Origin: Comamonas sp. 26
Lineage (GTDB): Bacteria; Pseudomonadota; Gammaproteobacteria; Burkholderiales; Burkholderiaceae_C
Direction: 5' to 3'
Assembly: GCF_002754475.1 (NCBI RefSeq)
Contig: NZ_PEFL01000001.1
Coordinates: forward strand, 2,232,001-2,296,000
Length of the DNA: 64,000 nucleotides
The notes under the pieces are model-generated. The model searched no databases and was not told the origin of the DNA. It worked only from the letters and a program-made list of their open reading frames with translations. The stretch's first letter is position 1. Every line of letters begins with the position of its first letter. Positions 1 through 64,000 of the stretch are shown one piece after another. Both the position numbers and the translations under genes were made by a program.

Positions 1-183
1 AAGGCAGAGCTATATCCATAGCGCACTAGCTGCTATGCCTGACATAGCAAAAACCGCCCGCCTGCACCACCCCCTGCATACCCTGTTGCCTTCGGCAACC
101 ACTCGATTAACCTGAGCTTCTTTGCGCAAGCTGCATGTGCAGTTTTTGCGTTTCACGAACATCTAGTTTCGAAGGAAGTCCTC

Positions 184-1305
184 ATGAGCATTCCGTTCCG
201 CATGCAAGCCGTTGTTGCCGCTCTGGGTCTGGCTGGTGCCGCTCTGGTATCCACGGCTGCACACGCCCAGATCAAGATCGCCTTGGTCATCCCCACCACC
301 GGCGCTCTGACTCAGTACGGAGACATGGTCAAGGAAGGCGCAACCACCGCCGTAGAAATGGCCAATGCGGCTGGCGGTATCGGCGGCAAGAAGATCGAAC
401 TGGTGCCCGTGGATGACGCTTGCGAGCCCAAGCAAGGCCCCGTGGCCGCCAACCGTGTGGTCAACAGCAAGATCGGCTATGTGGTCGGCCCCGTCTGCTC
501 AGGCGCATCGATTGCCGCCGCTCCCATCTACAACAACGAAGGCGTGGTGGTAGTGACTCCATCCGCAACATCACCTGCGCTGACAGATGGCAAGAACTAC
601 CATTTCGTCTTCCGCACGATTGGCCGTGATGACCAGCAAGGCCCAGCCGCTGCCAAGTTCATCGTCAACACCATCAAGCCCAAGAAGGTTGCCGTGCTGC
701 ACGACAAGCAGTCCTACGGCCAAGGCATTGCTTCTTCCGTTCGTGACGACCTGAAAAAGGCCAACGTTGCCGTGGCTCTGTTTGAAGGCATCAACGCCGG
801 CGACAGCGACTACTCCGCCGTCATCACCAAGCTCAAGGGCGCTGGCGTGGACTTTGTCTACTACGGCGGCTATCACCCCGAAATGGGTCTGCTGCTGCGC
901 CAGGCTGCTGAACAAGGCCTGAAGGTCAAGATGATGGGCCCTGAAGGTGTGGGCAATCCTGAAGTAAACGCCATTGCCGGCCCTGCCGTCGAAGGCATGC
1001 TGGTGACCCTGCCCGCAGACTTCGCTGCCAACCCCAAGAACGCGGCCGTGGTGAAGGCCTTTGCAGACAAGAAGCGCAATGCTTCGGGTGCCTTCCAGCT
1101 GACCTCGTTTGCAGCCACCCAGTCTCTGCTGGCTGCTATCAAGGCTGCGGGTGACAACCCCGCTAAGGTGGCCGACTGGATGCACAAGTCCACTGTAGAC
1201 ACCGTGCTGGGCCCCGTGTCCTGGAACAAGCAAGGCGATCTGAACTCCTTCGACTTCCAGGTCTTCCAGTGGCACAAGGACGGCAGCAAGTCACTGGCCA
1301 AGTAA
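184..1305 (+). CDS. Branched-chain amino-acid ABC transporter, periplasmic binding protein (LivJ/LivK type)
   Basis: The 373-residue product starts with a Sec signal peptide (charged n-region, hydrophobic core, cleavage after AHA near residue 28). A type I periplasmic-binding fold follows, typical of the Leu/Ile/Val family: IKIALVIPTTGALTQYGD at the mature N-terminus and YGGYHPEMGLLLRQA in the second lobe. It would capture branched-chain or related amino acids in the periplasm and hand them to the LivHM/LivGF permease encoded directly downstream. The start is supported by a GAAGGAAG ribosome site just upstream. Length is normal for the family. The exact ligand cannot be read from the sequence, because relatives also bind amides or aromatic acids. 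Confidence 0.92.
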   Translation: MSIPFRMQAVVAALGLAGAALVSTAAHAQIKIALVIPTTGALTQYGDMVKEGATTAVEMANAAGGIGGKKIELVPVDDACEPKQGPVAANRVVNSKIGYVVGPVCSGASIAAAPIYNNEGVVVVTPSATSPALTDGKNYHFVFRTIGRDDQQGPAAAKFIVNTIKPKKVAVLHDKQSYGQGIASSVRDDLKKANVAVALFEGINAGDSDYSAVITKLKGAGVDFVYYGGYHPEMGLLLRQAAEQGLKVKMMGPEGVGNPEVNAIAGPAVEGMLVTLPADFAANPKNAAVVKAFADKKRNASGAFQLTSFAATQSLLAAIKAAGDNPAKVADWMHKSTVDTVLGPVSWNKQGDLNSFDFQVFQWHKDGSKSLAK

Positions 1306-1401
1306 TTCCACCGCTATCTTCCGGGGCAGTGGCGAGGGCCACGCCTGCGGATGTTTGATATCTGGCCCTCGGGCCTTTTCCTGTTTCAAGGGTGGCGTTA
1401 C

Positions 1402-2325
1402 ATGTCAGATTTTCTTCCTCAGCTGATACAACAGCTATTCAACGGGCTCTCACTCGGAGCCATTTACGCCCTGATCGCCATTGGCTACACCATGGTCTAC
1501 GGCATCATCGGCATGATCAATTTCGCCCACGGTGACATTTACATGCTCGGGGCCTATATCGGCCTCGTCACACTTTCGGCGGTGGGCACGCAAAGCGGCC
1601 TACCCATCTGGGCCATCATCGGCCTGATGCTGGTGGTCTCCGTCTTCGTCACCGGAGTCTATGGCCTGGTGGTCGAACAGGTGGCCTACAAGCCTGTGCG
1701 TCAGAGCCCGCGCCTCGTGGCACTGATCTCGGCCATCGGTATGTCCATCTTCTTGCAGAACTGGGTGGCGCTGGGCCAGGGCGCGCGCGACATGGCCGTG
1801 CCATCGCTGTTGCCCGGTGCCATCAACTTTCATATGGGTGATTTCGAGGTCTTTATTCCCTACACCCGCGTACTCATCATCGTGGTGACCGTGCTGCTGA
1901 TGATTGCCCTGACCATGTATATCAAGCATTCCCGCATGGGCCGCGCCTCGCGCGCCTGCGCGCAGGACATGCACATGGCCAATCTGCTGGGCATTGATAC
2001 CAACAAAGTCATCTCCTTCACCTTTGTGCTGGGCGCTGTGCTGGCCGCTGTGGGCGGTGTGCTGATTGCGCTGGCCGTGGGCAAGCTCAACCCCTTCATC
2101 GGCTTTCTGGCTGGCATCAAGGCGTTTACGGCAGCGGTACTGGGCGGCATTGGCTCCATTCCTGGCGCCATGCTGGGCGGCGTGATTCTGGGTGTGGCCG
2201 AGACCTTTGCTGCGGCCTACATCTCGTCGGAGTACAAGGACATTGTGGCCTTTGGCCTACTGGTCACCATCTTGATGTTCCGCCCCTCCGGTCTGCTGGG
2301 CAAACCTGAAGTGGAGAAGGTCTGA
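1402..2325 (+). CDS. livH: Branched-chain amino-acid ABC transporter permease LivH
   Basis: This is an integral inner-membrane permease of about 307 residues with many hydrophobic segments. It carries the family signature near the N-terminus ([21 protein letters not shown], then GMINFAHGD) and ends with the usual FRPSGLLG stretch. It forms one half of the transmembrane channel with LivM. An ATG at 1351 in the same frame is possible, but the product then gains an atypical hydrophilic leader; the ATG at 1402, giving MSDFLPQ, matches family N-termini and is preferred. The stop codon overlaps the livM start (TGATG), so the two are translationally coupled. Confidence 0.92.
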
Positions 2326-3563
2326 TGAAATACAGCTTTTCCGCTTCCTTTCGCGATGCGCTGATCGCCATGGTGATGACGGCCATCGTCGTCACCCCCG
2401 TCTTCAGCCTGCATCTTGAGCGCGCAGGCATGCGCACCGAGATCGCCCCCGACTGGCGCTGGACCATCTGGGCCTGCGTCATTGTGTTCATCGGCCAGAT
2501 GCTCAAGCCCTTGCTCACCGGCAAGATGCCCAAGGTCAGCCTGCCAGCCATGCCGAAAATCAAGTCGGGCACGCGCAACGTCGTCATCTTTGTGGTGCTG
2601 ATGATGGCGGCCTCCTGGCCGTTTTTCGCGGGACGCAACGCGGTGGACATTGCGACTCTGGCCATGATTTACGTCATGCTGGGCCTGGGCCTGAACGTAG
2701 TCGTGGGCTTTGCCGGCCTGCTGGATCTGGGCTTTGTGGGCTTCTACGCCGTAGGTGCCTATACCTACGCGCTGCTGTTCCACTGGGCCGGCTGGTCGTT
2801 CTGGCAAGCCCTGCCGCTGGCTGGTGCCGCTTCAGCCCTCTTTGGCTTTGTGCTGGGCTTTCCAGTCCTGCGCCTGCGCGGTGACTATCTGGCCATTGTG
2901 ACGCTGGGCTTTGGCGAAATCATCCGCCTGCTGCTGACCAATATGACCAGCGTCACAGGCGGGCCTGACGGCATCTCCAGCATTCCCAAACCCACGGTAT
3001 TCGGCCTGCCCATGACACGCAGCCCCGTGACTGAGGGTGGCACGACCTTTCACCAGTTCTTCGGGCTGGAGTTCAACTCCATGCACATGGTGATTGCGCT
3101 ATACCTGATGGCGCTGCTGCTGGCCATGGTGACGCTGTTCATCAGCAACCGCCTGATTCGCATGCCCATTGGCCGCTCGTGGGAAGCGCTGCGCGAAGAC
3201 GAAATTGCCTGCCGCTCTCTGGGCATGAACCCCATGAAGATCAAGCTCTCGGCCTTCACACTGGGTGCCATGTTTGCAGGTTTTGGCGGTGCTTTTTTTG
3301 CGGCGCGCCAGGGCATCGTGAACCCAGAGTCCTTTACCTTTATTGAGTCGGCACTCATTTTGGCCATCGTGGTGCTGGGCGGCATGGGCTCGCAGCTGGG
3401 CGTGATTCTGGCGGCCATCATCCTGACCGTGCTGCCCGAGCTGGCGCGCGAGTTCTCTGAATACCGCATGCTGATCTTCGGTCTGGTCATGATTTTGATG
3501 ATGATCTGGCGCCCTCAAGGTCTACTGCCCATGAAGCGCCATCAGGTGGAGATCAAAGCATGA
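2325..3563 (+). CDS. livM: Branched-chain amino-acid ABC transporter permease LivM
   Basis: A 412-residue polytopic membrane protein of the LivM family. It has an N-terminal extension of roughly 100 residues, common in proteobacterial LivM, then the conserved core ([38 protein letters not shown]) and a C-terminal IWRPQGLLP. It pairs with LivH to form the translocation pore. The ATG overlaps the livH stop by one base. A short 55-base gap separates it from livG, so one transcript for the whole operon is likely. Confidence 0.92.
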
Positions 3564-3618
3564 CTCCGCCCATCAACGCTATCACTTTTATAACTACAAC
3601 CACAGGCAGGACAAGCGC

Positions 3619-4384
3619 ATGAGCGAGTATTTGCTAGAAGTCAAAGACCTGTGTATGCGCTTCGGCGGCCTGCTGGCCGTGGACAGCGTGGGCTTCAACG
3701 TGCGCCCGCAGGAAGTGTTTGCCATCATCGGCCCCAACGGTGCGGGCAAGACCACCGTATTCAACTGCATCAGCGGTTTCTATCAACCCTCGGGGGGGCG
3801 GTGGTGCTCAATGGGCAAAGCATTGCCGGGCATAGCAGCCATCAGGTGGCCAATCACGGCGTGGTGCGTACCTTCCAGAACGTGCGCCTGTTCAAGAGCA
3901 TGACCGCGCTGGAAAACCTGCTGGTCGCCCAGCACAGCACGGGCCGGGTCAACCTGCTCAGCGGCCTGTTCAACACGCCCGCTTATCGCCGCGCCGAAGA
4001 AGCAAAGGTGGAAAACGCCCTGCAATGGCTGGACGTCATGGGCCTGCGCCAGTTTGCCAACCGCGAGGCGGGCAATCTGGCCTATGGTCACCAGCGCCGC
4101 CTTGAAATTGCGCGCTGCATGATCACCAAGCCTCGCGTGCTGATGCTGGACGAGCCCGCCGCCGGTCTGAATCCGCAGGAGAAAAAAGACCTGCAGCAAC
4201 TCATTGACCAGTTGCGCACGCAGTATGGCGTGACCGTGCTGCTAATTGAGCACGATATGGGTCTGGTCATGGGCGTGTCCGAGCGCATTCTGGTCATGGA
4301 ATACGGCAAGCCCATCGCCATGGGCCTGCCCGAAGCGATTCGCAATGATGAACGGGTCATCAAGGCCTATCTGGGAGAAGCCTG

Positions 4385-4385
<1 letters not shown>
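3619..4385 (+). pseudogene. livG: LivG ATPase of the branched-chain amino-acid transporter, reading frame broken by a one-base loss in a G run
   Basis: The first frame runs from the ATG at 3619 (MSEYLLEVKDLCMRFGG) through Walker A (GPNGAGKTT) to FYQPSGG. Family similarity then jumps to the next frame at AVVLNGQSIAG and continues through the Q-loop region, LMLDEPAAGLNP (Walker B) and IEHDMGLVM to the stop at 4385. The break is at the seven-G tract 3792-3798; an eighth G would give a continuous 255-residue ATPase of normal LivG length. LivG and LivF are the two nucleotide-binding subunits. All catalytic motifs are intact on both sides, so a sequencing error or a very recent or reversible tract-length change is more likely than decay. 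The stop overlaps the livF start. Confidence 0.85.
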
Positions 4386-5098
<713 letters not shown>

Positions 5099-5139
5099 TA
5101 ACGCACTGAGTCACTGAGCGCAGCGAGCGTCACCATGCA

Positions 5140-5178
5140 CAGGCCCTGCCGGATGCAAATCCGCGGGGCCTGTTTTTT
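5140..5178 (+). terminator. Intrinsic terminator of the liv operon
   Basis: CAGGCCC (5140-5146) pairs with GGGCCTG (5166-5172), with a second inner stem CGGAT/ATCCG, followed by six T residues at 5173-5178. It ends the liv operon before the next gene's own start region. Confidence 0.85.
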
Positions 5179-5199
5179 CTGTCGCCAATCAACCGTAAG

Positions 5200-5964
5200 A
5201 TGGTCGGCATGACCAAGCATTTGACGATTCTGACCGGCGGCTCTCGCGGCATGGGCCTGGCCATGGGCCAACAACTTCTAACGCAAGGCCACCATGTGCT
5301 GAGCATTGCCCGCAAGACCAGCGCAGAGCTGGCTGCCAGCGCCAGCAAGCCCGAGCAGCTATTGCAATGGGAGCAAGACCTGTCCCAGAGCGCAGCGGCT
5401 GCGCAGCGGCTCGCCACCTGGCTGGATACGCTCGAAAGCAGCGACTGGGCCAGCATCACCCTGATCAACAACGCAGGCGTCATTCCGCAGATTGCACCGC
5501 TGTCGCAAGTGCCTGCAGCCGACATGATCAACGCCATGCGCGTGGGGCTTGAGGCGCCCATGGCGCTGACCGGCGCCTTTCTGGGGGCTACCGAAAGCTG
5601 GAGCATTCCACGCAAAGTGCTCAATATTTCCTCCGGTCTGGGTCGCCGCGCCATGGCATCGCAGGCCAGTTACTGCACAGCCAAGGCCGGCATGGACCAG
5701 TTCAGCAACTGCGTGGCACTGGAAGAAGCGGCCAAGCCCAGCGGCGCGCGCATTGTGTCGCTGGCACCTGGTGTGATTGATACCAACATGCAGGTGCAAC
5801 TGCGCAGTGCAGCCACTGGCGACTTCCCCGATGTGGAGCGCTTTGCCGGTCTGCATGCCAATGGTCAGCTGACCTCGGCAGCTGATGCCGCAGCCCGCGT
5901 TCTGGCCTGGCTTGAACGGACTGATTTTGGCGATCAAGTTGTCGCCGACGTGCGCCAGGCCTGA
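5200..5964 (+). CDS. Short-chain dehydrogenase/reductase (SDR), sepiapterin/benzil reductase-like
   Basis: A classical SDR of 254 residues (251 if the second ATG at 5209 is used). Near the N-terminus it has the cofactor glycine motif TGGSRGMG, then the structural NNAG motif (LINNAGVIP), the catalytic Ser region (NISSGLGRRA) and the YxxxK pair in SYCTAKAG. The segment after the active site (PGVIDTNMQ, then a long C-terminal helix region) resembles SDRs annotated as benzil or sepiapterin reductase. It would reduce a carbonyl with NAD(P)H in the cytoplasm; the substrate is unknown. It stands alone after the liv terminator and is followed by a palindromic repeat that can act as its terminator. 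Confidence 0.85.
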   Translation: MVGMTKHLTILTGGSRGMGLAMGQQLLTQGHHVLSIARKTSAELAASASKPEQLLQWEQDLSQSAAAAQRLATWLDTLESSDWASITLINNAGVIPQIAPLSQVPAADMINAMRVGLEAPMALTGAFLGATESWSIPRKVLNISSGLGRRAMASQASYCTAKAGMDQFSNCVALEEAAKPSGARIVSLAPGVIDTNMQVQLRSAATGDFPDVERFAGLHANGQLTSAADAAARVLAWLERTDFGDQVVADVRQA

Positions 5965-5986
5965 GCTTTTCTAACCTCAAAAACAT

Positions 5987-6026
5987 AGCTGCTAGCGCTT
6001 GATATATAAGCGTTAGCGGCTTTTTT
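5987..6026 (+). repeat. Dispersed palindromic intergenic repeat, copy also usable as a terminator
   Basis: AGCTGCTAGCGCTT (5987-6000) is inverted as AAGCGTTAGCGGCT (6008-6021) with a short AT loop; the arms pair over 14 positions with a few wobbles. The T run 6021-6026 makes it a plausible terminator for the upstream dehydrogenase. Related copies occur at 33631, 35683 and 50331, with degenerate versions elsewhere. Confidence 0.7.
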
Positions 6027-6464
6027 ACTTTGAACTAATGAACAAAGCAAAAATCTGTGTGGCGCGGCAAGCTATTCGCGAGGTAAGCCCTTGCAAGCCC
6101 TGCATGCGTGGCAGAATGTTTCTACTGCTTCTGAGCAGCTGCAAGGCTGCGAAGAGCCGCAATCCGCGCCCGTGGGCCACAACGGCAGCGACACCCGATC
6201 GGTACGCTGCCTCCGTGCTAGTACATGCAGCAACCCTGCCGTGCAGCGCGCGCGAATGCTGGCTTGCCATGTCCGTACTGCATGGCTTGCGCTCTCCGGT
6301 AAAGACAAATACCCATTGATGGCGGAACCACCCTCCCCGATCATCGAAAAGCCCACCTTCCGTGACGCTGGTTTCAGGCTTATCAGCCCGTGACACCAGC
6401 AGCGACTGCGCCGCCCTTTTATGCGGGCCAGCGCTCCCCCGTTCGTCTCTGGAGTTTCTTTTTC
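6027..6464. other. Intergenic region without a recognisable gene
   Basis: About 440 bases between the dehydrogenase repeat and the Bug protein start. Short open frames exist on both strands, but none has a recognisable domain, a good ribosome site or a neighbour relation. It presumably holds the promoter of the downstream binding protein. Confidence 0.5.
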
Positions 6465-7448
6465 ATGTTTCGCCAAATCCTCATCAGCACAGCCGTGATC
6501 GCAAGCACGGGCCTGAGCTTCTCCGCCGCAGCACAAGATCTCGCCAAGGATTATCCGAACAAGCCTGTGCGCATGATCGTGCCCTTCCCACCGGGCGGCG
6601 GCACCGACATTCTTTCGCGCGTGATTGCCAGCAAGCTCACCGAAGTCAGCAAATGGTCTGTCGTGCCCGACAACCGCGCTGGCGCAGGCGGCACCATTGG
6701 CATTACCGAAGCCGTGAAATCTGCCCCCACCGGCTATGACATGGTGATGGGTCAAAAAGACAATGTGGTTCTGGGCCCTTATCTGTATAAAAGCCTGCCC
6801 TGGAACCCCACTCGAGATCTGACCCCCGTAGCCCACGTGGCCTACACCCCCATCGTGATTGCAACGGCAGCCAACTCGCCTTACAAAACGCTGGCGGATG
6901 TGGTGGCGGCAGCTAAAAAGAATCCATCCAAGATTACCTACGGATCGCCCGGCAACGGCACCAGCATTCATCTGGCCGGCGTGATGCTGGAAAAAGCCGC
7001 TGGCATTCAGCTGACTCACGTCCCCTACAAGGGCTCCAACCCCGCAATGATGGATGCACTGTCTGGCAATGTGGACCTGCTGGTGTCTTCCGTGCCCTCA
7101 GCCATCGGCCAGATCAAGGCCGGCAAGATGCGCGCCATTGCGGTCACATCTGCAGCCCGCTCCACTTCGCTGCCTGAGACACCGACGCTGGCGGAGTCTG
7201 GCCTCAAGGGCTTTAACGTGAGCACCTGGTATGGCATCTTCATGCCCCGCAACACGCCCACACCTATCGTGAACAAGGTCAACGCCGAAGTGAACAAGCT
7301 GCTGGCCATGCCTGAAGTCAAGGAAGCCATCCTGACGCAGGGTGCCGAGCCCAAGGCCATGAGCGTGCAGGCATTTGAGCAATTCTTCCAGACCGACTTC
7401 AAGGCTAACAAGGCCATCGTTGAAGCCTCGGGCGCGAGTATTCAGTAA
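6465..7448 (+). CDS. Tripartite tricarboxylate transporter (TTT) family substrate-binding protein, Bug/TctC type
   Basis: A periplasmic solute-binding protein of about 327 residues. The ATG at 6465 gives a clean signal peptide (MFRQILISTAVIAST, cleavage after SAAA/Q); the longer frame from 6390 would bury it behind 25 unlikely residues. The Bug signature is clear: DYPNKPVRMIVPFPPGGGTD, then RAGAGGTIG and PYKGSNPAMMDALSGNVDL. Such proteins bind carboxylates or small metabolites. No TctA/TctB membrane partners lie nearby, so this is one of the orphan Bug proteins that are expanded in Bordetella and Comamonadaceae. A terminator follows about 30 bases after the stop. Confidence 0.9.
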   Translation: MFRQILISTAVIASTGLSFSAAAQDLAKDYPNKPVRMIVPFPPGGGTDILSRVIASKLTEVSKWSVVPDNRAGAGGTIGITEAVKSAPTGYDMVMGQKDNVVLGPYLYKSLPWNPTRDLTPVAHVAYTPIVIATAANSPYKTLADVVAAAKKNPSKITYGSPGNGTSIHLAGVMLEKAAGIQLTHVPYKGSNPAMMDALSGNVDLLVSSVPSAIGQIKAGKMRAIAVTSAARSTSLPETPTLAESGLKGFNVSTWYGIFMPRNTPTPIVNKVNAEVNKLLAMPEVKEAILTQGAEPKAMSVQAFEQFFQTDFKANKAIVEASGASIQ

Positions 7449-7479
7449 TCCTACTAAGCGCTTTACGCCTCGCAATGCA

Positions 7480-7505
7480 AAAGACCTCCATCGGAGGTCT
7501 TTTTT
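7480..7505 (+). terminator. Intrinsic terminator between the Bug gene and uspA (usable in both directions)
   Basis: AAAGACCTCC (7480-7489), a three-base loop and GGAGGTCTTT (7493-7502) are followed by a T run to 7505. The gene on the other strand ends at 7529, so the hairpin serves a convergent pair. Confidence 0.85.
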
Positions 7506-7528
7506 ATATACGAGCTGCTTTTATTCGC

Positions 7529-7972
7529 TTATTCGCGCACGACAAGAACGGGGATTTTGACAGCACCCAGCACGCGCTGGGTCACGCTGCCGAGCATCAG
7601 CTTTTCAAGACCACGGCGGCCTTGCGAACCCATAACGATCAGATCGGCACCCACGCTGACCATGGTGTTCACAATACCTTCATGCACGGCGTGGCCTTCG
7701 CCCACCAGCGTTTTCACGGCCACACCCGCTTCTTCCATGATGCTCTTGACAGCATCCAGTGCCGTATTGGCTTCAGCCGTGGCTGCGCTCAGATACTGCG
7801 ACTGGCCATAGGCAAAGTCTGCACCTACACCGGTGAAGGGGTAGGGGTCCACCACATAGACGGCCGTGACGGCGCTGCCAAACACCTTGGAAAGCTCTGC
7901 CGCCTTGCGTGCGGCCAGCAAGGAAGGCTTGGAGCCATCGACCGGAACCAGAATGTGATTGAACATGGACAT
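7529..7972 (-). CDS. Universal stress protein, UspA family
   Basis: A single Usp domain of 147 residues from the ATG at 7972 (MSMFNHILVPVDGS), which has an AAGGAG ribosome site; a 14-residue longer frame is less likely. The ATP-binding Usp signature is present as GSQGRRGLEKLMLGSV, followed by a C-terminal PVLVVRE strand. These are cytoplasmic nucleotide-binding proteins induced by starvation, oxygen limitation or respiratory stress. A perfect FNR/Anr-type site lies about 90 bases upstream (8062-8075), so induction under low oxygen is the likely regulation, as is known for usp genes of other proteobacteria. Confidence 0.92.
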   Translation of the reverse strand: MSMFNHILVPVDGSKPSLLAARKAAELSKVFGSAVTAVYVVDPYPFTGVGADFAYGQSQYLSAATAEANTALDAVKSIMEEAGVAVKTLVGEGHAVHEGIVNTMVSVGADLIVMGSQGRRGLEKLMLGSVTQRVLGAVKIPVLVVRE

Positions 7973-8061
7973 ATGCGTCTCCTTTTGGGTTGTGGCGGCA
8001 AATGAATCAGACAATACCGCCGTGTGATACGTTCAGTCTGACTGCATCATGCCTCAGCGTG

Positions 8062-8075
8062 TTGATCTGAATCAA
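8062..8075 (-). promoter_or_regulatory. FNR/Anr-type binding site upstream of uspA
   Basis: TTGAT-CTGA-ATCAA matches the FNR/Anr consensus TTGAT-N4-ATCAA at every specified base. Its centre lies about 96 bases upstream of the uspA ATG, which leaves room for a class II promoter with a leader of some 50 bases. Confidence 0.7.
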
Positions 8076-8111
8076 CCCTGAAGTCCCGCCCCAAGCCCCA
8101 TCAGATTCCAA

Positions 8112-8582
8112 TCAGATGCAGACGTGAGCCGCTTCGTATTCGTAGCACTTGTCCAGCAGTTTGTCCGATTTTTCAGTAATCGTGATGCGCGTTCCATCGG
8201 GACGCAGCAGTGAGACATGCTTGAAAGCCGGCTCATAAGGCTTGCTGGGAGCATCGCGGCGCACGGTCCATTCTTCCTGCACGATGCCGCCTGGCATATC
8301 CAGCATCACCACGATTTGCTCGGTGTCATCTGCCAAGCGAAGGCACTTGGCATCATTCATATTGACCACGGAGCCACCCGGTGCGGCCAGACCATAGGGA
8401 CATGCTTCCACGCCATGAATGGGCACAGCATTTTCGCCGACCTGAATCTCTAGACCATTACGAAAGTAAATGGTGGGCTCCTTGATATGGGCCTGCGGCG
8501 GCGGGTTCTCAGTGGGCGAGCAAGCCACTATCGTTACAAGAGCAGTCAGCGTAGACAGGCTAAGGGCGTAAAGACGATTCAT
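8112..8582 (-). CDS. Small lipoprotein of unknown function
   Basis: The 156-residue product from the ATG at 8582 begins with a lipoprotein signal (MNRLYALSLSTLTALV) and a lipobox ending IVAC before SPTENPPP. The mature part has no family that I recognise. It contains several cysteines (HGVEACPYG, DAKCLRL, DKCYEYEAAHVCI) that could form disulfides in the periplasm, and a stretch LLRPDGTRITITE. A longer frame reaching 8708 would run through the hairpin in front of the ATG and is unlikely. There is no strong ribosome site, and a terminator-like hairpin ends four bases before the ATG. Confidence 0.7.
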   Translation of the reverse strand: MNRLYALSLSTLTALVTIVACSPTENPPPQAHIKEPTIYFRNGLEIQVGENAVPIHGVEACPYGLAAPGGSVVNMNDAKCLRLADDTEQIVVMLDMPGGIVQEEWTVRRDAPSKPYEPAFKHVSLLRPDGTRITITEKSDKLLDKCYEYEAAHVCI

Positions 8583-8585
8583 AAC

Positions 8586-8611
8586 AAAAAACCACGCCTG
8601 CGGGGCGTGGT
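8586..8611 (-). terminator. Terminator-like hairpin directly before the lipoprotein start
   Basis: Read on the minus strand, ACCACGCC and GGCGTGGT pair across a five-base loop and are followed by TTTTTT (8591-8586), then GTT and the ATG at 8582. It could terminate transcription of the upstream dioxygenase gene, or act as an attenuator for the lipoprotein gene. Confidence 0.6.
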
Positions 8612-8769
8612 GTTGGCCAGTTACTTTTAAATTTGTTGGATGGCTTGGTGAAGCTGCCTCTCCTCTCTTCACCCTCGGACGCGCATCATGCAGCGTCACG
8701 TAAGTCACTTTAATGACCTGAGTACATTACAGTTTTAATCAACTTTTTAAACCCCGCTGATTGCACCAA

Positions 8770-9528
8770 TCAAGAAGCCGCCTCCTGCAAGTCCGCACCC
8801 TGAAAATTGCCACGGCGGTAGGTCAGCACCAGCGTATCGCGCACGCCGCCGGGCTCTGCCGGTTGAATCGGCGTGGTTTCATGAATCATGCGCGCATCAT
8901 CGAGCAGCATGATGGACCAGGGCTCGGTCAGCGTGAAACGCTGGCCATTGGGACCAGTGGCTTCAAACACGCGGGTCTCGCCCCCCTTCACGCCCTTGCG
9001 GTTCACCAGCAGCACGGCGACCAGATCTACGCCATCACGGTGCGCGCCTTCAGGTGTGGGGCGGCCAATGCCGTCGGTGGTGTCGATGCGAAACTGATGC
9101 GCCTCCACAAACCAGCGCTCGTGCAAGTCATCGGCGCAAAAGACCTGATCGGCCAGCTGGCCCAGCGCATTGATCATCTCCAGCCATGCAGGGCTGTGCG
9201 TGGTGGCATCCAGCATGGGGTCGAACATGCGCTGCATGCCGCCGTGCAGCGCGTTGTATTCCACAGGCTGCCAGTGGGCGCGGTGAGGCACCTGCTGCAC
9301 ATGATCGCCATCGCTCACAAAGCAGGAGTGGCGGCGGCGACGGTAGCGGCCACCGTCTTTAAGAAACGCATCGGGAGGCAGACCCTGCCAGTCGGCATCC
9401 ATGGCCTGCAGATCATTCACACTCAAGCCCATCCACTGGGCAAAATCCTCGGGCTGCAGCACGGCATAACCGTGCGTGCGCAAGGACTGGGCCGCCTGAG
9501 CTGGCGGGATATAGGGAGGAGAGAACAT
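8770..9528 (-). CDS. 2OG-Fe(II) dioxygenase family protein (isoleucine-dioxygenase-like)
   Basis: A protein of about 250 residues with the pattern of the bacterial 2OG-Fe dioxygenase family that includes amino-acid hydroxylases. Iron ligands are visible as H-x-D in EGAHRDGVD and a distal His in DDARMIHETTP, with a downstream Arg-rich TYRRGNF that may bind 2-oxoglutarate. Relatives hydroxylate free aliphatic amino acids, but the substrate here is not known. The frame is open to 9591; ATGs at 9540 and 9528 are the most plausible starts, and 9528 (MFSPPYIPP) is used. It lies alone between pobA and the lipoprotein gene on the same strand. Confidence 0.75.
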   Translation of the reverse strand: MFSPPYIPPAQAAQSLRTHGYAVLQPEDFAQWMGLSVNDLQAMDADWQGLPPDAFLKDGGRYRRRRHSCFVSDGDHVQQVPHRAHWQPVEYNALHGGMQRMFDPMLDATTHSPAWLEMINALGQLADQVFCADDLHERWFVEAHQFRIDTTDGIGRPTPEGAHRDGVDLVAVLLVNRKGVKGGETRVFEATGPNGQRFTLTEPWSIMLLDDARMIHETTPIQPAEPGGVRDTLVLTYRRGNFQGADLQEAAS

Positions 9529-9632
9529 GATGTGCGCCATAAGGTGGGCAAGCTTACTCCTCGTAGCACGCGCTGACATCTTGTCCAGCATCGATATTTA
9601 CGCAAGGCTGCAGCAACCAAATTGCATGGATG

Positions 9633-9670
9633 AAAAAACTGCCTGCATCACTCATAGCAATGCAGGCAGT
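9633..9670 (-). terminator. Intrinsic terminator of pobA
   Basis: ACTGCCTGCAT (9638-9648) is perfectly inverted as ATGCAGGCAGT (9660-9670). Read on the minus strand the stem is followed by a T run (9638-9633). It lies about 70 bases after the pobA stop. Confidence 0.85.
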
Positions 9671-9740
9671 CAAAGCCCGGTGCCTGCTCAGACGCCTGGG
9701 CACTCATCAGGGCAGTGACGAGAGCTATCGGCTCACAGGC

Positions 9741-10994
<1,254 letters not shown>

Positions 10995-11036
10995 CTAAGT
11001 TTTGTGCTGCATCAAGACAAAGCCCAGAAGCGTTGT

Positions 11037-11075
11037 TTGCGCGATAATCGCACAACAAGAACGACAATCGCACAA
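11037..11075. promoter_or_regulatory. Probable PobR operator: one inverted pair plus one direct half-site
   Basis: TTGCGCGAT (11037-11045) and ATCGCACAA (11047-11055) form a near-perfect palindrome. The ten bases AATCGCACAA (11046-11055) recur exactly at 11066-11075, a spacing of 20 bases or two helical turns. The elements lie between divergent pobA and pobR, close to the pobR start. Confidence 0.65.
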
Positions 11076-11096
11076 AAACAGATTTGAAGCACATTC

Positions 11097-11885
11097 ATGA
11101 GTGAGCCAAGCCCCCCATCCATTGCCCCAGCCGACTTTATTGCGGGCCTTGCCAAAGGTCTGGCCGTGCTGGAGAGCTTTGACACCGAGCGCCAGCGCCT
11201 GAATGCCACCATGGCCGCCAATCGCGCGGGTATTACCCGCGCCGCAGCGCGCAGACATTTACTCACCCTCGCCTATCTGGGCTACCTTGAAACCGACGGT
11301 AGCTACTACTGGCTGGCGCCCAAGGTCCTGCGACTGTCTGGCAGCTATCTCGCATCAGCCCAGTTGCCGCGCATCGTGCAGCCCGTGCTGCATAGGCTTG
11401 CCGCGCAAACCGGCCTCTCCTACTCATGCGTGGTGCGCGAGGGCAGCGAAGTCGTCATCGTCGCGCGCAGCGCCGTGCATGAAAAAGGGGAGCGACTGAT
11501 GGCCCACGGCCTGCACCTTGGCACGCGCCTGCCCGCCCATGCCACATCCACCGGCCGGGTGCTGCTGGCATCGCTCTCGCCTGCCGAACTGGAAGACTGG
11601 CTGGCCACCTATGACCTGCCCAAACTCACCGCGCATACGGTGTCTGATACGGCGGATTTGAAGACGGTGCTGAGCGAGGTGCGCCGCCTCGACTACTGCC
11701 TGGCGCTTGAAGAGCATGAACTGGCCATCCAGGCCGTGGCCGTGCCGCTGCGCAATATGCAGGGGCGCACCATCGCAGCGCTGAACGTGGTCACGTCCGC
11801 CAAGCGCATGAGCCCGCAAGTCATGCAGCAAGAGATTTTGCCGCTGCTGCAGGAGGCCGCCAGAACTCTGCGCCCTTTGCTCTAA
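11097..11885 (+). CDS. pobR: IclR-family transcriptional regulator, PobR/PcaR type
   Basis: A 262-residue IclR protein. The N-terminal winged helix-turn-helix spans about residues 15-75 (GLAKGLAVLESFD, AGITRAAARRHLLTLAYLGYLE). The C-terminal IclR ligand domain includes LPAHATSTGRVLLA and LEEHELAIQAVAVPLRN. IclR proteins of this subgroup control 4-hydroxybenzoate and protocatechuate genes, acting as activators with the aromatic acid as inducer. Its divergent placement next to pobA and the operator-like repeats in between support the assignment. The gene symbol is inferred from position and family rather than from a diagnostic residue. Confidence 0.82.
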   Translation: MSEPSPPSIAPADFIAGLAKGLAVLESFDTERQRLNATMAANRAGITRAAARRHLLTLAYLGYLETDGSYYWLAPKVLRLSGSYLASAQLPRIVQPVLHRLAAQTGLSYSCVVREGSEVVIVARSAVHEKGERLMAHGLHLGTRLPAHATSTGRVLLASLSPAELEDWLATYDLPKLTAHTVSDTADLKTVLSEVRRLDYCLALEEHELAIQAVAVPLRNMQGRTIAALNVVTSAKRMSPQVMQQEILPLLQEAARTLRPLL

Positions 11886-11898
11886 AACTATGTTTTTT

Positions 11899-11935
11899 AT
11901 AGCAACTAGCGCTTTCAATTAAATGGCTAGAAGCA
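11899..11935. repeat. Degenerate copy of the dispersed palindromic repeat
   Basis: TAGCAACTAGCGCTTT followed by a divergent right arm (AAATGGCTAGAAGCA) lies between convergent pobR and the LysR gene. The core TAGCGCTT is shared with the better copies. Confidence 0.45.
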
Positions 11936-11949
11936 TATTTGACTCAAAA

Positions 11950-12861
11950 TCAGATATGCCCACTCTCCACCGAGCAGACCTGAACGCTGAGTCTGCGCAG
12001 CAACTCAGCCGTGCGCCGCATCAAAGGCGTGGATTTTTTCTTGGCCGGCTGCACCAGACACAGCGTGCTGACAATATGCGGTGACTTGATGGGCACCTCG
12101 ACCAGAGCGGCATCTGTGGCATGACTATGCATGGCGCTATCGGTCAGCGCCGCATAGCCATAGCCGCCACGTACCAGGTCCAGAATGGCCGGCACGCTGG
12201 AAACTTCCCACACCACATTGAGTTTGACCTGAGAAAGCGTGGCCTGCGCCTCCATCAGCTTGCGGAAAATCTGCCCATGCTGGGGCATGATGAGCGGAAA
12301 TTCGTCCAGATGCTCAAACGGAATGCTGGTGCGCCCCGCCAAGGCGCTGGCCGGGCCAATCAGACACAGGCGCTCTTCCAGCACGGGTGTGACTTCGATT
12401 TGCGGGTGCGGCTCAGGCGTGTAGACCAGGCCCAGATCCATGCGTCCCGAGGTCAGCCACTCCGAGATATTCATCGAGAAGCCCTCCACCACGGCCAGCC
12501 GCGCCTTGGGCATTTCCCGGCTGAAAATATCAATCAAGGGCAGAGTCAGCCGCCGCGCCAGACTGGGTGGCAAGCCCACGGTGATGCGGCCCACAGGCTC
12601 ATCGCGCTGACTGCTTAAATCTTCCTTGGCCAGCGCCACGCGCTGCATGATGGCGTTGCCATGCTCCAGCAGGCGTCGACCCGCATCCGTCAGCGTGACG
12701 CCCCGGCCCGTGCGAATGAGCAAGGTTTCGCGCAGCTCGGTCTCAAGCGCCCGCACCTGACGGCTGAGCGCAGGCTGAGCGGTGTCCAGCAGCACTGCGG
12801 CCTTGCTGAAGCTGCCCACTTCGGCGACTCGCACAAAGGTCTCAATTTGCTGCAAATTCAT
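11950..12861 (-). CDS. LysR-family transcriptional regulator
   Basis: A standard LysR protein of 303 residues from the ATG at 12861 (MNLQQIETFVRVAEVGS), which has a GAGAGG ribosome site eight bases upstream; the GTG three codons earlier is less likely. The N-terminal helix-turn-helix (SFSKAAVLLDTAQPALSRQVRALE) is followed by a periplasmic-binding-like effector domain (GRITVGLPPSLARRLT, GRMDLGLVYTPEPH). The type resembles regulators of nitrogen or organic-acid use. It is transcribed away from a Bug/TctC binding-protein gene 195 bases off, so control of that gene by its ligand is the likely role. Confidence 0.88.
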   Translation of the reverse strand: MNLQQIETFVRVAEVGSFSKAAVLLDTAQPALSRQVRALETELRETLLIRTGRGVTLTDAGRRLLEHGNAIMQRVALAKEDLSSQRDEPVGRITVGLPPSLARRLTLPLIDIFSREMPKARLAVVEGFSMNISEWLTSGRMDLGLVYTPEPHPQIEVTPVLEERLCLIGPASALAGRTSIPFEHLDEFPLIMPQHGQIFRKLMEAQATLSQVKLNVVWEVSSVPAILDLVRGGYGYAALTDSAMHSHATDAALVEVPIKSPHIVSTLCLVQPAKKKSTPLMRRTAELLRRLSVQVCSVESGHI

Positions 12862-12881
12862 GTCATCCACCTCTCAATACA

Positions 12882-12930
12882 AGCTATGCTATTTTGCTAT
12901 AGCTGCTAGCCCCAGCTAGGCCTAGGTGTT
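12882..12930. promoter_or_regulatory. Repeat-rich intergenic segment between the LysR gene and its divergent target
   Basis: Contains GCTATGCTATTTTGCTATAG and GCTAGCCCCAGCTAGGCCTAG, which are overlapping short inverted repeats. They include TAGCTGCTAG, shared with the dispersed intergenic repeat. Promoters and a LysR operator are expected here but cannot be separated from the repeat by eye. Confidence 0.35.
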
Positions 12931-13055
12931 TTAAGCCCCGGTGACACAATGTAATCAACTGGGCATAAATACCTAAAAATAACAGCCGACGAGATCAACA
13001 ATGCGTGACAAAAACACGCAGCTCATCACTGACAGTCCTTCCAGGGAGACAAAAA

Positions 13056-14054
13056 ATGACTCAATCGCTCAATATGAGCCGTCGCAAAGCCGCATTCGCG
13101 CTGGGCGCGATTGCCGCTGCCGTGGCATCCCCCAGCTTTGCGCAAAGCGCCAAGTGGCCCACCAAGTCCTCGCGCATCATCAACCCTTTCCCCGTGGGTG
13201 GTGGTCCTGACGGCCTGTCGCGCCTCGTGGCCGACAAGCTGGGTCGAGCCTGGGGCCAGCCTGTGGTGGTGGAAAACCGCCCCGGCGGCAACGGCTTCAT
13301 CGCCATCAGCGAATTCAAGCGTGGCGCTACAGACGGCACGGACATGATCCAGCTGGACAACGTCCACATCGCAGCCTACCCCCACCTGTTCAAGAAGCTG
13401 CCTTACGACTTGAACAAGGATTTCGAAATTCTGCTGCCCCTGTTCCGCAACTTCTTCTTTGTTTGCGTTCCAGTCAACAGCCCCTACAAAACCATTGGCG
13501 ACCTGATTGCAGACGCCAAGGCCAACCCCGGCAAGCTGAACTATGGCTCCTGGTCCGTGGGCAACCCCGTGCACCTGGGTTCGGCCCTGCTGGAGAACCA
13601 GACCGGCACCAAAATGGAGCACGTGATCTACAAGGAAACCAGCCAGCTGTATCAAGGCGTTGCCAATGGCGAGCTGACCTTTGCTCTGGGCTCTCTGGGC
13701 ACCGCAGGCCCTCTGGTGCGTGGTGGCAAGCTGCGCTTCCTGGCTGTCGCCGGACCCAAGCGTATTGCCGGTTTCGAGAACGTGCCGACTGTGTCCGAAT
13801 CGGGTGGCCCTAAGGACTACGCTGTGATCGGCTGGAACGCCCTGGCCGTGCGCCCCGGCACACCGGCTGCCGTGATCGAGAAGATTCAAGCCGATACCCG
13901 TCTGGCTCTGACCGGTCAAGACGTCAAGGACAAGTTCACCGCCTTCGGCTACGAATCCTTCAACCCCACGCCCGCTGAATTCAAGGCCTTCATGGCCGCT
14001 GAAAGCAAGCGCTTTGGCGAAGTTATCAAGAAGGCGGGCCTGGCTCTGGATTAA
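13056..14054 (+). CDS. Bug/TctC-type periplasmic binding protein
   Basis: A 332-residue solute-binding protein. The ATG at 13056 has a good ribosome site (AGGGAG) and gives a signal peptide with a twin-arginine-like SRRKAAF before a hydrophobic stretch ending SPSFAQ. Upstream in-frame codons from 13005 are not needed. Bug features follow: IINPFPVGGGPDGLSRLVAD, ENRPGGNGFIAIS, PYKTIGDLIADAKANPGKLNYG. It probably binds an organic acid. It is divergent from a LysR gene and convergent with an MFS carrier gene, with no TctAB membrane genes beside it. Confidence 0.9.
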   Translation: MTQSLNMSRRKAAFALGAIAAAVASPSFAQSAKWPTKSSRIINPFPVGGGPDGLSRLVADKLGRAWGQPVVVENRPGGNGFIAISEFKRGATDGTDMIQLDNVHIAAYPHLFKKLPYDLNKDFEILLPLFRNFFFVCVPVNSPYKTIGDLIADAKANPGKLNYGSWSVGNPVHLGSALLENQTGTKMEHVIYKETSQLYQGVANGELTFALGSLGTAGPLVRGGKLRFLAVAGPKRIAGFENVPTVSESGGPKDYAVIGWNALAVRPGTPAAVIEKIQADTRLALTGQDVKDKFTAFGYESFNPTPAEFKAFMAAESKRFGEVIKKAGLALD

Positions 14055-14076
14055 TTTCAACAGCCATCTCACCTGT

Positions 14077-14106
14077 AAAAAAGCCGCCTCTTGAAGGCGG
14101 CTTTTT
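14077..14106 (+). terminator. Intrinsic terminator after the Bug gene
   Basis: AGCCGCCT (14082-14089) pairs with AGGCGGCT (14095-14102), with A residues before and T residues after, so it can work in both directions. Confidence 0.85.
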
Positions 14107-14138
14107 CTTGCCTGAACATTGAGTCATTTATCCCAAAC

Positions 14139-14166
14139 AAAACGCCCGGAACCAGCCAGGCGTTTT
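14139..14166 (-). terminator. Second bidirectional terminator hairpin, for the MFS gene
   Basis: AAAACGCC (14139-14146) is inverted as GGCGTTTT (14159-14166). It lies about 25 bases after the stop of the minus-strand carrier gene. Confidence 0.75.
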
Positions 14167-14190
14167 GCATTAAGCGCTTAGCGCTATGAC

Positions 14191-15531
14191 TTACTGATCA
14201 CGAGTCTCCAGCGCGCGGTTGATACCCAGAGCCACCAAGGTGCACAGCGCGCCCGACAGCAAGTAGATACCTAGTGCCACCAGACCAAACTTGGCCGACA
14301 CACCCAGCGCCACCAGTGGTGCAAAGGCCGCGCCAATCAGCCAAGCCATATCCGTGGTCAGTGCAGCGCCGGTGTAACGGTAGCGCGAGGAGAAGTTGGA
14401 AGTCACCGTGCCCGATGCCTGACCATAGGACAGACCCAGCAAAACAAAGCCCACAATGATGAACACATTGTTGCCCGTAGTGCCGCTACCCAGCAGCCAG
14501 GGAGCCAGAAAGCTGAAGATACCAATCAGGCAGGCCATGGCACCCAGCGTGTTGCGGCGCCCTACCCTGTCTGCCAGCCAGCCCGACACCATGATGGCCA
14601 CACCCGCCAGCAGCGCGCCAATAATCTGCACCACCAGCACCGAGATGACCGACTGATCGGAGTACATCGAGATCCAGGACAGCGGAAACACCGTCACCAG
14701 ATGGAACAGTGCAAAGCTGGCCAGCGCGGCAAAAGCGCCAATCATTACATTGCGGCCTTCATTGCTGAGAAGGCGTGTCACGCTGACGGGTTCCAGCTCG
14801 CGCTCTTGCAGCAGCTGTGTATAGGATTGGCCTACAACCAAGCGCAGACGGGCGAAGAGCGCTACAACATTCACAGCAAAAGCCACGCAGAAGGGGTAGC
14901 GCCAGCCATAGCTCAGAAACTCATCAGCCGTCAGGCTTGAGTACAGAAAGGCAAACAGTGCAGCAGCAAGGACAAAGCCCAGAGGTGCCCCCAACTGCCC
15001 AATCATTGAATACCAACCGCGCTTGTCCTGCGGAGCCGACATGGCCAGCAGCGAAGGCAGACCATCCCAGGAGCCGCCCATCGCCAAACCCTGGCCGATA
15101 CGCAGCACGACCAACGCCCAGACTGCCTTCATGCCCGCATCGGCATAGCTGGGCAAAAACGTCATGCTCACTGTGCACACACCCAGCAGCAACAGCGCCA
15201 GTGTCAGCTTGGTGGCACGGCCCCAGCGGCGCTGCACGGCCATGGATAGCGCCGTACCGATGGGGCGGGCAATGAAGGCCAGCGAGAAGATGGCAAACGC
15301 GGCCAGCGTGCCATCGAGCTTGGACAGGTAGGGGAATAGCAGCGTGGGGAACACCAGCACGCAGGCAATGCCAAACACAAAGAAATCAAAATACTCGGAA
15401 GAGCGCCCAATGATGACGCCCACCGCGATTTCACCGGGGGTCACATCTTCATCAGTATCCGCGTAGGCCAGGGTTTCCGAGTTCTCATAGTCTTGCTGAG
15501 TAAGACCAATGGACGGGTTCAAGCTTGTCAT
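14191..15531 (-). CDS. MFS transporter, metabolite:H+ symporter type
   Basis: A 446-residue inner-membrane carrier with about 12 hydrophobic segments from the ATG at 15531 (MTSLNPSIGL), which has an AGGAG ribosome site; a 20-residue longer frame is unlikely. Motifs of the metabolite-H+ symporter group are visible: GVIIGRSSEYFDFFVFG in the first segment, RPIGTAL, RIGQGLAMGGSWDG, and the cytoplasmic loop motif SGWLADRVGRRNT. Such carriers import mono-, di- or aromatic carboxylates. It is convergent with a Bug binding protein; a joint role with that gene is possible but unproven. Confidence 0.88.
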   Translation of the reverse strand: MTSLNPSIGLTQQDYENSETLAYADTDEDVTPGEIAVGVIIGRSSEYFDFFVFGIACVLVFPTLLFPYLSKLDGTLAAFAIFSLAFIARPIGTALSMAVQRRWGRATKLTLALLLLGVCTVSMTFLPSYADAGMKAVWALVVLRIGQGLAMGGSWDGLPSLLAMSAPQDKRGWYSMIGQLGAPLGFVLAAALFAFLYSSLTADEFLSYGWRYPFCVAFAVNVVALFARLRLVVGQSYTQLLQERELEPVSVTRLLSNEGRNVMIGAFAALASFALFHLVTVFPLSWISMYSDQSVISVLVVQIIGALLAGVAIMVSGWLADRVGRRNTLGAMACLIGIFSFLAPWLLGSGTTGNNVFIIVGFVLLGLSYGQASGTVTSNFSSRYRYTGAALTTDMAWLIGAAFAPLVALGVSAKFGLVALGIYLLSGALCTLVALGINRALETRDQ

Positions 15532-15869
15532 AAAGGGTCTACTCCTTGTCTTGCTGTTCAGTCCCGGGGACGCTTTCCGTTCTACGCCCAAGAATGTGCA
15601 GCTGCAATAGAGTTTTTGCCCTCAGTACTGTCAGCCAACCGACAAGCAGATGAGCTTTGAGGGCTGATTTGACAATTACAAGCCCTGTTTGGCCATCTTT
15701 TCAGGCCCGTCAAATGCCTGCTAACTCATTGTCACATAGCGTATTTTTAAAACCACTACATTGACCTGAGACAAAATGTCCAATAGACAAATGACACTCA
15801 GGTATTACATTTGCGGAGATCCAGTAATCCGCGTTTACACCTAAGCGCGACTTTGTCACGCCTAAAGCA
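15532..15869. promoter_or_regulatory. Divergent promoter region between the MFS gene and the cyo operon
   Basis: The segment contains the arms ACCTGAG (15764-15770) and CTCAGGT (15797-15803), an exact seven-base dyad 26 bases apart, the first preceded by TTG to give a TTGACC -35-like element. A second small dyad, GCGGA/TCCGC, follows before cyoA. No gene is evident. Confidence 0.4.
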
Positions 15870-16925
15870 ATGTTAAAAATCAAGGAAATCCGTGGGCCCG
15901 CGTGGCTCGCAGCGGCTGCTTTGACTGCGACCCTCGCCGGTTGCAGCAAACTTGTCGTGCTCAACCCAGCTGGCGATATTGCCAAGCAACAGGGCGATCT
16001 GGTCATTACGGCCACCTTGCTGATGCTGCTCATCATCGTCCCCGTCATCTTTTTGACGCTGCTGTTCGCCTGGAAATACCGCCAGTCCAACACAGAAGCC
16101 ACGTACGACCCCGAATGGCACCATTCCACAGCGCTGGAACTGGTGATCTGGACCGTTCCTCTGCTCATCGTTATTGCTCTGGGTGCCATCACCTGGATCA
16201 GTACCCACAAGCTGGACCCTTACCGCCCTCTGGACCGCGTCTCCTCAACCAAGGCCCTGTCTGCTGACGTCAAGCCTCTGGAAGTGCAAGTCGTTTCCAT
16301 GGACTGGAAGTGGCTGTTCTTCTACCCCGAGCAAGGTATTGCCTCGGTGAATGAACTGGCTGCTCCTGTGGATCGCCCCATTCATTTCAAGCTGACAGCG
16401 TCCAACACCATGAGCGCTTTCTACGTGCCTGATCTGGCCGGCATGATCTACACCATGCCCGGCATGCAGACAGAGCTGAACGCCGTGGTCAACAAACCTG
16501 GCGTGTACAAGGGCATGGCCTCGCACTACAGCGGCGCAGGCTTTGCAGGCATGAACTTCAAGTTCCATGGCGTGAGCAATGAAGAGTTTGACCAGTGGGT
16601 GGCCAAGGCCAAGACTGAAGGCAAGACTCTGACTCGCAATGCCTACCTCGACCTGGTCAAGCCCAGCGAGCGTAACCCTGTCGAACGCTTCGCCGCCGTG
16701 GATGAAGGCCTGTACACCAAGGTCCTGAACCGCTGCGTGGAAGACGGCAAAAAGTGCATGAACGAAATCATGGCCATTGATGCTGCCGGTGGTGGCGGCC
16801 ATGCCTCGCACGGCAAGACCTCCAGCGTGAGCCTGCCCCTGGACGTTTGCACATCCAAGGACGCTGACCGCGTTGTGGCTTTGCTCGACGAAGTCGCAGC
16901 CTCCGGAGCTGTCGCACAGCAATAA
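15870..16925 (+). CDS. cyoA: Cytochrome bo3 ubiquinol oxidase subunit II
   Basis: A 351-residue lipoprotein subunit: signal and lipobox LAGC with the modified Cys at residue 25, two membrane segments (about residues 45-70 and 90-112) and a periplasmic cupredoxin domain. The CuA ligand set is absent (the position reads SHYSGAGFAGMNFKFHG), so it is a quinol rather than a cytochrome-c oxidase subunit. The C-terminal tail is longer than in E. coli and carries extra cysteines (NRCVEDGKKCM, LDVCTSK). It leads the cyoABCD operon. Confidence 0.93.
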   Translation: MLKIKEIRGPAWLAAAALTATLAGCSKLVVLNPAGDIAKQQGDLVITATLLMLLIIVPVIFLTLLFAWKYRQSNTEATYDPEWHHSTALELVIWTVPLLIVIALGAITWISTHKLDPYRPLDRVSSTKALSADVKPLEVQVVSMDWKWLFFYPEQGIASVNELAAPVDRPIHFKLTASNTMSAFYVPDLAGMIYTMPGMQTELNAVVNKPGVYKGMASHYSGAGFAGMNFKFHGVSNEEFDQWVAKAKTEGKTLTRNAYLDLVKPSERNPVERFAAVDEGLYTKVLNRCVEDGKKCMNEIMAIDAAGGGGHASHGKTSSVSLPLDVCTSKDADRVVALLDEVAASGAVAQQ

Positions 16926-16986
16926 GTAGCTTACGGAGCGGATGAGCTTAGGCCCCGCCACTCCAATACGACAAAAGTGACTCAAC

Positions 16987-18993
16987 ATGTCTGAAACAAC
17001 AACCCCGGCCGCACACTGGCTGCTGGGCCGCATCACATGGGATCAGATTCCCATGACGCATGAGCCCATCGTGCTCATGACCTTTATCGCCGTGGTGCTT
17101 GGCGGCCTCGTGGTGGTTGGCGGCCTGACCAAGTTCCGCCTCTGGGCCCCACTCTGGAACGACTGGATCACCTCCATTGACCACAAGAAGATCGGCATCA
17201 TGTACATGATCCTCGGTCTGGTCATGTTCCTGCGCGGCTTTGCCGATGCGGTGATGATGCGTATCCAGCAGTCCATGGCCTTCGGTGAAAACCTCGGCTA
17301 CCTGCCTCCCCACCACTACGACCAGATCTTCACAGCCCACGGCGTGATCATGATCTTCTTCGTGGCGATGCCCTTCGTGACCGGTCTGATGAACTATCTG
17401 GTTCCTCTGCAGATCGGTGCACGTGACGTGTCCTTCCCGTTCCTGAACAACTTCAGCTTCTGGATGACCACTGGCGGCGCCGTGCTGGTGATGATCTCCC
17501 TGTTCCTGGGCGAGTTCTCCACCTCCGGCTGGCTGGCTCTGTCCAATCTGGGGCACCAGAGCGGAAGTACGGGTCTTGACTACTACATCTGGGGCCTTCA
17601 GGTCGCCGGTGTCGGTACGACACTTTCAGGTATCAACCTGATCGTGACCATCATCAAGATGCGCGCTCCTGGCATGAACCTGATGAAGATGCCCGTCTTC
17701 ACATGGACTGCCCTGTGCACCAACGCCCTGATCGTGGCTTCGTTCCCCGTGCTGACCGCCGCTCTGGTGCTCATGTCGCTGGACCGCTACATGGGTACGC
17801 ACTTCTTCTCGAACGACTTCGGTGGCAACCCGATGTTGTACGTGAACCTGATCTGGATCTGGGGTCACCCTGAGGTCTACATCCTGATCCTGCCCTGCTT
17901 CGGTGTGTTCTCCGAAATCGTGGCGACGTTCAGCCGCAAGCGTCTGTTTGGCTACACCTCGATGGTTTACGCCACCGTGTGTATCACCATCCTGTCCTAC
18001 CTGGTGTGGCTGCACCACTTCTTCACCATGGGTTCGGGTGCCAGTGTGAATACCTTCTTCGGTATCACCACGATGATTATTTCGATCCCTACGGGCGCGA
18101 AGATCTTCAACTGGCTGTTCACCATGTACAAGGGCCGCATCCGCTTCACAGTGCCTATGCTGTGGACCGTGGGCTTCATGGTGACCTTCGCCATCGGCGG
18201 TATGACCGGTGTTCTGCTGGCCGTGCCACCTGCTGACTTTGTGCTGCACAACTCGCTGTTCCTGATCGCCCACTTCCACAACGTGATCATTGGCGGCGTG
18301 GTGTTTGCCGTGTTTGCCGGTATCAACTACTGGTTCCCCAAGGCTTTTGGCTTCAAGCTCAATGAGTTCTGGGGCAAGGCATCGTTCTGGTTCTGGCTGG
18401 TCGGTTTCTGGGTTGCTTTCACACCCCTGTACATCCTGGGTCTGATGGGCGTCACTCGCCGCGCCAACCACTTTGACGATCCTTCGCTGCAAATCTGGTT
18501 CATCATTGCCGCCTTCGGCGCTGCCTTGATTGCCGCTGGTATTGGCTGCTTCTTCATCCAACTGGCCGTGTCCATCTGGAAGCGTGACGAACTGCGCGAC
18601 GTGACTGGCGACCCATGGGAAGGCCGTACGCTGGAGTGGGCAACTTCCTCGCCTCCTCCCCAGTACAACTTTGCCTTCACCCCCGTGGTGCATGACATCG
18701 ACGCCTGGCACGACATGAAGAAGCACGGCTATGAGCGCAAGCTGTCCGGTTTCGAGCCCGTTCACATGCCTGCCAATACTGGCGCTGGCGTGGTGATTGC
18801 TGGCCTGTCCACCGTTCTGGGCTTTGCTCTGATCTGGCACATGTGGCCGCTGACGATCGCTTCGTTCATCGCAACCGTGCTGGCTTCGATCATCCATACC
18901 TTCAACTACAAGCGTGACTACTACATCCCCGCAGCCGTTGTGGCAGCGACGGAAGAAGCACGTACCAAGCAGCTTGCAGCAGCCCATGTCTAA
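16987..18993 (+). CDS. cyoB: Cytochrome bo3 ubiquinol oxidase subunit I
   Basis: The 668-residue haem-copper catalytic subunit with about 15 membrane segments. It shows [11 protein letters not shown] near the N-terminus, a haem His in [11 protein letters not shown], CuB ligand and His-Tyr region [12 protein letters not shown], the CuB His pair VWLHHFF and haem ligands in [11 protein letters not shown]. It reduces O2 to water at haem o/CuB with ubiquinol as donor and pumps protons. Its last bases overlap the start of cyoC. The haem O synthase gene cyoE is not in this window. Confidence 0.96.
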
Positions 18994-19618
18994 TACACAT
19001 ATCCACGCTGGCGGCGCTGCCGCCCTGGCCAAGCGCGAGTACCACCTCGCGCATGAGCCCCACCCAGAAAACGGGACCTCGCTGGGCTTCTGGCTCTACC
19101 TGATGAGCGACTGCTTGATCTTTGCAGCGCTGTTCGCCACCTACGGCGTGCTGGGCCGCAACTATGCTGGCGGCCCCAGCGGCAAGGATCTGTTTGATCT
19201 GAGCCTGGTGGCCGTCAACACGGCCTTCCTGCTGATGTCGTCGATCACCTTCGGCTTTGCCATGCTGCAAAAGCAGAAGAAGAACGTCAACGGCACTCTG
19301 CTGTGGCTGGCCATCACCGGCCTGCTGGGCGCTGCCTTCCTGGCAGTGGAACTCTATGAGTTCCACCATCTGATCCATCAAGGTGCAACGCCTCAGAGCA
19401 GCGCCTTCCTGTCGTCCTTCTTCACGCTGGTGGGCACCCACGGTATCCACGTGACCTTCGGCCTGGTCTGGCTGATCACCCTGATGATCCAGATCAAGAA
19501 GCACGGCCTGATCAACGAGAACGTGCGCCGTATTAACTGCCTGTCCATGTTCTGGCACTTCTTGGACGTGGTCTGGATCGGCGTGTTCACCTTTGTGTAT
19601 CTGATGGGGGTGCTGTAA
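18986..19618 (+). CDS. cyoC: Cytochrome bo3 ubiquinol oxidase subunit III
   Basis: A 210-residue membrane subunit with five hydrophobic segments, starting at the ATG at 18986 ([10 protein letters not shown]), which overlaps the end of cyoB by eight bases; the longer in-frame extension from 18914 lies inside cyoB and is not used. Subunit III features include [22 protein letters not shown] and [13 protein letters not shown]. It stabilises subunit I. The stop is followed immediately by the cyoD ATG. Confidence 0.94.
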
Positions 19619-20044
19619 ATGAGCGCACACGATATCCACGCTGGCCACGACGATCACCACGATCACGATGACCTGCACGTCACCATGGGTGACTATGTGA
19701 AGGGCTTCATCCTGGCCGTCATCCTGACAGCCATCCCCTTCTATCTGGTCATGAATGGCGTCATCACCGACCGCGCCACCGCTGTCGGCGTGCTGGGTCT
19801 GTTCGCCATCATTCAGGTGCTGGTGCACATGGTGTACTTCCTGCACATGAACGGCAAGATCCAGGGCGGCTGGACCATGCTGTCCACCATCTTCACAGTC
19901 ATCTTCCTGTCCATCGCGATTGCTGGCACCTTGTGGGTCATGTTCCACATGAACGCCAACATGATGCCCGGCCATGAGATGCACCCGGCAGCCAGCCATG
20001 CAGATCATGCGGGTCACACAGCTCCTGCTGCAGTCACCCCTTGA
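19619..20044 (+). CDS. cyoD: Cytochrome bo3 ubiquinol oxidase subunit IV
   Basis: A 141-residue small membrane subunit with three hydrophobic segments (VKGFILAVILTAIPFYLVM, then AIIQVLVHMVYFLHM, then a third) and His-rich ends (N-terminal HDDHHDHDD, C-terminal HADHAGH). Such His clusters may simply be local metal-binding low complexity. It starts on the base after the cyoC stop codon, which indicates one transcript. Confidence 0.92.
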   Translation: MSAHDIHAGHDDHHDHDDLHVTMGDYVKGFILAVILTAIPFYLVMNGVITDRATAVGVLGLFAIIQVLVHMVYFLHMNGKIQGGWTMLSTIFTVIFLSIAIAGTLWVMFHMNANMMPGHEMHPAASHADHAGHTAPAAVTP

Positions 20045-20052
20045 CTGAATAC

Positions 20053-20844
20053 ATGAAGAATCAGAGCGCTGCGCGGCAGCGCTCTCCCTTCACCAAGGCG
20101 ATGCTCGCGATAGTGGGCATCGCCTTGTTTTTAGGGTTCATGACGCTGGGCACCTGGCAGGTGCAGCGCCGCGCATGGAAGCTCGACCTGATCGAGCGCG
20201 TAGACCAGCGCGTGCACAGCGCCCCGGTCGCCGCACCCGACCAAAGCCTGTGGCCCAAGATCAACGCCGCCAACTACGAATACCTGCCCGTGCAGGCTCA
20301 AGGCGTATGGCTGGACCGGCAAAGCGTGCTGGCCAAGGCGCTGACCGAGGACGGTGCAGGCTTCTGGGTGATGACCCCGCTGCAGCGCGCCGATGGCTCA
20401 CAGGTTCTGGTCAACCGCGGCTTCACGCCTGAAAAAATGCGCGCCAGCTGGCTCAAGCAGATCAGCGAAGCCGGACCATCGACCGAAATCATCACGGTGA
20501 TCGGCCTGATGCGCATGAGCGAGCCCGGAGGCGGTTTTTTGCGCAAGAACGATTCGGCCAACGGCCAGTGGTTCTCTCGCGATGTGGCGGCCATTGCGCA
20601 GGCTCAGGGCTTGAACAATGCCGCGCCTTACTTCATCGACCTGGGCGTGCCCGCCAGCAACCCCGCCTTCGCGCAGTCCCAACAGAGCCCCATGTTTGAT
20701 GCGGCGCTCAAGTCAGGCATGACTGTCATCAAGTTCTCCAACAGCCATCTGGTCTACGCCCTTACCTGGTATGGGCTTGCAGCTATGGTTTTAGGGGCTG
20801 CCTGGCTGGTGCGCAAGCACGACAAAGCCAGCGCTGGTCACTGA
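20053..20844 (+). CDS. SURF1 family cytochrome oxidase assembly protein
   Basis: The 263-residue product has an N-terminal membrane anchor (AMLAIVGIALFLGFMTLG), the SURF1 signature GTWQVQRRAWKLDLIERVD, periplasmic motifs VLVNRGF and a second membrane helix at the C-terminus. SURF1 proteins assist haem insertion into haem-copper oxidases, so a place directly after cyoD is sensible. A TTG overlapping the cyoD stop could add four residues; the ATG at 20053 is preferred. A terminator follows. Confidence 0.9.
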   Translation: MKNQSAARQRSPFTKAMLAIVGIALFLGFMTLGTWQVQRRAWKLDLIERVDQRVHSAPVAAPDQSLWPKINAANYEYLPVQAQGVWLDRQSVLAKALTEDGAGFWVMTPLQRADGSQVLVNRGFTPEKMRASWLKQISEAGPSTEIITVIGLMRMSEPGGGFLRKNDSANGQWFSRDVAAIAQAQGLNNAAPYFIDLGVPASNPAFAQSQQSPMFDAALKSGMTVIKFSNSHLVYALTWYGLAAMVLGAAWLVRKHDKASAGH

Positions 20845-20872
20845 ACCAGTCGCTGAGTCTCACCACTCACCA

Positions 20873-20894
20873 AACGCCCTTCGGGGCGTTTTTT
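20873..20894 (+). terminator. Intrinsic terminator of the cyo-SURF1 operon
   Basis: AACGCCC (20873-20879) and GGGCGTT (20884-20890) form the stem, followed by TTTTT. It separates the oxidase operon from the two-component genes. Confidence 0.85.
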
Positions 20895-20969
20895 ATTGAC
20901 GCCCCTCATACATCAGAATGGCATAGCCCCAATCAGTCCACGGAAGGCCTGCTCAGTGACAATTGCGCT

Positions 20970-22271
20970 GTGAGCCAAAATTCTGATTCCCTGTTCCGCG
21001 TACAGCGCCTGACCGAGAGGCAAAACATGCAGCTGCTGATTCAGCTGCGCTGGATTGCCGTGGTGGGCCAGGTCATCACCATCTCGCTGGTGCACTATGG
21101 TTTTCATATCACCCTGCCCTTGCTGCCAATGGCCTTGGTGCTGGTTGCACTGGTAGCCACCAACCTCGCCTATATCTACTGGAGTCAGGGCCTGCACCGC
21201 CCTGTCACCTCGCGCAGCGTCTTTTATGCGCTGCTGGCCGATGTGCTGGCTCTCACCATTCAGCTGTACCTCAGCGGCGGCACCAGCAACCCCTTTATCT
21301 ACCTTTACCTGCTGCAAGGCATTCTGAGTGCGGTGCTGCTGCAGTCGCACTACACATGGGTGGTGGTGGCCGCATCCTTTGTAGGCGTGACAGGGCTGAC
21401 CATCTTCAACCAGCCGCTGCACGTCAAATTCGCCTCCCAGCAAGGGCTGCCCAGCCTCTACGTGGTGGGTGTACTCATCAGCTTTGCGCTGACCAGCATT
21501 CTGACCATCGTTTTTCTGACCCGCATTGTGGAGAATATGCGCCGCCGTGACAGCCGCATTTCCAACATGCGCCAGCGCGCCAGCGAGGAAGAACACATCG
21601 TGCGACTGGGTCTGCTGGCCACCGGTGCCGCCCACGAGCTGGGCACGCCCATGGCCACCATGTCGGTGATCCTGGGCGACTGGCAGCACATGCCCGCACT
21701 CATGCAAGACCAAGATCTGCGCGAAGACTTGCAGGAAATGCAGCGCCAGTTGCTGCGCTGCAAATCCATCGTCTCGGGCGTGCTGCTATCGGCCGGCGAA
21801 ACCCGCGCCGAAGGCACGGAAAGCACCACCTTTGTAAGCTTTGTGGACGGCGTGGTCAGCCACTGGCAAAGCCACAACAGCCTGCAGCACTTTGCTCTGC
21901 GCAATGAGGGTACAGCGGACTTTGCCATGCTCTCAGATACTGCACTGCAGCAGATGATATGCAATTTACTGGACAATGCACTCGAAGCCTCCCCCAGCTG
22001 GGTGGAGCTGAGTCTGTCCAGCGACAAGGAGCAGGTACACATCCAGGTGCGCGACCACGGCCCCGGCTTCGATGCCGCCGTGCTGCAGCTACTGGGCCAG
22101 TGCCATGTCTCCACCAAACAGGAGCGCCCGGGCCGTGGTCTGGGTCTGTTCCTCGTCACTAACGTGGCTCGCGCCCTGGGCGGCCGAGTTCAGGCCAGCA
22201 ATCTGCCCGCCCAGCAAGGCGGCGGTGCGCTGGTGGAAGTCAGCCTGCCCCAGTCTGCCCTCGCGATTTAA
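20970..22271 (+). CDS. regB: Redox-sensing histidine kinase of the RegB/PrrB/ActS type
   Basis: A 433-residue membrane kinase starting with GTG at 20970. Six hydrophobic segments span about residues 25-190, with the RegB quinone-binding heptapeptide GGTSNPF at 103-109. The H-box is ATGAAHELGTPMAT with the phosphoacceptor His at 222. A Cys at 264 (LLRCKSIVSG) sits where the redox-active cysteine of RegB lies. The ATPase part shows the N-box NLLDNALEAS and G-boxes DHGPGFD and GLGLFL. It would sense quinone pool or redox state and phosphorylate the regulator 15 bases downstream. Placement beside a quinol oxidase suggests control of that operon. Confidence 0.88.
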   Translation: MSQNSDSLFRVQRLTERQNMQLLIQLRWIAVVGQVITISLVHYGFHITLPLLPMALVLVALVATNLAYIYWSQGLHRPVTSRSVFYALLADVLALTIQLYLSGGTSNPFIYLYLLQGILSAVLLQSHYTWVVVAASFVGVTGLTIFNQPLHVKFASQQGLPSLYVVGVLISFALTSILTIVFLTRIVENMRRRDSRISNMRQRASEEEHIVRLGLLATGAAHELGTPMATMSVILGDWQHMPALMQDQDLREDLQEMQRQLLRCKSIVSGVLLSAGETRAEGTESTTFVSFVDGVVSHWQSHNSLQHFALRNEGTADFAMLSDTALQQMICNLLDNALEASPSWVELSLSSDKEQVHIQVRDHGPGFDAAVLQLLGQCHVSTKQERPGRGLGLFLVTNVARALGGRVQASNLPAQQGGGALVEVSLPQSALAI

Positions 22272-22286
22272 AGCATTGTTGATTGC

Positions 22287-22823
22287 ATGGAAGAAGACCG
22301 ATTACTGCTGCTGGTTGAAGATGATGCAGCCTTTGCCCGCACCCTCAAACGCTCCTTCGAGCGCAGGGGTTACCGCGTGCTGCATGCTGCCAGCGGCGAA
22401 GAAGTGCAGGCACTGCTGACTGGGCAGCTGCCGCAATATGCAGTCATGGACCTGAAGCTGGCCGGCAACGCTTCGGGTCTGAACTGCGTGCAGATGCTGC
22501 ACCAGCTGAACCCAGAAGCGCTCATCGTCGTGCTCACCGGCTACGCCAGCATTGCCACCGCCGTGGAAGCCGTCAAACTGGGTGCCTGCCACTATCTCGC
22601 CAAGCCCTCCAACACCGACGACATAGAAGCCGCCTTTGGCCGCGTCGAGGGCCGTACCGATGTCGAGGTCAGCAACCACACCACCTCTATCAAGACGCTG
22701 GAGTGGGAGCATATTCACGAGACACTGGCCGAATCCGGCTTCAACATCTCCGAAGCTGCCCGCCGGCTGGGCATGCACCGCCGAACACTGGCGCGCAAGT
22801 TAGAAAAACGGCAGGTCAAATAG
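22287..22823 (+). CDS. regA: Response regulator of the RegA/PrrA/ActR type
   Basis: A 178-residue regulator: receiver domain with acidic pair EDD at 11-13, phosphoacceptor Asp 55 (YAVMDLKLAG), the Thr switch LTGYAS and Lys in LAKPS, a short linker, and a Fis-type helix-turn-helix at the C-terminus (ISEAARRLGMHRRTLARKLEKR). This architecture and length are those of RegA. It is cotranscribed with the kinase. The family controls respiration, formate/H2 and carbon genes in response to redox state; direct targets here cannot be read from the sequence. Confidence 0.88.
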   Translation: MEEDRLLLLVEDDAAFARTLKRSFERRGYRVLHAASGEEVQALLTGQLPQYAVMDLKLAGNASGLNCVQMLHQLNPEALIVVLTGYASIATAVEAVKLGACHYLAKPSNTDDIEAAFGRVEGRTDVEVSNHTTSIKTLEWEHIHETLAESGFNISEAARRLGMHRRTLARKLEKRQVK

Positions 22824-22861
22824 GCAACTCCAGCAGCTGTAGTTCTCAATAACGCAATGAT

Positions 22862-22955
22862 TTTGATAACTACTAGCACCTAATTTCATTAGACTTCAAA
22901 CATCATCAAGCTTGAAATCGAGTCAGAACAAGCGCTAGCCGCTATCCATAAAATT
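22862..22955. repeat. Degenerate copy of the dispersed intergenic repeat
   Basis: The right half (AAGCGCTAGCCGCTATC) matches the repeat core well. The left half is shifted away and decayed (TTGATAACTACTAGCACC), with about 50 unrelated bases in between. It lies between convergent regA and clpA. Confidence 0.4.
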
Positions 22956-22966
22956 CAGCCCAAAGA

Positions 22967-23003
22967 AAAAGCCGACAGCTTTGACACTGTCGGCTTTTTT
23001 TGG
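22967..23003. terminator. Bidirectional terminator between regA and clpA
   Basis: AAAAGCCGACAG (22967-22978) is inverted as CTGTCGGCTTTT, with A and T runs on both sides. It serves the plus-strand regA and the minus-strand clpA. Confidence 0.88.
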
Positions 23004-23012
23004 CGGTGCTGA

Positions 23013-25340
23013 TTATTCAGCGACTGCGTTCTCAGGCTCGGCCTTGGAGGGGTCCTCTTTAGGCAGCTCGGTAATGGTGAGCTTGATATCACCCTTACCT
23101 TCGTTGCCAGCATCATCCCAGTCCACTTCCAGACGGCCGCCATTGGTCAAACGACCGAACAGCAGCTCATCAGCCAGAGAGCGGCGGATGGTGTCCTGAA
23201 TCAGGCGCTGCATCGGACGTGCACCCATCAGCGGGTCAAAGCCCTTCTTGGCCAGATGCTTGCGCAGCTCGTCGGTAAAGGTCACTTCCACCTTCTTCTC
23301 GGCCAGTTGCTGCTCCAGTTGCAGCAGGAACTTGTCCACCACGCGCAGAATGATCTGCTCGTCGAGAGCCTTGAAGCTGACAGTCGAGTCCAGACGGTTG
23401 CGGAACTCAGGCGTGAACAGGCGCTTGATGTCGGCCATCTCGTCGCCCGCCTCTCGCGCATTGGTAAAGCCAATGCTGGCCTTGTTCATGGTCTCGGCAC
23501 CCGCGTTCGTGGTCATGATGATGATCACGTTGCGGAAGTCGGCCTTGCGTCCGTTGTTGTCCGTCAGCGTGCCGTGGTCCATGACCTGCAGCAGCACGTT
23601 GAAGATGTCGGGATGTGCCTTCTCGATTTCGTCCAGCAGCAGCACAGAGTGCGGCTTCTTGGTGACGGCTTCGGTCAGCAGACCACCCTGGTCAAAGCCC
23701 ACGTAACCGGGAGGCGCACCAATCAGGCGCGACACCGCATGGCGCTCCATGTACTCGGACATGTCGAAGCGGATCAGGTCCACACCCAGGATGTAGGCCA
23801 GCTGTTTGGCAGCTTCCGTCTTGCCGACGCCCGTGGGGCCGGAGAAAAGGAAAGAGCCAATCGGCTTGTCCGGCTTGCCCAGACCCGAGCGCGCCATCTT
23901 GACGGCGGACGCCAGCACTTCCAGCGCCTTGTCCTGACCAAAGACCACGCTCTTCAGGTCACGCTCCAGCGTCTGCAGCTTGCTGCGGTCGTCGTTGCTG
24001 ACATTGGCAGGGGGAATGCGTGCAATCTTGGCCACAATGGCTTCGATCTCGGCCTTGCCAATCAAGGTCTTGCGCTTGTCCTCAGGGGCAATGCGCTGGG
24101 CGGCACCGGCTTCATCGATCACGTCAATCGCCTTGTCGGGCAAGTGACGGTCGTTGATGTACTTGGCCGACAACTCAGCCGCAGCCTGCAGGGCCTCCGC
24201 AGCGTATTGAATGCTGTGGTGCTCCTCAAAGCGCGACTTCAGGCCCTTCAAGATGTCCACGGTTTCAGCCACGGTAGGCTCGACCACATCCACCTTCTGG
24301 AAACGGCGCGACAGGGCCGCGTCTTTTTCGAAGATGCCACGGTATTCCGTGAAGGTGGTCGCACCAATGCAGCGCAACTGACCGCTGGACAGCGCAGGCT
24401 TGAGCAGATTGGACGCATCCAGCGTGCCGCCCGATGCCGCACCGGCACCGATCAGCGTGTGGATTTCGTCGATGAACAAAATCGCGTGCGGCTTGTCCTT
24501 GAGGGACTTGAGCACGCCCTTCAGGCGCTGCTCGAAGTCACCACGGTACTTGGTACCTGCCAGCAACGCGCCCATGTCCAGGGAATAGACTACGCCGTCC
24601 TTGAGCACATCAGGCACCGTGCCTTCAGTAATGCGCCATGCCAGACCTTCGGCAATGGCGGTCTTGCCCACGCCCGCTTCACCCACCAGCAGCGGGTTGT
24701 TCTTGCGGCGGCGGCAAAGGATCTGGATCGTGCGCTCGACTTCGTATTCGCGCCCGATCAGCGGATCAATCTTGCCTTCCTTGGCGGCCACGTTCAGGTT
24801 GAGCGTGAACTGCTCCAGCGGCGAGGCTTTTTCACTGCGCTCGCTGCCGCCACCTTCTTCACTCTCCGAAGGAGAATCAGCCTTGGCGGGCTCTGGTGGC
24901 TCACCCTTTTTGATGCCATGGGCGATGAAGTTGACCACGTCCAGACGTGTCACGCCCTGCTGGTGCAGGTAGTACACGGCATGCGAGTCCTTTTCACCAA
25001 AGATGGCCACGAGCACGTTGGCACCCGTCACCTCTTTTTTGCCATTGCCTGTGGACTGCACATGCATGATGGCGCGCTGAATCACACGCTGGAATCCCAG
25101 CGTGGGCTGTGTATCCACCTCGTCGGTGCCATCCACCTGCGGCGTGTTGTCCTTGATGAAGTTGGACAGCGATGAACGCAGGTCGTCAATATTGGCCGCG
25201 CATGCGCGCAGCACCTCGGCTGCACTGGGATTGTCCAGCAAGGCGAGCAGCAGATGTTCCACGGTAATGAACTCGTGGCGCTGCTGACGGGCCTCGACAA
25301 ACGCCATGTGCAAGCTGACTTCCAGTTCCTGAGCGATCAT
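23013..25340 (-). CDS. clpA: ATP-dependent Clp protease ATP-binding subunit ClpA
   Basis: A full-length 775-residue AAA+ unfoldase: N-domain (about residues 1-145), an acidic low-complexity linker, D1 with Walker [14 protein letters not shown], and D2 with Walker [14 protein letters not shown] and Walker [13 protein letters not shown]. The SIGF tripeptide loop in D2 is the ClpP-docking element. It unfolds substrates, including N-degron proteins delivered by ClpS, for degradation by ClpP. clpS lies directly upstream, the usual arrangement. Confidence 0.96.
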
Positions 25341-25403
25341 GTGCGACTCCTTTCGGCTTGCTTGGTTTGACTCACTGCTAACTAATCTGGGGGCGGTCTG
25401 CGC

Positions 25404-25760
25404 TTATTCAACAGGCTCGAATGTCGCTTGAAGCGGATGCCCGGCTTTGTGGGCCGCCTGAAGCACCTGCTCGACCTTGGTCGCAGCAACATCCTGGCTA
25501 TAGACGCCGCAGATACCGCGACCGTCCAGATGAATTTTGAGCATGATTTGTGTGGCGGATTCGCGGTCTTTGTTGAAAAGCTCCTGCAGCACTGCAATCA
25601 CAAACTCCATGGGCGTGAAGTCATCGTTGAGCATCACGACCTGATACATGCGCGGCGGCTGAAGCCGTTGACGGCGGCGCTCCAGCACCAAAGCGTCACC
25701 ACCGTCAGGCGTTCTGATCGCTGGCGAGACCGGGGGAATTGATGGGGGTTGGGTTGCCAT
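25404..25760 (-). CDS. clpS: ATP-dependent Clp protease adaptor protein ClpS
   Basis: A 118-residue adaptor from the ATG at 25760 ([10 protein letters not shown]); ATGs up to nine codons upstream are possible. The ClpS core is plain: [22 protein letters not shown], with acidic residues that bind N-terminal residues of substrates, and [17 protein letters not shown]. It binds the ClpA N-domain and redirects the protease to N-degron substrates. It is followed by clpA after about 60 bases on the same strand. Confidence 0.95.
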
Positions 25761-25957
25761 GAAATCCATTCTAGCGAGCCGTTGCAATGTTTTTGCGCTG
25801 GCATATGCATAGCATTGTTAGGGATTTCAAGCGGGTCAAACGCAAATATAGGCAAACCAAGGGAAATCCATTGAAATCCCATGCCCAGCAAGCGCTGAAC
25901 GCTATCAAAAAATCAAGCCACCGGTTGATGCGCATTCAAACGATGGCTATAGATTTT

Positions 25958-28900
25958 TTACTTATAAATCACCTTCACCTGGCCTGCACCCACCGAGCCG
26001 TACCAGGCGGCCAGCGCGGCATCTGAGGGATAGAAGCGGCTGCCCTCGCCCAGCTCCAGCTCGCAGCTGGCTGCGCCGCGATCGTCTTTGCAGACCAGAT
26101 CGAGTCGCACCTTCACGCCATGGGTAACATTGCCGCTCTCGGTCTCTTCTACCTTGGCCGGAAACTGGCGCAGCAGGCCCGGCACATCAGGCATGTTTTC
26201 ACCCACGCTGACCTGCAGATAGCGGGCGTAGCGGCAGCGGGCATCGGACAGCGCCCACATTTGCTGCACCTTCATACGCAAACCACCGCTGAAGCGATCC
26301 GGCTGCAGGCGGCCCGTGACGACGACAAATTCGTCTTCCTTGAGCACATCGACGCAGGCGGCCATGGTTTTTTCATCCACGGAGGCCTCAATCGCCATCG
26401 ATTTGTCGTCGATGGTGAAAATGCTGAGCTTGCCACGCTGACCGTTGATAGTGCGCAGCCCGCTGATGATGCCGGCCATGGTCTGCGCCTCGCGGCTGTC
26501 GCGCATCTCGGCAATGGGAGTGCGCACAAAACGGCGCACCTCGGCCTCAACCTCGTCAAACAGGTGGCCCGTCAGGTAAAAGCCGATGGCGGTTTTCTCC
26601 AGCGTCAGCTTCTCCTTCACACCCCAGGGCAACACATCGGCCATAGGCGGCTCAGCAGTACTGGAGCCCACGGCGTCGTCGCCCATCATGTCAAACAGAC
26701 CGCCTTGATCGGCATTGGCAATCGATTTGGCAGCAAAGCCCATTGCAACATCGAGCGTAGCGATTAGCGATGCGCGATTGAGGTCAATCGAATCAAAGGC
26801 ACCCCCTTAATCAGCGCCTCTACCGTGCGCTTGTTCAGACGGCTGCGGTCCACACGCAGACAGAAGTCGAACAGGCTCTTGAACGGACCTTTTTCATGGC
26901 CGTTCGGCCCTGTGCCCACGCCGTTGCGCGCAGCGACTATCGCTTCGATAGCAGCTTGCCCAGTACCCTTAATGGCCCCCAACCCATAACGTATGACTTT
27001 GTCGGTCACCGGCTCAAAGCGGTGCACGCCGCGGTTCACATCGGGCATCTCGAAGGTCATGCCCATGCGCAGCGCGTCTTCATACAGCACCTTGAGCTTG
27101 TCGGTGTTGTCCATTTCCACGGTCATATTGCCGCAGTAGAACTCAGCCGTGTAATGCACCTTGAGCCAGCCGGTGTGATAGGCCAGCAGGGAGTAAGCAG
27201 CGGCGTGCGACTTGTTGAAGCCATAGCCCGCAAACTTTTCCATCAAGTCAAAAACTTCGTCGGCCTTGGCCTCGTTCAGACCGTTCTTGGCCGCGCCTTC
27301 GCGGAACAAGGTACGGTGCTTGGCCATTTCCTCGACTTTTTTCTTGCCCATGGCACGGCGCAGCAAGTCAGCGCCGCCCAGGCTGTAACCACCCAGCACC
27401 TGAGCGGTCTGCATCACCTGCTCCTGGTAGACCATGATGCCGTAGGTCTCGGCCAGCACCTTTTCGACCATGGGGTGCGGGTACTCCACCACTTCCTGAC
27501 CGTGCTTGCGGGCAATAAAGCTGGGAATCAGGTCCATGGGGCCGGGACGGTAAAGGGCGTTCAGCGCAATCAGGTCTTCCAGACGCGAAGGCTTGGCTTC
27601 CTTCAACATCTGCTGCATGCCGCGCGATTCAAACTGGAACACGGCTTCGGTCTTGCCGTCCGAGAACAGTTTGTAGGTCGGGTAGTCATCCAGCGGAATG
27701 TTCTCGAACTGGAAATTCTCCTGACCCTTGTGGCGCTTCATGATGAATTCGCGCGCAATTTCCAGAATGGTCAGCGTGGCCAGGCCCAAAAAGTCGAACT
27801 TGACCAAGCCGACCAGTTCGACGTCATCCTTGTCATACATGGCCACGGCAGAAGTGCTGCCGGGCTGCTGATACAGGGGGCAGAAGTCAGCCAGACGGCC
27901 AGGCGCAATCACCACACCACCGGCGTGCATGCCGATGTTGCGGCACATGCCTTCTAGCTTTTGCGCCATCTCGATGACGGTCTTGACGTCTTCCTCCCTC
28001 TCAATGCGCTCGGCCAGAATCGGCTCGGCCTCAATGGCATAGGTGTACTTGTCGCCTTCCTTTTTTGGGTTGGGCGGGTACTTGAGAGTGACGTGTAAGC
28101 CGGGCTTGTTGGGAATGAGCTTGGAGATGCCGTCGACGAACATGTAGCTCATGTCCATGACACGGCCCACGTCGCGAATCGCCGCACGCGCAGCCATGGT
28201 GCCGAAAGTGGCAATCTGGCTGACCGCATTGCGGCCGTACTTGTCCTTCACATAGTCGATGACCCGGTCACGATTGCCCTGGCAAAAGTCGATGTCAAAG
28301 TCTGGCATGGAGACGCGCTCTGGGTTCAGAAAGCGCTCAAACAGCAGGTTGTATTCCAGCGGATCAAGGTCGGTCACCTTGAGCACATAAGCCACCAGCG
28401 AGCCGGCACCCGATCCACGACCCGGCCCCACCGGGCAGCCGTTAGCCTTGGCCCACTTGATAAAGTCCGACACGATCAGGAAGTAGCCGGGGAAGCCCAT
28501 CTTCATGATGGTGCCCAGTTCAAACTCCAGCCGCTCTACGTAGCGCGGGCGCTCCGCATCGCGCTTGGCAGGATCGCGATAGAGATGCGCCAGGCGCTCC
28601 TCCAGCCCCTGATAAGACTCATGGCGAAAGAACTCGTCCATGGTCATGCCTTCTGGCACGGGGAAGTTGGGCAACTGCGGGTTGCCCAGCTCCAGCGTCA
28701 GGCTGCAGCGGCGGGCAATTTCCAGCGTGTTTTCAATCGCGCTGGGGATATCGGCAAACAGCTGCTCCATTTCCGCAGCGGTCTTGAAATACTGCTGGCG
28801 CGTGAACTTGCGCACACGCTTGGCGTTGCCCAGAATTTCGCCTTCGGAAATACACACCCTGGCCTCGTGCGACTCATAATCGTCGGGCTTGGAAAACTGA

Positions 28901-29490
28901 ATCGGGTGGGTAGCAACCACAGGCAAATTCAAACGACTGGCCAGCTTGACGGCCGCCATCAAATGCGACTCGTCATCCGCACGACCCGCACGCTGAATTT
29001 CCATGTAAAAGCGATGGGGGAAGATGGTAGCCAAGCGCTGCGCAATCTCGCCTGCGCTTTTTTCATCACCACGGGTCAAGGCAATGCCTACGGGGCCGGC
29101 CTGTGCGCCCGCCAGTGCAATGAGGCCTTCGCCCAGCTCTTCCAGCCATTCCCATTTGTGCTGAGCCTGATCGCGCACCACATTACGCGTCCAGCCGCGG
29201 GCCAGCAACTCGGCCAGGTTGTGATAGCCCTGCTTGCTTTGCACCAGCACAATGACACGCGAGGCCGGCGAATCGCCCAGCCCTTCCAGCACAATTTCGG
29301 CCCCCAGCACAGGCTTGACGCCCTTGGCTCGGCCTTCGCGATAAAACTTGATGCCGCCAAACAGGTTGTTGAAGTCGGTGATGGCCATTGCCACCTGCCC
29401 ATCTTCAGCAGCGGCCTTGATCATGGCGTTGATGCGGGTGGTTCCGTCAACCACGGAAAATTCGGTGTGCAGGCGCAGATGGACAAACAT
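25958..29490 (-). pseudogene. dnaE: DNA polymerase III alpha subunit, reading frame broken by a one-base loss in a C/G run
   Basis: The N-terminal 908 residues read from the ATG at 29490: PHP domain (FVHLRLHTEFSVVDG), polymerase active-site aspartates in MPDFDIDFCQGNRDRV, and the tau/beta-binding region. The frame then stops after KRTVEALIKG. The next frame continues as GAFDSIDLNRASL into MGFAAKSIANADQGG and the C-terminal OB and tau-binding parts to 25958. The break is the five-C run at 26802-26806 (G on the coding strand); a sixth base restores one 1177-residue protein of normal DnaE length. DnaE is the essential replicative polymerase and no other copy is in view, so a consensus error is the most likely explanation. 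Confidence 0.88.
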
Positions 29491-29750
29491 GGTAGCTATT
29501 GTAGAAAGAGCGCGTCATCCCTGCGGGCTCAATGCTTCTGTTTGCATGTTTGCAGCGCAATGCGCTGCCAGTCCAGCGTAAAGAGGCCAGTAACTTACTG
29601 CGGCAACGCGACTGCCCATTACAATGCGTCGATCCTTTTTCGGGAAGGTCAGGGTCTGGTGGTGTATGGTGTAAAGCTTTCGCCCAACCAAAAAATATCT
29701 GCTGGGCCTACCTCCAACTACCGCTAATGATTGTCAGAAAACTGTCCACC

Positions 29751-30542
29751 ATGCCGCGTATTTCACTGACTCTTGTCTCTGCCGTGTTAATTGCCGCCGC
29801 TTTGGCGGGATGCTCCAGCACCAAGGACGACCCGACGGCCAAGTGGACCCCCGAACGCATCTACACCGAAGCGCGTGAAGAGTCTTCTTCGGGTGCTTTT
29901 GACAAGGCCGTGCCCCTGTTTGAAAAGCTCGAAGGCCGCGCGGCGGGCACGCCTTTAGCTCAGCAAGCCCAGCTGGAAAAAGCCTACGCCCAGTACAAAG
30001 GCGGCGAAAAAGTGCAGGCTCTGGCCACACTGGACCGCTTTACCAAGCTGCATCCCGCAAGCCCCGCCATGGACTATGCCCTCTATCTGAAGGGCCTGGT
30101 CAACTTCAACGACAACCTGGGCATGTTCGGCTGGCTGACGCGCCAGGACCTGTCCGAACGCGACCAGAAGGCCGCCAAGGATTCGTTTGAAGCCTTCCGT
30201 GAGCTGATCACACGCTTTCCCGACTCCAAGTACTCGGAAGATGCCCGCCAGCGCATGCAGTACATCGTGAACTCGCTGGCCCAGTATGAAGTCCATGTGG
30301 CCAAGTACTACTATGGCCGCGGTGCTTATGTGGCCGCCATCGCCCGTGCGCAGACCGCCGTGCGCGACTACCAGAACGTGCCTGCCGTGCGCGAAGCCAT
30401 GGTCATCCTCGTCAACTCCTATGACGCACTAGGCATGACCCAACTGCGCGACGATGCCAAGCGCGTGCTGGAAAGCAGCTACGGCAACGCGGCCTCCACA
30501 CCCGTTGAGCAAAAAAAGGCCTCCTGGTGGAAGCTCTGGTAA
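29751..30542 (+). CDS. bamD: Outer membrane assembly lipoprotein BamD
   Basis: A 263-residue lipoprotein (271 if the ATG at 29727 is used). It has a signal peptide (PRISLTLVSAVLIAAA), lipobox LAGC then SSTKDD, and tetratricopeptide-type repeats across the mature part (ARQRMQYIVNSLAQYEVHVAKYYY). BamD is the essential TPR lipoprotein of the BAM complex that inserts beta-barrel proteins into the outer membrane. It is divergent from dnaE. In many relatives rluD is the divergent neighbour, so this placement is slightly different. A strong terminator follows. Confidence 0.93.
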   Translation: MPRISLTLVSAVLIAAALAGCSSTKDDPTAKWTPERIYTEAREESSSGAFDKAVPLFEKLEGRAAGTPLAQQAQLEKAYAQYKGGEKVQALATLDRFTKLHPASPAMDYALYLKGLVNFNDNLGMFGWLTRQDLSERDQKAAKDSFEAFRELITRFPDSKYSEDARQRMQYIVNSLAQYEVHVAKYYYGRGAYVAAIARAQTAVRDYQNVPAVREAMVILVNSYDALGMTQLRDDAKRVLESSYGNAASTPVEQKKASWWKLW

Positions 30543-30587
30543 GCGCTCGCGCTGCATAGCTACCAACTTAGTCGCCCAGGCTGGCCC

Positions 30588-30620
30588 AAAAAAGGATACG
30601 CATTGCGTATCCTTTTTTGT
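30588..30620. terminator. Bidirectional terminator between bamD and the DinG-type helicase gene
   Basis: AAAAAAGGATACGC is perfectly inverted as GCGTATCCTTTTTT around a three-base loop. The two genes converge here. Confidence 0.9.
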
Positions 30621-30644
30621 TTATGCGCAGGGTTCAATGTGGAT

Positions 30645-32702
30645 TCAACGCTTGCCGTGGCTGCGTTCTGCGGCCAGTTGTTCCAGCGCTTCTTCAAACT
30701 CGGACTGACTGCCCAGCACCCGCATGGGTGGCAACGCCGCCATCAGCTGGCCGCCATAGCCCATGCTGACCAGCCGACTGTCGCAAATCACCAGCACGCC
30801 GCGATCAGACTCACTGCGAATCAAACGTCCCGCCCCCTGCTTGAGTGCCAGCGCAGCCTCGGGAATCATGTAGTCATGAAAAGCTGCCCGCCCCACGCGC
30901 TCCAGCTGCCGCGAACGTGCTTCAACCAGAGGATCATCGGGCGGAGGGAATGGCAGCTTGTCGATCACCACTAGTTGCAGCACATCGCCAGGCAGATCCA
31001 CGCCTTCCCAGAACGTAGCTGATGCCACGAGAATTGCACCCCGCTGCTGGGCAGACTGGCTGGCACCTGCAGCCATAAAACGCTGAATCAGCGCCAATTT
31101 GGGTGCTTCACCCTGCACTAGCACATCCAGATCAGCAAACAGGCCCAAGGCAGAGCGCAGCGATTCCCTGATCGCATGCAAGGCCTTGAGAGTCGTGGTC
31201 AGCACCAGCGTGCGCCCACCAATGCGCTGCGCTGCATCCAGTACCAGTTGCGCCACCTGCGGGCTGTGCTGTGCGCTACCCGCCGCCGCAAAAGGCTGGG
31301 GCACATAGACACCCGCCTGATGGTGATAGTCAAACGGGCTTTCAACCTGTAGCACCTTTGCGCCGTGCAGCCCGCAGGAGTCCGTAAACCAGCTCAGCCG
31401 CGCATCATTACCCAGGGTGGCAGAAGTAAAAATCCATGTCTTGCGCGCGCTTGTATTGCGGTCTTCGCTCTCATTATTGACATCCTTATCCAGCGTGCGC
31501 TGCAGCAAGCGCTGCTGCATGATGCGGGCAATCGACAGCGGTGACTCCAGCATGCGCAGGTGTTGCGTACCCACTTCCAGCCAGCGCACGCAGTCATCGT
31601 CGGCAGGCGCTGCAAACCGGGCAAGCCTAGCCAGCAATTCAACGCCGCGTTCATAAAGTCGCTGCAGTTCGGCTGCCATGGCCTCCATGACTGCCAGAGG
31701 CTTGAGCAGCGCGCGCAGGCTTTGCCCCAGTCGTACCAGCGCCGCACGCCATTTCGCACCATCCAGCCCCTGCGGTGTAATGCCCTGCCAGGGCAGGCGG
31801 CCACCCACCGTGGGCTTTCCGGCCTGCAGCCGCAACTCGCGCATGGCCTGCTCCAGCGTAGCGCACAGCACCAGCCAGTCCGCCATGCCGCGTGCATGCT
31901 CCTGCGTCACGCGCAGCGCATCGCGTGCATAGCCCACCAGTTGCTGACTGGACAATGCATCGCCCGCAAACTGCACGCCAATATCGTTGAGCTGATGGGC
32001 TTCATCGACCACGACCACGCCGGTGTTAGGCAGAAGATTCGCCATGCCACTGTCGCGCACATCCAGATCGGCAAACAGGAGGTGGTGATTGACGACCACC
32101 ACATCGGCGTCCAGCGCCTGCTGGCGCGCCAGATTGACATGGCAGGCCTGCCAGTGCGGGCAGTCCGAGCCCAGGCAGTTATCTTTGGTCGAGGTGACCA
32201 GCGGCACGGCTGGCGAGCGCTCGTCCAACGCCGTCATCTCCGCCAGGTCACCCGTGCGAGTGATTCTGGCCCAGCGCTCCACATCCGCCACGGTGCGCAG
32301 CACCTGAGGGTCTTGCGGTGCCGTGCGGCCTTGGCGCACTCGCTCAAGCCGTTCAATGCACAGATAAGACGCTCGGCCCTTGAGCCGCGCCATGCGCAGC
32401 GGCAGGCCAAGGCCATGCACCAACCTTGGCAAGTCACGCGCAAACAACTGATCCTGCAAGGCCTTGGTAGCGGTAGACACCAGCACGCGCTGGCCGCTGA
32501 GCAGTGCGGGGACCAGATATGCATAGGTCTTGCCAACGCCCGTGCCCGCCTCGACCACCAGTACATCGCCCTCTTCAATGGCCTGCGCCACAGCCAACGC
32601 CATGCGGGTCTGGCCCGAGCGCGGCAAAAAAGCGGGCTCAGCCAGGGACAGCGCCCCGTCCGCAGAAAACACTTGTGCGACCGCATCCAGCAACTGAGTC
32701 AA
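30645..32702 (-). CDS. ATP-dependent DNA helicase, DinG/YoaA type (XPD-like iron-sulfur helicase)
   Basis: A 685-residue superfamily 2 helicase. It has Walker A EAGTGVGKTYAYL, the iron-sulfur cysteines (SYLCIERL, then NCLGSDCPHWQACH), DEAH box VVVDEAHQL, and C-terminal motifs V and VI (FWEGVDLPGD, QGAGRLIRS). The [4Fe-4S] cluster and motif order are those of DinG/YoaA, which unwind DNA with 5' to 3' polarity in repair of stalled or damaged forks. The final residues lie 25 bases from the convergent terminator. Confidence 0.9.
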   Translation of the reverse strand: MTQLLDAVAQVFSADGALSLAEPAFLPRSGQTRMALAVAQAIEEGDVLVVEAGTGVGKTYAYLVPALLSGQRVLVSTATKALQDQLFARDLPRLVHGLGLPLRMARLKGRASYLCIERLERVRQGRTAPQDPQVLRTVADVERWARITRTGDLAEMTALDERSPAVPLVTSTKDNCLGSDCPHWQACHVNLARQQALDADVVVVNHHLLFADLDVRDSGMANLLPNTGVVVVDEAHQLNDIGVQFAGDALSSQQLVGYARDALRVTQEHARGMADWLVLCATLEQAMRELRLQAGKPTVGGRLPWQGITPQGLDGAKWRAALVRLGQSLRALLKPLAVMEAMAAELQRLYERGVELLARLARFAAPADDDCVRWLEVGTQHLRMLESPLSIARIMQQRLLQRTLDKDVNNESEDRNTSARKTWIFTSATLGNDARLSWFTDSCGLHGAKVLQVESPFDYHHQAGVYVPQPFAAAGSAQHSPQVAQLVLDAAQRIGGRTLVLTTTLKALHAIRESLRSALGLFADLDVLVQGEAPKLALIQRFMAAGASQSAQQRGAILVASATFWEGVDLPGDVLQLVVIDKLPFPPPDDPLVEARSRQLERVGRAAFHDYMIPEAALALKQGAGRLIRSESDRGVLVICDSRLVSMGYGGQLMAALPPMRVLGSQSEFEEALEQLAAERSHGKR

Positions 32703-32836
32703 ACCGTTTTACCTTCATACAAGCAAAGTCAGTGCAACCTCACATAAGATTGCAAATATCCATTTAAAACAGGCATCCGGCCGATAAAATGTAACTCAAC
32801 GTAAAGCAACGCCATTCCAGCCCGTCTAATTCACTC

Positions 32837-33604
32837 ATGTCATCCAGCTATCGCATCCAGGCCGCAACCGGCATACATCGTGGCGACCGGGAATATCAGC
32901 AAGACCAAGTTCTGCTGATGAGCCACCCCTATGCCAAAGGCTGCATTCTTGGCATCGTGGCAGACGGCATGGGTGGGCGCAGCGGCGGGCGCAAGGCATC
33001 AGACCAGGTGATGCTCACGGCGCGCCAGTTGTTTGAGCGTTTTGAACCAGCCAAGGAAGACTGCATGCGCATGTTGCGCACCATTGTGCAGGATGCACAC
33101 ACCGTCATTCGCCTCACTGCCATCGCTTCAGAGCAAGAGCCTCACAGCACCCTCGCCGCCTTTGTGGTGCTGCCCGACGGTGTCTGCCACTTCATACATT
33201 CTGGCGATTCGCGGCTCTATCACTTCCGGGGCGATCGTCTCCTGCACCGCTCGCTTGACCATTCCTATGTGCAGGCGTTGGTGGACCGCGGCGACATCAC
33301 GGAAGAAGAAGCCAACAACCACCCGCAATCAAATATCTTGCTGGGCTGCCTGGGTGCGGAAAGCCCGCCGCCCATGGTTCACCATCTCCTCGAAACAATG
33401 CAGCCAGGCGATACGCTGATGGCCTGCTCCGATGGTGTCTGGCACTACTTCACCACGCAAGAGCTGGCCACCGTGCTTGATGGACTCTCTCCCCGCGAGG
33501 CTTCGGAGTTTCTGATTGAAAAAGCCCGCCAGCGTGCAGCGGGCGGGGGCGACAACCTGTCGCTGGCAATCTTGAAGCTGGCTGAACCAGAAAACGCCAG
33601 CTGA
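32837..33604 (+). CDS. PP2C-family Ser/Thr protein phosphatase
   Basis: A 255-residue single-domain PPM phosphatase. Metal-binding and catalytic motifs are in order: GDREYQQDQ near the N-terminus, GIVADGMGG, a central HSGDSRLYHFRGD, ACSDGVW and the C-terminal GGGDNLSL. It dephosphorylates Ser/Thr phosphoproteins with Mn or Mg. The usual bacterial partner, a Hanks-type kinase with FHA proteins or a type VI secretion cluster, is not next to it. It is divergent from the helicase gene. Confidence 0.9.
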   Translation: MSSSYRIQAATGIHRGDREYQQDQVLLMSHPYAKGCILGIVADGMGGRSGGRKASDQVMLTARQLFERFEPAKEDCMRMLRTIVQDAHTVIRLTAIASEQEPHSTLAAFVVLPDGVCHFIHSGDSRLYHFRGDRLLHRSLDHSYVQALVDRGDITEEEANNHPQSNILLGCLGAESPPPMVHHLLETMQPGDTLMACSDGVWHYFTTQELATVLDGLSPREASEFLIEKARQRAAGGGDNLSLAILKLAEPENAS

Positions 33605-33630
33605 TCAGCCCCTCAATACCAGATAAAAAC

Positions 33631-33666
33631 AGTCGTTAGTGCTTTAAATACAAGCGCTTACAGCAA
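33631..33666. repeat. Copy of the dispersed palindromic intergenic repeat
   Basis: AGTCGTTAGTGCTTTAAATAC then AAGCGCTTACAGCAA: the arms are imperfectly inverted but keep the AGTGCTT/AAGCGCT core. It lies between the convergent phosphatase gene and the coiled-coil protein gene. Confidence 0.5.
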
Positions 33667-33736
33667 TGCTTTCAATAGCAACTTCTATGACTGCGGCCGA
33701 AATCTTAGTCTCTTTAGCCAGAGTCTTTAAAGATGC

Positions 33737-34489
33737 TCAAGGCGCAGGTGCAGGCAGCGGCGCAGAGGTTTTGCCTCGCTCCTGAGCCTGTTTCAAAGCA
33801 CGAGCCTTATGGTCAGCCGCTTCTTTGAGCTTGGCCTCACGGGCCGCTGTGGCCTTGGCTTCCCTTTCTTCTCTGCCTTGATCGGCATGCGCACGGCTTT
33901 GATCATGGCGGCGCTGGTAGTCCGCCTGTTTGCTCGCACGCTGCTGGGCCTCGCTCTGGCGCTGGGCCTGCACCGCCTGCTCATCCACAGGCGGCTTGGC
34001 GCCCACGCCCGTCGGTGATGGCGGGTTCTTGCCAGCGTCATCGCGTTTTTGCGCCTTCATAGGCACAGCTGCATTTTTGGCTTTTTTATCCTCAATATCC
34101 TTGAGCTTGGTCGTCGCTCTTTCCTTGCGCTCGATATCGTTGAGCTCCAGCTCGCGTGCGCGCAGCGGGACATCCCTGAGGCGAGCTTTCTCTCGCGCAT
34201 CGGCCAGGCAGCCTTCGACAGAGAACTTCTGGTAGCACAGCTTGTCCTCTGCCACATGCTGCTGCTCAATCAGCGCTCGCTGTCGCACAATTTCTGCGCG
34301 CTCTGCTTCATGCTCTTTCAGCAACTGCTCGCGCTGCTGCTGCGCCGCAGCTTTTTGCGTCTGCTGCCCCTCGCCCGGCACCTGAGCATTGGCTGGCGCG
34401 CAAAGCACCCAGACCGCAGCAATGGGGGTAAGTGCCAGAGCAGTAAAGCGGAGGCTGGTCAGCTGGGCAAAAGGAGTAGGCATCTTCAT
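33737..34489 (-). CDS. Secreted low-complexity coiled-coil protein of unknown function
   Basis: A 250-residue protein with a signal peptide (FTALALTPIAAVWVL, cleavage after ANA) followed by a highly charged Ala/Gln/Glu/Lys/Arg-rich body that would form long helices or coiled coils. One Cys pair (KLCYQKFSVEGCLAD) is the only cysteine content and probably forms a disulfide. The C-terminus is Pro/Ala-rich. It resembles TolA- or colicin-import-like stalk sequences in composition only. It lies directly downstream of zapE on the same strand. ATGs at 34489 and 34483 are both possible starts. Confidence 0.65.
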   Translation of the reverse strand: MKMPTPFAQLTSLRFTALALTPIAAVWVLCAPANAQVPGEGQQTQKAAAQQQREQLLKEHEAERAEIVRQRALIEQQHVAEDKLCYQKFSVEGCLADAREKARLRDVPLRARELELNDIERKERATTKLKDIEDKKAKNAAVPMKAQKRDDAGKNPPSPTGVGAKPPVDEQAVQAQRQSEAQQRASKQADYQRRHDQSRAHADQGREEREAKATAAREAKLKEAADHKARALKQAQERGKTSAPLPAPAP

Positions 34490-34556
34490 CAACTTGAGGC
34501 TTTAGTACAGACAGGTATCCAGGCATCTTAAAACGCCTGGCCGCAGCGCTTGACTG

Positions 34557-35654
34557 TCAGGTCAAGCTGGTGTCGACCACGCGGCGCTCCAGCGCCAGAT
34601 ATTCCTTGGAGCGCATCTCGTTCAAACGCGAAACGGTGCGCGGAAATTCATGGGACAACGGACCCTCAGTATAAATTTGCTCGGGCGGCACCGCCGCCGA
34701 CATGATGAGCTTGACATGGCGGTCATACAGCACATCCACCAGCAGCGTAAAACGCCGCGCGGCCGATGCCATGTTGACATGCAGTTCAGGCACATCAGAC
34801 AACAAGACAGTATGGAACTGCGTGGCAATTTCAAGGTAATCGTTTTGCGAGCGCGGGCCGCCGCACAGCTCGCGAAAATCAAACCAGACCACGCCACCTG
34901 CACGGCGCTTGGCCGCAATTTTTCGGGTCTCGATCTGCATCACTGGCTCTTCGTCATGGGCTTCGGCCAGACGATTGAAGGTGTCCGTCATGGCCGCTTC
35001 AGCCTCGGCTCCCAGCGGGCAATGGTAGAGCTTGGCGTCTTCCAGCGTGCGGCGACGATAGTCAGTGCCGTTGTCCACATTCACCACTTCCATGCGCTCC
35101 TTGAGCAAGGCAATCGCAGGCAGGATGCGGTCCCGGTGCAGGCCGCCAGGGTAGAGTCCGTCCGGCTCGAAATTGGAGGTCGTCACAAAGCCCACGCCAT
35201 TGGCAAACAGCGATTCCAGCAGCTTGTAGAGAATCATGGCGTCCGTGATATCGGCCACATGAAATTCGTCAAAACAGATCAGCTTGTACTTCTTGGAGAT
35301 CTTGGCACCCAGCGCATCCAACGGGTTCTGCGTGCCTTGCATGAGATGCATCTCGCGATGCACCTCACGCATGAATTCGTGAAAGTGCAGACGCACCTTG
35401 CGCTTGATGGGCACGGCGTTGAAAAAGCATTCCATCAGAAAGCTCTTGCCGCGCCCCACCCCGCCGTACATATAGACGCCCTTGGGCAGGTTCGGGTGAT
35501 TGATCAGTTTCTTGAGAGCATTGGAGCGCTTGCCTTTGTAGGCCGTCCATTCATCAGCGCAGCGCTGCAACGCCTCAACAGCATGCAGTTGTGCAGGATC
35601 GCTTTTGAATCCCTTGGCGGCCAGTTCTGCCTCATAGGCCTGTTTTACATTCAC
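34557..35654 (-). CDS. zapE: Cell division ATPase ZapE (AFG1-like)
   Basis: A 365-residue AFG1-family P-loop ATPase: YEAELAAKGFKSDPAQ at the N-terminus, Walker A GGVGRGKSFLMECFF, Walker B ICFDEFHVADI, and SNFEPDGLYPGGLHRDRILP, which is typical of ZapE. ZapE associates with the Z ring and FtsZ under stress or low oxygen. In many betaproteobacteria zapE follows the 2-oxoglutarate dehydrogenase operon, as here after lpdA on the same strand. Confidence 0.93.
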   Translation of the reverse strand: MNVKQAYEAELAAKGFKSDPAQLHAVEALQRCADEWTAYKGKRSNALKKLINHPNLPKGVYMYGGVGRGKSFLMECFFNAVPIKRKVRLHFHEFMREVHREMHLMQGTQNPLDALGAKISKKYKLICFDEFHVADITDAMILYKLLESLFANGVGFVTTSNFEPDGLYPGGLHRDRILPAIALLKERMEVVNVDNGTDYRRRTLEDAKLYHCPLGAEAEAAMTDTFNRLAEAHDEEPVMQIETRKIAAKRRAGGVVWFDFRELCGGPRSQNDYLEIATQFHTVLLSDVPELHVNMASAARRFTLLVDVLYDRHVKLIMSAAVPPEQIYTEGPLSHEFPRTVSRLNEMRSKEYLALERRVVDTSLT

Positions 35655-35682
35655 CGTCGTCTCCAGATGCTCAAAAAATAAT

Positions 35683-35718
35683 AGCTGCTACCGCTTATGT
35701 ATTAAGCGCTAGCAGCCA
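35683..35718. repeat. Dispersed palindromic intergenic repeat
   Basis: AGCTGCTACCGCTT and AAGCGCTAGCAGCC are inverted around TATGTATT. One of the best preserved copies; it lies between lpdA and zapE, where it may end or process the upstream transcript. Confidence 0.65.
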
Positions 35719-35805
35719 TTTTGGTCCAAATTCTAAAAGAAACTCAGCTTGCGCGCTGGTACTTCACAGCCATGTCAACAACCTGCGCGCAAGACTGATA
35801 AAACT

Positions 35806-37233
35806 TTAGAAATTCAGTGTGCGCTTGTCCACGGCCAGAGCGGCTTCCTTGGTGGATTCCGACAGCGAGGGGTGTGCGTGGCAGATACGGGCGATGTCTT
35901 CGCTCGATGCCTTGAACTCCATGGCCACCACGGCTTCAGAGATCAGCTCGGACACCATGGGACCAACCATGTGCACGCCCAGAATTTCATCAGTCTCGGC
36001 ATCGGCCAGGAACTTGACCATGCCGGTCGTGTCGCCCAGAGCACGAGCGCGGCCGTTGGCCAGGAACGGGAAGGTGCCCGCCTTGTACTTGACGCCGTCA
36101 GCCTTTAGTTGCTGCTCGGTGCGGCCCACCCATGCGATTTCAGGGCTGGTGTAGATTACCCATGGGATGGTGGCGAAGTTCACATGGCCATGCTGACCAG
36201 CGATGCGTTCGGCCACAGCCACAGCTTCTTCTTCTGCCTTGTGTGCAAGCATGGGTCCACGCACCACGTCGCCCACAGCCCACACACCTGGCAGATTGGT
36301 CTTGCACAGATCGTCCACCACAATGGCACCGCGCTCATCCAGAGCCAGGCCCACGGCTTCAGCGTTCAGGCCGATGGTGTTAGCGGTACGACCAATCGAG
36401 ATGATCAGCTTGTCCACATCCAGCGTCTGGGCTTCGCCCTTGGCGTTGGTGTAGGCAACGGACACGCCCTTCTTGCCGGTCTTGACTTCGCCGATCTTCA
36501 CGCCCAGCTCGATCTTCAGACCTTGCTTGTCGAAAGCCTTCTTGGCTTCCTTGGCGATTTGCTCGTCCACCACGGGCAGGAACTTGTCCATGCCTTCCAG
36601 CACGGTCACTTCCGTGCCCAGGCGACGCCAGACCGAACCCATTTCCAAACCGATCACGCCAGCGCCAATCAGGCCCAGTTTCTTGGGAGCCTTGCCCAGG
36701 CTCAAAGCGCCGTCGTTGGAGAGGATGTTCTCTTCATCGAAAGGTACGCCGGGCAGAGCACGGGCGTTGGAGCCTGTGGCCACAACGATTTGCTTGCCGG
36801 TGATGATTTCTTCTTCCTTGCCAGCCACCTTGATTTCATAGCTGCCTTCAGCAGCTTTGACGAAGGAGCCACGGCCGTGGAAGAAAGTGACCTTGTTCTT
36901 CTTGAACAGGTACAAGATGCCGTCGTTGTTCTGCTTAACAATGGCTTCCTTGCGACCAATCATCTTGGCCACATCCATCTCAACCTTGCCGGTGGAGATA
37001 CCGTGGTCAGCAAAGTGCAGCTTGGCATGTTCGAAATGCTCGGAAGACTGCAGCAGTGCCTTGGAAGGGATACAACCCACGTTGGTGCAAGTACCGCCGG
37101 GAGCAGCGCCGCCCGCAGCATTCTTCCACTCGTCGATACAGGCGACGTTGAAACCCAGTTGTGCTGCACGGATTGCAGCGATGTAGCCGCCAGGGCCTGC
37201 GCCGATAACGACGACGTCAAATTGCTTGCTCAT
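35806..37233 (-). CDS. lpdA: Dihydrolipoyl dehydrogenase (E3)
   Basis: A 475-residue flavoprotein disulfide oxidoreductase. The FAD fold [19 protein letters not shown] starts the protein, followed by the redox-active disulfide [16 protein letters not shown], the NAD fold [14 protein letters not shown], and the C-terminal dimer-partner His-Glu pair in CHAHPSLSE. It reoxidises the lipoyl groups of the 2-oxoglutarate dehydrogenase complex with NAD. It is third in the sucA-sucB-lpdA order, separated from sucB by a terminator-like hairpin. Confidence 0.96.
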
Positions 37234-37260
37234 GATTTAAATCTTTACTCTGTTTAGCTG

Positions 37261-37290
37261 CAAAAAAGCCCACCGCTTTTGGTGGTGGGC
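37261..37290 (-). terminator. Terminator-like hairpin between sucB and lpdA
   Basis: GCCCACC (37268-37274) is inverted as GGTGGGC (37284-37290). Read on the minus strand it is followed by a T run (37267-37262). It lies inside the operon, so partial read-through may set a lower lpdA level. Confidence 0.7.
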
Positions 37291-37316
37291 CTTATCGAAT
37301 CTCGACCTGCGGGGAA

Positions 37317-38546
37317 TTACAGATCAAACAGCAGACGGGATGGGTCTTCCAGCGCGTCCTTCATGGCCACCAGGCTCAGAACAGCTTCGCGGCCGTCGAT
37401 GATGCGGTGGTCATAAGACATGGCCAAGTAGTTCATGGGGCGAATCACGATCTGACCGTTTTCGACCACAGCGCGGTCCTTGGTGGCGTGCACACCCAGA
37501 ATGGCGGACTGAGGAGGGTTGATGATGGGGGTAGACATCATCGAGCCGAAGGTACCGCCATTGGAGATGGAGAAAGTACCGCCGGTCATTTCTTCAATGC
37601 CCAGCTTGCCTTCCTTGGCCTTTTGACCGAACTCGGCGATCTTCTTTTCGATGTCAGCGAAGCTCATCTGGTCTGCATTGCGCAGGATGGGCACCACCAG
37701 ACCGCGAGGCGAGCTCACAGCGATACCGATATCGAAGTAACCGTGATAGATGATGTCGTTGCCGTCCACCGAAGCGTTCACCGCAGGGAACTTCTTCAGA
37801 GCGTGTACAGCAGCCTTGACAAAGAAGGACATGAAGCCCAGCTTCACGCCATGTTCCTTGGTGAACTGGTCCTGGAACTTCTTGCGCATGTCCATCACGG
37901 GAGCCATGTTCACTTCATTGAACGTGGTCAGGATGGCGTTGGTGGCTTGCGACTGCAGCAGGCGCTCGGCAATACGGGCACGCAGACGTGTCATGGGCAC
38001 GCGCTGCTCTGGGCGCTCGCCCAGAATTGCGGGAGCGGCAGGCGAAGCCGCCTGAGCCAGTGCAGCCTTGGGTGCGCCGGTTGGGATGGCAGCGCCAGCC
38101 TTGATGGCGGTCAGTGCATCACCCTTGGTCACGCGGCCGTCCTTGCCGGAACCAGCCACATTGGCTGCGGACAGGTTGTTGTCGGCCAGGATCTTGGCGG
38201 CGGCAGGCATGGCCACACCGCTCTTGTCTGCACTGGCAGGCGCTGCCACGGGAGCAGCAGCAGGAGCCGAGGCAGCCGGAGCTGCAGCCACGGCACCCGC
38301 CACAGCGTTGGAGTCGATCTTGGCGATCAGCTGCTCAGCTACCACGGTTGCACCGTCGCCTTGCAGGATTTCGGTGATCACGCCAGCAGAAGGAGCAGGC
38401 ACTTCGAGCACGACCTTGTCGGTTTCGATTTCGATGAGGATTTCGTCCACGGCCACAGCCTCGCCAACCTTTTTCTTCCAGGTCAGCATGGTTGCTTCAG
38501 CGATGGATTCGGACAACTGGGGGACTTTGACTTCAACGATAGCCAT
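37317..38546 (-). CDS. sucB: Dihydrolipoamide succinyltransferase (E2 of 2-oxoglutarate dehydrogenase)
   Basis: A 409-residue protein from the ATG at 38546 ([18 protein letters not shown]); a 13-residue longer frame is not needed. The single lipoyl domain carries the lipoyl-Lys motif [13 protein letters not shown], an Ala/Pro-rich flexible linker follows, then a peripheral-subunit-binding domain ([20 protein letters not shown]) and the catalytic core ending in the active site SYDHRIIDG. It transfers succinyl groups to CoA in the TCA cycle. Confidence 0.96.
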
Positions 38547-38609
38547 TTTATTTCTTTCCAAAAGTGTTTTGTCTGATACGAACAAACGTAGAGAAGCGGT
38601 TTGACTGCC

Positions 38610-41489
<2,880 letters not shown>

Positions 41490-41504
41490 GTTTCGCTGAC
41501 CTCC

Positions 41505-41521
41505 GCTCTCCTTTGGAGAGC
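41505..41521 (-). promoter_or_regulatory. Stable hairpin abutting the sucA ribosome binding site
   Basis: On the minus strand GCTCTCC-AAA-GGAGAGC forms a perfect seven-base-pair stem with a three-base loop, followed at once by GGAGG and the sucA ATG at 41489. It may influence ribosome loading or mRNA stability. Confidence 0.5.
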
Positions 41522-41708
41522 ATTAGCTGGTTTGTAGTACCTTCCGCGACACGGCTGTACCGGTTGGCGGATGCGACTGTGGCAAGGGAAGGCCTGAAGT
41601 TGCGAGAGACATTGTGCCACCGTTCAAAGCCCGAGTCTTATAAAAGACATGATGTTTACAAGCCACGGACTCGCTTACATTGCGTGAACCCTACAAACAA
41701 GGATTCGC

Positions 41709-42878
41709 ATGCCGCTTCTGCCGCTTCACAAACGTGCATTTATTCTTCTTTTGATAGCAGTTACCCTAGGTTTCGGCTTGGTTCTGCAGGAATATGCCGT
41801 AGCTATTTTCTGGGGTGTCACGTTTGCCATTGTCTTTGCCCCCCTGCACCGAAAGCTGCTGGCGCGAATGCCCCAAAAACCAACACTGGCAGCACTTGCA
41901 ACCCTGCTGATCAGTCTGGTAATGGTGATTTTTCCGCTGGTCTTGATCAGCCTGTCCCTCATCAAAGAGACTGCCGCCATTTACGACCGCATCAACAGCG
42001 GTAACCTGTCCGCAGGCAGCTACGTGGAGCAGGTCTTCAACGCCCTGCCCTCATGGATGACGCCCTGGATGGATAAGCTGCATCTGGGCACTTTGGCCGA
42101 GATTCAGAACAAGCTTTCCAATATTGCGCTGCAAGTGAGCAAGCTGGCGGCCACCAAGGCCGTGGGCCTCGGTCAGAACACACTGGGCTTCGTGGTCGGC
42201 TTCGGCGTAATGCTGTATCTGATCTTCTTTTTGCTGCGTGATGGCAAAGCGCTGGTCGCCCGTATCTGGGTTGCTACCCCTCTGGCGCCCGACCACAAAC
42301 GCGAGCTTGCTACCAAGTTCATTACCGTCATCCGCGCCACGGTCAAAGGCAACCTGGCTGTTGCTGCGGCACAGGGTGCATTGGGTGGTCTGATTTTCTG
42401 GATTCTTGGCATTCAAGGTGCCGTGCTGTGGGCCGTTGTCATGGCCTTTCTATCCCTGCTGCCTGCCGTGGGGGCAGGTCTGGTCTGGGGCCCGGTGGCG
42501 ATCTACTTTTTCGCCACCGGCGAAGTCACCCAAGGTGTCATCCTTGCCGCTTACGGGGTTGTGGTGATTGGACTGGTAGACAATGTACTTCGACCTTTGC
42601 TGGTCGGCAAAGACACCAAGATGCCGGACTATGTTGTCTTGATCTCTACGCTGGGCGGCATGGCCTTGTTTGGACTCTCTGGCTTTGTCATCGGACCTGC
42701 GATTGCCGCCCTCTTTATGGCCGCCTGGGAGTTGTTTACCTCCATGCAGGAACAAGAAGAAAAGCAGCTGAGCACTGAATTCGATCAAAAACGCGCAATC
42801 GAAGACAAGACAATAGAGACAAAAGAAGTCAGCAAACCGCTTGAAATCAAGCCAGAAAACCCCGGAGTTGAGCCCTAA
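41709..42878 (+). CDS. AI-2E/PerM family transporter
   Basis: A 389-residue membrane protein of the AI-2 exporter/PerM superfamily (DUF20). It has about eight hydrophobic segments, a central soluble-looking stretch, and family motifs GFVVGFGVMLYLIFFLLRDG, LGIQGAVLWAVVMAFLSLLPAVGAG and VGLVDNVLRPLLVG-like IGLVDNVLRPLLVG. Members export small molecules or act as Na+/H+ antiporters; the substrate is unknown. The charged C-terminal tail is species-specific. It is divergent from sucA. Confidence 0.88.
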   Translation: MPLLPLHKRAFILLLIAVTLGFGLVLQEYAVAIFWGVTFAIVFAPLHRKLLARMPQKPTLAALATLLISLVMVIFPLVLISLSLIKETAAIYDRINSGNLSAGSYVEQVFNALPSWMTPWMDKLHLGTLAEIQNKLSNIALQVSKLAATKAVGLGQNTLGFVVGFGVMLYLIFFLLRDGKALVARIWVATPLAPDHKRELATKFITVIRATVKGNLAVAAAQGALGGLIFWILGIQGAVLWAVVMAFLSLLPAVGAGLVWGPVAIYFFATGEVTQGVILAAYGVVVIGLVDNVLRPLLVGKDTKMPDYVVLISTLGGMALFGLSGFVIGPAIAALFMAAWELFTSMQEQEEKQLSTEFDQKRAIEDKTIETKEVSKPLEIKPENPGVEP

Positions 42879-43072
42879 ATATTGACCGTAAATGACAGCA
42901 ATCATTCCATAGCCAAAAGGTATGGCGGTCATTAAGAAAAACAAAAGCGAATTAAAACAATCAAAGACGCTCAGCCTTACTCAACAATTAAGGGTTTGTT
43001 ACTGCTATCAAAAAAGGGCCAAGCCGTAAAATTTGCTTTCACATAAGCGTTCAACCGAAAAGGTACCCCACG

Positions 43073-46000
43073 ATGGTCCAATTCTCCAGACGCCAGTTCA
43101 TGAAAGTGACTGGTTCGGCTCTGGCGGGTTCCAGTATGGCGCTGATGGGTTTTTCACCCACAGCTGCTCTTGCTGAGGTGCGGCAGTACAAACTGTCATC
43201 CACCACCGTAACTCGCCAAACCTGCACCTACTGCTCAGTAGGCTGCGGAATCTTGATGTACTCCTTGGGCGACGGCGCCAAAAATACCCGTCTGTCCGTA
43301 CTGCACGTGGAAGGCGACCCGGATCACCCGGTCAATCGCGGAACACTGTGCCCCAAGGGTGCATCGCTGCTGGACTTCGTCCACAGCCCTAACCGCCTCA
43401 AGTACCCAGAGTACCGCGCACCAGGCTCTTCGGAGTGGAAGCGCATGTCCTGGGACGATGCTCTGAACCGCATTGCCAAGCTGCTCAAGGATGACCGCGA
43501 CGCCAACTTCGTTGAAACCAACGAAAAAGGCCAGAAGGTCAACCGCTGGCTGACCACCGGCATGCTGGCCGCATCGGCTGCCAGCAATGAAGCCGGCTAC
43601 ATCACGCACAAAGTGGCCCGTTCCTGGGGCCTTCTTGCACTCGATAACCAAGCACGTGTCTGACACGGCCCGACGGTGGCAGGTCTTGCCCCGACGTTTG
43701 GCCGTGGAGCGATGACGAACCATTGGGTCGACATCAAGAACGCGGACGTTATTTTGATCATGGGCGGTAATGCCGCCGAAGCACACCCCTGCGGCTTTAA
43801 GTGGGTGACCGAAGCGAAGGAGCACAACAAGGCTCACTTCATGGTGGTCGATCCGCGCTTTAACCGTTCGGCATCCGTGGCTGACTTCTATGCACCGATC
43901 CGCTCTGGCTCGGACATCGTCTTCCTTGGTGGCGTGATCAATTACCTGCTCACGAACGACAAGATTCATCACGAGTATGTGAAGAACTACACGGACTTCT
44001 CGTTCATCGTGCGCGAGGACTTTGCGTTCGACGAAGGTATTTTCTCTGGCTACAACCCTGAAAAACGTACTTACGACAAGGCGTCGTGGGACTACGAACT
44101 GGGTGAAGATGGCTTTGTGAAGGTGGATCCGACTCTGGAGCACCCCCGCTGCGTCTATCAGTGGCTCAAGAAGCACTACGCTGGCTACACCGCTGAAAAG
44201 GTGGAATCCATCTGCGGCACACCCAAGGAAAAATTCCTGCACGTGTGCGAGAAGCTGGCATCGACCGCCGAAGCCGGTCGCGTTGCGACCATCATGTACG
44301 CCCTAGGCTGGACTCAGCACACCACAGGTGCGCAGATCCTGCGTACCGGCGCCATGATCCAGCTGCTGCTAGGCAATATCGGTATCGCTGGCGGCGGCAT
44401 GAACGCGCTGCGTGGCCACTCCAACATTCAGGGGCTGACCGACCTGGGCATTCTGTCTGCTTCGCTTCCAGGGTACCTGACGCTTCCAAACGAAGCCGAG
44501 CAAGACTACGACCAGTACATCGCCTCGCGCACGCCAAAGTTGCTGCGTCCTGGTCAGATGAACTATTGGTCGAACACGCCCAAGTTCCACGTCAGCCTGA
44601 TGAAGGCATGGTGGGGTCCCGCTGCAACTGCTGAGAACAACTGGGCATTTGACTATTTGCCCAAGCTGGACAAGCAGTACGACATGCTGCAGGTGTTTGA
44701 GCTGATGACCAAGGGTCAAATCAACGGCTATATCGCCCAAGGTTTTAACCCGCTGGCAGCGCTGGCCAACAGCAACAGCGTGCGCGAAGGCCTTAAGAAG
44801 CTGAAGTTCCTCGTCATCATGGATCCGCTGGTCACAGAAACTTCCGAGTTCTGGAGAAACCACGGCGAATTCAACGATGTGGACTCGGCCTCGATTCAGA
44901 CCGAAGTGTTCCGTCTGCCAACCACCTGCTTCGCTGAAGAAGAAGGTGCCGTGGTCAGTTCTTCACGCGTGCTGCAGTGGCACTGGAAGGCTGCAGAGCC
45001 ACCAGGAGAAGCCAAGACTGACATCGCGATCATGTCGGGCCTGCATCTGCGCCTGAAGGCTCTCTACCAGAAGGATGGCGGCAAGTTTGCCGATCCCATT
45101 ACCAACCTGTTCTGGCCTTACGCCGAATCCGCTCACCCCTCTGCCGAGGAAGTAGCCAAGGAATACAACGGCCGTGCACTGGTAGATCTGTTCGATCCTA
45201 AGGACCCCACCAAGCTCATCCGCAAAGCGGGCGAGCAACTGGGCGGTTTTGGCGAAATGCGCGATGACGGCACCACGCTGGGTGGCTGCTGGATCTGGGC
45301 TGGTGCCTGGACCTCGTCTGGCAACCAAATGGCTCGCCGTGACAACAGCGACCCAACTGGCATTGGCAATACGCTGAACTGGGCCTGGGCCTGGCCTGCC
45401 AACCGCCGCGTGCTGTACAACCGTGCATCGTGCGACCGTGAAGGCAAGCCTTTCAACCCTGACCGCGTTCTGATCAAGTGGAATGGCAAAAACTGGGGTG
45501 GTGCTGACGTACCAGATATCGCCCCGACCTTGCCGCCGGAGACCACCAATCCGTTCATCATGAACCCCGAAGGGGTGGCCCGCCTGTTTGCCCGCAAGGG
45601 TCTGATAGAAGGACCGTTCCCCACGCACTATGAGGCGTTTGACAACCCGCTTGGATACAACCCCATGTATCCCAAGAACAAGCTGGCCGTCATCAGCCCC
45701 ATCATCCGTATCCTCGACACCGCCAAGGGCACGCAGGGCGACCCCAAGGACTATCCACATGTGGGTACGACTTACCGCCTGACCGAGCACTTCCACTACT
45801 GGACCAAGCACGTTCAGCTGAACAACATTGTTCAGCCCGAGCAGTTTGTGGAAATTGGCGAGGCCTTGGGCAAGGAGCTGGGTATTGCCACCGGGCAGAA
45901 CGTCAAGGTTTCGTCAAAGCGTGGCTTTATCAAGGCCGTGGCTGTAGTGACCAAGCGCATCAAGCCTATGCAGATTGATGGCAAGACCATCCATCACGTG

Positions 46001-46138
46001 GGCGTGCCGATTCACTGGGGCTTCTCCACAACGGGACGCAAGGGCTATCTGGCTAACAACCTGACAGCCTCCGTGGGTGACGGTAACAGCTTGACCCCTG
46101 AATCCAAGACCTTCCTCGTGAAGGTGGAAAAGATCTAA
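43073..46138 (+). CDS. fdoG: Selenocysteine-containing formate dehydrogenase, alpha (catalytic) subunit, FDH-N/FDH-O type
   Basis: One 1021-residue protein read through an in-frame UGA at 43661-43663. The N-terminus is a Tat signal (SRRQFMKVTGSALAG). The [4Fe-4S] cysteines are C51, C54, C58 and C93. UGA is codon 197 in the context NQARV-Sec-HGPTVAGLAPTFG, exactly where FdnG/FdoG carry selenocysteine as molybdenum ligand. A SECIS hairpin follows the UGA. The rest holds the bis-MGD folds and the C-terminal cap. It oxidises formate in the periplasm and passes electrons to the beta subunit. selA, selB and the tRNA-Sec gene lie downstream, so readthrough is expected rather than a nonsense mutation. 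Confidence 0.95.
43661..43706 (+). promoter_or_regulatory. UGA selenocysteine codon with bacterial SECIS element
   Basis: After the UGA, CACGGCC (43664-43670) pairs perfectly with GGCCGTG (43700-43706). The apical part has GG (43675-43676) pairing with CC (43691-43692), a bulged U at 43677, a four-pair stem GGCA/TGCC and the loop GGTCT (43682-43686). The bulged U and the GGUCU loop are the SelB-recognised features of the E. coli fdhF and fdnG elements. The hairpin starts immediately 3' of the codon, as required. Confidence 0.92.
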
Positions 46139-46150
46139 GGAGCCACGCTG

Positions 46151-47074
46151 ATGTCCTCAACCATGTCTCTCGATATCAAGCGCCGCTCGGCCACGACGAC
46201 TCCTGCCCCCAGTGCGCGTGATGCGCACGCGGGCGAAGTCGCCAAGCTGATCGACGTCTCCAAATGCATTGGCTGCAAGGCTTGCCAGACAGCCTGCATG
46301 GAGTGGAACGACCTTCGTGATGAAGTCGGTACGGCAGCTGCCGGCGTATACGACAACCCGACCGATCTGACCGATCAGTCGTGGACCGTGATGCGCTTTA
46401 CCGAGTACGAAAACGAAGCTACAGGCAACCTGGAGTGGCTGATCCGCAAGGATGGCTGCATGCACTGCGAAGACCCAGGCTGCTTGAAAGCCTGCCCCTC
46501 GCCTGGCGCTATCGTCCAATATGCCAACGGCATCGTGGACTTTCAGCAAGACCAGTGCGTGGGCTGCGGCTACTGCGTGACGGGCTGCCCGTTCAATATT
46601 CCGCGCATCTCCAAGAAGGACAACAAGGCGTACAAGTGCACCTTGTGTTCTGACCGCGTGGCTGTTGGCCAGGAACCTGCCTGCGTCAAGACCTGCCCCA
46701 CCGGCGCTATCCAGTTCGGCACCAAAGATGCCATGAAGGAACAAGCGTCCCGCCGTGTCGTCGACCTCAAGGAACGCGGCTACGAAAAGGCTGGCCTCTA
46801 TGACCCACAAGGCGTGGGTGGCACACACGTGATGTACGTTCTGCATCATGCGGACAAGCCTTCGCTGTACAAGGGCCTGCCGGACGATCCGTCCATCAGC
46901 CCCATGGTGTCGCTGTGGAAGGGTGTTGCCAAGCCTCTGGCTCTGGCAGCTCTGGGTGCAGCGGCCGTTGGCAGCTTCTTCCACTACATCACCAAGGGTC
47001 CTCTGGAAGTGCCCGAGGAGCTGGAAGCCGAAGAAGCCCGCAAAGCTGAACAGAGCAAGGAGAACCGCTCATGA
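46151..47074 (+). CDS. fdoH: Formate dehydrogenase beta (iron-sulfur) subunit
   Basis: A 307-residue electron-transfer subunit with four [4Fe-4S] clusters. The cysteine groups are [41 protein letters not shown] and CTLCSDRV with [10 protein letters not shown]-terminal hydrophobic helix ([18 protein letters not shown]) anchors it in the inner membrane. It connects the periplasmic alpha subunit with the cytochrome b subunit. The ATG at 46151 has a strong TAAGGAG site, and the stop overlaps the fdoI start (ATGA). Confidence 0.95.
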
Positions 47075-47697
47075 AAAGCCGCTCTCGTGACATCCAGCGC
47101 TACACCGCCGGCGAGCGCGTCAACCACTGGGTAGTTGCCATCAGCTTTGTGCTGCTGGCACTGTCCGGCCTGGCGTTCTTTCACCCCTCGTTCTTCTTCA
47201 TGACGAACCTGTTCGGTGGAGGCCCCTGGACGCGCATCCTGCACCCCTACATCGGCGTCGTCATGGCCGTCGGTTTCATCATGATGTTCTTCCGCTTCTG
47301 GCAGTTGAACATCATCAAGGACCGCGATGTGGAATGGCTCAAGAACGTAGGTGCACTGGTCAATGGCGAGCATGAAAAAATGCCCCCCGTTGAAAAGTAC
47401 AACGGCGGCCAGAAGGTTCTCTTCTGGTTGCTGGTGTTGTGCATGCTCGGCCTGACCGTGACCGGTGTGCTGATGTGGCGCGCCTGGTGGAATCTGCCCG
47501 TGACCGTTGTTCGCATCGGCTCTCTGGTGCATGCCATCAGCGCCTTTGGCCTGATCGGCCTGATCATTGCGCACATCTACGCAGCGATCTGGACCAAAGG
47601 CACCATCCGCGCCATGACCCGTGGCACCGTGACACGTAGCTGGGCACGCTTCCACCACCCACTGTGGTTCCGCAAGGTCACTGGCGAAGACAAGTAA
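47071..47697 (+). CDS. fdoI: Formate dehydrogenase gamma subunit, cytochrome b556
   Basis: A 208-residue membrane cytochrome with four hydrophobic segments. Haem b ligand candidates are the His in [12 protein letters not shown], the His in [15 protein letters not shown], and the His residues in [23 protein letters not shown]. It takes electrons from FdoH and reduces quinone on the cytoplasmic side. Its ATG overlaps the fdoH stop. A stem-loop follows before fdhE, so the maturation and Sec genes may be expressed at a lower level. Confidence 0.94.
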
Positions 47698-47734
47698 TTG
47701 CCCTAGCCGGCCTCAGGCCTTACGCCTGAATGAA

Positions 47735-47773
47735 GCCGCCGACCTCCATCATGGTGGTCGGCGGCCATTTATT
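47735..47773 (+). terminator. Stem-loop between fdoI and fdhE
   Basis: GCCGCCGACC (47735-47744) is perfectly inverted as GGTCGGCGGC (47755-47764) and followed by a broken T-rich tail. It is a terminator or an mRNA-stabilising hairpin that would let some transcripts continue into fdhE. Confidence 0.65.
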
Positions 47774-47788
47774 TTTTGGGAATGAATA

Positions 47789-48754
47789 ATGCAACGCATC
47801 CTCCAACCCGGTGAAATCGAAGCACTGGATCACACCAGCTTTCCCCGCATCTTGCTGCCCCAGGTGAGCAGCCTGTTCGCCGAGCGCGCTGCACGCTTGC
47901 GTCAACTGGCCAATGGCAACCCGATTGCTGACTACCTGCAATTTGTAGCGCAGATCATGGACGCGCAGCACAAGGCCGTCGCAGCAGTGGAAATCACCGC
48001 GCCTGATGCAGCACTGATGGCCCGGGCCCAGGAGCATTCCATGCCCCTGCTGCCCGCAGTGGACACCATTGATCCCGTCTGGCAAACAGTGCTGGACAAT
48101 ATGCTCGATACGCTGCAAGGCAGCGAGGGCCTGCCCGCACCACTGCAGCCCCTGCTCAAAGAACTGCGCGCACTGGCCCCCGAAGCCCGTGCCGACATTG
48201 CCAAAAAGCTGCTGCAAAAAGAAGTGGCCGCACGTCACGTAGGCATGGCCCCCTTCATCATGGCAGCGCTGCAAGTCACCTTCACCAAGCGCTCGGCCAG
48301 CCTCAGCCCCCGCGACGTACCCTATACCGACCCCGCCAGCATCTGCCCGATCTGCGCCAGTGAACCTGTCGCCAGCGTTGTCCGTATTGGCGGCAAGATG
48401 GCCGGCCACCGCTATGCCCACTGCGGCACCTGCGCCTGCGAATGGCACATGGTGCGCGTCAAGTGCACGCACTGCGAATCCACCAAAGGCATTCACTACC
48501 AGGGCCTTGAAGGTGCTGGTGAGGAAGTTCTGGCAGAAACCTGCGAGGAATGCGGCTGCTACCGCAAGATCGTCAATCAGGAAAAGAACCCCATGGCCGA
48601 GCCTCTGGCTGACGACCTGGCCAGCCTGATGCTGGACCTGCTGATGAGCGAAACAAAGTTCCAGCGTGCCAGCGCCAACCCTCTGCTATTTGTGGCCGTG
48701 GCCGAAGAGCAAGAGAGCGAACTCAGCAACGAGCTGGTAGACCCCGCCGCCTGA
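47789..48754 (+). CDS. fdhE: Formate dehydrogenase accessory protein FdhE
   Basis: A 321-residue cytoplasmic maturation factor with the rubredoxin-like cysteine pairs of FdhE: CPICASEPV, HCGTCACEWH, CTHCESTKG and CEECGCYRK. The N-terminal LPRILLPQ-like motif reads FPRILLPQVSSLF. FdhE binds the Tat-targeted catalytic subunit and is needed for assembly of respiratory formate dehydrogenases. It lies between the structural genes and selA, all on one strand. Confidence 0.94.
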   Translation: MQRILQPGEIEALDHTSFPRILLPQVSSLFAERAARLRQLANGNPIADYLQFVAQIMDAQHKAVAAVEITAPDAALMARAQEHSMPLLPAVDTIDPVWQTVLDNMLDTLQGSEGLPAPLQPLLKELRALAPEARADIAKKLLQKEVAARHVGMAPFIMAALQVTFTKRSASLSPRDVPYTDPASICPICASEPVASVVRIGGKMAGHRYAHCGTCACEWHMVRVKCTHCESTKGIHYQGLEGAGEEVLAETCEECGCYRKIVNQEKNPMAEPLADDLASLMLDLLMSETKFQRASANPLLFVAVAEEQESELSNELVDPAA

Positions 48755-48785
48755 GTCTACCCAAGGCCAACCGCCACCATAATGA

Positions 48786-48817
48786 AGGCGGCAGGGCTGG
48801 TACCTGCCGCCTTTTCC
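48786..48817 (+). terminator. Terminator-like hairpin between fdhE and selA
   Basis: GGCGGCAGG and CCTGCCGCC form a nine-pair stem around a seven-base loop, followed by TTTT. It ends about 30 bases before the selA ATG, so some attenuation or an internal promoter is implied. Confidence 0.7.
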
Positions 48818-48845
48818 ATATCCAGAGATTCAAAACATCCCGTCC

Positions 48846-50285
48846 ATGAGCACCACTGCAGCGACCTCCGCCGAAATTTCGCACCCCTCACAGCTGCCCG
48901 CCGTGGACAAGGTTTTGCTGGTCGCTGAAATGCAGCCACTGCGCGAAGCCTACGGACTGGACGCCTGCACCAAAGCCGCCCGCAATGTGCTCACGCAGTT
49001 GCGCCAACAGTTGCTGGGTTCAGCCGATCAACCAGGTCAGCCCGTGCAAGCAGACCTCACCAGCATTGTGCAAAGTGCTCAACGCCAGCTGCAGGCCCGC
49101 TTTGCACCGCGTCTGCAACCAGTGCTCAACCTCACCGGCACCGTGCTGCACACCAATCTGGGCCGAGCCCTGCTGCCGCAGGCCGCCATTGATGCCGTCG
49201 TGCAGGCCTTGAGTTCCCCCGCCAACCTTGAATATGACTTGCAAGACGGTAGCCGCGGCGACCGCGATGACCTGGTCGAATCGTTGATCTGCGAGCTGAC
49301 CGGTGCAGAAGCCGCAACCGTCGTCAACAACAATGCCGCCGCCGTGCTGCTGGTGCTGTCCACCATGGCCATGGGCAAAGAAGTCATTGTCTCGCGCGGC
49401 GAGCTGGTGGAGATTGGCGGTGCCTTCCGCATCCCCGACGTGATGACCCGCGCGGGCGCCAAGCTGATCGAAGTCGGCACCACCAACCGCACCCACGAGA
49501 AAGACTACGCAGGCGCTATCGGCGAGCACACCGGCGCGCTGATGAAGGTGCATTGCAGCAACTACGCCATCACCGGCTTTACCAAAGCCGTCAGCGACGC
49601 CGATGTGGCAGGCATTGCGCACGGCCACCAACTACCCATGATCGTGGACCTGGGCAGCGGCACCCTGATCGACATGCGCGACTGGGGCCTGCCCTATGAA
49701 GTGACCGTGCGCGAGACTGTGGAGTCCGGCGCCGACATCGTCACCTTCAGCGGCGACAAACTGCTGGGTGGCCCTCAGGCCGGCATCATCGTGGGCAAGA
49801 AGGAATTGATTGCCCAGATCAAGAAAAACCCCCTCAAACGCGCCCTGCGCGTTGGCAAGATCACGCTGGCCGCGCTGGAACCCACGCTGCGCCTATACCT
49901 CAATCCCGAAAAGCTGGCTGAAGAACTGACCACGCTGCGCCTCTTCACCCGCAAGGCAGCCGACATGCAGGCGCAGGCTGAAACCTTGCTGCCGCTGCTG
50001 CAGCAAGCGCTGGGCCAAGGCTTTGTGGTGGAAACTGCCGCCATGAACAGCCAGATTGGCAGCGGCGCCCTTCCCGTTGAAAACCTGCCCAGTTTTGGTC
50101 TCAAGATGTATCCGGCAAGTGGCAAGCAGGCAGGTCGCCAGCTCACCCAGCTCGAAGCACGCTTTCGCGCCCTGCCCCGCCCTGTTATTGGCCGCCTGCA
50201 TGACGACGCTTTCTGGCTGGACCTGCGCTGCCTTGAAAGCGCTGCGCAAGCCCTGTTTGTCGAGCAGCTTGGCCAACTGGCTTGA
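48846..50285 (+). CDS. selA: L-seryl-tRNA(Sec) selenium transferase
   Basis: A 479-residue PLP enzyme of normal SelA length. Visible motifs are [17 protein letters not shown] in the N-terminal part, [32 protein letters not shown], and the PLP-lysine at residue 305 in [13 protein letters not shown]. It converts Ser-tRNA(Sec) to Sec-tRNA(Sec) with selenophosphate. It lies upstream of selB, separated by about 100 bases that carry one copy of the palindromic repeat. Confidence 0.97.
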
Positions 50286-50330
50286 AACAGCTCTAGGCCT
50301 GCGCCCGCTGAGGACTTGATATAAAAATGC

Positions 50331-50366
50331 CTTGCAGCGCTTGATGTATAAGCGCTAGCAGCTATC
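50331..50366. repeat. Dispersed palindromic intergenic repeat
   Basis: CTTGCAGCGCTT (50331-50342) and AAGCGCTAGCAGCT (50350-50363) are inverted around GATGTAT. The copy is framed by TTGATA (50316-50321) and TATCAA (50363-50368). It lies between selA and selB. Confidence 0.65.
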
Positions 50367-50384
50367 AAAATAAGACTGACACTC

Positions 50385-52310
50385 ATGATTATCGGAACCG
50401 CCGGCCATATCGACCACGGCAAAACCACCTTGGTCCGCGCCCTCACCGGCGTGGAAACTGACCGACTCAAGGAAGAGAAAGCCCGCGGCATTTCCATCGA
50501 GCTAGGCTACGCTTACAGCCCACTGCCCAATGGCGATGTGCTGGGCATCATCGACGTGCCCGGTCACGAAAAATTCGTGCACACCATGGCCGCTGGTGCC
50601 GCGGGAATCGATCACGCCCTGCTCGTCGTCGCCGCCGATGACGGCGTGATGCCCCAGACCATTGAACACCTTGAAATTCTGCAGCTGCTGGGCGTCAAGC
50701 GCGGCACCGTGGCGCTGACCAAGGCCGACCGCGTTCTGCCCCAGCGCTTGCTCGATGTCCGCCGTGAAATCACGGCCATCCTCGCCGTCACCGCGCTGGC
50801 CGATAGCCCCATCTTTGAAACCAATGCCGCCCAGCCCGGCAATACAGGCGTGCAAGCGCTGCGCGAGCACCTGCATGTGCAAGCCCAGATGATGAGTGCC
50901 CGCCCGCAGGATGGCCTGTTCAGACTCGCCGTCGATCGCGTGTTCACCCTGCCCGGTCAGGGTACGGTGGTCACCGGCACCGTTTTTAACGGCCAGGTCA
51001 AAGTAGGCGATTCACTGGTGCATTCGGCCAGCGGCCAGTCCGTGCGTGTGCGCAGTATTCATGCACAAAACCAGAGCAGTGACATTGGCGTGGCCGGTCA
51101 GCGCTGCGCCCTCAACATCGCAGGCCTTGCCAAAGAAGATATCGAGCGCGGCGACTGGATCATGGACCCGCGCCTGCTACAGGCCACCGATCGTCTGGAC
51201 ATCCACCTGCACCTGCTCAGCGAAGCTCCGAGCCTTGCGCAATGGACGCCCGTGCATATTCATCTGGGCACCAAGCGCACCACCGGCCATGTCGCACTGC
51301 TGCAAGACGAATCCATAGAACCGGGCACCGAGGCCCGCGTGCAACTGGTGCTGGATGCTCCCGTCTTCACCCTCCCCGGTGACCGCCTGATTCTGCGTAA
51401 CGCACAAGCCAGCCACACCATCGCGGGCGGCATGGTTCTTGACCCCTACGCCCCGGCCCGCAAGCGCCGCAGCCCCGAGCGCATGGCCTATCTCGACGCC
51501 ATGGAGCAGCTCATCACGCGCCATGACTTCTCTGCATTGGTGGCGCAAGCCCCGCACGGCATTGCCCGCTCGCAACTCATACGCCTCAGCGGCCATGCGC
51601 TGAATGACACAACCATTGCCCGCACCATCCAGCTGCCCGTCGCCAATGGCGATGCACTGGTACTGGGTGAGCAGCGCTGGCAGCAGTTGCAAACGCAGGT
51701 GGTGGAGAGTCTTTCCCGCTTTCACGAAAAATCCCCCGACGAGCCAGGCGTCAACGCAGCTCGCCTGCGCCGCATGGCTCTGCCCGGCCTGCAAAATTCT
51801 GGCTACGACGCGCTTTATCAAGGTCTCGTCGATGCGCTGCTGGCGCAAAAACAGCTCAGCAGCACAGGGGCTTGGCTGCACCTGCCGCAGCACACCATCC
51901 AGCTCAGCAGTGCCGAGCAAGCCTTGGCCGAGCAACTGCTGCCCGCCATTGCTGCAGCCCGCTTCGACCCACCCTGGGTGCGCGACCTGGCCCGCGACCA
52001 CAGTGCGGGTGAAGAAGTGGTGCGACAGCTACTAAAAAAGCTCTCACGCCAAGGCCTGCTGTTTCAGGTCGTCAAGGACTTGTTCTATGCGCCCGCCCGC
52101 ATGGATGAGCTGGCAGCCTTGACCACTGACATCGCTGCGCAAACCCGCAATGGTGAAGTGGAAGCCAGCGCCTTCCGAGACGCCACAGGTCTTGGCCGCA
52201 AGCGCGCCATTCAGATCCTCGAGTTCTTCGACCGCATAGGCTACACGCGCCGCGTGCGTGACGCCCACCTGCTGCGCCCCGATGTGCAATGGAAAAGCGC
52301 GGCGCATTGA
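50385..52310 (+). CDS. selB: Selenocysteine-specific translation elongation factor SelB
   Basis: A 641-residue factor. The EF-Tu-like GTPase part has G1 GHIDHGKTT, the switch region [11 protein letters not shown]3 DVPGHEKFV and G4 TKADRV. Beta-barrel domains 2 and 3 follow ([15 protein letters not shown]), and then the C-terminal winged-helix domains that bind the SECIS loop (about residue 370 to the end; [22 protein letters not shown] is in the last one). It delivers Sec-tRNA to the UGA of fdoG. The length is slightly above that of E. coli. Confidence 0.96.
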
Positions 52311-52493
52311 ATTTAATGCCCCGCAGGCCTGCAGCCCATGCAGAACTTGCGCTTTGCACTATCAAATTGATAATGAATTTAAAGACATGCAACGCGGGGC
52401 TATGTCCACAAAGGTGTCAACGGCCATGCAATTGCTGGCTACAATGAGTCCTCTATCTTCTACAAGAGTTGCGACTGCAGCTCTTGCCTGAAA

Positions 52494-52589
52494 GGAAGGC
52501 AATCGTGCCCGGTGGCGCGGCCGGGCTTCAAACCCGGTGGGGGGCGTCAGCCGCTCCCGGGTTGGTTCGACTCCAGCTGCTTTCCGCCA
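52494..52589 (+). tRNA. selC: tRNA-Sec (anticodon UCA)
   Basis: A 96-base gene including encoded CCA. The acceptor stem has eight pairs (GGAAGGCA with TGCTTTCC), diagnostic for bacterial tRNA-Sec. The anticodon loop CTTCAAA carries TCA at 52528-52530. A long extra arm (GGGGGGCGTCAGCCGCTCCC region) and the T loop GGTTCGACTCC follow. A weak promoter is possible at about 52415-52445 (TACAAT as -10). It lies 180 bases after selB, so enzyme and decoding genes are contiguous. Confidence 0.95.
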
Positions 52590-52631
52590 CCCAAACCGCG
52601 CCTGGGTGTTACAGCAAAGTGACTCATCAAC

Positions 52632-52815
52632 GGGGCTTTGTTGCACAACTCCCACTGAGCCAAGCTTTTCTCAACCCCAGACGTAGTCATGCATGGCCGC
52701 CGTTTTTAGGGGCCCATCTGGGTGAATCGATTGAGATTAGATGCATGCGAGCCACGGCATGCCCCGGTTCAGCCAGATGGCCAAATCGCCTTGAACCCTC
52801 AATGAGTCAATCCGC
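52632..52815. mobile_element. Possible insertion-sequence end remnant next to tRNA-Sec
   Basis: GGGGCTTTGTTGCACAA (52632-52648) resembles the terminal inverted repeats of IS5-group insertion sequences. No transposase or matching second end is visible, and the following 165 bases hold no supported gene. It lies 43 bases after selC, a typical place for mobile DNA insertion. Confidence 0.3.
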
Positions 52816-53811
52816 TCAGAAGAACTGTCGTATGCCTACGGCGAAGGAATGAAAGCTGACGCCCGGCTCGCCCGTACGGTAACTGGCCTGCGCGCCGTTG
52901 TGTATGCGGGTGTAGAGCGCATAGACCTTGGTGCGCTGGCTGAAGTTGTAGTTATAGGCCAAGGTCCATTGCAAGGCCTGGCTCTCAGGCCGGTGGTTAG
53001 CGGCGCTGGCACGACCAATATTGATATGAAGCTCGTTGGCTCCGGTGGTGTACATGGCCGCAACACGCGTGGTGCGGTGGCTGCCGCGTGTGGGATCCAC
53101 CGCATAAAGCACGGTATCCCAGTTGCGGCTGTGCTGGTGGTAGGCCCCAAAGGTCCAGGCGCCGATGTGGTAGTTGGCGCGCAGCGTGGCCTGGCGCGCA
53201 GGCCCCCACTGGCCATATCCCAGGCCAAACGACCAGTCTCCAAAGTCGTAGTTGGCGGCCAGGTCCCAGGCATTCTTGGCTGGGTTGGCAGTTTTTTCGT
53301 GCAAGCTGCTTCCGACCTCTACCGTCAATTGCTGCCAGGATGGAAGGCGCCATGAGATATGGTTTTTGCCATTGGACACGTATGCGTAGAGAGCGTCGGC
53401 CGATGCTCCGGTGTCGTAGTTGTGCGGGTTCACGCGGTCAGCGGTGGCATAGTAGGCCTCGCTGATCAGCGTGCCCAAACGCAGCATGCCAAAGCGCCCG
53501 CTGAGGTTGACTTCGCTCTTGCGTCCAAAAAAGCCGTCACTGCTGATGGTGCCCCTGTCCACCGCTACGCCGCCTTCAAGCACAAATCCTGCGCGCAAAT
53601 TTCCGCCAAGATCTTCTTCTCCGCGCAAGCCAAATAGCGAGTCGTTGTCGCGCAAGCCGAAGACAGCAGGCTGATCGCCGATCTTGAACCGCTCTACCGA
53701 AGCGTTGATGCGACCGTAGATCTGCAGCGATCCGGTTTGGGCTTGAGCGGCAGTTGCAAACAGGACGGCGAGGCCTATCAAGGCCAATCGCCAGGCAGTA
53801 GGTGGATTCAC
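52816..53811 (-). CDS. Gram-negative porin (Burkholderiales OmpC type)
   Basis: A trimeric-porin-type outer-membrane protein of about 331 residues. The GTG at 53811 has a GGAG site five bases away and gives a normal signal peptide (WRLALIGLAVLFATAAQA then QTGSLQIYG); an upstream GTG at 53856 is also open. The mature start SLQIYGRINASVE, the GLRGEEDLGGNLRAGF segment and the C-terminal Phe (VGIRQFF) are hallmarks of the family. It forms a passive diffusion channel. It is a single gene next to decayed DNA. Confidence 0.9.
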   Translation of the reverse strand: MNPPTAWRLALIGLAVLFATAAQAQTGSLQIYGRINASVERFKIGDQPAVFGLRDNDSLFGLRGEEDLGGNLRAGFVLEGGVAVDRGTISSDGFFGRKSEVNLSGRFGMLRLGTLISEAYYATADRVNPHNYDTGASADALYAYVSNGKNHISWRLPSWQQLTVEVGSSLHEKTANPAKNAWDLAANYDFGDWSFGLGYGQWGPARQATLRANYHIGAWTFGAYHQHSRNWDTVLYAVDPTRGSHRTTRVAAMYTTGANELHINIGRASAANHRPESQALQWTLAYNYNFSQRTKVYALYTRIHNGAQASYRTGEPGVSFHSFAVGIRQFF

Positions 53812-53856
53812 AGAGACTCCAGAGCGTGCAATATACGTACTGTTTTTAGTGTGCAC

Positions 53857-54917
53857 GCCGGACCAAAAAGTGACAAGCCGCAGCGACTCACCATCAGAAG
53901 ATACAGCCTTTAAAAGACAGCGCCATACAAAGAAACATCAAATAAACCGTTCAAAGTCTTGCTTGATTTACAACAAGCTCAGGTAGTAAAAAAAGCCACC
54001 TTAGCGAAATCAGTCGCGAACCTTTTTCGAGCATCAGTGCTCTTTTACAGAGCATGCGCATAAGCAGTGAATTGCATAGTTTCAAGATCATTCCTAAGCC
54101 CTGTATCGTCGAGCACCATTTTTCGTTACTGGAAAAGAGCAGGCAGTTATTGAGGAACTGCGGGCTTCTATTCAACACCCGATTGCAGTTCGTGAAGCTG
54201 GCTTTCTCGGCGCTTTACTCAGAATACTTTGAACACATTCTTACGGCGGTCGGATTTGAAACATATATCACTGGCCACTGAGGGGCAACATGTGCTGTAT
54301 CGACCTTCTGACGCATTAACCCCAGTCAACGGCATCTGAGGGCGACCAATCCAAAACTACCTGTGTTCACTTCACGTTCTGAAGTGAGTTTGCCCGGTAG
54401 CCGCGCTATGCAGCATGCACCCATACATCACCTAACTTCTTGGCAATGTCGATTGCAATAACGGCATGGCCCATGACGGCCTCCTGTGCATCAAGACTCC
54501 AGACTATGACTCAGAACTATTCAGTGCACACGCTTCAGGAAAAGGAGGCGTCCGTACCCACTAACGCAACCCCTGATACGCAGTTGCTTAATTTTTCCCA
54601 TGCTAGTAATACGGTCCGAGTCAAGCAAATATTTCGAAAAATAGGCAAAGAGCTTTTTAATAAAAGTTAATTCTTGAAAAAAAATTGTATTTTGGTAGAT
54701 TAACTTCAGTCTTTTCAACGCTATGCAGAAATCAAAATTTTAGTGAGGCCCTTTTGATTTCAAGCAAAACAGGCATCAATAAGGCTTCTTATCTTTGAGC
54801 GCCTTCGCCAACATACCGAAGAGACGCAGATACTTAGGCACGATCCACAGATCGCTACCCAACTCCGCTTTATCTGAAACCCACTAGGTTTTTCAACTAA
54901 GGTCCAAGAGGGAAAAA
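53857..54917. other. AT-rich, apparently decayed region without an intact gene
   Basis: About 1.06 kb with lower GC than its surroundings, particularly 54600-54780. Short open frames occur on both strands (for example 54054-54281 plus) but match nothing that I recognise. On the minus strand 54474-54406 reads a 22-codon fragment (MGHAVIAIDIAKKLGDVW) behind a good AGGAGG site. The IDIAK motif recalls the N-terminus of IS110-type transposases, so it may be a relic. The potE promoter must lie near the right end. Confidence 0.45.
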
Positions 54918-56255
54918 ATGACACAAGGCAAAAAAATGACGGTGGTGCAGCTCACCATGCTCACCGTAGTCAATATGTTGGGGTCTGGCATTGTGCTGCT
55001 ACCCACCAAGTTGGCAGAAGTCGGTGCGATCTCCATTCTCTCCTGGCTGGTGACGGCCACCGGCTCACTCGCTCTGGCTTATTGTTTTGCCCAATGCGGC
55101 ATGCTGAGCCGTAAATCTGGCGGCATGGGTGGTTACGCCGAATACGCGTTTGGCCGTTCCGGCAACTACATCGTCAACTACACCTACGGCGCTTCGCTGC
55201 TGATTGCCAATGTGGCCATTGGTATTACGGCGGTCGGTTATATGACTGAGCTTTTCGGCATGAAGCTCAGCCCTATGGGTGTTGGTTTGACAACCATCGC
55301 TTTGCTGTGGATTACCACCTTCGCCAACTTCGGCGGAGCGGGTATCACCGGCAAGATCGGTAGCGTCACCGTCTGGGGCGTGATTTTGCCGGTGGTGGGC
55401 GTCTCCACCTTTGGCTGGTTCTGGTTCAGCCCCAGCACCTATGCAGAAGCATGGAATCCCCATGGCTTATCCTACTTCCAGGCTGCCAGCTCCTCGGTGG
55501 CGATCACGTTGTGGGCATTTCTGGGTATGGAATCGGCTTGCGCCAACTCCGATGCGGTAGAGAACCCCGAAAAGAACGTGCCGATTGCCGTGCTCGGGGG
55601 CACGATTGGTGCCGCCGTGATCTACATCGCTTCGACCAATGTCATGGCCGGCATTGTCTCCAACCCTGACCTAGCAGCATCTACGGCCCCGTTTGGCCTG
55701 GTGTTCGCCCACATGTTCACACCTCTGGTCGGTCAAATCATCATGGGTCTGATGGTGCTGGCCTGCATTGGCTCGCTGCTGGGCTGGCAATTCACCATCG
55801 CTCAGGTGTTCAAAAGCTCGGCCGACACGGGCTATTTCCTGCCCATCTTTGCCAAGGTCAACAAAGCCGGAACCCCCATCGTGGCCATGCTGATTTTGCT
55901 GGCGGGCCAGACCGGTCTGGCCTTGCTGACCATCAGTCCTGATCTGACCAAGCAATTCGACACCCTGACAAACCTGGCCGTTGTCACAAATCTGGTGCCC
56001 TATGTGCTGTCCATGGCCGCACTGATGACCATCCAGAAAGTGGCCGGCGTTCCCCCGAAAAAGGCCTTGATGGTCAACATCATCTCCTGGGTGGCGGCCG
56101 CCTACAGCTATCTGGCTCTTTACAGCTCGGGCAGTGAAGCCCTGCTGCTCGGCGGCGTGGCGACCATCTTTGGCTTCACGCTCTACGGTTTTGTGAGCAC
56201 CCGCATGCTGCGCTTGGACCAAGAACGCGCAGCCGCCGCCGGCAAGCCAGCCTGA
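54918..56255 (+). CDS. potE: Putrescine:ornithine antiporter-like APC transporter (PotE/CadB group)
   Basis: A 445-residue, 12-segment APC exchanger very close to E. coli PotE throughout: VQLTMLTVVNMLGSGIVLLP, KSGGMGGYAEYAFG, TLWAFLGMESACANSDAVEN and LLGWQFTIAQVFKSS. It exchanges a basic amino acid for the diamine made by the partner decarboxylase, which removes protons from the cell. The start at 54918 follows an AGAGGG site. The decarboxylase gene begins 50 bases downstream. Whether the pair exchanges ornithine/putrescine or lysine/cadaverine is not settled by sequence alone. Confidence 0.9.
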   Translation: MTQGKKMTVVQLTMLTVVNMLGSGIVLLPTKLAEVGAISILSWLVTATGSLALAYCFAQCGMLSRKSGGMGGYAEYAFGRSGNYIVNYTYGASLLIANVAIGITAVGYMTELFGMKLSPMGVGLTTIALLWITTFANFGGAGITGKIGSVTVWGVILPVVGVSTFGWFWFSPSTYAEAWNPHGLSYFQAASSSVAITLWAFLGMESACANSDAVENPEKNVPIAVLGGTIGAAVIYIASTNVMAGIVSNPDLAASTAPFGLVFAHMFTPLVGQIIMGLMVLACIGSLLGWQFTIAQVFKSSADTGYFLPIFAKVNKAGTPIVAMLILLAGQTGLALLTISPDLTKQFDTLTNLAVVTNLVPYVLSMAALMTIQKVAGVPPKKALMVNIISWVAAAYSYLALYSSGSEALLLGGVATIFGFTLYGFVSTRMLRLDQERAAAAGKPA

Positions 56256-56305
56256 ACCACCCCTACCCCCTTTCCATCCCTCGACCCCTGCAACGGAGCC
56301 TGACC

Positions 56306-58594
56306 ATGTTTTTCAAAGCCCTGGACTATCCGACCGTCATCATCGACAGCGAGTTTGAATCTCCGCGCCTGCGCGGCACCATCATTCGATCATTGGCGGA
56401 AGAGCTGGAAAATTCCAATCAGCGCGTAATGGCCAATCTCACGCTGGACGATGCGCGCGTGGCAGCACGCACCTATCTGGCAGCTTCGGCCGTGCTGATC
56501 TCCATAGACGCCGACGAGGATGCCACTCAGCAGTTTGAGCAAATCCAGCAACTGCTTGAAGAAAACCTGGCACGCCACCCCCATCTACCGGTCTTCTTTT
56601 ACGGCGAGCGCGGCTCGGTAGAAAAAGTGCCAACCAACCTGGTGAAGTACGCCCGTGGCTACTTCTACCTGTTCGAAGACACCAAGAGCTTTATTGCCCG
56701 CCAGGTGATGCGTGCCGCCGATGAGTACATGGAACATTTGCTGCCGCCGTTTTTCAAGGCACTGATCAAGCACACGGCCAAGTCCAATTACTCCTGGTAC
56801 ACGCCCGGCCATGCCGGTGGCGTCGCCTTCACCAAATCCTCCGTGGGCCGGGCTTTTCACCAGTACTTTGGCGAGAACACGCTGCGCAGCGATCTGTCAA
56901 TTTCCGTGCCCGAACTCGGCTCATTGCTGGACCACAGCGGCCCGATACGCCAGGCCGAGACCGAGGCCGCCAAAAACTTCGGTGCTGACCATACATTCTT
57001 TGTCACCAACGGCACCTCGACGGCCAACAAGATCGTTTGGCATGGCACGGTGGCGCGTGGTGACGTGGTGTTTGTCGACCGTAACTGTCACAAGTCCTTG
57101 CTGCACTCCTTGATCATGACCGGAGCCATACCGGTGTATTTCTCGCCCAGCCGCAATGCCCACGGCATCATCGGCCCCATCAGCGAAGAGCAGTTCTCGC
57201 CCAAAGCCATGCAGGCCAAGATTGCGCAAAATCCGCTGGCTGCCCAAGCCATCAAGAACGGAGCCAAGCTGCGCATCGCCGTGGTCACCAACTCCACCTA
57301 TGACGGGCTTTGCTACAACGCCGAGAGCATTGCAAAAAAGATAGGCAATGCCGTCGACTATCTGCATTTCGACGAGGCCTGGTATGCCTACGCGGCCTTT
57401 CATCCCTTCTACGAGCACTACTACGGCATGGCCAAGGGCAAGCCGCGCGAGCAGGATGCCATCGTCTTCACCACGCACTCGACCCACAAATTGCTGGCGG
57501 CCTTCTCTCAGGCCTCGATGGTTCATGTGCGCAACAGCCGCAAACGTCAACTGGACATGGGGCGCTTCAACGAAGCCTTCATGATGCACACCTCGACCAG
57601 TCCGCTGTACCCGGTGATCGCAGCCTGCGATATTGCCTCGAAGATGATGGAAGGCAAGGCGGGTGAGTCGCTGGTGCAGGAAATGCACGACGAATCACTG
57701 GCGTTTCGCCGTGCCATGCTGCAGATTGAATCTGATCTGGACAAGAAAGACTGGTGGTTCAAGGTCTGGCAGCCGGAAATCGTGGCTAAGAATCTGCAGG
57801 AAGCCTCGACCCATATTCCGCCCGCCCAGCCCAAGGACTGGCAGTTGCGCCCCGACGGCAAATGGCATGGTTTTGACCAGCTCAGCGACAACTTTGTGAT
57901 GATCGACCCGATCAAGGTCACGCTGACCATGCCTGGATTGGAGATGGATGGACAGATGGGCGAACAAGGGATTCCTGCCAGCGTGGTCAGCAAATTCCTC
58001 TGGTCTCGCGGGATCGTGGTGGAAAAGACCAACCTCTACTCGCTGCTGGTGCTTTTCTCCATGGGTATCACCAAGGGAAAATGGGGCACGCTCGTGGCCG
58101 AGCTGATGAGCTTCAAGCAGCACTACGAGGCCAATACGCCACTGGCGCTTGTCCTGCCCGACCTGGTGGCAAATCACCCGCAGGTGTATGCAGACACGGG
58201 GCTACGTGAACTATGTGACCGCCTGCACCAGTTCAACCGCCAGCACAATGTGCCCAAGGTCATGCGCGAGATGTATGTAGAGCAGCCCGATATGGCCATG
58301 ATTCCTGCAGAAGCCTACAACCAGCTGGTGCAAGGCAATGTCGAGAAAGTGGAGGTCAAAGAGCTCAAGGGCCGCATTGCCGCGACCATGCTGGTTCCTT
58401 ACCCGCCTGGTATTCCACTCATCATGCCCGGAGAGCTTTACAACGAAAAAGCCGATGCCATCTTCAACTACCTGCGCATTGCCGAAGAGCAGGATGCCCA
58501 GATTCCCGGCTTTGAATCGGATGTCCACGGTCGAGAGGTCGAGGTAGATGCCACGGGCCAACGTCGCTACGTCGTAGAAGTGCTCAAAAACTGA
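56306..58594 (+). CDS. Orn/Lys/Arg decarboxylase, fold type I (LdcA/AdiA type)
   Basis: A 762-residue PLP decarboxylase with three parts: an N-terminal receiver-like wing domain (about residues 1-130), the PLP core, and a C-terminal domain. Core motifs are YSWYTPGHAGGVAF, ENTLRSDLSISVPELGSLLDH, FVTNGTSTANKIVWH, LHFDEAWYAYAAFH, and the PLP-lysine in THSTHKLLAAFSQAS. The sequence resembles Pseudomonas LdcA and E. coli AdiA rather than the SpeF ornithine decarboxylase, although the gene upstream is potE-like. Product is therefore cadaverine, agmatine or putrescine; lysine is my first guess. A terminator follows the stop. Confidence 0.88.
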   Translation: MFFKALDYPTVIIDSEFESPRLRGTIIRSLAEELENSNQRVMANLTLDDARVAARTYLAASAVLISIDADEDATQQFEQIQQLLEENLARHPHLPVFFYGERGSVEKVPTNLVKYARGYFYLFEDTKSFIARQVMRAADEYMEHLLPPFFKALIKHTAKSNYSWYTPGHAGGVAFTKSSVGRAFHQYFGENTLRSDLSISVPELGSLLDHSGPIRQAETEAAKNFGADHTFFVTNGTSTANKIVWHGTVARGDVVFVDRNCHKSLLHSLIMTGAIPVYFSPSRNAHGIIGPISEEQFSPKAMQAKIAQNPLAAQAIKNGAKLRIAVVTNSTYDGLCYNAESIAKKIGNAVDYLHFDEAWYAYAAFHPFYEHYYGMAKGKPREQDAIVFTTHSTHKLLAAFSQASMVHVRNSRKRQLDMGRFNEAFMMHTSTSPLYPVIAACDIASKMMEGKAGESLVQEMHDESLAFRRAMLQIESDLDKKDWWFKVWQPEIVAKNLQEASTHIPPAQPKDWQLRPDGKWHGFDQLSDNFVMIDPIKVTLTMPGLEMDGQMGEQGIPASVVSKFLWSRGIVVEKTNLYSLLVLFSMGITKGKWGTLVAELMSFKQHYEANTPLALVLPDLVANHPQVYADTGLRELCDRLHQFNRQHNVPKVMREMYVEQPDMAMIPAEAYNQLVQGNVEKVEVKELKGRIAATMLVPYPPGIPLIMPGELYNEKADAIFNYLRIAEEQDAQIPGFESDVHGREVEVDATGQRRYVVEVLKN

Positions 58595-58610
58595 GTACAG
58601 GCCGATTCCA

Positions 58611-58634
58611 AAGCCGCCTTCGGGCGGCTTTTTC
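58611..58634 (+). terminator. Intrinsic terminator of the antiporter-decarboxylase operon
   Basis: AAGCCGCC-TTCG-GGCGGCTT with a UUCG-type tetraloop followed by TTT. It ends the two-gene operon. Confidence 0.88.
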
Positions 58635-58710
58635 TTGTCTATTCGCGAAGTGTCAGAGTGAAAAGCAAGGGGGCGAAAGTATCCTCCTCCCGTGCTTTCC
58701 CTCTCAGAAC

Positions 58711-60399
58711 TTAAGCAGCCGCGTCCTGCTCCTGCAGCATTCGCCACATTACTTTGCCGCTGCCGCTCTTGGGCAACGCCTGCACAAATTGCACGATGCG
58801 CGGCGCCTTGTAGACGGCCATATTGATGCGGCACCATTCAAGAATGTCTTCTGCCGTTGTGCCTTCATGACCTGCGCGCAGCACGACCACGGCTTTGACG
58901 GTTTCGCCGCGGTACGCGTCCTTGGCAGAGATCACGCATGCTTCCTGAATGGAGGGGTGGCGAAACATCAGCGATTCGACCTCGGCAGGCCAGACCTTGA
59001 AGCCGCTGGCATTGATCATGCGTTTGAGTCGGTCGGTAATGAAGAAGTAGCCCTCCTCATCCACCCGCCCTAGATCACCGGTGCGAAAGAATCGCTTGCC
59101 ATCCAGCACCATGAAAGCATCTTCAGTTGCCTCTGGGCGCTTCCAGTAACCCTCAAACACCTCTGGGCCGTTGACCACAATCTCGCCCGACTCGCCTTGG
59201 GCAACCTCCTTTAGCGTATCGGGACTGACCACCCGCGCATCGGTACTCATAAAGGGAATGCCAAGACATTGCTGCTTAGGATGATCAGGCGGATTGCTGT
59301 GCGAAGGCGCTGCGGTCTCGGTCAACCCATAGCCTTCGCAGAAGCGCAAACCATATTGCTCCAGCAAGCGCTGGGCCACGGCCTGGGGCATGGCTGCCCC
59401 GCCACCCCCAATGTATTTGAGGCTGGAGAGATCAAACGACGCAAAGTTGGGGCTGGCCAGCAGGTCGATCACCATGGTCGGAATATTCGTCCAGCTGGTG
59501 ACCTGATAGTGCGAGATCAGCCGTCCGGCCAGCTCGCGATCCCAGCGGGGCATGATGATCAGCGTGGCACCCATGTAGATGGCGCTGTGCAATACCGACA
59601 CCATGCCCGTGATGTGGAACATGGGCACCACGCCCAGTACCACGCTTTCATGCGAGCCCGTGCCCCATAAAGTACCGGCTACGGAGTTGTGATTGATGCT
59701 GCGGTGCAAGTGCATGCAGCCCTTTGGCTGCCCCGTGGTGCCGCTGGTATAAGGCAGAATCGCCAGGTCATCGCGCCCCACGGTATGCTGCGGCGCTGCA
59801 TCAGCACAGGCCATCGCCTTCACCCAAGGGTGGACCGTTCCGTGATTCAGCAGAGCCGCTTCGCGCTCGCCAAGCAGCCAGCTGCGCCAGGACTCAGGTG
59901 GCGCATCTGGCCCCTGCACATTGGCATCAAAACCATCGGCAAACTGGGTGACGACCATGTGCTCCAGCGCATCGGCCTGCGGCAAAGCGTTGCTGGCTTT
60001 GGCCAGCTCCAGCGCCAGATCCGCCGAGGTAATCGCCACCTTGGCGCCTGAGTCTGTGATGTAGTGCTTGAGCTCCTCGGCCAGATTCATGGGGTTGACC
60101 GGCACCACCACCGCATTGGCACGCAAGATAGCGTAATGTGCCAGCACCAGCTGCGAGGTGTTTTGCATCAGCAAGATGACACGGTCACCTTTCCTAACGC
60201 CCAGGCTGTGCAAGTAAGCGGCCATGCGCTCCGTGCCGGCACACAGCTGCCCATATGTGGTGGTGCGGCCAAGAAACACCAGCGCCGCCTTGTCCGGGTA
60301 GCGCTTGGCATTGATCGCCAGGTTCTCCCAGATGCTGGTGACAGGAACAGTGATGGAGTGAGGCAGGCGGGTGGGCCAGAAGGCGTAATGAGCAGGCAT
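58711..60399 (-). CDS. AMP-forming acyl-CoA ligase (long-chain fatty acid/aryl-CoA ligase family)
   Basis: A 562-residue ANL-superfamily enzyme. The P-loop is LPYTSGTTGQPKGCMH; then VPMFHITGM, the adenylate motif GYGLTETAAPSHSNP, the hinge FRTGDLGRVDEEGYFFITDRLKRMI, and the C-terminal catalytic lysine region PKSGSGKVMWR. It activates a carboxylic acid to the adenylate and then the CoA thioester. The start (MPAHYAFWPTRLPHS) is like that of medium/long-chain ligases of betaproteobacteria. It is a single gene with a small palindrome 40 bases upstream. Confidence 0.9.
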   Translation of the reverse strand: MPAHYAFWPTRLPHSITVPVTSIWENLAINAKRYPDKAALVFLGRTTTYGQLCAGTERMAAYLHSLGVRKGDRVILLMQNTSQLVLAHYAILRANAVVVPVNPMNLAEELKHYITDSGAKVAITSADLALELAKASNALPQADALEHMVVTQFADGFDANVQGPDAPPESWRSWLLGEREAALLNHGTVHPWVKAMACADAAPQHTVGRDDLAILPYTSGTTGQPKGCMHLHRSINHNSVAGTLWGTGSHESVVLGVVPMFHITGMVSVLHSAIYMGATLIIMPRWDRELAGRLISHYQVTSWTNIPTMVIDLLASPNFASFDLSSLKYIGGGGAAMPQAVAQRLLEQYGLRFCEGYGLTETAAPSHSNPPDHPKQQCLGIPFMSTDARVVSPDTLKEVAQGESGEIVVNGPEVFEGYWKRPEATEDAFMVLDGKRFFRTGDLGRVDEEGYFFITDRLKRMINASGFKVWPAEVESLMFRHPSIQEACVISAKDAYRGETVKAVVVLRAGHEGTTAEDILEWCRINMAVYKAPRIVQFVQALPKSGSGKVMWRMLQEQDAAA

Positions 60400-60440
60400 G
60401 AGTCAGTCATCCGTAATTGAAAAGCGGCGTGAGAAACACT

Positions 60441-60456
60441 TAGTCCCAAAGGACTA
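60441..60456. promoter_or_regulatory. Palindrome upstream of the acyl-CoA ligase gene
   Basis: TAGTCC-CAAA-GGACTA is an exact six-base dyad about 45 bases before the ligase ATG, with another CTAG-containing partial copy nearby. An operator is possible. Confidence 0.3.
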
Positions 60457-60577
60457 GTAGCCCGCAAGACTAGGCCGCACAGACTCATCCAGCATCCGGG
60501 ATGCCCCCAAGAACCCGTCCCGCAGGTGACGTATGCACAGACTTACGATTCAGCGCACCTTGGCTTAGCATGGCGCC

Positions 60578-61090
60578 ATGCCTAATGAATCCAGACTCCA
60601 GCAGTCGCTGCGCGAACTGCTCCTGAACCAGCGCACGGCGGCTTTGGCGGTGCAGCCGCTTGCTGATTTTTCAGCGTCTGCCCTGCCCGCACCCGGCCTG
60701 TCTTTTGTGCCCTGGGCGTGGTGCAGCGACTTTTCCTGCTTGGTCATTCATGTCAGCGGTCTGGCCAGCCACACCAGCGCCATGCAGGCACACCCTGCCA
60801 TCAGCCTGATGATGGTGGCCGCAGAGCTGCCAGGCCAGGGCGTGCATGCGCTGGAGCGCATCAGCATTGCGGGCATAGCCTCTACGCCGCCGCGTGAAAG
60901 CGCTCTCTGGCAGGCGCTCAAGTCCAGTTACCTCGCCCGCTTTTCGGAAGCCGAAGCCATGACCATGCTGGGAGACTTTCGCTTCATATGCATCACACCA
61001 AGTTCTGGCCGCCATGTGGCAGGTTTTGGCGCGGCGCGTGAAGTCTCGAATCAGGACCTGATTGCGGCATTCAACCCTGCGAGTCCGTGA
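60578..61090 (+). CDS. HugZ-like pyridoxamine 5'-phosphate oxidase-family FMN-binding protein
   Basis: A 170-residue split-barrel protein. Family features include QQSLRELLLNQRTAALAV at the start, SLMMVAAELPGQGVHALERISIAG in the middle, and a C-terminal DFRFICITPSSGRHVAGFGAAREV. Members of this HugZ/PNPOx group bind FMN and sometimes haem. The role here is unknown. It is divergent from the ligase gene and its last 20 bases overlap the end of the convergent gene. Confidence 0.8.
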   Translation: MPNESRLQQSLRELLLNQRTAALAVQPLADFSASALPAPGLSFVPWAWCSDFSCLVIHVSGLASHTSAMQAHPAISLMMVAAELPGQGVHALERISIAGIASTPPRESALWQALKSSYLARFSEAEAMTMLGDFRFICITPSSGRHVAGFGAAREVSNQDLIAAFNPASP

Positions 61091-61628
61091 CCTCCGGGCC
61101 GCAGCTTTCACCTGCACCGGCAACAAATGCTCGGACCTGCTCCATGCAGGGCATGGAGGCACCGGACACGACAGCCCGCACATAGTCTTCCCACATCTGA
61201 CCTTGCTGCTCGACCGATGCAGCTCGGAAAATCTCCAGCATGGCAACACCATCATCGCTGGCGCAATAGGTGTAGGGGTCATGGCGCAGGCAAAGGGCCT
61301 TGGCATGCTGCAGCAAGGCCTTGCGCGTCACGGCCACGCCCTGCAGCCGCTGCCACTGGTGCAGCAACTCATGAGCAAAGACACCAGCAACGGCAGGATG
61401 GTTCAATTTCAAAACCCGCTCAGGCTGACCCGCCTCAAAGAAACTGCGCGGCAGATAGATGCGCCCGCCGTTCATGGATAGCGCGCGGCGCGTATCACCC
61501 AGACGCCGCAGATGCAGCCGTATGCGCGGCTGCAGCGACTGCAGCGAATAGCCGAAATGGCGCAGCACAAATTCATGCTCCGGCGGCAGCAGGCTGCGAC
61601 TCCAGAGCATCAGTGCATTGCCCTGCAT
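61071..61628 (-). CDS. Small HEXXH-motif protein of unknown function
   Basis: A 185-residue protein without an evident signal peptide. It has a zinc-protease-like motif, FAHELLHQWQRLQG (HELLH), preceded by GGRIYLPRSFF. A third metal ligand cannot be assigned with confidence. The combination resembles uncharacterised peptidase-like proteins that occur near type VI/vgr genes in betaproteobacteria, but no such genes are here. It starts 20 bases after the hrpA stop, so it is probably cotranscribed. Confidence 0.65.
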   Translation of the reverse strand: MQGNALMLWSRSLLPPEHEFVLRHFGYSLQSLQPRIRLHLRRLGDTRRALSMNGGRIYLPRSFFEAGQPERVLKLNHPAVAGVFAHELLHQWQRLQGVAVTRKALLQHAKALCLRHDPYTYCASDDGVAMLEIFRAASVEQQGQMWEDYVRAVVSGASMPCMEQVRAFVAGAGESCGPEVTDSQG

Positions 61629-61647
61629 CTCAAGCCGCCAGCTGGCA

Positions 61648-64000
61648 TCACTGCTGCAGCTGCGCCCACACCTTATCCAGGCGCTTGCTACTTACCGGGT
61701 AAGGCGTGCGCAGCTCCTGCGCGAAGAAGCTCACGCGCAGCTCTTCCAGCATCCAGCGGTACTCCTTCATGCGCGCATCCACAGCGCCCTTGCGCTCTGC
61801 CACCAGACGCCAGTAGCGCTGCTCCAGCGGCTGCAGCTCCTTGAGCTTGGCAGCATCGCGGGCTGGGTCGGCGCGGTATTTATCCAGACGGACGGTGATG
61901 GCCTTGAGATAACGGGCATAGTGACCCAGCTGCGTCCACGGCGCGATGGCGATGAAGTTTTTGGGCATCAACTTCTGTAGCTGCTCACCCGCGTCTTTCG
62001 TGGCTTCTGGCGCATTTTTCGTGTCTTTGATCTTGCGCTGGGCAGCCGCGTATTCCAGCAAAATCACGCCGGACATGCGCGCCACTTCGTTGGCAATCAA
62101 GGTCAGACGACCCCGGCCATCTTGCACGCGCTGCTTGAAGTCGGCTTCGTTCGAAGGCAGCGGCTCTTGCAGGAAAGCGCGATCAATGGCCACGTTGATG
62201 ATCTGCTCGCGCAGCTCTTCCTGCGTGCCCAGCGGCATAAAGGCAACGGCCATCTTCTGCAGATCGGGAATGTTCTTTTCCAGGTACTTGAGCGCATCGC
62301 GAATCTGCAGCGCAAAAAGGCGGCGCAGGCCCACTCGATGCTTAGCGGCAGCGGCTTCGGGCTCGTCAAACACTTCAATGCCGACCCCATCACCGTGATC
62401 GATCAAGGCCGGGAAACCAATCAGCGTCGTGCCGCCCTTTTTGATTTCCATCAGCTCGGGCAGCTCGCCAAAGCTCCAGTCCTTGTAACGTGCTTCATGC
62501 GACTGAGCAGGAGGCTTGCTGGCCTGATTGACGGCCTGTACCTTCTCATTTTTAGGAGCTGCTTGCGCCTGATTTGTCTTGGTTTCAGCCTCTTTTTTGC
62601 CAGAATCGCCCTGTTGAACAACGGTAGCAGCTACTTTTAATGAAGCAAGGGCCTGAAACGCTCCACGCGCCTTGGCGCCCCACTCGGCCTTGAGCGCGCC
62701 CAGATTGCGGCTTTGGCCCAGCTGGCGACCATGCTCGTCGGTGATACGGAAGTTCATGAACAAATGCGGGCTCAGCATATCGAGCTTGAAGTCCGCACGT
62801 TTGACGTCCAGCGAGGTCTCGTCGCGAACCTGCTTGAGCAATGCGTCGATCAGCCCTCCCTGAGCCCAGCGCTCACTCTGGGTGAACAGCTCGGCCAAGC
62901 GCGCAGCACTTTCGGGCAGCGGCACAAAGCGGCTGCGCGGGCGCTGCGGCAGACTCTTCAAAAGCGCCTGAATTTTGTCCTTGAGCATGCCAGGCACCAG
63001 CCATTCCGCACGCTCGTCACTCACCTGGTTCAGCACAAACAGCGGCACGGTGACGGTCACGCCATCACGCGCATCGCCGGGGCTATGCAGATAGGCGGCG
63101 GCGCAGTCCACGCCGCCTAGCTTGACCAGCTTGGGGAAGTTGTCAGTGGTGATGCCAGCGGCCTCATGGCGCATCAACTCATCGCGCGACAGGCGCAGCA
63201 GATCAGGGTTGGCCTTGCTCTGGGCGCGGAACCATTGGTCGAAGGTCGCACCGCTGTAGACGTCCTTGGGCAGTTGCTGGTCGTAGAAGGCGAAGATCAG
63301 TTCATCATCCACCAGTACGTCTTGACGGCGGCTCTTGTGCTCCAGCTCTTCCACCTTGCGCATCAGCTTCAAGTTGGCAGGCAAGAAATGCCACTTGGTT
63401 TCCCACTCGCCCTCCACCAGCGCCTGGCGGATGAAGAGGTTGCGTGCCTCGTGCGGGTCGATGCGGCCATAGCTCACGCGACGGCCGTTGTAGACCACCA
63501 GCCCGTACAGCGTGGCGCGCTCCAGCGCCACCACATCGGCCTGCTTTTTGGACCAGTGCGGGTCCAGCATCTGCTTCTTTAAAAGATGACCGCCGACTTC
63601 TTCCAGCCACTGCGGCTCAATGGCTGCAATGCCCCGGCCATACAGACGCGAGGTTTCAACCTGCTCGGCCGCCAGAATCCAGCGGCCGGGCTTCTTGCTC
63701 AGATGGGCGCCGGGGTGGGCATGAAACTTGATGCCATGTGCACCCAGATAGGTTTCGCTTTCCTCGGCCTTGTAGCCGATATTGCCCAAAAGGCCCGCCA
63801 GCATGGAAAGGTGCAGCGCGTCGTAGCCAGCCGCCTCGTTATTGAGCAGCCATTTCTGCTCTTTCACCACCGTCATCAGCTGCGAATGAATATCGCGCCA
63901 TTCGCGCACGCGGCGGATATTGATGAAGTTCTGGCGCAGCAACTGCTCCCACTGGCGGTTGCTGATTTTGTGGCTGGCGGCTTGCTCCACTTCGGAGGGG
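61648..64000 (-). CDS. hrpA: ATP-dependent RNA helicase HrpA, C-terminal part (gene runs off the right edge)
   Basis: The last 784 or so residues of HrpA; the frame is open to the window edge and the helicase motor lies outside. The visible part includes ISNRQWEQLLRQNFINIRRVREWRDIHSQL, the OB-fold region and the DUF3418 C-terminal domain (LIAFYDQ-like LIFAFYDQQLP, FPALIDHGDGV, EYRWMLEELRVSFFAQELRTPYPVS). HrpA is a DEAH RNA helicase that acts on stalled ribosomes. A low-complexity Lys/Gln/Ala stretch (around 62500-62620) interrupts the C-terminal domain. Confidence 0.92.
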   Translation of the reverse strand, partial: PSEVEQAASHKISNRQWEQLLRQNFINIRRVREWRDIHSQLMTVVKEQKWLLNNEAAGYDALHLSMLAGLLGNIGYKAEESETYLGAHGIKFHAHPGAHLSKKPGRWILAAEQVETSRLYGRGIAAIEPQWLEEVGGHLLKKQMLDPHWSKKQADVVALERATLYGLVVYNGRRVSYGRIDPHEARNLFIRQALVEGEWETKWHFLPANLKLMRKVEELEHKSRRQDVLVDDELIFAFYDQQLPKDVYSGATFDQWFRAQSKANPDLLRLSRDELMRHEAAGITTDNFPKLVKLGGVDCAAAYLHSPGDARDGVTVTVPLFVLNQVSDERAEWLVPGMLKDKIQALLKSLPQRPRSRFVPLPESAARLAELFTQSERWAQGGLIDALLKQVRDETSLDVKRADFKLDMLSPHLFMNFRITDEHGRQLGQSRNLGALKAEWGAKARGAFQALASLKVAATVVQQGDSGKKEAETKTNQAQAAPKNEKVQAVNQASKPPAQSHEARYKDWSFGELPELMEIKKGGTTLIGFPALIDHGDGVGIEVFDEPEAAAAKHRVGLRRLFALQIRDALKYLEKNIPDLQKMAVAFMPLGTQEELREQIINVAIDRAFLQEPLPSNEADFKQRVQDGRGRLTLIANEVARMSGVILLEYAAAQRKIKDTKNAPEATKDAGEQLQKLMPKNFIAIAPWTQLGHYARYLKAITVRLDKYRADPARDAAKLKELQPLEQRYWRLVAERKGAVDARMKEYRWMLEELRVSFFAQELRTPYPVSSKRLDKVWAQLQQ

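Follow-up and report, generated by a model that had tools for sequence, protein, structure and literature searches.

A respiratory formate dehydrogenase cluster of Comamonas sp. 26 with an in-frame UGA very probably read as selenocysteine and its own decoding genes

According to the available portion of PMC1273633, the selenocysteine-decoding trait requires selA, selB, selC and selD, and also at least one gene with an in-frame UGA, Cys in its homologues and a SECIS element downstream. For Betaproteobacteria, the accessible part of a 2006 survey describes selA-selB-selC beside fdhA, the sole selenoprotein gene (PMC1794560). One excerpted source counts FdhA among the most widespread bacterial selenoproteins (PMC5029168), and another names it the bacterial selenoprotein family with the widest distribution (PMC13188914). 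The latter excerpt models the bacterial SECIS element as a hairpin after the in-frame UGA whose apex has one G or more in its first two positions (PMC13188914). In Comamonas testosteroni S44, selD and selA have been reported, as far as the excerpt of PMC5859168 extends. Among the papers listed for selenocysteine formate dehydrogenase in Burkholderia or Comamonas, none deals with the locus described here, judging by titles and opening lines of abstracts.

The window is the whole stretch of Comamonas sp. 26 DNA that was analysed (64,000 nucleotides), and all positions refer to it unless another contig is named. The locus is an ordinary family member with a known arrangement and a textbook mechanism, and is in this sense already known. 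It is almost certainly a betaproteobacterial cluster for a standard respiratory formate dehydrogenase (FDH-N/O type) and includes its own cassette for decoding selenocysteine. Genes, codon, hairpin and conservation were observed directly. Judging from the sequence, the RNA hairpin very probably allows the UGA to be read as selenocysteine.

The fdnG/fdoG-type formate dehydrogenase-N alpha subunit is encoded at 43073..46138 (+). Its frame runs from an ATG at 43073 to a TAA ending at 46138, and the sole in-frame stop between them is the TGA (UGA) at 43661..43663 (+), the putative selenocysteine codon according to frame reading and relatives. Beyond it, 820-odd codons are open. Frame reading thus bore out the in-frame UGA at 43661 and the frame open to 46138 that had been claimed in the preliminary description, and the residues after the UGA are HGPTVAGLAPTFG, as given there. 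The predicted product has 1021 aa, with Sec at residue 197. The profile TIGR01553 matched it with 1453.9 bits (cut-off 814.2) over residues 4-1020. The chain 1kqf_A (database name: nitrate-inducible formate dehydrogenase major subunit) aligned over the full length with 1508.4 bits, again over residues 4-1020, and the X of the chain stands in the same column as the UGA. We take this chain to be E. coli FdnG and its X to be Sec. The identity of the gene as a formate dehydrogenase alpha gene and the correspondence of the UGA to the Sec position of FdnG/FdoG, both proposed earlier, agree with these alignments. A domain search placed an Fe4S4 domain before the UGA and a molybdopterin domain (residues 108-591) across it. 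The N-terminus, MVQFSRRQFMK, resembles a twin-arginine signal. No sigma-70-like promoter or terminator was found in a scan of 42850-43100, a result that carries little weight.

A bacterial SECIS element accompanies this codon. The covariance model Rfam RF01989 (SECIS_3) matched 43658..43716 (+) with 85.3 bits, above the gathering score of 63 (E 7.2e-19 over the window). The hairpin proper, with pairs taken from the SECIS_3 model, occupies 43664..43706 (+) and has 7+2+2+5 pairs. The outer stem consists of seven pairs (43664-43670 with 43700-43706), followed by two helices of two pairs each (43672-43673 with 43698-43699 and 43675-43676 with 43691-43692). In the apical stem, 43678-43682 form five pairs with 43686-43690, ending in a G-U, and U 43677 is unpaired. 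Standard pairs were found at 16 of 16 model positions. The model match and the pair listing confirm the outer stem of seven pairs, the bulged U and the GGUCU that had been read from the letters; the stem ends at 43706, the end coordinate given at that time, and the "GGUCU loop" is 43682-43686. Set beside the excerpted bacterial SECIS model (PMC13188914), the UGA at 43661-43663 is followed by a stem from 43664 and by the apex GGUCU at 43682-43686.

In the window's genome, RF01989 was found at one site (150 of 2236 first-look candidates scored). RF01988 gave 23.2 bits at the same site and 20.1 bits at another, with a cut-off of 70 (150 of 1380 candidates scored). RF00031 had no match in this genome nor in 14 control genomes and is hence uninformative. 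When 14 control genomes were scanned with SECIS_3, E. coli alone gave a match.

The neighbouring genes lie on the same strand as the alpha gene. They encode the formate dehydrogenase beta subunit (iron-sulfur; 307 aa; 46151..47074, +; TIGR01582, 474.2 bits; Form-deh_trans), the gamma subunit (cytochrome b; 208 aa; 47071..47697, +; TIGR01583, 187.9 bits), the accessory protein FdhE (321 aa; 47789..48754, +; TIGR01562, 271.7 bits), the L-seryl-tRNA(Sec) selenium transferase SelA (479 aa; 48846..50285, +; TIGR00474, 597.5 bits) and the Sec-specific elongation factor SelB (641 aa; 50385..52310, +; TIGR00475, 475.5 bits). All five were above curated cut-offs. SelB has C-terminal winged-helix domains and aligned with chain 5lzb_z over query residues 1-632. 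The tRNA-Sec gene selC, with anticodon TCA (UCA), was identified by ARAGORN at 52494..52589 (+) and by RF01852 with 78.1 bits (52494-52585). SelA, SelB and tRNA-Sec are thus encoded within 9 kb downstream of the alpha gene. SelD is encoded elsewhere in the genome (C1:1640780-1641706, 442.1 bits, stop-free). The preliminary description had named a lack of SelA/SelB function as evidence against selenocysteine; at the level of genes, both are present downstream of the alpha gene. With regard to the components listed in the excerpt of PMC1273633, we found selA, selB, selC and selD, TGC in seven same-genus paralogues and the SECIS_3 match.

Other features of the window were noted in passing. A sucA RNA motif (RF01070, 41494-41576, -, 82.0 bits) lies immediately upstream of the gene for 2-oxoglutarate dehydrogenase E1 (38610-41489, -), which is the known location of this known motif. 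About 1 kb at 53857-54917 has no ORF of 120 aa or more and precedes a PotE-like antiporter gene (54918-56255). At 56306-58594, a 762-aa amino-acid decarboxylase (arginine/lysine/ornithine type) is encoded, which scored below the cut-offs of the six families listed.

The protein search, whose six search peptides lie away from the Sec site, kept at least 80 named relatives. The TGA at residue 197 was present in all 79 of the named relatives covering the site (L078 is incomplete there). The protein identity of the relatives was 69-90%, and the best named among the matches listed belong to Comamonas, Delftia and Acidovorax (85-90%), which points to a probable comamonad origin of the window. Across 61 whole genomes, 37 had an over-cut-off SECIS_3 match (window's own included): 33 of 37 from the same genus and 4 of 24 from elsewhere in the order. 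The four same-genus genomes without a match are only 59-85% complete. In total, 39 such places were found, and TGA was present at 32 of the 32 examined, the window's own among them.

Both selA and selB were found near fdhB in 69 of the 80 listed named relatives. If the stretch from the fdhB start was at least 6.5 kb long, both were found in 69 of 71 listed relatives; nine of the eleven relatives without both have less than 6.5 kb of sequence from that point. ARAGORN found tRNA-Sec at 52 of the 60 loci run, out of at least 80. The eight misses were seven stretches ending early and L018. As a separate observation, L018 (a Lautropia MAG) has a UGA-containing FDH-N gene without selA and selB nearby despite enough sequence, and L077 (Candidatus Burkholderia verschuerenii) has one without selA nearby, also with enough sequence. 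The missing sel genes may lie elsewhere in these genomes or may have been lost.

The hairpin might merely mirror a conserved protein sequence, with the UGA decoded in another way, e.g. as Trp by near-cognate suppression. We checked this with a synonymous recoding null, in which the peptide was kept and codons were drawn from the gene's own usage. All 16 pairs were formed in 101 of 20000 trials, an equal or lower energy was reached in 32 of 3000, and a GGTCT apex appeared in 5390 of 20000. Because recoding yields the apex this often, the apex alone says little, and the counts for pairs and apex mean that protein constraint accounts for part of the hairpin. RNA energy by itself is weak evidence as well: z was -1.69, and 15 of 200 shuffles folded as well.

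The synonymous sites speak against this alternative. Mean synonymous diversity in codons 198-212 was 0.073, compared with 0.359 over the gene's 627 usable codons, in 79 relatives of which many come from few genera and are not independent. None of 20000 amino-acid-matched random codon sets was as low, nor was any equally long run of codons outside residues 190-220. Codons 201-206 each have a single identical codon throughout the 79 named relatives. As judged from these alignments, evolutionary constraint on synonymous sites is the strongest evidence for the SECIS element. Moreover, in seven Cys paralogues, whose peptide is almost identical, 11-13 of the 16 SECIS pairs are present and the GGUCU apex is missing, and selA, selB, selC and selD are all present. 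Decoding of the UGA as anything other than selenocysteine is therefore considered very improbable.

The pairing itself was compared in 14 of 17 distinct TGA-bearing hairpins, where 96.4% of pair cells were standard and two pairs were changed on both sides. When the partners were slid by 1-3 columns, standard pairs fell to 24-53% and two-sided changes to none. In 4 of the 14 hairpins, columns 8 and 48 did not pair, and three further outer pairs were each broken in one or two. The inner helix was paired in all 14, while the outer stem was imperfect in some relatives. Covariation is thin because the SECIS element hardly varies.

Sub-cut-off RF01989 matches (38-46 bits) were found in seven same-genus genomes, and 7 of 7 were TGC genes. 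The FDH-N paralogues that have Cys (TGC) in place of Sec (L123, L125 and L127-L131) share 61-64% identity in the aligned part. When their pairing was compared with their own synonymous null, six had no excess (the observed count was equalled or exceeded in 14542 to 18180 of 20000 trials), and L123 had a weak one (2244 of 20000). In the six Sec genes tested, the observed pairing was reached in 74-377 of 20000 null trials. As the pair counts of the Cys paralogues rarely exceed the recoding null, their SECIS resemblance is mostly shared protein sequence. The idea of a fossil SECIS element in these paralogues was rejected on the same counts. A second selenoprotein candidate (G000:C2:669824-670618, an FDH-N profile match with one TGA) was also rejected: the Sec site is TGC, and the TGA precedes the first start because the ORF of that strand has its start codon within the match (1501-2295), at 2259 of L087.

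Two genomes of the genus have a second Sec-type FDH-N gene (L124 in G032 and L126 in G009, ~58% identity). The SECIS apex of these genes is AGUCU, not GGUCU, and their hairpins have compensatory stem changes. The window itself has the GGUCU copy only. Tentatively, G009 and G032 may each use a single Sec machinery for two FDH-N genes, one with a GGUCU and one with an AGUCU apex, and G032 has in addition a Cys paralogue with an unpaired apical stem. We regard such sharing as possible but rather unlikely; if true, the series would be a natural test of SelB requirements.

The significance of the locus lies mainly in annotation. A database search scored 7999 proteins, and among the best 120 listed, 84 were C-terminal fragments of at most 820 aa that begin after the UGA, 82 of them with MTNHWVDI, whose Met lies 17 residues after Sec. 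The remaining 36 of the 120 were full length, with C at the site in 22 (U may be stored as C in such entries), W in 5 and the searched motif missing in 9. N-terminal fragments were too short to count as candidates in this search. For these 84 proteins, the earlier expectation that gene calls would split the gene held true.

The predominance of C-terminal fragments in the list could be read as real termination at the UGA, i.e. as two open frames giving two separate polypeptides with no readthrough, yet ordinary gene callers treat UGA in exactly this way. Moreover, the UGA lies inside one continuous FDH-N alignment, the molybdopterin domain crosses it with the Fe4S4 domain ahead, and the constraint on codons 198-212 exceeds that on the protein. 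We therefore give termination hardly any credence. A pseudogene, an inactive gene whose TGA arose by nonsense mutation or replaces TGC/TGT through a sequencing error, would agree with the splitting of the frame by mechanical ORF calling and is extremely unlikely in view of the TGA kept in every listed relative covering the site and at all examined over-cut-off SECIS_3 places, the long open frame past it, the SECIS match and the adjoining decoding genes.

For the preferred reading, in which the UGA is read as selenocysteine, we infer decoding, co-transcription, metal, electron path and export from the established E. coli system. With selenophosphate from SelD, SelA would turn seryl-tRNA-Sec into selenocysteyl-tRNA-Sec. 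SelB would carry the selenocysteyl-tRNA-Sec, bind the hairpin apex just past the UGA and deliver Sec to the ribosome, so that translation would continue to the 1021-residue alpha subunit. There, Sec would coordinate the molybdenum (or tungsten) at the site of formate oxidation, and electrons would pass from the beta subunit via the cytochrome b gamma subunit to quinone.

Compared with the Betaproteobacterial fdhA beside selA-selB-selC in the excerpted survey, the layout here is the same and no difference was seen (PMC1794560). That excerpt describes fdhA as the only selenoprotein gene (PMC1794560), and RF01989 was found here at one genomic site among the 150 of 2236 candidates scored. The W/Sec formate dehydrogenases of PDB 6sdr and 8cm4, labelled by their depositors as selenocysteine-containing, belong to the same family and are more distant than 1kqf (865-873 bits). 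We take them to be of the sulfate-reducer type. The apex is GGCA-GGUCU-UGCC here, whereas the SECIS_3 consensus is GGCC-AGUCU-GGCC. The closest known enzyme is E. coli FdnG (1kqf), which aligned over nearly the entire protein (1508 bits, residues 4-1020) with its X at the UGA column. In comparison with E. coli FdnG, fdhE, selA, selB and tRNA-Sec directly follow the enzyme genes here.
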